Positions 1 through 23,201 of a DNA stretch of 23,201 nt are shown piece after piece. The notes under the pieces were generated by a model. That model made no database searches. It was not told the DNA's origin and worked only from the letters and a program-made list of their open reading frames with translations. How positions within the stretch are numbered: position 1 is the first letter of the stretch; the number at the start of each line of letters is the position of its first letter. The translations under genes and the position numbers were made by a program. The stretch covers positions 1 through 23,201 of IMG/VR virus record IMGVR_UViG_3300017917_003254. The stretch is one strand, 5' to 3'. This DNA is from a virus.

Positions 1-191
1 AACTTCTCAGCAGCCGCGGCCATGCGCCTGTTGTATTCAGCTTGGTAATCTTCCAGCAGCATCCTTAGCTGTTGACCAAACACGGGATCAACCATCCCGT
101 AAGCCTGCTTGAGCCTCTTGTAGAGATCGTTGATCTTGGCTAACAATTGCTCGTCGTTCAACGTGCTAAGATCAGGTGTCAGTGGGTGCAT
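1..191 (-). CDS. Hypothetical protein, 3' end outside window
   Basis: This frame starts at an ATG (191-189) and stays open to the window edge, giving at least 63 residues that begin MHPLTPDLSTLNDEQLLAKI. The visible part is charged and looks alpha-helical or coiled-coil, with an N-terminal leucine-rich helix and a run of alanines near the edge. It overlaps the 3' end of the upstream zinc-ribbon gene by 20 bases, which suggests translational coupling in one operon with the MazG-like gene. I do not recognise a function. The C-terminus lies beyond position 1. Confidence 0.7.
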   Translation of the reverse strand, partial: MHPLTPDLSTLNDEQLLAKINDLYKRLKQAYGMVDPVFGQQLRMLLEDYQAEYNRRMAAAAEK

Positions 192-378
192 CGTCTATTC
201 CCTTAACAAAGTTGTAGAACCGGAGATTGTCTTCCAGTTCCTTCTCATCAATGCCGCAATCAAACAAGTTAGCATAGTCGCCCTTGTTCTCGTTGCAGAT
301 TGGACATTCCCATCCGTATGAGTGCTTGTATTTACAGATCACTCTGCAACGCATGCAGACGGGAGGCCCAAGTCCCAT
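172..378 (-). CDS. Small zinc-ribbon protein, unknown function
   Basis: This 68-residue protein carries two CxxC pairs (C8/C11 in VCMRC and C25/C28 in ECPIC), spaced as in a zinc ribbon, followed by an acidic C-terminal half. The frame is open further upstream to 429, giving 85 aa, but that extension would overlap the well-conserved tail of the MazG-like gene by 44 bases. The ATG at 378 has an AAGG Shine-Dalgarno five bases upstream that overlaps the MazG stop codon, so I chose it. Zinc ribbons of this size in phages may bind nucleic acid or proteins. No specific role can be read from the sequence. Confidence 0.65.
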   Translation of the reverse strand: MGLGPPVCMRCRVICKYKHSYGWECPICNENKGDYANLFDCGIDEKELEDNLRFYNFVKGIDDAPTDT

Positions 379-385
379 GAGTACC

Positions 386-835
386 TTAAAGATCACCCTT
401 CTTGCGATTCTCTGAATGATAGGGATCAAACGCGCCGCCGGGATAACGTGCTTCCAGCTTCTTGACGTTCTCGGCTATGACATCATTTGGATCCAACCCA
501 AGCGCGGTGCAGGTATTGATCCAATACCACATGATGTCGCCTAGCTCGCGCTTCATGTGGAACACGTTGTCAGCAGTGAGCGGCTTGCCTTGGAACAGCA
601 TCTTCTTGACGATCTCTTGCAGCTCACCTGATTCTGCGCCCAGCCCCAGCGCACCAGTGATCATGAGCGGAACGTTGACCTGGGGACCGTGCTCCATGTC
701 TCCAGTTTCACTAGATCGCTCATAGTTGGCATCGAGCCTGTCTAGCCTGTTCATGAAGCTAGTGAGATCCTTGCTGTCTTGGCTGGTCACTTCCAGCACG
801 AATTCCTTATACTTGTGTAGATCAATGTCTGACAT
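386..835 (-). CDS. MazG-like nucleotide pyrophosphohydrolase
   Basis: This 149-residue protein matches the MazG-like all-alpha NTP pyrophosphohydrolase family, which hydrolyses (d)NTPs to monophosphates and pyrophosphate with Mg2+. The metal-binding helices are visible as E68-xx-E71-xx-E74 (AESGELQE) and E97-xx-D100 (ELGD). The C-terminal ENVKKLEARYPGG..SENRKKGDL block is typical of the phage and bacterial MazG-like subgroup. The start at 835 is preceded by GAGGAG with seven bases spacing; an upstream in-frame start at 883 lacks such a site and would overlap the promoter. In phages, MazG-like enzymes are thought to adjust nucleotide pools or clear non-canonical dNTPs. It is the first gene of the leftmost operon. 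Confidence 0.85.
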   Translation of the reverse strand: MSDIDLHKYKEFVLEVTSQDSKDLTSFMNRLDRLDANYERSSETGDMEHGPQVNVPLMITGALGLGAESGELQEIVKKMLFQGKPLTADNVFHMKRELGDIMWYWINTCTALGLDPNDVIAENVKKLEARYPGGAFDPYHSENRKKGDL

Positions 836-854
836 GTGATTGCTCCTCACATAG

Positions 855-883
855 ATATTAACACGCGATCTGCGTTCATGCAA
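855..883 (-). promoter_or_regulatory. Sigma70-like promoter for the MazG operon
   Basis: On the minus strand a TTGCAT -35 box (883-878) and a TAATAT -10 box (860-855) are separated by 17 bases. It sits between the terminator at 882-913 and the MazG Shine-Dalgarno, where a fresh promoter is expected. Each box matches the consensus only partly. Confidence 0.45.
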
Positions 884-913
884 ATAAAAATCCCGCTGGC
901 CGGAACCAGCGGG
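882..913 (-). terminator. Rho-independent terminator of the structural operon
   Basis: On the minus strand an 8-bp GC-rich stem (CCCGCTGG paired with CCAGCGGG, 6-base loop) is followed directly by ATTTTTATTT. It lies 67 bases past the stop of the fibre gene at 980, so it would end the long late structural transcript. A second smaller hairpin (CCATCCC/GGGATGG, 954-970) lies just after that stop codon. Confidence 0.85.
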
Positions 914-979
914 GTGCCTATAGCTGAGCCATAAAGCGTGGTTAAGTGTTCCTCCATCCCTTAGGGATGGTGCTAATTT

Positions 980-1876
980 TTATGCGAATGTAACTGAGTT
1001 AGATCCTACGATATGCCATTTGCTATCAACATACATGAGCGTAGCAGTATCGCCAACAGCGTTAAACGTTATCGTGCCAGTGCCTGAGCTCTTCCATCCA
1101 GCATTAGAAACAGTAACAACCATTGATCCGCTGGAATAGGTGTTCACGACAAACATCTTCATCTGTCCTGAATATAATCCTGCTGCAAGGGTGCCTGTGT
1201 AGCTGCCTCCGATGGTATAGCTGGTTACTACTTTAGAGAGGCTAGCAGCCACTCCTGAAGTGCTGATAGCGTCAACTGCGTCAGCTGAAAAATATGTCCT
1301 TGGTCGGCTTAGGTCATTTATGTTTACGACGGTGCCACCGTCTAGTGTGGTGAATTCAAATACGTATGTGCCAGTGCTGCCGAAAGTTAAAACGAGGGTG
1401 CTGAGATTTAGCCCGTTAATGCCATTTATGCCTTGGGTTACTGCTGCTGGCAACGTTAGAGTGTGTGATACGTTAGTTACGTTTATTTCTAGCCTGATCC
1501 TGCCTAGCTTGCCAGCTGCTGGAAATCCAGCGAAGCTAAGTGTTATGCTACCATTGGTATCAACTGAATAGTAATGTCCACTAGCGTGGTTCAATTCTAC
1601 CGTGCCAGACTGGTTACCTAAGATAACAGTGGACTCACGGAGATCACGCACTTCTGCGCCGCGGAACAGAGAACCAGCCATGTCATTATCTAGCGTGGTG
1701 CCAGATAGTGCGCTCTTGAGCACAGCCTTGCTCTGTAAGTCCTCAATCTCGCTCTTTGCGAAAGTGAGATTGTTCTTGATGTTAGTGAAGTTAGTGCGGA
1801 AACCCTGGCTATCGTTGTCTTGTCCAGCGATAGGATAGGTGCCGTCTATGTTATTTGCATTGATGTTTGATGCCAT
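980..1876 (-). CDS. T4-like phage tail-fibre-type structural protein
   Basis: This 298-residue protein opens with MASNINANNIDGTYPIAGQD and NDSQGFRTNFTNIKNNL, an N-terminal module I recognise from virion structural proteins of marine T4-like phages. A helical segment (about residues 35-60) is followed by a beta-rich, Gly/Ser/Thr-rich body and a small C-terminal beta domain, as in trimeric fibres. There is no signal peptide or membrane segment. The ATG has GAGG seven bases upstream, and a late-promoter-like AATAAATA lies just before it. It is the last gene of the late structural operon. The exact role (fibre shaft, tip or decoration) is inferred from position and composition. Confidence 0.75.
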   Translation of the reverse strand: MASNINANNIDGTYPIAGQDNDSQGFRTNFTNIKNNLTFAKSEIEDLQSKAVLKSALSGTTLDNDMAGSLFRGAEVRDLRESTVILGNQSGTVELNHASGHYYSVDTNGSITLSFAGFPAAGKLGRIRLEINVTNVSHTLTLPAAVTQGINGINGLNLSTLVLTFGSTGTYVFEFTTLDGGTVVNINDLSRPRTYFSADAVDAISTSGVAASLSKVVTSYTIGGSYTGTLAAGLYSGQMKMFVVNTYSSGSMVVTVSNAGWKSSGTGTITFNAVGDTATLMYVDSKWHIVGSNSVTFA

Positions 1877-1892
1877 TTTCGATCCTCTATCC

Positions 1893-1900
1893 TATTTATT
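1893..1900 (-). promoter_or_regulatory. T4-type late promoter motif (AATAAATA)
   Basis: The minus-strand octamer AATAAATA, close to the T4 late consensus TATAAATA, lies 17 bases upstream of the 1876 start and overlaps the stop of the gene before it. Similar octamers precede several other structural genes here. Confidence 0.5.
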
Positions 1901-2129
1901 CTATCTTGATAGCCTTGAGCACTTCTATCGACCCAGCTGCATCAATGAGGTCACCTATACCCCTCAACTGATCTCTACGAGTGATAGCAGCAGCTAATGC
2001 AGCAGGATCATTGCTGATCTGTGCATCTCGCAACGCTATGTCATTCTTCTCGAACGCAGCCTGTCGTTCAGCTGCGATCTTAGCACGCCAAATCTTCTTG
2101 GCCTCTGTCATGTTATAAGAACCAATCAT
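1896..2129 (-). CDS. Probable tail-fibre assembly protein, small subunit
   Basis: This 77-residue, highly charged, mostly helical protein contains NMTEAKKIWRAKIAAERQ. I associate this pattern with small phage proteins encoded in pairs next to fibre genes and thought to act as fibre assembly chaperones or fibre-associated proteins. Its ATG overlaps the stop of the preceding 72-aa gene in an ATGA, so the two are translationally coupled and probably act together. The family function is not firmly established, and the assignment is context-based. Confidence 0.55.
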   Translation of the reverse strand: MIGSYNMTEAKKIWRAKIAAERQAAFEKNDIALRDAQISNDPAALAAAITRRDQLRGIGDLIDAAGSIEVLKAIKIE

Positions 2130-2344
2130 TGAGCGCCTCCCGTTCCGTCGTTGCTTGAAAAATCAACCACCCAAGCCTCTTGGAAATCCTCATCTGGAAG
2201 ATCAGCATCGTTGACCAGCTTGAAGGGCTTGCCAGCAGGCACATACTTCTTAGCTGCATCGAGCAATGTTATCTTTTCTAATATCAGCGGATTAACTGCC
2301 ATGATGGCAACGGTTCCGCTATCTGTAGGGTATATAATCTTCAT
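2126..2344 (-). CDS. Small fibre-associated protein, possible assembly factor
   Basis: This 72-residue protein opens MKIIYPTDSGTVAIMAVNP and contains VPAGKPFKLVNDADLPDEDF followed by an EAW(V)VDF stretch. Such short beta-alpha proteins are common in phages immediately after tail-fibre genes, paired with a helical partner like the one at 1896-2129. It overlaps the 599-aa fibre gene by an ATGA and its partner by another ATGA, so three proteins are coupled in translation. A role in fibre folding or attachment is inferred from this arrangement only. Confidence 0.55.
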   Translation of the reverse strand: MKIIYPTDSGTVAIMAVNPLILEKITLLDAAKKYVPAGKPFKLVNDADLPDEDFQEAWVVDFSSNDGTGGAQ

Positions 2345-4140
2345 GTGTATGGTCCATCATAAATTGCAAACATAACTCTAGTAAAGTCAGTGGCTGTACC
2401 GGCAGCATTAGCAGTCCTAACATCGATGCTAGTAGCACCTGCGCTTACCGTGCCGTTTAGGTAGAAATATCCGTTGCCATTCACAGACCCAACCACGGTT
2501 GGGTTAGAAGTTGGCATTGGAATCGGCGTGTTGGATATGTCAGCTAGCGTCAGGCTGTATGCTCCTGTTCCAGTCCTAGTAACCGTGGCCACATGGTGCG
2601 ATGCAGCTACGGCCAATCCTGTTATCGTTCCTATGAACGTGCAAGCGTACTTAGCTGTGTTACGAGCACGTATGACACCAGTGGTAGCAAGAGTTACATC
2701 GCCTTCCTTGGCATATCCAGCAGCAGATGAGCTAGAGTTAATCCTGATCCTGCCTGATGCGTCAACGACAAAATCGTTAACATCAGTAGGTGTAGCTGAG
2801 AACGTGCCGTTAGCTACGGTCGAACCATTCAAGACATTAGAGCCGCCAGTTCCGTTGATCGATACGATGACGTTACCGCTTACAGTAAAGTTGTCCTGTA
2901 TGACGGTAGCCCCACCAACGAACAAGCTTCCGGTCATGCCTACTGCCCCGCCTGATATTGACAGATCATTTGGAATGCTTAACGAGCCTGAGTTAAAAGT
3001 GATAGTATCGGCTGCTTGGTTGCCCAGCTCTGTGTTGCCAGTGACCGCCAAGTTAACCGTGCTGAGATCACCGGCCACAGTGAGGTCTTCGCTGACTAGC
3101 AATTCGCCTGCTATCTCAGCATCACCGCCTACTGTGAAATCACCTACTACTTCTGTCTCAGTGGTATTAACCTCGAATCTCTTCTCGCCATTGGCTGTGA
3201 TAGCTAACCTGTCAGGGCCTGGATTATAGATGCCTGTGTTGCTGTCGCTTATGAAAGTGACAGTAGGAACAGCCTCGCTGCCATCCCTAAACTGCATGGT
3301 TTCGCTGTCTGTTATGACCGCAGCTAAATCTGTTCCCATGATGAATTGTAGATTACCAGCAGTTTGCTTCGTTATCTTAGCAACGGTGCTGTCCACGCTG
3401 AGCTTGATGTCGCTATCGGCGCCGACCACTAAACCGGTATCATTGAGCACTCCTAGCGTTCCGCTAGTCGTGTCGTTCTCATCTGATCTCAGGAACTGCT
3501 CCGAGCTAATGCCATCAACTGCATCTGCGTTAGTAGCAGTGCCATGAAGCTTGGTTCCAGTGATGTTGCTCAGCGTTAGACCGCGATTGATACCAGTGAA
3601 TCCAGTTATAGCAGTCTGTGGCACATAGTCTGGATCACCACTGAAGATTGCCTTTATCGATCCGTTCTGCCATATGACCACAGCGGTGTGGTTGCCGGAA
3701 GTGGTATCAACTATGTTTTCTGCATAGGCTCCGGACTTGCCCTGTGCTGCTGTATATGTAGGTGCTATCACCTGCCATGCTGCGCCAGTGAATAGCTTGA
3801 GCTGTGCGTCAGTTACGTCGTACCATAGATCGGCCTGCCTAGGGTTTCCAGGTTCTGCTGGAGCAGCAGTGATCCTAGCTAGGGAAATGAAACCAGTGCT
3901 GCGATACACCTTGATGGAACGTTCGCTCTTATCGTACCAAATCTGCCCCTCTATGGGCGTGCTTGGGCTAGTCGTGTTTGCAAAGTTTTCCAGCAGCTTA
4001 ACGAAATTTTCGTTAACAAGCTCGCCGTAGTTCTTGTACAACCGTCCTATCAGAGCTAGATTTGTGCTGGTAGTATCGGCTGAACCATCTGCTATGGTAA
4101 CCAGAACCGTTCCGTCTGTCTTGTTTATAGTAACGCTCAT
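2341..4140 (-). CDS. Long tail-fibre-like structural protein
   Basis: This 599-residue protein begins MSVTINKTDGTVLVTIADGS and contains LIGRLYKNYGELVNENFVKL and EGQIWYD, an N-terminal module I recognise from fibre or structural proteins of T4-like marine phages. From about residue 200 it becomes a long Gly/Ser/Thr/Val-rich region with short repeats such as LTVAGDLSTVNLAVTGNTEL, typical of trimeric beta-helical fibre shafts. GGAG lies six bases before the ATG, and a GATAAATA late motif lies about 45 bases upstream inside the previous gene. The gene follows the 974-aa protein by 11 bases and is coupled to two small putative assembly proteins, which supports a fibre role. Confidence 0.75.
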   Translation of the reverse strand: MSVTINKTDGTVLVTIADGSADTTSTNLALIGRLYKNYGELVNENFVKLLENFANTTSPSTPIEGQIWYDKSERSIKVYRSTGFISLARITAAPAEPGNPRQADLWYDVTDAQLKLFTGAAWQVIAPTYTAAQGKSGAYAENIVDTTSGNHTAVVIWQNGSIKAIFSGDPDYVPQTAITGFTGINRGLTLSNITGTKLHGTATNADAVDGISSEQFLRSDENDTTSGTLGVLNDTGLVVGADSDIKLSVDSTVAKITKQTAGNLQFIMGTDLAAVITDSETMQFRDGSEAVPTVTFISDSNTGIYNPGPDRLAITANGEKRFEVNTTETEVVGDFTVGGDAEIAGELLVSEDLTVAGDLSTVNLAVTGNTELGNQAADTITFNSGSLSIPNDLSISGGAVGMTGSLFVGGATVIQDNFTVSGNVIVSINGTGGSNVLNGSTVANGTFSATPTDVNDFVVDASGRIRINSSSSAAGYAKEGDVTLATTGVIRARNTAKYACTFIGTITGLAVAASHHVATVTRTGTGAYSLTLADISNTPIPMPTSNPTVVGSVNGNGYFYLNGTVSAGATSIDVRTANAAGTATDFTRVMFAIYDGPYT

Positions 4141-4151
4141 CTATTGCTCCC

Positions 4152-7076
4152 TCAGGCCCATATGTTTTCACGCGGAAATGCAAGGTATTTATCGTCCGCA
4201 TCCGGGTCCTGGTATATGCTAATGTTGTTGATAAACCTCGTCATGTTGTTGTCAAATGTGGTAGCACTTCCTGGCTGTACCGGTTGATACTTCTCATAGC
4301 GTGGCACGGTTTCGCCTACGTCAAACTTCGGTAACGGACCGTACTGCATGATGAAACCACCGTATCTCACTCCATATTTTACCTGTACGGTCTCGCCTGC
4401 ATCTACCACAGTGATTAGATTTAATCTAAACAGATTGCTCGAATCTTTGGTTATTTCCCATATTCCAGATCGCTGATTTACTGTGCTGTTATCAAATGAG
4501 TCTATGTAACCAGGTATGACCTCGTAATGATCCCAGCCGTTTACGGTATCTTCCCAACCAGCGTCGTCCCAGCTGTTTAGATTCCTCGTCCAACCTTGGT
4601 TTTCATCCAATATGTAACCAGGATAATTTTCCTGCAGGGCGAAGATTATCTTCTTGCCTTCGTAGGTATCGATTATTCCGTCTAGTCCTCCCAGCACGTT
4701 TTCCACGAACGATTGTGTGAGTCCATCTATCTGATTGAATGGCGAGCTAACAGCAAAGTCCACTATGCCAACTGGTTCTTCAAACAGTCCTAGTTCAGAA
4801 TCGAACGTCGTGACCAAGCTCTCATCGTATGTGCCACTAGTAGCATCATAATGCTTAGAAAGGTTATTATCTAAGATATATCTATCTACTTCAAAGCTCA
4901 CTAGGTTGATGTTAGAATTGTTTCGCTCTATGTTGAAAGCTACCTTATCCCCTTCACCTGGCTTGACATACGCTAGCACCACAGCAGGCACCCAACCGAT
5001 GATTCTTCCGTCCTCTTGCTTGCTAGTCATCCATCGTGGCAATGGTTCAAGCACAGACAACGATAGATCTTCGATCATCTTGTTGCGCATGTTGATCAAG
5101 CTGCTAGGATAGACTATCTTGTCAGTCCTGCCGTCTAGGCTGCTCAGATTAGTATCTACGATCATCTTAGAAGTATCAACAGTGGTGTCTCTCTTTATCC
5201 TGCCCGTGAAGTCAATCATGCTAGGAGCACTGGTATTGAGGTTTTCCATCTGATCGTCTAGGATCTCAGCATACACGACTTCATAAGCTACCGATTGATC
5301 ATCATTTAATGCTCTAGCTACTTTAAAATTGCTGAACCTAAACTTCTTGCGATAATGGTTGGTAGACATGGCCTGGATGTATTGCGACATGGTGCTGGCC
5401 TTGATTCCAGACAGCAGCAACATCCTCAGATCACGGCTGCGACCAAAATATGGATCTGAGTTCCTGTAGAGTATCTCGTTAGGTATGACATCAGTGTTGC
5501 TAATGGCTTGACGAACTATTTCCTTGTCTTCTAAGCCTGGCTGCGATTTTAAGTAAAGGCTCTCGTATGGTCCATATCCATCCGGTGCCAAGGTCAGCTT
5601 GAACGTCCTGTAAGCTACCAGTTCTCCGTTTGAATCGCTGGCCTTTACCTTGAACACGTATTCTCTGTCAAATGTTGTCTGTCCGATCAACACACCTAGC
5701 TGCCTAACGTTGACATCAAATGTTGTCTGGCCTTTGTCATAGGCAGTGATCTCGAAACTAGGTCTACCAACTATCAACCCATCCGAATTGAGAGATAGGC
5801 CTTGTGGTAACTTGGTATCAACATCGTCGTCATAGACTAGGGTGTAGATCAGGTTACGACCTAGCCCATTGCTAGCCGATACGTACTTCTCAGAAATAGA
5901 TCCTGTCTTTAACTCGCCTAGATCGCTAGGCGTGTCCCAGCTTATGAAATACCTGAGATCATTGACCAAGGTCATAGTAAAGTAAGTGAGACCGCTGATG
6001 TAGTCAGGATAATCTCTCTTGTAGACTCTCAATGCAAACTTGTAGTCAATCTGTCCTAGCACCTGGCTAGGTATCTGTCCATATAGCCAACCAGTCTCGG
6101 TGTTGAGAGTGAGCCCAGGTGGCAGTTCAAAGTCGCCAGCATCGAATAGCGTGCTGTCAAACCCATTGATCGAATTGTCGTATCCAACATTAACGGCTAC
6201 TAATAGAGTGAAGTTTACTATGTCGTCATCAAAGTCTTTGGCTTCAAACCTATAAGCGAAGTAGTTGTCAGCAGCATAGACTCCTAGGTCAGCTGGTCGA
6301 GTCAACAAGACAGGCGTGTGCTTGGTTTCTAGATCTGCTGTGAGGAACTCATCATCATCTGTGGTTATGTCGCCGTTGTCAGCTCGCATGTTACCGTGCG
6401 CATACACGTAGATCGTATATCTAGCACCATCATATGACTTGCCATCAGTGGCTTGGACTTCAAATTGATAGCTCTTGCTGATGAAGGAAGATCCAAAGTC
6501 CCACGGGAATTCCTCCCATCTTCCTTCGCTGCTCCATCCTACATTAGCTTCAACCTTGAGATTCACCTCAGGTTGCACATATCCGCTGATGATGCCTGTG
6601 TTGGTATCTAGCGTCAATCCGCCTGGCAGTTCCCCAGCAGTTATAGCCCAGCTTATTGGTTCGTTATCTAGGTCAATTGCTTCTAGCTGATAGCTGAAGA
6701 ATTCACCGTCTAGGACCCTAGCTAGTTCCTGATCTGGTGTGGTTATCACAGGCGGATCTTCACCTGTGACTGTTATGCTAAAGGTCCTGTCAGTTATCTG
6801 GTTGGTCGAGGATGAAGTTGCACGGCAGCAAAACGTGCTGGTCACGTCTTCGCTAACATCCTGTGGCACGCCACGCAGATAATATAGCTCTTTAGGATTA
6901 CCGATGATGGATCCGTTCTCGTACATGACTAGCCCGGGAGGTAAACTTCCGGCTACGATAGCGTATTCTACATCACCGCCATCAGGATCTGTAGCTTCCA
7001 TCTGTAACTGATAGAAGGTCTGTTCCTGTATGGTTCCTAGATTTCCTGCTTTTGTCTTCCAGAGTGGCTTGCCCAT
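4152..7076 (-). CDS. Large virion protein with Ig/cadherin-like repeats
   Basis: This 974-residue protein carries about four He_PIG/cadherin-like repeats in its N-terminal half (around residues 20-60, 125-167, 270-335 and 395-440). Each shows the pattern Y/F-x-A-x-D-D followed by LPPGL-x-x-N-x-x-T-G-x-I-x-G. The C-terminal half has no repeat that I recognise and ends in an Asp-, Tyr- and Asn-rich tail. Such domains in phage virions are surface-exposed and may bind carbohydrate or hold fibres. Its ATG has no Shine-Dalgarno; instead a perfect TATAAATA lies only six bases upstream. It is the largest gene in the window and sits among fibre genes, so a baseplate or fibre-hub role is plausible but unproven. 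Confidence 0.7.
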   Translation of the reverse strand: MGKPLWKTKAGNLGTIQEQTFYQLQMEATDPDGGDVEYAIVAGSLPPGLVMYENGSIIGNPKELYYLRGVPQDVSEDVTSTFCCRATSSSTNQITDRTFSITVTGEDPPVITTPDQELARVLDGEFFSYQLEAIDLDNEPISWAITAGELPGGLTLDTNTGIISGYVQPEVNLKVEANVGWSSEGRWEEFPWDFGSSFISKSYQFEVQATDGKSYDGARYTIYVYAHGNMRADNGDITTDDDEFLTADLETKHTPVLLTRPADLGVYAADNYFAYRFEAKDFDDDIVNFTLLVAVNVGYDNSINGFDSTLFDAGDFELPPGLTLNTETGWLYGQIPSQVLGQIDYKFALRVYKRDYPDYISGLTYFTMTLVNDLRYFISWDTPSDLGELKTGSISEKYVSASNGLGRNLIYTLVYDDDVDTKLPQGLSLNSDGLIVGRPSFEITAYDKGQTTFDVNVRQLGVLIGQTTFDREYVFKVKASDSNGELVAYRTFKLTLAPDGYGPYESLYLKSQPGLEDKEIVRQAISNTDVIPNEILYRNSDPYFGRSRDLRMLLLSGIKASTMSQYIQAMSTNHYRKKFRFSNFKVARALNDDQSVAYEVVYAEILDDQMENLNTSAPSMIDFTGRIKRDTTVDTSKMIVDTNLSSLDGRTDKIVYPSSLINMRNKMIEDLSLSVLEPLPRWMTSKQEDGRIIGWVPAVVLAYVKPGEGDKVAFNIERNNSNINLVSFEVDRYILDNNLSKHYDATSGTYDESLVTTFDSELGLFEEPVGIVDFAVSSPFNQIDGLTQSFVENVLGGLDGIIDTYEGKKIIFALQENYPGYILDENQGWTRNLNSWDDAGWEDTVNGWDHYEVIPGYIDSFDNSTVNQRSGIWEITKDSSNLFRLNLITVVDAGETVQVKYGVRYGGFIMQYGPLPKFDVGETVPRYEKYQPVQPGSATTFDNNMTRFINNISIYQDPDADDKYLAFPRENIWA
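4186..4193 (-). promoter_or_regulatory. T4-type late promoter motif (GATAAATA)
   Basis: The minus-strand octamer GATAAATA lies about 45 bases upstream of the 599-aa fibre gene start, inside the end of the preceding gene. It matches seven of eight bases of the T4 late box. Confidence 0.4.
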
Positions 7077-7081
7077 ATCTA

Positions 7082-7089
7082 TATTTATA
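7082..7089 (-). promoter_or_regulatory. T4 late promoter, exact TATAAATA
   Basis: The minus strand reads TATAAATA, identical to the T4 late -10 consensus recognised by the gp55-type sigma factor. It is only about six bases upstream of the ATG of the 974-aa gene, so a transcript from it would have almost no leader. Confidence 0.65.
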
Positions 7090-7105
7090 GCTTTTGGGCT
7101 TTAGC

Positions 7106-8965
7106 TCACCAGCTAGTCAGAGACACTCTCTTCCAGATAGCAGTGCTGCCGTCATAATTGCCCGTGCAACGATAGAAATAATCGTCGTCGCTGGCTATCA
7201 TTCCTGCTTTATCGCCCGGTGATCCCACGCTAGATGCGATGGCTCTGCTGTTCTGTACTATCTCGCCTGTTACCCCGAGATTGCCTTTTACTTGGACTTT
7301 CTCGCCAGTATCGGGTTGGCCTTCGGTATTGTTAGCGTGTCCGCCAAATATCCAGTTGCGGGTGTCTGCTTTGACCCTAGCTGCTTCTGCTATCCAGCGC
7401 ATGCCGTTAACGTGGAATATGAGATCATGCCCAGTCATGGTGCCGATGGTAAAATTGCTACCATTGTTATAGCAATAGCTGTCACCGCTCTGTCCGATGG
7501 TGAACGCATAGTTTGCTTCTGGCAACTGCCTGATCGTTATGGTCGCACCAACTGAAGGTGGGTTATAGAACCTGATCCTGTTGAACTCAACAGTGTATGC
7601 TATGCCAGGCTTCTGCGTCACACCGTTGACCTTAACGACGATGCTGTCTGCACTCATGATGATCGTTGGGCTAAACACTGCCCTAGCTGTGCTTGAGTTT
7701 AGGGTACCGCTAGTACCTAGATTATAGGTAGCACTGCCGTTTGATATGATGGTCTCGAGCAAGTGATCTCGCGGCATGGCAGAATCAGCAGTATCTACGT
7801 TATAGACTAAACCAGCAAACGAACCTTCCTCAAATATGCCCGTGGTTCCTGAGAACACTTGGCAGACTCTTACCCTGATTTCGCCGGCATTCAGAGGATT
7901 AGCTACGATCTCGTCTATCTCGCCCTGTGCTAGTATGCTAGATCCATCAGCTGGATCAATCTGATAGACTGTCTGTCCTTCAGCCCATCCAGATGCTGCA
8001 CTTCCGCTTAGGAAATAGATGTATTGCAGGCTTCCATCCCACCCAGTGTTGTTCTGTCCGATGTCAACGAAACCAAAGAAGTCTGAACCTGCGTTGTTAA
8101 ACACCACGATGTCTGAGCAAGCAAACTTGCCCGAGTTAGTATTCTGCACACCTATCTGCGTGAAGTTGTTGGCATTGCCTGTTGCTTGTAGGATGGGGTT
8201 AACCATTGGCGTAGCACCAGTGCCGATGATCATCTTGGTCTGAACGAACAGATTTCCCGTTCCATAAGGTTTGATCTCGATGTCCTCGTTGAGGACGTTG
8301 TTGGAGATTTCGTTGCCCCTTATGATCAAGTTACCCACTGAAGTCTCTGACGTCACGACAATGTTGGCTGTGTTGACCAGGGAAGAATTAACGGTCGTGA
8401 TGCTTCCAGTAACAGCGTTTACGTTAGTGACGTGTATGTCCTTGAAGCGAGAATTACTAGCGCCGAGATCAAACGTATTGGTAGTGAAAGGCGTGATGCT
8501 GCTGTTAAGCTTGCCTAAAATCTGTATGTATTTGTCGCTATCTCCCAGCACAACGTTGGCTGATATGTTTGCTATCGAACCGGTCACGTTCGCGTTGCCG
8601 ATCACAGTCAGCCCTTGGCTATTTTCTGTGCCGTTGATGCCTATGTTCTTGTAGAACGGATTTACGGTCAGCGCAGCATTTCCGTTGTTATCATAGACCA
8701 CGAACAAGCCGTTAGGTTGGTTCTCGGTGTTGAATATAGCTCCACTGGTCACTTCAACGATTCCAGTGCCGTTTGGATCTAGCTTGATATTACCGTTGGT
8801 ATTGACAGCTTCTATGGCATTAGGCAAGAAGTTGAGATTCGTTCCCTCGGTGCTGTCTGTGTACAGCTCCTGGAAGTTCTCGTTGATCTTAGCCATAGCA
8901 TCTCGGAGATTGTCACCGGTGCCGTCGTTATAGTTAGTTCCTATGTTTATGATCTGCCTAGACAT
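7106..8965 (-). CDS. Tail-fibre-family protein, paralog A (619 aa)
   Basis: This is the longest of three tandem paralogs. It starts MSRQIINIGTNYNDGTGDNL followed by R-DAMAKINENFQELY, and ends with a GDKAGMIASDDDYFYRCTGN cap followed by YDGSTAIWKR. The middle (about residues 45-580) is Asn/Gly/Thr/Val-rich with repeated N-V-x-G or I-N-G-T strands, as in a trimeric beta shaft. GAGG lies seven bases before the ATG. It follows paralog B by nine bases. N-termini with KINENF..ELY are widespread in fibre-like proteins of T4-like aquatic phages. Compared with paralog B it has an extra segment near residues 290-480, rich in aromatics and containing a Cys. Receptor binding is a reasonable inference. 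Confidence 0.75.
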   Translation of the reverse strand: MSRQIINIGTNYNDGTGDNLRDAMAKINENFQELYTDSTEGTNLNFLPNAIEAVNTNGNIKLDPNGTGIVEVTSGAIFNTENQPNGLFVVYDNNGNAALTVNPFYKNIGINGTENSQGLTVIGNANVTGSIANISANVVLGDSDKYIQILGKLNSSITPFTTNTFDLGASNSRFKDIHVTNVNAVTGSITTVNSSLVNTANIVVTSETSVGNLIIRGNEISNNVLNEDIEIKPYGTGNLFVQTKMIIGTGATPMVNPILQATGNANNFTQIGVQNTNSGKFACSDIVVFNNAGSDFFGFVDIGQNNTGWDGSLQYIYFLSGSAASGWAEGQTVYQIDPADGSSILAQGEIDEIVANPLNAGEIRVRVCQVFSGTTGIFEEGSFAGLVYNVDTADSAMPRDHLLETIISNGSATYNLGTSGTLNSSTARAVFSPTIIMSADSIVVKVNGVTQKPGIAYTVEFNRIRFYNPPSVGATITIRQLPEANYAFTIGQSGDSYCYNNGSNFTIGTMTGHDLIFHVNGMRWIAEAARVKADTRNWIFGGHANNTEGQPDTGEKVQVKGNLGVTGEIVQNSRAIASSVGSPGDKAGMIASDDDYFYRCTGNYDGSTAIWKRVSLTSW

Positions 8966-8974
8966 CTATGACCC

Positions 8975-10315
8975 TCACCAAGTGCCTCCCAAGGAAGACC
9001 TTTTCCATATGTTAGTGGAACCATCATAGTTGGCGGTGCAGACGTAGATGTAATCAACGTCCCAGCATACCATGCCTTCTTGGTCCCCTTCTGCGCCCAC
9101 AGACGTTAACGGAGTGCTGCTGGCGATCGCGATGGTTCCTGCGAATCTGGCTGAATCCTTGACCTGCAGGTGTTCTCCAGTGTCTTCGACCACAGAGCTA
9201 GGATCTTCTCTGCCAATTATGATGTTGCCAGTTTCACCGCGCAACCTCATGCTGATGTTTTCGTACTCCATGCCGTTGAGGTTGAACACGATATCATTCT
9301 CGCTGTATGTGCTAATGAACAAGTCAGCAGATGAAGTATAGATGTAGGCAGATCCAGGAGTGTGTATGCGGAATTCTTCTGGATTATCGTAGTTGCTAGA
9401 GTTGATGCCAATGTCAATGAACTTGTCTTCGTCGTCTCCGTCGTCCCGCGGAATGAACAAGTCAGCCGATGACGTTGGGCCAGAATTTAGGTTCTGTACG
9501 GTTGACTGGATGTAACCATCCACATTTTCAACAGCCTTGATGATGGCTTCACCTAGCGGGCTTGCGCCTTGTCCTACCACCATCCTAGTGTTGACACGAA
9601 GATTTCCGACGCCATACGGATTGATGTTGATGTCTTGATCGATGATAACATTGGTTATCTCGTTGCCGCGCATGATGAGATTGCCGGAGATTATCTCGTT
9701 GGTAGCAGCAACGTTGGCTGAATACACATCTGTGGTGTATATGCTAGCCACGTTGGCTGTATCTGTCACTATGTTAGAGAACCATCCACGAGAGAATATC
9801 TTATCTTCAGCTCCGATGCTAAAGGTGTCCGTCTGCCTCGGGATGATGTTAGAATTGAGCTCACCGACCATCCTGACAAATTTATCAGTGTTACCTAAGG
9901 TCACGTTGGCATCAATCACGCTGCTATTGCCTATAACATTGAAATCACCTGCTACGTGCAATCCAGCATCGTCTGATGAGGTGTTTATGCCAACGCTTTG
10001 ATAGAAAGGTTGGATCTTTAAGAGGTCATTGCCAACACTGTCCTTGACTATGAACAGTCCGCTGGGCTGCTGAGCAGCATTAATGATAGCACCAGAATTG
10101 ACTATGAGCTGTCCAATACCGTTTGGATCGAGGGTCAAGTCACCGTTTGTGTTTAAAGTAGATATCCTGTTAGAATCAAACGCTATGTTGGTCGAAAACT
10201 CAGAGATGGAATAAAGCTCATCAAAGTTCTCGTTGATCTTAGACATGGCATCGCGCAGCTTGTCGCCGGTACCATCGTTATAATTCGTTCCTGTGTTTAT
10301 AACTTTGCGAGCCAC
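8975..10315 (-). CDS. Tail-fibre-family protein, paralog B (446 aa)
   Basis: This is the middle-sized member of the trio. Its N-terminus (INTGTNYNDGTGDKLRDAMS, then KINENFDELY) and C-terminal cap ([20 protein letters not shown], then TNIWKR) align with both neighbours. The body contains segments shared with paralog A, such as SSADLFI..DIGIN and LIMRGNEI..DININPYGVGNL, so A and B share much of the shaft too. The start codon is GTG (10315), with AAGG about ten bases upstream, suggesting weaker initiation. It follows the 129-aa paralog by 12 bases in the same operon. Confidence 0.75.
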   Translation of the reverse strand: MARKVINTGTNYNDGTGDKLRDAMSKINENFDELYSISEFSTNIAFDSNRISTLNTNGDLTLDPNGIGQLIVNSGAIINAAQQPSGLFIVKDSVGNDLLKIQPFYQSVGINTSSDDAGLHVAGDFNVIGNSSVIDANVTLGNTDKFVRMVGELNSNIIPRQTDTFSIGAEDKIFSRGWFSNIVTDTANVASIYTTDVYSANVAATNEIISGNLIMRGNEITNVIIDQDININPYGVGNLRVNTRMVVGQGASPLGEAIIKAVENVDGYIQSTVQNLNSGPTSSADLFIPRDDGDDEDKFIDIGINSSNYDNPEEFRIHTPGSAYIYTSSADLFISTYSENDIVFNLNGMEYENISMRLRGETGNIIIGREDPSSVVEDTGEHLQVKDSARFAGTIAIASSTPLTSVGAEGDQEGMVCWDVDYIYVCTANYDGSTNIWKRSSLGGTW

Positions 10316-10327
10316 GGTATCTTTACC

Positions 10328-10720
<393 letters not shown>

Positions 10721-10738
10721 TCACATCCTTTGATGAGT

Positions 10739-10746
10739 TATTTATT
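10739..10746 (-). promoter_or_regulatory. T4-type late promoter motif (AATAAATA)
   Basis: Minus-strand AATAAATA lies about 21 bases upstream of the first gene of the fibre operon (start 10717), in the short gap between divergent genes. Confidence 0.5.
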
Positions 10747-10748
10747 GG

Positions 10749-11069
10749 ATGAGACATAAAGCCGCCCGTACTAAGTACAAGATGTATCTAGGAAAGACGA
10801 GAATTTCGAGGAAGCATGTGCGCAAGACCAAGGATGGGCTACACACCATCAACAGGCATACTGATCAGCACATATTCAGATGCGATGGCTGTGGAATACA
10901 GTTCACCCGCACTAGCAAGCACATCAAGGCACGCCAGCTAGATCCCGGCGTGCTGCATGCTTGCCCAAGCTGCCAAGGCCCCAGCTTTGCTGCCAAAGCC
11001 AGCAAGCTACGCAAGATGACGCTGATGCAGGACGCTAGCTCAACGGTGGATATATCAAAGCTTAGATAG
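10749..11069 (+). CDS. Basic zinc-finger protein, unknown function
   Basis: This 106-residue, strongly basic protein is encoded on the plus strand, against nearly all its neighbours. The N-terminal third is rich in Lys/Arg/His. Two CxxC pairs (CDGC about residues 45-48 and CPSC about residues 72-75) form a likely zinc finger or ribbon. The composition suggests nucleic-acid binding; this is inference. There is no convincing Shine-Dalgarno before the ATG, and the ATG lies only a few bases from the divergent fibre operon promoter. Its stop overlaps the convergent IscA-like gene by eight bases. It could be a mobile insertion or a regulator; I do not recognise the family. Confidence 0.65.
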   Translation: MRHKAARTKYKMYLGKTRISRKHVRKTKDGLHTINRHTDQHIFRCDGCGIQFTRTSKHIKARQLDPGVLHACPSCQGPSFAAKASKLRKMTLMQDASSTVDISKLR

Positions 11070-11382
11070 AAAAGCTCTTGCCGCAACCGCAGCTAGAAGT
11101 CTCGTTGGGGTTTCTGAGCTTGAGCGCTGAGCCTGCGAGATCAGTGACGTAATCTAGCTCAGTACCAGCAACATACATCAAGCTCATGCTGTCAACCAAG
11201 AAGCTGCGGCCAAACCCAAGCTCAACTTCAAAATCCATAGGATCTTTTTCATTACAGAATGAATAGTCGTAGCTAAACCCAGCACAACCGCCGCCCTTCA
11301 CGGTAAGCTTGACATAACGGCTGTTATTCTTCAATAACTGATCGTCGAGATAGACCTCGGCTGCTTTGGTTACTGTAATCAT
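11062..11382 (-). CDS. IscA/ErpA-like A-type Fe-S carrier
   Basis: This 106-residue protein has the A-type Fe-S carrier pattern: a GGGCAGF motif with C33 and a C-terminal CGC motif (C98 and C100 in SSCGCGKSF), the three cysteines used to hold and pass on an Fe-S cluster. Length is normal for IscA/ErpA/HesB. GAGGAG lies eight bases before the ATG. It is encoded directly downstream of IF-1 and two radical SAM proteins, enzymes that need [4Fe-4S] clusters, which suggests it helps mature them or host Fe-S enzymes during infection. IscA-like genes are known from marine phages. Which member of the family it resembles most cannot be decided by eye. Confidence 0.9.
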   Translation of the reverse strand: MITVTKAAEVYLDDQLLKNNSRYVKLTVKGGGCAGFSYDYSFCNEKDPMDFEVELGFGRSFLVDSMSLMYVAGTELDYVTDLAGSALKLRNPNETSSCGCGKSFSI

Positions 11383-11394
11383 GAACTATGCTCC

Positions 11395-11610
11395 TCACTT
11401 GTGTCGGAACGTGATTCGACCTTTTGACAGATCATAAGGGGTCATCTCGACTTCTACCTTGTCCCCAGTTATGACCTTGATCTTGTTCTGCTTCATCTTG
11501 CCGCCCAGATAGGCCACGATGGTCATGTGTTCTACCTGTACCCTAAACATGTTTCCGGGCAGCACTTCTAGCACCCGGCCGTCAAACTTTAATGCTTCTT
11601 CCTTAGACAT
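11395..11610 (-). CDS. infA: Translation initiation factor IF-1
   Basis: This 71-residue protein aligns end to end with bacterial IF-1 (about 72 aa), a single OB-fold that binds the 30S A site and modulates IF-2 and IF-3 action. Diagnostic blocks are MFRV after the first strand, [19 protein letters not shown], and [13 protein letters not shown] near the C-terminus. The N-terminal [13 protein letters not shown] corresponds to the family's MAKED..EMQGTV, which supports the start at 11610. That ATG overlaps the last eight bases of the upstream radical SAM gene and has no close Shine-Dalgarno, so translation is probably coupled. An IF-1 gene in a T4-like phage is unusual and fits the tRNA-rich content here. 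Confidence 0.95.
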
Positions 11611-12598
11611 TCGATATCACGTGCCTTAGGAATAATACTGACTTCATGTTTCTGTTAATGATGGGCATTGTTAAGAGTTTTTCCAATTCAGACTTACTTA
11701 TGTTCTGATTCTTCTTCCAGCTAAAGTTCTCAGGTTCCATGACTTCGATCAAGGTCCAATGATCGAAATTTTTGCTAGTGATATATTCGGACAGTGGAAC
11801 GAGTTCATTAATGTTATCTGCTTGTACTGCTGTTTGAGCATGTAGACTATAGCCTAATTCGACGAACTTGTCTATATTTTTGTCTATGTCTTGCCAGTTG
11901 CTACCGCTACGCAGCCTATCATTGAGCTGCCCAACCCCGTCTAAGCTCACGGTCATGCATACGTCCGAGAATCTATTGAGCTGTTCGATCAGTCCTTTAG
12001 TGACGATGGTTGCGTTAGTATTGACTATTATCTCGCAATCTGTGTTCTCTATCTTCTCCAAGAACGCTACAAACTTCTTGATCAAGAAAGGTTCGCCCCC
12101 TGCTAGATACACCCTCTGGCTGTGCGGGTTGATGCCAACATCTATCTCAAACTTGAGATGGGGATTATCCTTGCCTTGTTTTGCAGCGATGGTTGAACTA
12201 GAAACAGGGCCGCAGATCTGGCATGCGAGGTTGCAGTTGTTGCTGATGCGCAGATCGTACCAGTAAGGATCGATATCTTGCCCTGATGCATGCTTGCTGA
12301 TCTGGGACATCAGTAGATCAACTTGTTTCCTATCCTTGATGTCTTTGAGGTACCTCTGCCTAGAACTGACCAGATGCTTGCGCTCATCTGACTGGCAAGC
12401 TTCGCAAGACGGAATAGTCTTGCCGTCTAGCATGTCTTGCCTGATCTGCTTGTATTCGGCGCTGTTGAACGACATGCTAGGATCTATAGTGTCTTCGCTC
12501 AAGCAGCACAAACTCTTGGACTTCTTGGTATCAACGTGAAGGTGCAAGAATGCTAGAGGACAGAAGCTGTTGTTGAACTTGAACCATTCTGGATTCAT
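11603..12598 (-). CDS. Radical SAM protein, twitch-type, copy 1
   Basis: This 331-residue radical SAM enzyme has the cluster motif CNLACQIC (C122, C126, C129) and the SAM-binding GGEP (167-170), followed by TNAT and VSLDG strands typical of the partial TIM barrel. An N-terminal cysteine set (C13, C31, C32, C65, C68) is shared with copy 2 and resembles an auxiliary cluster or twitch-type region placed ahead of the barrel. Related twitch-domain radical SAM proteins occur in marine phages, but their substrate is not known to me. Its ATG overlaps the stop of the small membrane gene in an ATGA. It is coupled to IF-1 downstream, and an IscA-like carrier follows. Confidence 0.85.
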
Positions 12599-12870
12599 GC
12601 AGAATGATTATCTTTACGGTGTTTAGATTCCTTGTCCATTTCCTCGTCAGTGGCTAACCTAGCGATCCATGCACCTACGAACAGCATAGCTACGCCTAGC
12701 ACCAGCAAGGGTATAGGGAAGAATCCGTGATCCTCGACCACGTTAACGATGGAATAGCCAATGAACCCGCCTAAGATTGCACCACCAAAGAACAGTGCAA
12801 TGTACTTTGCGAAATGGATCAAAAACCGTTCGTACCAACGCCTGCTCATCTTTAAATCTTCCTTAGACAT
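12595..12870 (-). CDS. Small two-helix membrane protein
   Basis: This 91-residue protein has two predicted transmembrane helices (about residues 22-45 and 53-72, with a GGAILGGFIGYSIV stretch in the first) and charged ends, the C-terminus being rich in Asp/Glu/Lys/His. The first residues, MSKEDLKM, and the eight-base overlap with the upstream radical SAM stop are nearly the same as at the IF-1 start. This looks like a leftover of an IF-1 5' end rather than native sequence. Translation could also start at the ATG at 12849, giving MSRRWYERF, for which TAAGGA would act as Shine-Dalgarno. Function unknown; a lysis or superinfection role cannot be shown. Confidence 0.65.
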   Translation of the reverse strand: MSKEDLKMSRRWYERFLIHFAKYIALFFGGAILGGFIGYSIVNVVEDHGFFPIPLLVLGVAMLFVGAWIARLATDEEMDKESKHRKDNHSA

Positions 12871-13861
12871 TATCTAGCACATGCTTGATGAATCTCAACG
12901 ATTGTATGTTGTTCTGTATCATCGGCAATGATCTGAGTTCTTCTAATCTGCTTTTACTTATATCTGTGGCCCTGCGCCAGTTAAATTCTTCAGGTTCAAT
13001 GACTTCAATGAGGGACCAATCATCTATTCCCTTGCTTGCCATGTAGTCTGCTATCTCATGCAGATGATTTATGTTGTCTTTTTGCACGGCTGTTGAGAAT
13101 CTTATCGCATAACCTAATTCCATGAATCTGTCTATGTTTCTATCTATCTCGTCCCATGCGCTGTTCTTGCGCAATCTCTCATTAAGTTCGCCTATCCCAT
13201 CAATGCTGACCGAAATACAGACATTCTTGAAACGGTTTAGTTGGGTTATCAGACCTTGGGATATTATGGTTCCATTCGTTATGACCGAGATATCGCAATC
13301 AGGGTTTTCTACAGACTCTAGCATCTTCACGAACTTCTTGATCAAGAATGGTTCGCCGCCTGCTAACGCGATCTTTTCAGCGTTTGGATTTATGTCTAGA
13401 TCAACTTCAAGCATCAAATAGGGATCAGCTAGGCCCATGTTTTTTGCTATGGTCGAGCTGGCACTGGGCTTGCAGATCTGGCATGCAAGGTTGCAGTTGT
13501 TGCTCATCCTTAGGTCATACCAGTATGGCTCTAGGTCCTCTCCGCGGCGATGCTTTTCTATCTGCGATTGCAGCAATCTGATTTCATCTGGATTCTGCTT
13601 CATGTTAGACAGCGCCATCTGCCTAAGGCTAATGAGTTTCTTGTCCTCATTTTTTTGGCAGTAATCACATGCAGCGACTGGTTGGTTATCCAGCATCTTC
13701 TGCCTTATGATTTTGTATTGCTCTGTGTTATACCCCGTGGATTGATCGATGGTATCTGCGCTATCACAGCAAAGGCGCTTTCTCTTGTTGGTGTCTAAGT
13801 GATAATGCAAGAATGCCAAAGGGCAGAAGCTATTACCAAATTTCAACCATTCACGATCCAT
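12863..13861 (-). CDS. Radical SAM protein, twitch-type, copy 2
   Basis: This 332-residue protein is a clear paralog of the one at 11603-12598, co-linear over its full length. It keeps CNLACQIC (C123, C127, C130), [24 protein letters not shown] and the N-terminal cysteines at C13, C31, C32, C65 and C68. The retained active-site and N-terminal cysteines suggest both copies are functional and may modify related substrates or form a pair. The start at 13861 has no good Shine-Dalgarno and lies ten bases after the previous stop, so coupling is likely. Divergence is spread across the length, so the duplication is not recent. Confidence 0.85.
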   Translation of the reverse strand: MDREWLKFGNSFCPLAFLHYHLDTNKRKRLCCDSADTIDQSTGYNTEQYKIIRQKMLDNQPVAACDYCQKNEDKKLISLRQMALSNMKQNPDEIRLLQSQIEKHRRGEDLEPYWYDLRMSNNCNLACQICKPSASSTIAKNMGLADPYLMLEVDLDINPNAEKIALAGGEPFLIKKFVKMLESVENPDCDISVITNGTIISQGLITQLNRFKNVCISVSIDGIGELNERLRKNSAWDEIDRNIDRFMELGYAIRFSTAVQKDNINHLHEIADYMASKGIDDWSLIEVIEPEEFNWRRATDISKSRLEELRSLPMIQNNIQSLRFIKHVLDNV

Positions 13862-13870
13862 CTAGGATAG

Positions 13871-14278
13871 TTATCCCCTGCGGGTCTTGCTGCCAACCAA
13901 CTTCATGTCAGTTCCTTCGGTTGCGTACTGATAACCGCCCTTGTTATAGAGCGGCATGCAACGGCTGGCCTTGGCCAGGATGGCCTTCTGTACATCAGGC
14001 TTCTCCTTGTGCAGGTTCTCCATGACTCCAGTCTTGAAGCCATTGCCCACAGCGTTGCTCAGCGGCGCAGTGCTGCGGATGCCCTCGCGATAGTTGGGAA
14101 TGGTCGCAGTGCTCTTGATCTGCTTGTCCTTGCGCTGATCGGGATGCAAGCCGCGCTTGCGGAGCCAAGCATCGTGTTCTGCGTCTGCCTTGCGCTGGGC
14201 AGCAGTGTTGGGCTTGCGCTTGCCCTTGCCCGAATAGTTGGTGGTGGAGATGAACGCTCGTTCGAGATGCATGCTCAT
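13871..14278 (-). CDS. Basic hypothetical protein
   Basis: This 135-residue protein is rich in Lys and Arg, especially in the first half (SGKGKRKP..AAQRKADAEH). The C-terminal half carries RSTAPLSNAVGNGFKTGVME and ends YNKGGYQYATEGTDMKLVGS. I have the impression this is a conserved phage protein, but I cannot name a family. The start at 14278 shares one base with the stop of the upstream membrane protein (TAATG), so the two are coupled; AGGA lies nine bases upstream. The longer frame to 14371 runs antisense-like through the membrane gene and was rejected. Confidence 0.65.
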   Translation of the reverse strand: MSMHLERAFISTTNYSGKGKRKPNTAAQRKADAEHDAWLRKRGLHPDQRKDKQIKSTATIPNYREGIRSTAPLSNAVGNGFKTGVMENLHKEKPDVQKAILAKASRCMPLYNKGGYQYATEGTDMKLVGSKTRRG

Positions 14279-14553
14279 TATTTGTATTCCTGCTTGAGTC
14301 GTTCCATGGTCATCGCTTCCTTGTGTTCCAGGGAAGCAACGTCTTCTCGAGCCTTGAGATAGCACAACCAAATGCCGCCTATCAGCATGGCCGGGAAGAT
14401 AGTCAGAACGAAGGCACCCTCGTCACTTAATCCAAAAAATTCCTGGAGAACGAATATGTAAGCCACGAATGCTACACCCGCTAGGACGAACAGCAACAGA
14501 CCCAAGAAGTTCTTGGCAGTATGCTTGATGATGCGTTTGGTTCGATGTTCCAT
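14278..14553 (-). CDS. Small two-helix membrane protein
   Basis: This protein of 91 residues has two hydrophobic helices (about residues 17-37 and 47-67), with a basic N-terminus and a charged C-terminal tail suited to a coiled coil (DVASLEHKEAMTMERLKQEY). I chose the ATG at 14553 because GGAG lies six bases before it; in-frame ATGs at 14568 and 14565 have no site. It overlaps the following gene by one base. General layout resembles the other small membrane protein in the window (12595-12870), but I see no clear sequence identity. Function unknown. Confidence 0.65.
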   Translation of the reverse strand: MEHRTKRIIKHTAKNFLGLLLFVLAGVAFVAYIFVLQEFFGLSDEGAFVLTIFPAMLIGGIWLCYLKAREDVASLEHKEAMTMERLKQEYK

Positions 14554-14606
14554 GCTTTGCTCCATCATTGTTTTAGCATGATAGCATGAATCTCAAACTG
14601 CGTCAA

Positions 14607-14768
14607 CTAGCTCTTGCAGACCTTGTCCAGTTCTGAGACTCGTTGATCCAACCATCCAGTGATGATCAAGAACTTCTCATCCTGCTGATCGATGGGAGTC
14701 TTGCTCTTGAGCCTGATCGACTCTCTCCTGTAGATCTCTCTAGCAATCCAAAATTCGCCGTTAGCCAT
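14607..14768 (-). CDS. Small hypothetical protein, 53 aa
   Basis: This short frame encodes MANGEFWIAREIYRRESIRL and ends SELDKVCKS. It is charged and probably helical. Support for coding comes from a GGAG Shine-Dalgarno five bases before the ATG and an eight-base overlap with the stop of the gene at 14761-15030, the same coupling style as elsewhere in the window. It fills an otherwise unexplained gap of about 190 bases. No family recognised. Confidence 0.6.
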   Translation of the reverse strand: MANGEFWIAREIYRRESIRLKSKTPIDQQDEKFLIITGWLDQRVSELDKVCKS

Positions 14769-15030
14769 GTTCGCTCCATAGATCAAGTGTGGTGCTGATG
14801 TCCTCGAATCCCTCGGGCACGATCAGATTTATGCATAAGAATCGTTTTGGGAAGGTCGTGTTGTTCTGGTTACGATAGAAAAAGTAATTGGCACTATCGA
14901 TCCTGCGCAGCTTGCGGACCACCCTACCACGGGTAGTCCACTTGCCACGGCCAATCTGCTTGTTCAGGATCCGCACCATGCTGTAGAAATGCTTGGTGCC
15001 GCTGCAATTAATTGGAACTGATACCTGCAT
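14761..15030 (-). CDS. Hypothetical basic protein, 89 aa
   Basis: This frame encodes MQVSVPINCSGTKHFYSMVR and a basic middle (GKWTTRGRVVRKLRRIDSAN) followed by a hydrophobic and aromatic region and an acidic end. The first ATG is at 15030, inside the last 23 bases of the YdcH-like gene; a TTG six bases earlier is the only extension. No strong Shine-Dalgarno is present, so coupling with the upstream gene is likely. The composition hints at an RNA or DNA binder, but no motif is diagnostic. Confidence 0.6.
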   Translation of the reverse strand: MQVSVPINCSGTKHFYSMVRILNKQIGRGKWTTRGRVVRKLRRIDSANYFFYRNQNNTTFPKRFLCINLIVPEGFEDISTTLDLWSEHG

Positions 15031-15190
15031 GCCCAAGCGTCTCGATCTCTTCCTTGATGTGCAGTTTCTGGATCTTGGCAGCGCGGATCATCGTGTCATC
15101 CACATGTTCTGCTTCCATCTGCTTGATTGAGTGGTCTAGCTTGCGATGCTGTTCCTTGAGGCTGTCTAGCCTAGCAGTTGCATTTCCCAT
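15008..15190 (-). CDS. YdcH/DUF465-like small helical protein
   Basis: This 60-residue protein fits the DUF465 (YdcH) pattern: R-L-x-x-L-x-x-x-H-x-x-L-D-x-x-I near the start (ARLDSLKEQHRKLDHSIKQM), a short acidic turn, then an IQKLHIKEEIETL helix, predicting a helical hairpin. The family is widespread in proteobacteria and some phages, with no settled function. A near-perfect AAGGAG Shine-Dalgarno lies six bases before the ATG. It is the first gene of a four- or five-gene run of small ORFs and follows a promoter-like element at 15233-15260 and a hairpin at 15209-15225. Confidence 0.7.
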   Translation of the reverse strand: MGNATARLDSLKEQHRKLDHSIKQMEAEHVDDTMIRAAKIQKLHIKEEIETLGHAGISSN

Positions 15191-15208
15191 AGATAGCTCC
15201 TTGGTATG

Positions 15209-15225
15209 TCCTATGTATCATAGGA
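15209..15225 (-). promoter_or_regulatory. Perfect inverted repeat in the 5' leader
   Basis: TCCTATG and CATAGGA form a 7-bp perfect inverted repeat around a 3-base centre. It lies between the putative -10 box (15233-15238) and the Shine-Dalgarno of the YdcH-like gene, at the expected transcript start. It could be a 5' stabilising hairpin or an operator. Confidence 0.5.
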
Positions 15226-15232
15226 TGAAGCT

Positions 15233-15260
15233 AGCATAGCAAATCTAGATCGTTCGTCAA
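15233..15260 (-). promoter_or_regulatory. Sigma70-like promoter for the small-ORF operon
   Basis: On the minus strand TTGACG (-35, 15260-15255) and TATGCT (-10, 15238-15233) are separated by 16 bases, overlapping the stop of the lipase gene. Position and downstream hairpin support it; the -10 match is moderate. Confidence 0.45.
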
Positions 15261-16006
15261 TTATTCTTCTTAGCTGCTCGCATTATTTTCTTGAGGTATC
15301 GATCCATGTTGTGATCGTACATCCAATCAAACAGCTGGAGCTTCTTGGCTGCGGCCCAATGCCCACGGATCATGTCTTTGGTCCTCTGCCAACGGGTCAA
15401 TGGTTTGATGTTGCCATAATAGTCGATGTACTTGAGCTCGCCGTGGTGTGCGAATCCCATCAATCCAGGAGGAACGCGGGTGACGCCATCATTGTTGTTC
15501 ACGAAGCGCCAGTGTGGAATGTGTATGGAATCAACGTAATCTATGTTGCCTATCCTAGGGCTACCAAACGTATAAAGCACGATGTTCTCATGCCCAGCAT
15601 TAGCTAATTCCTGTGCAACGTAGATGGCCATGGCACCACCTAGGCTGTGTCCACAGACTATGAATCGCTTGCCCTTGTGCTTGTTAGCCCATCTAGCAAC
15701 TTCTCGCCACAGCTTCTTGGATTCATTGCGGAAGCCCCGATGCACGAACCCAGGACCTTGCTTCTTGGGAATGGTGTTGAGGTCAGCTAATAGATCTGAT
15801 AGCTGCTTAGGTTCCGTGCCTCTGAACGCGAAGATCGCTTCTGTGTCGTTGGCTGCTAGATGTGCCTGGGCACCGTCAACATCTAGGAACGTGTGATGCT
15901 TGTAACCATGTTCTAGGAAGAAATCACCACCTATGGCTCGATCACTATAGGCTATCTTAGCAGCCTTGGCAGCAAGCAATGCCTTTCCCCAAGACAGGGT
16001 TTTCAT
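15257..16006 (-). CDS. Class 3 (alpha/beta hydrolase) lipase-like protein
   Basis: This 249-residue protein matches the lipase class 3 family. It has the FRGT oxyanion region (residues 61-64), the nucleophile elbow GHSLGG with Ser121, a following TFGSPRIGN, the acid NNNDGVTRVPP with Asp173, and a histidine pair in FAHHGE (H187/H188), one of which would complete the Ser-Asp-His triad. There is no signal peptide, so it would act in the cytoplasm or as a virion component. AAAGGAG lies eight bases upstream of the ATG, with a CTAAATAC late-like motif further up. A role in lipid breakdown during lysis or in attacking host envelope lipids is plausible but not shown. Confidence 0.85.
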   Translation of the reverse strand: MKTLSWGKALLAAKAAKIAYSDRAIGGDFFLEHGYKHHTFLDVDGAQAHLAANDTEAIFAFRGTEPKQLSDLLADLNTIPKKQGPGFVHRGFRNESKKLWREVARWANKHKGKRFIVCGHSLGGAMAIYVAQELANAGHENIVLYTFGSPRIGNIDYVDSIHIPHWRFVNNNDGVTRVPPGLMGFAHHGELKYIDYYGNIKPLTRWQRTKDMIRGHWAAAKKLQLFDWMYDHNMDRYLKKIMRAAKKNN

Positions 16007-16027
16007 CCTAGATACTCCTTTTCTTGA

Positions 16028-16054
16028 GTATTTAGGTTATTTTGGAACCAAAAT
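16028..16054 (-). promoter_or_regulatory. Late-like motif and AT-rich inverted repeat
   Basis: The minus strand reads CTAAATAC at 16035-16028, a weak match to the late promoter, preceded by a 16-base inverted repeat (ATTTTGG and CCAAAAT, 16039-16054) that overlaps the stop of the upstream gene. Together they fill the short gap before the lipase gene. Confidence 0.3.
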
Positions 16055-16380
16055 TATGTTGGAGTATAACCTCTGGCCACGAAACCAAGCTCAGTATCGG
16101 TAGAATCATCAACTAGACGCCAGGTCACTGTTATGTTATTTTCTGTCCAATAATCATAAGTGGCCTGCCATTCCTCTTCATGGGTCCATGCTTCGTTCCA
16201 ATGTTCTAGGCTAGGCCATTCAGTCGTTTCGGTCATGATCAACCCGTCCAGAGAAAGTTCTAGCCCAATCTCTATCACAGGATCATATGGATCATAATAC
16301 CTAGGAGGTACTAGATCAAGATCTTGCCACTCAACGTCGGGATCTTCTCTAGTCATAGTCTTGGTCTGTATTAGGGCCAT
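16054..16380 (-). CDS. Acidic hypothetical protein
   Basis: This 108-residue protein is rich in Asp, Glu and Trp, with a PPRYYDPYDPVIEIG segment and a WPSLEHWNEAWTHEEEWQAT stretch. The AAAAGG Shine-Dalgarno is eight bases before the ATG, and an AATAAATA late motif lies 18 bases upstream, so it is probably expressed late. A late promoter suggests a virion-associated or lysis-stage role, but no family is recognised. Confidence 0.65.
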   Translation of the reverse strand: MALIQTKTMTREDPDVEWQDLDLVPPRYYDPYDPVIEIGLELSLDGLIMTETTEWPSLEHWNEAWTHEEEWQATYDYWTENNITVTWRLVDDSTDTELGFVARGYTPT

Positions 16381-16397
16381 GTTAGTAACCTTTTCGA

Positions 16398-16405
16398 TAT
16401 TTATT
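16398..16405 (-). promoter_or_regulatory. T4-type late promoter motif (AATAAATA)
   Basis: Minus-strand AATAAATA lies just upstream of the acidic protein gene and immediately after the terminator at 16413-16435, a classic placement for a new late transcription unit that also covers the lipase. Confidence 0.55.
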
Positions 16406-16412
16406 CAAGAAG

Positions 16413-16435
16413 AAAGGGCGCACAAGGCGCCCTTT
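16413..16435 (-). terminator. Rho-independent terminator of the tRNA/HNH unit
   Basis: A 9-bp perfect stem (AAAGGGCGC with GCGCCCTTT) encloses a 5-base loop. On the minus strand it is followed by a broken T tract (CTTCTT), directly after tRNA-Thr(GGT). The reverse direction has TTTTCT, so it may work both ways. Confidence 0.8.
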
Positions 16436-16442
16436 TCTAGAA

Positions 16443-16518
16443 TGGTGCTGCCAACCGGGATCGAACCGGTCACCTCACCCTTACCAAGGGTGTGCTCTAC
16501 CAAATGAGCTATGGCAGC
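16443..16518 (-). tRNA. tRNA-Thr (anticodon GGT)
   Basis: Cloverleaf on the minus strand with acceptor GCTGCCA/TGGCAGC, D arm GCTC/GAGC, anticodon stem CACCC/GGGTG around loop TTGGTAA, T arm with GTTCGATCC, and encoded CCA. The anticodon GGT reads ACC. Confidence 0.95.
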
Positions 16519-16591
16519 GTATATGGTGCCGGCTCGAGGTTATCCACTCTAACTTCGTCCCATCTTTGTGCGCGGGATACCGACATATGAT

Positions 16592-16993
16592 TTATGGCAA
16601 CGATCTTCTATATTTTCGTCCGTTACCTTTGTTACGTGCTTTGTATGTATCAGTCTGTGAATGGCAGTTAGGACAGATTAGTCTGAGATTTTCTGGACGG
16701 TTGTTCTTGTGGTTACCGTCTATGTGATCACATTCTAGAACTAATTGTCGACCATTCCACTCTGAAACATTGCAAATCTCGCAACTGTTTCCTCTTTGCT
16801 CTACAAGGTACCGTTTAGCCCAACTTGGTACTTGCAAATGCCAATCTATGTTTTTATCAAGCCAGTCACTGATCCTTGCTTGTGTTTGATATTCAAGCTG
16901 GCATGCATTTGAACAATACACATTCTGCTTAGAATAAGTGACCTTGGTTTCTTTTCCGCAGTGTTTACAGTTATAGGTGGTAGAGCGTTTCAT
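16592..16993 (-). CDS. HNH endonuclease, free-standing, with zinc fingers
   Basis: This 133-residue protein has an N-terminal zinc finger (C9/C12 in CKHC, C27/C31) and a C-terminal HNH nuclease fold with zinc ligands C71/C74 (CEIC) and C107/C110 (CPNC) around the core ECDHIDGNHKNNRPENL, ending at NCHSQTDT with H111. D89-H90 and H111 would be catalytic and metal-binding. It lies between two threonine tRNA genes, a typical site for phage homing endonucleases that copy themselves into intergenic sites. I place the start at the ATG at 16993; there is no Shine-Dalgarno, and a CTAAATAA motif lies directly upstream. A GTG at 17014 is possible. Confidence 0.85.
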   Translation of the reverse strand: MKRSTTYNCKHCGKETKVTYSKQNVYCSNACQLEYQTQARISDWLDKNIDWHLQVPSWAKRYLVEQRGNSCEICNVSEWNGRQLVLECDHIDGNHKNNRPENLRLICPNCHSQTDTYKARNKGNGRKYRRSLP

Positions 16994-17021
16994 AACTTTA
17001 TTTAGCTCTACCACCTAAAAA

Positions 17022-17095
17022 TGGTGCCCGCTGAGGGAATCGAACCCCCAACCTCGGATTACAAAACCGATGTTATACCACTTAACTAAGCGGGC
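17022..17095 (-). tRNA. tRNA-Thr (anticodon TGT)
   Basis: Acceptor GCCCGCT/AGCGGGC, anticodon loop TTTGTAA between TCGGT and TCCGA (a T-T mismatch at the loop-closing pair), T loop GTTCGATTC, encoded CCA. Anticodon TGT reads ACA and ACN. Together with the GGT tRNA it flanks the HNH gene. Confidence 0.92.
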
Positions 17096-17101
17096 TTATT
17101 C

Positions 17102-17341
17102 TTATGGCCTTGAGGGCCAGATACCTTCGTAAGCTATGATCCAATGCATGCCCTTGGCCGGGCCAGGATAGTTAGGAAGGGCAAATGTAGTCCTACCATC
17201 TCCACCAAACGTGCAACCTATCAGAGCAAACAGAGGCTGATATTGGCTGATAGGTAGTTCCTTGCCATCACAAGGTAGGAAACCTACCGGGTCATAATTG
17301 AATGCTACCAGCTTCATCTCGCCTATGAATACGTCTTCCAT
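17102..17341 (-). CDS. Phage tail-collar-domain protein
   Basis: This 79-residue protein is almost entirely one tail collar domain (PF07484 type): GEMKLVAFNYDPVGFLPCDG, then KELPISQYQPLFALIGCTFG and GDGRTTFALPNYPG. In larger proteins this domain is found in short tail fibres and in microcystin-dependent-like proteins. Here it stands alone, which is short even for the small forms. The ATG at 17341 has AAGG seven bases upstream; a TTG at 17356 also opens the frame but lies on the Shine-Dalgarno. It lies between tRNA-Thr and tRNA-Ala, away from the structural operon, and may be expressed early with the tRNAs or be a relocated fibre-tip fragment. Confidence 0.85.
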   Translation of the reverse strand: MEDVFIGEMKLVAFNYDPVGFLPCDGKELPISQYQPLFALIGCTFGGDGRTTFALPNYPGPAKGMHWIIAYEGIWPSRP

Positions 17342-17362
17342 ATCGATACCTTTCAAATAACT

Positions 17363-17438
17363 TGGTGGAGGATAGCGGAATCGAACCGCTGGCCTGAAGC
17401 TTGCAAAGCTACCGCTCTCCCAACTGAGCTAATCCCCC
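17363..17438 (-). tRNA. tRNA-Ala (anticodon TGC)
   Basis: Acceptor GGGGGAT/ATCCTCC (one G-T pair), D arm GCTC/GAGC, anticodon loop TTTGCAA, T arm AGCGG/CCGCT with TTCGATT, encoded CCA. Anticodon TGC reads GCA and GCN. Confidence 0.93.
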
Positions 17439-17445
17439 TAATTTC

Positions 17446-17559
17446 TTAGTCTGCTAGAGGCTTCTGACGCTTCTGCTTGCGTGTCTTGTATCCAACCCAT
17501 CCACGTGACTTCATCAGTGCATGGCGCTTTTGATTAGCTCTTTCTGCGTTCTTTCTCAT
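17446..17559 (-). CDS. Tiny basic protein, 37 aa
   Basis: This frame encodes MRKNAERANQKRHALMKSRG and continues WVGYKTRKQKRQKPLAD. About 14 of 37 residues are Lys or Arg, so nucleic-acid (possibly rRNA or tRNA) binding is a reasonable guess. A GAGG Shine-Dalgarno lies five bases before the ATG. It is preceded by a 120-base leader with a predicted pseudoknot and a strong hairpin, and is placed between tRNA-Pro and tRNA-Ala in one transcription unit. The quality of the Shine-Dalgarno and the structured leader argue that the frame is real despite its size. No family recognised. Confidence 0.6.
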   Translation of the reverse strand: MRKNAERANQKRHALMKSRGWVGYKTRKQKRQKPLAD

Positions 17560-17577
17560 CAGTCCCTCAAATATGTT

Positions 17578-17669
17578 GAGTGGCTACTTTACGTAGCCGC
17601 CACTCACGGCTCTCCTCGAATGTAGTTTCACTAGATAGAGCCTAGGTACTAGTTACCCTGCTACACTCG
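17578..17669 (-). promoter_or_regulatory. Pseudoknotted 5' leader, candidate riboswitch-like RNA
   Basis: In transcript order (minus strand): P1 5' strand CGAGTGTAG (17669-17661), a small hairpin GGTA/TACC, P2 5' strand GGCTCT (17642-17637), P1 3' strand CTACATTCG (17625-17617, nine pairs with one G-U), then P2 3' strand AGAGCC (17613-17608, six pairs). The interleaved order makes an H-type pseudoknot. A long hairpin (GAGTG..GCTAC, 17578-17605) follows, then the Shine-Dalgarno of the 37-aa ORF. This architecture resembles riboswitch-class cis-regulators, but I cannot assign a class. Confidence 0.55.
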
Positions 17670-17679
17670 AAACTCCAAA

Positions 17680-17756
17680 TGGTCGGAGTGGTAGGATTCG
17701 AACCCACGACCCATTGCTCCCAAAGCAATTGCGCTACCAGGCTGCGCTACACTCCG
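17680..17756 (-). tRNA. tRNA-Pro (anticodon TGG)
   Basis: Acceptor CGGAGTG/CACTCCG, D arm GCGC/GCGC, anticodon stem ATTGC/GCAAT around TTTGGGA, T loop GTTCGAATC, encoded CCA. Anticodon TGG reads CCA and CCN. It is the first gene after the promoter at 17772-17800. Confidence 0.95.
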
Positions 17757-17771
17757 TTGTTCACATTGTTA

Positions 17772-17800
17772 GTTGTACACTAATCGCATGATCGTGTCAA
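17772..17800 (-). promoter_or_regulatory. Sigma70-like promoter for the tRNA/HNH unit
   Basis: A perfect TTGACA -35 box (17800-17795) is 17 bases from TACAAC (-10, 17777-17772). It overlaps the end of the asparagine-synthase-like gene and faces tRNA-Pro; the terminator at 16413-16435 closes the unit about 1.35 kb downstream. Confidence 0.6.
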
Positions 17801-18930
17801 CCATCTATATATCTCGTGTCGTCTGTCTTGCCAAAAAAGTTGAGTCGCGGGTTCACGTTCTTGTGCTGCGAGATGCAGTCAGCCATCCACGGTGCCCTAC
17901 GCTTGATCAACTCCTTCTGGATGGTAGCATCGCTGATAGCGCGAGCCAGCACTGCAGGATCTAATCTCATGATAGCTGCGCTGATTCTCATGTCCTGCAA
18001 GGGATTGAAGAACATGGTATTGTTGAAATGCCAGAATTCACTTAGATAAGTGATCCTACGCAATGTATCAAGCATCAATGCAGTGCTAGCCTTGCTAGGT
18101 GACTTCCATTCGGTCACATAGCTAGGATCATCCATGATGGTGTTGAACATATAGTCCATCCTAGCAGTGATTGACAGCATGTTAATGCCGTTTGCTGCTA
18201 GCCACTTGGCAGGAAGGCCAACGTCCCTGACGAACATGGCATCGCCGTTGCCGCCAGTAGTGATCCATCTAGCCTGCTCGTAGTGATTGATGTTATGTTG
18301 ATCAATCCATCTAGCAACATCGTCTATAGCCAGCTTGTGATCCATGATGAACCTATCCCAAGCAAAATGCCTGGTCATGCTAGATCTATGCGGTACACCT
18401 AGAGATTCTAGATAGCTCCATATCAGTGTAGTATCAACACCTCCAGTGACCGTGCATTCTAGATCTGATACGTCGTTGTTAGCAACTAGTCCCTGCACGT
18501 TCTCGGCAATGTAATCGTCTATCAAGGAAATGACCTCATCTAGCTCTAGCTTGATAGTGCTGATGTAGGGAATGGGATTGAATTTCTCTATCTGACCGCG
18601 ATAGACGTAGGTGTTGTATTCAACTTGATCTAGGCTAGCCATGTTGGTCCAGGACATAGCATTCTTCCACAGGGGAAAGCCACGCAATACGCCATGGGTG
18701 ATGGTAGGGCCGCCAACATCATCGATGATCGAAACGAAGGTACCTCTGTAACGCGGTGATTGGAAGGCAGCTACAGATAGAGGCACTTCCATGCAAGCGC
18801 CCTTGGCGATGGCACGTTTTCCATCAACCACGTATTCTTTCCAACCGTTATCAGTGTGTAAGGTGTAGTTGCCTACCCGCCAGCGATGCTGGAACCTTGC
18901 ATCTTCGCTCTTGCTGAGATTAAAGAACAT
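17797..18930 (-). CDS. Asparagine-synthase-like PP-loop protein
   Basis: This 377-residue protein resembles the ATP-pyrophosphatase (C-terminal) half of asparagine-synthase-related enzymes. The PP-loop is TGGVDT (residues 162-167, against the usual SGGxDS), followed by a TLIWSYLE helix, with DDVARWID and GGNGDAMF matching the later substrate region. The N-terminal 150 residues are beta-rich but do not begin with the catalytic Cys2 of class II glutaminases, so a glutamine-dependent Asn synthase is unlikely; an adenylating amide-forming reaction is more plausible. The Ser-to-Thr changes in the PP-loop leave activity uncertain. No Shine-Dalgarno is visible before the ATG at 18930. It follows GuaC and the TGA-split gene, perhaps as one operon. 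Confidence 0.65.
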   Translation of the reverse strand: MFFNLSKSEDARFQHRWRVGNYTLHTDNGWKEYVVDGKRAIAKGACMEVPLSVAAFQSPRYRGTFVSIIDDVGGPTITHGVLRGFPLWKNAMSWTNMASLDQVEYNTYVYRGQIEKFNPIPYISTIKLELDEVISLIDDYIAENVQGLVANNDVSDLECTVTGGVDTTLIWSYLESLGVPHRSSMTRHFAWDRFIMDHKLAIDDVARWIDQHNINHYEQARWITTGGNGDAMFVRDVGLPAKWLAANGINMLSITARMDYMFNTIMDDPSYVTEWKSPSKASTALMLDTLRRITYLSEFWHFNNTMFFNPLQDMRISAAIMRLDPAVLARAISDATIQKELIKRRAPWMADCISQHKNVNPRLNFFGKTDDTRYIDG

Positions 18931-18941
18931 GATGCAGATAA

Positions 18942-19304
18942 TTAGTACAGGAGATCAACATGTCTTGTCCAGGTTGCGAAATCACGCGAGTCATATATGG
19001 TGTTACCAAGAAGGGCTCTGCGAGGCCCAAGGATGATGCCATCCCGACCTCATCTAAGCTTGTCCGCGCTGACAACGTCAAGGTCGTAGATGAACATAGT
19101 AACCGGGCAGTCCCACCTGTCGTTGGCGTAGGCAATAGCACGGACGATGGTGGTGTTGCATAGATCATCGTACATCAAGACCTTGGAACCCCATTCAAAC
19201 TGAGTAGCGCCGGGAATAGAGTTATCGTTCTGGCTAGCTTCAAACACTACGTCAACCTCAACCTTGTAGCTGTTGGTCCTGTGATCAACGATGTTGCAGA
19301 TCAT
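18942..19304 (-). pseudogene. Gene split by in-frame TGA (84 + 35 codons)
   Basis: From the ATG at 19304 (ATGA overlap with guaC) the frame encodes 84 residues, [20 protein letters not shown] and onward to DVVSADKLR, then TGA at 19052-19050. The same frame continues without another stop to TAA at 18944-18942 and reads GRDGIILGPRRALLGNTIYD followed by SRDFATWTRHVDLLY, which looks like genuine protein sequence. The distance from that TAA to the next ATG (18930) is 11 bases, a normal gap here. The simplest reading is a CGA-to-TGA nonsense change or TGA readthrough; a sequencing error is also possible. The full 120-aa product has no function I recognise. The 84-aa product would be 19050-19304. 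Confidence 0.6.
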
Positions 19305-20404
19305 TTCACTGTCCTCGATTCAAAAACCGTGTTGTGTGTAGCATTGACTCTGATGAACGTGGTACACTTGCTGAGCTGCTTTAGGCTGCTGGCACCAACG
19401 TAGGTGCATGAGCTACGCAGGCCGCCTAGGATGTCCTGCACCGTGTTGACGATAGGTCCCTTGTATGGGATGAGGACTTCACGGCCTTCGCTAGCCCTGT
19501 ATTCCTTGAGCCCACCAAAGTGCTTCTCGTTGGCTGCTTGGCTGCTCATGCCGTAGAACTGCACAAACGCCTGTGTCTCGACCACGCCCTTGCCATCTGC
19601 ACCCGTCCAGTCTTTCTTGTGCCAGCGTGTCATGACTTCTCCACCGCCTTCATCATGTCCTGCAAGCATGCCTCCAAGCATGACAAAATCCGCGCCTGCT
19701 CCAAAAGCTTTAGCAACATCGCCAGGAGTAGTGCATCCGCCGTCAGCAATGATATGTCCACCCAGACCGTGAGCTGCATCGGCACATTCAATGATAGCAG
19801 AAAGTTGTGGGTAGCCGACCCCAGTCTTGATTCTAGTAGTACAAACAGATCCAGGACCAATACCCACTTTAACAATGTCAGCGCCATTTAGGATCAGTTC
19901 CTCTGTCATCTCTCCAGTGACCACGTTGCCTGCGATGATCACGACATGTGGATAGGTCTCTCTGAACTGCTTGACGAAAGCAACGAAGCGTTCTGAATAA
20001 CCGTTAGCAACGTCAATGCAAGCAAACTTGATAGAACCCACAGGCAGCGCAGAATACACAGCGTCAAACTTGCTTAGATCCTGCTCGCTGATGCCCAAGC
20101 TGTAGGCCCAGTGATCACCAATGTGTCGACCAACTGCGTCGATCCATTCCCTCAGCTCATGCTTGGGGTAGTGCTTGACCAAGCAGGTGAACAGGCCTTG
20201 CTCAGCCAACTTCTCTGCTACAGCAAAGGTTCCCACGCCATCCATGTTAGCGGCCATGATGGGCACGCCGCTGTAAGCGCGGCCGCTAGTGCGGAAGTTG
20301 AAACCTCGGAATAGACTAACCTCGCTTCGGCTAGCTAGTGTGCTACGCTTTGGTCGTATCAGCACATCCTTGAAGTCAAGCTTGACGTCATTCTCGATTC
20401 GCAT
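19301..20404 (-). CDS. guaC: GMP reductase
   Basis: This 367-residue enzyme is closely similar to E. coli GuaC, which reduces GMP to IMP and ammonia with NADPH. Landmarks are the start [49 protein letters not shown], the catalytic-cysteine loop [11 protein letters not shown] (Cys188), [20 protein letters not shown], the flap FYGMSS, and [13 protein letters not shown]. An insertion of about 15-20 residues before FYGMSS (near [12 protein letters not shown]) is longer than in E. coli. I chose the ATG at 20404 because it aligns with the E. coli start and has AGGA six bases upstream. It would feed host GMP back to IMP and adenine nucleotides during replication. GuaC is an uncommon phage metabolic gene. 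Confidence 0.95.
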
Positions 20405-20415
20405 GTTTAATCCTG

Positions 20416-20901
20416 TTAATCTTCTAGCAAGTATAACGGTTCTTTGAAGAACATGCAACTAAGAACTATCCTAGGATAGGTGCATGCTTCAGTCATCTCT
20501 ACACCGTGGTTCATTGATGCATTGAAAGCGATGGGCGTCAGCATCTCATGCCTGGCTATGAGATTATCATCGTCATCCCACCATAGGTTGTAGCTGCCCT
20601 GTGTGTTAGCGATAGGAATGTTAACCTTGGCCACCACTGGAGGTGCATCTCGATGCTTTACTAGTCCTTGAGGACCTCGACATACCGTGACTGCGATGTC
20701 TCGCAGCATGAGATTGCTTTTCTTGAACCAACCTTGCAAGCTAGGACTTGCTAGCAGTGCATCCTTGGGACTGAAGAAATTCCAACTGAATATCTTGTTC
20801 AGGCTGATGTTGTAAACGTCTACTTCGCTGACCAAGAACTGCATGATCTCTCGTTGGATCAAGGGCAGCTCTTGGCATGTCATAGCAGCGTAAGGACGCA
20901 T
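20416..20901 (-). CDS. Probable 2OG-Fe(II) oxygenase-like (cupin-fold) protein
   Basis: This 161-residue protein has a layout consistent with a double-stranded beta-helix Fe(II) enzyme: H83-x-D85 (KHRDAPP), a central [19 protein letters not shown] strand pair, a second histidine in [10 protein letters not shown] (H132), and R144 in PRIVLSCMF, which would bind 2-oxoglutarate. Aspartyl/asparaginyl hydroxylase-like and other 2OG oxygenases are common in marine T4-like phages, with mostly unknown targets. The start at 20901 has only a weak GAG-type site. It ends 11 bases before guaC and follows tRNA-Arg. The assignment rests on motif order, not on overall similarity. Confidence 0.6.
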
Positions 20902-20917
20902 AACTTGCTCTCAAAAA

Positions 20918-20994
20918 TGGCGGTCCCGGCAGGACTCGAACCTGCAATAGCCCGCTTAGAAGGCGGGTGCCTTATCCGGTTAGACGACGGAACC
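20918..20994 (-). tRNA. tRNA-Arg (anticodon TCT)
   Basis: Acceptor GGTTCCG/CGGGACC (one T-G), anticodon stem CCCGC/GCGGG around CTTCTAA, T loop GTTCGAGTC, discriminator G, encoded CCA. Anticodon TCT reads AGA and AGG. Confidence 0.94.
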
Positions 20995-21002
20995 TTATAA
21001 AA

Positions 21003-21077
<75 letters not shown>

Positions 21078-21087
21078 TCAGTATTAG

Positions 21088-21324
21088 TTATCCATGATGC
21101 TTTAGGGACTTGTACTTGCGATGCTGCACCAGCATCTCCATGTCATCATCGTGATGAGAACAGAAGATCAATCCTCGCGGCGTGAACTTGTCAGTTGACT
21201 CTTCGTCCACGACAACGACCTGATCCCTGCCAAGCTTATGCACGACACCGTGATCGTACAAGGTGTAAACTTCTAGCTCAGGCTCGACCTTCTCTAGCAT
21301 CTTGATAAGCTGTCTGACCTTCAT
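21088..21324 (-). CDS. Small hypothetical protein, 78 aa
   Basis: This protein begins MKVRQLIKMLEKVEPELEVY, a helix followed by a strand, then VVVVDEESTDKFTPRGLIFC and a His/Asp-rich end. Short proteins with M-x-V-x-Q/E-L-I-x-x-L opening and a D-x-E-V-Y/V strand are common in phages, with unknown function. AAGG lies seven bases upstream of the ATG. It lies between tRNA-Val and tRNA-Leu, and no other motif is visible. Confidence 0.65.
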   Translation of the reverse strand: MKVRQLIKMLEKVEPELEVYTLYDHGVVHKLGRDQVVVVDEESTDKFTPRGLIFCSHHDDDMEMLVQHRKYKSLKHHG

Positions 21325-21340
21325 GTCCTTACCTTATGAT

Positions 21341-21422
21341 TGGTGCGAGTAGAGGGACTTGAACCCCCATGCTTTCGCGGTTGATTTTGAGTCAACTGTG
21401 TCTACCGTTTCACCATACTCGC
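21341..21422 (-). tRNA. tRNA-Leu (anticodon CAA)
   Basis: Acceptor GCGAGTA/TACTCGC, a Leu-type three-pair D stem (GTG/CAC), anticodon stem GTTGA/TCAAC around CTCAAAA, variable arm of about 11-12 bases (short for class II), T loop TTCAAGT, encoded CCA. It reads TTG. Confidence 0.92.
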
Positions 21423-21426
21423 CAAT

Positions 21427-21503
21427 TGGTAGGCAGTGAGGGACTTGAACCCCCATAGGATCGCTTATGAGGCGATTGCATTGACCAATTATACTAACTG
21501 CCC
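21427..21503 (-). tRNA. tRNA with CAT anticodon (Met or Ile2)
   Basis: Acceptor GGGCAGT/ACTGCCT (terminal G-T), anticodon stem ATCGC/GCGAT around CTCATAA, T loop TTCAAGT, encoded CCA. It lacks the C1 mismatch of an initiator. The GGG start and TTCAAGT T loop resemble Ile2 (lysidine-modified, reads ATA) as much as elongator Met, so identity is open. Confidence 0.85.
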
Positions 21504-21512
21504 TTGTATTCT

Positions 21513-21677
21513 TCACTTGATGTTCACTGTCAGCTCGCCGTTGCGCTTGGCTTCGAGGATCAGCTCATCCAGCTGCTTTTCCTCGATGACAGAACCCACA
21601 TGAGGTTCCTTGCGGTTGCTGAGTCCAACGATCTTATAACGACCGTTGGTCATCTTGATGTCAATCTTCTCACGCAT
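21513..21677 (-). CDS. Small hypothetical protein, 54 aa
   Basis: This frame encodes MREKIDIKMTNGRYKIVGLS and continues NRKEPHVGSVIEEKQLDELI before ending NGELTVNIK. It predicts two strands, a helix and a last strand. AGGA lies six bases before the ATG, and the frame neatly fills the space between tRNA-Met/Ile and tRNA-Gln. Codon use is ordinary for the window. No family recognised. Confidence 0.65.
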   Translation of the reverse strand: MREKIDIKMTNGRYKIVGLSNRKEPHVGSVIEEKQLDELILEAKRNGELTVNIK

Positions 21678-21698
21678 GATCTTTCCTCATGTTAAAAT

Positions 21699-21772
21699 TG
21701 GCTGGGCTACATGGATTCGAACCACGATAAACAGATTCAAAGTCTGCTGTCCTACCGTTAGACGATAGCCCA
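21699..21772 (-). tRNA. tRNA-Gln (anticodon TTG)
   Basis: Acceptor TGGGCTA/TAGCCCA, D arm GTCT/GGAC, anticodon loop CTTTGAA, T arm CGTGG/CCATG with TTCGAAT, discriminator G, encoded CCA. It reads CAA and CAG. Confidence 0.94.
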
Positions 21773-21776
21773 ATGA

Positions 21777-22106
21777 TTACCATTTGCTTTCCCTCCACTC
21801 ACCGCTGACCTTCTTGCCTTCAACAGCATGTGGATATTTCTTCCTTGACTCGTAGTCCTGATCAGTGGTCCAACGCTTGCCGCAATCCTCGCATTCGTAA
21901 TCGCGCCAGTAGCTGTCCTCGTAATCCCAACCGCCGCTATTGCCCTTGTTCTCAAACCATGAGTTATAATGCGGGCATTCTTCCTCTAAAGCAACCAGTT
22001 TGTTGGACCACTCGTTGATCTTGGCCTCGATAGCACGGCGGCGCTTGACGATGGATTCGGATCGTTCGATCCGTTTCAGATCAGTCTTGGTCAGTCGGCG
22101 CTTCAT
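21777..22106 (-). CDS. Basic zinc-binding hypothetical protein
   Basis: This 109-residue protein has a basic helical N-terminus (MKRRLTKTDLKRIERSESIV) leading to a probable coiled coil, then a likely zinc site in the C-terminal half: C at EECPHYNSW (with nearby His) and YECEDCGKRW, giving three cysteines and one histidine. The arrangement suggests a nucleic-acid-interacting protein. GAGG lies five bases before the ATG. It lies between tRNA-Leu(TAA) and tRNA-Gln in the same direction, so it may be co-transcribed with them. Function unknown. Confidence 0.65.
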   Translation of the reverse strand: MKRRLTKTDLKRIERSESIVKRRRAIEAKINEWSNKLVALEEECPHYNSWFENKGNSGGWDYEDSYWRDYECEDCGKRWTTDQDYESRKKYPHAVEGKKVSGEWRESKW

Positions 22107-22120
22107 GCCATCCTCATAAT

Positions 22121-22196
22121 TGGTGCCCCCTGTCAGATTCGAACTGACCCTTGAGCGATTTTAAGTCGCTTGCCTCTACCGCTGGGCTAAGAGGGC
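22121..22196 (-). tRNA. tRNA with TAA anticodon (Leu), short variable loop
   Basis: Acceptor GCCCTCT/AGGGGGC, anticodon stem AGCGA/TCGCT (perfect) around CTTAAAA, T arm GTCAG/CTGAC with TTCGAAT, encoded CCA. The anticodon reads TTA (Leu), but the variable loop is only five bases (CAAGG), unlike class II leucine tRNAs. The D arm has a three-pair stem (GCC/GGC) with a large loop, as in Leu tRNAs. Confidence 0.85.
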
Positions 22197-22214
22197 GTCT
22201 CGTTTGTTGTGTGT

Positions 22215-22242
22215 AATGTAGCATCTACAGCTTATAAGTCTA
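22215..22242 (-). promoter_or_regulatory. Possible promoter for the tRNA/small-ORF cluster
   Basis: On the minus strand TAGACT (-35) and TACATT (-10) are 16 bases apart, with TGC directly before the -10 as an extended -10 element. It is the natural place for a promoter driving tRNA-Leu(TAA) and downstream genes. Both boxes are only fair matches. Confidence 0.35.
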
Positions 22243-22243
22243 C

Positions 22244-22251
22244 CATAAATA
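22244..22251 (+). promoter_or_regulatory. T4-type late promoter motif (CATAAATA), plus strand
   Basis: CATAAATA lies 20 bases upstream of the ATG of the C1q-like fibre gene, on the same strand as that gene. Its presence on the plus strand only here supports the motif as functional and places the fibre gene in the late class. Confidence 0.55.
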
Positions 22252-22271
22252 TGGTTCGTAGGGGAAAAAAG

Positions 22272-22820
22272 ATGACCACTAAGATAACCAATGATGTGAT
22301 CCAAACTGGAACGATAACCTTTGATAGGCTAGCGTCTGGCACGTTGAACGGGCAATCCATAGCTAACCTGACTGTCAGTGGTACGCTCACAGCATCAGGC
22401 AATCTAAGCGTATCCAACATACCTGCATTCAACGCTTACATAGGTTACAGAGCGATGAACTTGATCGTAAGTGGAAACGGTATATTGACTAGCGGTTGGG
22501 CAACTAACCTAAACAATGGCAGCCGCTTTAACACAACCACTGGAAGGTTCACTGCATCAGTAGCAGGATATTATCATTTCACATTGATGGTTTCGCACAG
22601 CGGTGGCACAGACGTCTCTGACTTTGGCATAGCAAAGAATGATGCAGTATATGGCGAGGTCTTTGTGATCAAGTCAGGAACCTCACCTAGCTGGAACAAC
22701 GGAGCAGTTAGCGCAACCATGTATCTTGGTGCCAACGAAACTGCTGGAGTGATTGCTTTAGCATACGCAGGTAATGCAGGCTCTGGTCGCGTGAATTTCT
22801 CGGGACATAAGATAGGATAA
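22272..22820 (+). CDS. Phage fibre protein with C1q-like domain
   Basis: This 182-residue protein has an N-terminal collagen/fibre-like lead (ITNDVIQTGTITFDRLASGT, then LTVSGTLTASGNLSV) and a C-terminal C1q/TNF-like jelly roll of about 130 residues. Landmarks of the C1q fold are the FNAY strand, a W-x-T-N-L-N-N-x-x-x-F-N-T-T-T-G-R-F-x-A segment, GYYHFTLMVSHS, and a final GRVNFSGHKI. Such domains form trimers at the tips of phage fibres and bind receptors. I start at 22272, where GGGG precedes the ATG by about eight bases; the frame opens from 22209, but earlier starts lie on the late promoter. It is one of only two plus-strand genes and sits between tRNAs, far from the structural operon. Confidence 0.8.
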   Translation: MTTKITNDVIQTGTITFDRLASGTLNGQSIANLTVSGTLTASGNLSVSNIPAFNAYIGYRAMNLIVSGNGILTSGWATNLNNGSRFNTTTGRFTASVAGYYHFTLMVSHSGGTDVSDFGIAKNDAVYGEVFVIKSGTSPSWNNGAVSATMYLGANETAGVIALAYAGNAGSGRVNFSGHKIG

Positions 22821-23028
22821 GAGCGCCGGTGATGCAACACGAAATGGTCCTGCATCCTACCTGGTAGCCGGCTCTACCGCCCTCTGGGATTATCAGTCCC
22901 ACTTACCGACATGATTGGGTAGATTCCACTCTACTCCAACCTGCCCGAGGCCCGGGGGTGTATTGCGATCGGTGGAATTACACGATCATAGCAACATTGA
23001 CCTGATCCAGGGTACTGCACCTTGAAAC
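22821..23028. other. Highly structured intergenic region, possible ncRNA
   Basis: No ORF here looks real. The region holds a run of hairpins: GATGCA/TGCATC (22831-22856), GGTAG/CTACC (22863-22878), TGGGA/TCCCA (22885-22901), GGGTAGA/TCTACTC (22917-22936, one G-T), CCCG/CGGG (22944-22956) and a bulged stem GC..GATCG/CGATC..GC (22961-22996). It lacks the T-loop motif TTCGA, so it is not a tRNA. The strand is uncertain: one stem is better on plus and one on minus. Confidence 0.45.
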
Positions 23029-23103
23029 TGGAGGTGTGGGTAGGACTCGAACCTACATGCAACGGATTTGCAGTCCGCGGCGTAACCCTTCCGCCACCAC
23101 ACC
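23029..23103 (-). tRNA. tRNA-Cys (anticodon GCA)
   Basis: Acceptor GGTGTGG/CCACACC, three-pair D stem GCG/CGC, anticodon stem GCGGA/TCCGT around CTGCAAA, T arm GTAGG/CCTAC with TTCGAGT, discriminator T as usual for Cys, encoded CCA. Confidence 0.93.
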
Positions 23104-23108
23104 GATCT

Positions 23109-23183
23109 TGGTAGTCCCTGCGGGAATCGAACCCACGACATCAACCTTGGCAAGGTTGCGCTCTACCCCTGAGCTACGCCCGC
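23109..23183 (-). tRNA. tRNA-Gly (anticodon GCC), acceptor stem unpaired
   Basis: D arm (GCTC/GAGC), anticodon arm (CAACC/GGTTG around TTGCCAA) and T arm (GTGGG/CCCGC, TTCGATT) are intact and CCA is encoded. The acceptor strands GCGGGCG and AGGGACT do not pair, so it may be a chimera or a dead gene. Confidence 0.7.
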
Positions 23184-23201
23184 ATGTCTTTGACTGTTTA
23201 T

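Follow-up and report, generated by a model that had tools for sequence, protein, structure and literature searches.

A structured leader ahead of a 37-aa open reading frame in a phage tRNA array, with a pseudoknot as a possible alternative state

Introduction

The question raised by this locus is whether the RNA leader that separates a tRNA-Pro gene from a small basic open reading frame (ORF) is a pseudoknotted cis-regulator, as the initial annotation had proposed, or a more ordinary structured segment of a phage tRNA array. Precedents for several answers are available. In T4, the genes e, soc, 49 and I-TevI are documented cases in which the Shine-Dalgarno (SD) sequence or the AUG is masked, a pseudoknot is found in the leader of gene 32, and the tRNA region gives rise to RNAC and RNAD, two small RNAs whose role is unknown (PMC3014915). 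In cyanophages and marine sequences, manA and wcaG have been described as candidate riboswitches (PMC2864571).

The window analysed here is the whole 23,201-nt stretch of the IMG/VR record IMGVR_UViG_3300017917_003254. The contig looks like that of an uncultured T4-like phage, and it encodes gp9/gp10-type baseplate N-termini.

Results and Discussion

Along the minus strand, tRNA-Pro(UGG) at 17756-17680, found by both ARAGORN and the Rfam tRNA model and with its CCA encoded, is followed directly by the leader (17679-17560), then by the 37-aa ORF (17559-17446) and finally by tRNA-Ala(UGC) at 17438-17363, which forms the 3' boundary of the leader-ORF segment. The 5' end of the leader would be generated at 17679 by 3' processing of the tRNA-Pro.

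Sites resembling the T4-type late promoter TATAAATA were found directly 5' of several genes of the contig, their total over the whole contig being not above the chance expectation. On the minus strand from 16405 to the contig end there is none with at most one mismatch. Compared with the sites before other genes, this makes read-through from upstream the likely source of the transcript.

The array holds a number of other features. A phage tail collar domain (PF07484) is found in an 84-aa ORF at 17102-17356 (minus strand), which stands alone between tRNA-Ala and tRNA-Thr, away from the baseplate-like genes. A strong terminator-like hairpin, AAAGGGCGCCUUGUGCGCCCUUUCUU, follows 3' of tRNA-Thr(GGU) at 16398-16442 (minus strand), and the late-promoter-like sequence AATAAATA is found between this hairpin and the next ORF. 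At 23120-23176 (minus strand) there is a tRNA-Gly(GCC)-like sequence that is detected by Rfam and missed by ARAGORN; its acceptor strands pair poorly, and it is perhaps a decayed tRNA.

The ORF itself, MRKNAERANQKRHALMKSRGWVGYKTRKQKRQKPLAD, fits exactly between the leader and tRNA-Ala, with its stop codon 7 nt before the latter. The initial annotation had placed an SD sequence ahead of it, and GAGGG is indeed present at 17568-17564, at normal spacing 5' of the ATG at 17559. The codon score is +0.09 in the ORF frame and negative in the other five frames; this is a weak score, below that of most genes of the contig and above that of the HNH endonuclease gene. The ORF has no PHROG or Pfam match, and neither tblastn nor two peptide patterns in viral contigs gave anything other than chance matches (the search covered IMG/VR and INPHARED). 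That the ORF is a gene is plausible.

We now consider the stems of the leader. All the helices that had been described are present at the positions proposed for them. Stem S1 is formed by CGAGUGUAG (17669-17661) and CUACAUUCG (17625-17617), giving nine pairs with one G-U, and it can be extended to 12 pairs with three G-U (17672-17661 with 17625-17614). Stem S2 consists of six pairs between GGCUCU (17642-17637) and AGAGCC (17613-17608). A small hairpin, H1 (GGGUA-ACUAG-UACCU, 17658-17644), sits inside loop 1, and a strong one, H3 (GAGUGGCGGCUACGUAAAGUAGCCACUC, 17605-17578), follows with an energy of -14.0 kcal/mol and a z-score of -3.93; H3 is the source of most of the excess stability of the leader.

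The unconstrained minimum-energy fold is a nested structure and not the pseudoknot. It keeps H1, S2 and H3 and is closed by an outer stem in which AGUUUCGAGUGU, the 5' strand, pairs with a 3' strand at 17575-17562 that overlaps the SD sequence. Since S1 and the outer stem use the same 5' strand, the two are mutually exclusive. The nested fold has an energy of -40.1 kcal/mol. With the S1 strands excluded, the leader folds at -31.0 kcal/mol, and adding S1 and an assumed usual pseudoknot penalty yields a rough estimate of ca -36 kcal/mol for the pseudoknot. On these rough numbers the nested fold is predicted to be somewhat more stable than the knot, by a margin smaller than the error that these models carry.

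It is important to consider also the loop lengths. Loop 3 has 3 nt with the nine-pair S1 and none with the 12-pair version, and a loop of 0-3 nt would be too short for 9-12 bp of S1 in an H-type knot with classical coaxial stacking. A knot with such a loop would need an irregular, bent arrangement.

As to chance, the energy of the whole leader corresponds to a z-score of -2.78 and was equalled by one of 200 shuffled sequences. This value has to be regarded as moderate only, as it is reached by ca 2.6% of the 120-nt minus-strand stretches of the contig. The interleaved stems had been judged unlikely to arise by chance, a view that the calculations do not bear out: on stacking energies, dinucleotide shuffling of the 120-nt leader yields an equal or better interleaved stem pair in 3.5% of cases, and 14 of the 1006 92-nt stretches taken from both strands of the contig match or exceed it, with at least some of the 14 lying within genes. 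For the 72-nt core the fraction is much lower, 1 in 1000 shuffles (0.1%), this core having been picked after the fact. Folding against shuffled sequence, which had been suggested as a check, gives a divided answer, in that the whole leader and H3 stand out from the shuffles while the pseudoknot core alone, as a nested structure, does not (z -0.58). On these tests together, the hairpin is solid and the knot at most suggestive.

These results bear directly on the proposal that the leader is a true pseudoknotted cis-regulator of the ORF, with S1 and S2 present at the same time and bound by either a protein, as in T4 gene 32, or a ligand. The two stems are long and adjacent, the core is rarely matched by shuffles, and S1 and S2 would both be complete while the competing 3' strand has yet to be made, such that the knot could form first. 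Against this stand the frequency of equally good stem pairs in leader shuffles and along the contig, the short loop 3, the lead of the nested fold on rough energies, and the outcome of the searches described next. Taken together, we consider this explanation quite improbable.

The leader was compared with known RNA families and with other genomes. Rfam at the gathering threshold and cmscan over 17440-17770 with E-values up to 10 returned the tRNAs and a chance snoRNA match only. Membership in manA (RF01745) or wcaG (RF01761), which had been entertained in the initial annotation, thus finds no match in the covariance models, and the same applies to the glutamine (glnA), preQ1 and SAM-II models that it had listed for the same comparison. 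No homologue of the leader was found in IMG/VR, the GTDB species genomes, INPHARED or PLSDB, collections from which the records closest to the window may be missing; blastn gave short chance matches only (E at least 1) for INPHARED and none for PLSDB. Loop-based DNA patterns were also run on viral contigs and species genomes, where all examined matches lacked the stems or the tRNAs, and several of them turned out to be Thr/Ser/Ala-rich coding repeats; for the viral contigs, the first scan refers to the matches listed and the stricter second one is complete. A 377-aa protein and a radical-SAM protein, two of the larger ones encoded nearby, gave no relatives in IMG/VR.

Many viral contigs carry relatives, at 62-69% identity, of an IMP dehydrogenase/GMP reductase-like gene that lies within the tRNA array at 19301-20458 (minus strand). 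Only one of the viral loci found through it, L008, has the order tRNA-Pro, spacer, tRNA-Ala. We also considered the leader as a decayed tRNA copy, on the grounds that GAGUGUAGC is common to it and to the 5' end of tRNA-Pro. This is a 9-base match only and no tRNA model matches, and the option was set aside.

In another phage, represented by L008 (436-547) and L089 (5345-5453), a highly folded non-coding RNA lies between tRNA-Pro(UGG) and tRNA-Ala(UGC). A 12-bp stem closes this RNA around three hairpins, two of which carry the complementary stretches AUGCGA and UCGCAU and may form a loop-loop contact; complementarity of at least 5 between branches is found in ca 0.15% of shuffles. It has no Rfam match. 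Placing this RNA in one class with the leader was considered and turned down as unproven, as the two share no sequence and the three-branch junction found in both arises in ca 10% of shuffles. Two other array spacers were observed in L087. One is a strongly folded 194-nt RNA between tRNA-Cys and tRNA-Tyr (3817-4010, the same in L088 and near-identical in L090), in which two hairpins both carry GUGUAGCAAC and for which no Rfam family was found. The other (6303-6583, the same in L088 and L090) encodes a small basic protein of 48 aa 3' of a long leader, with a distant match to phrog_17967.

The alternative that the segment is a stand-alone structured RNA, excised from the tRNA transcript in the manner of RNAC and RNAD and with the ORF incidental to it, draws on this setting: processing of the flanking tRNA-Pro and tRNA-Ala would release the segment, the T4 tRNA region yields two such small RNAs (PMC3014915), and in L008/L089 a non-coding RNA of 109 nt occupies the corresponding place between tRNA-Pro and tRNA-Ala. 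However, that RNA has no sequence in common with the leader, a junction of at least three branches closed by at least four pairs appears in 10% of the leader shuffles, and the ORF is preceded by a proper SD and has a codon score above zero, so we regard the excised RNA as unlikely. A further possibility is that the leader is spacer RNA, in which a stable hairpin and chance complementarity occur together and serve no specific regulatory function. Equally good interleaved stems elsewhere on the same contig are in line with this, as are the nested fold of the core, no better than that of shuffled sequence, and the lack of demonstrated conservation, although the z-scores of H3 (-3.93) and of the leader overall (-2.8) are not entirely ordinary. 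A mere spacer is in our judgement somewhat unlikely.

The reading that we tentatively prefer, at rather less than an even chance, is that 17679-17560 is a structured translation-initiation leader of the 37-aa ORF within the tRNA array, with SD masking of the T4 type. The leader and the ORF would be co-transcribed with the tRNAs, and the ORF would be translated at a level affected by the fold of its leader. On the long transcript, the 5' strand AGUUUCGAGUGU would pair with the SD-bearing stretch and close the three-hairpin junction; with the SD in the outer stem, the ORF would be poorly translated. Alternatively, the same 5' strand could pair within the S2 loop, and the SD would be freed if the knot indeed forms. 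Sensing of a ligand would be unnecessary in such an arrangement, where, as in T4, the SD or AUG is held in a helix.

The base-pairing probabilities lend some substance to such a switch. In the free leader, four of the five bases of the GAGGG are mostly paired (unpaired probability 0.07-0.37), and reserving the S1 strands, as in the pseudoknot, raises the unpaired probability of the SD to 0.66-0.89. Folding leader and ORF together changes the picture: the SD then has the ORF as its partner in place of the outer stem, and the knot opens it far less. The switch is therefore model-dependent, and an SD-opening transition between the two folds is put forward here as a hypothesis.

The masking reading is thus favoured by the fold of the leader (z -2.78), the shift in SD pairing, the SD and codon score of the ORF, the likely read-through and the T4 precedents. 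It is weakened by the moderate size of the z-score, by the pairing of the SD with the ORF when this is included, by the weak codon score of the ORF and its lack of homologues, and by the leader having no relatives.

It is instructive to compare the leader with the known systems. With the masked initiation regions of T4 (e, soc, 49, I-TevI), mobE of Aeh1 and segB it would share a helix of upstream sequence over the SD and long read-through transcripts, but it lacks an internal late promoter for a shorter, open transcript, it is multibranched where theirs is a simple hairpin, and its ORF has no known function. The likeness to T4 gene 32 is a possible pseudoknot 5' of the start of a T4-type phage gene. 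In that case, however, the knot is bound by the product of the gene, the single-stranded DNA-binding protein, while the ORF here is an unrelated one of 37 aa; the two stems are present, but the loop lengths of the leader (0-3 nt for loop 3, with an S1 of 9-12 bp) would suit the coaxially stacked gene 32 form poorly. RNAC and RNAD are similar in being non-tRNA segments within a phage tRNA array, but the leader matches phage records only by short chance hits, and an SD and an ORF come after it. Both manA and wcaG are phage leaders too; here there is neither a model match nor a sugar or exopolysaccharide gene downstream.

A clearer case of a regulatory hairpin of the known T4 kind is seen in the same array. 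At 17017-16974 (minus strand), a 13-bp hairpin with a z-score of -6.9 covers the start of an HNH endonuclease gene, with a GGUGG stretch in the stem and TAAATAAAG in the loop. The loop carries TAAATAA, near the late-promoter sequence, and the enclosed ATG at 16992 is likely the true start. The hairpin resembles those that hide the ribosome-binding sites of T4-type homing endonucleases such as mobE, segB and I-TevI (PMC2988022, PMC3014915).

Conclusions

The initial observation holds in part: the segment is a structured leader ahead of a small basic ORF with a good SD, most likely an ordinary T4-type initiation region or an array spacer, for which a pseudoknot is a possible alternative state. 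A more far-reaching option, which we consider very improbable, is an undescribed type of pseudoknotted leader whose 5' strand toggles between an internal knot with the SD free and an outer stem with the SD hidden, and in which tRNA processing, a protein or a ligand would set the translation of the small basic protein. The leader is currently a single unreplicated sequence, and the evidence is compatible with a common T4-type arrangement. If the leader does switch, it would be an addition to the very short list of phage leaders with translational control by a pseudoknot, and the processing of a phage tRNA array would be linked to the translation of a small gene embedded in it.
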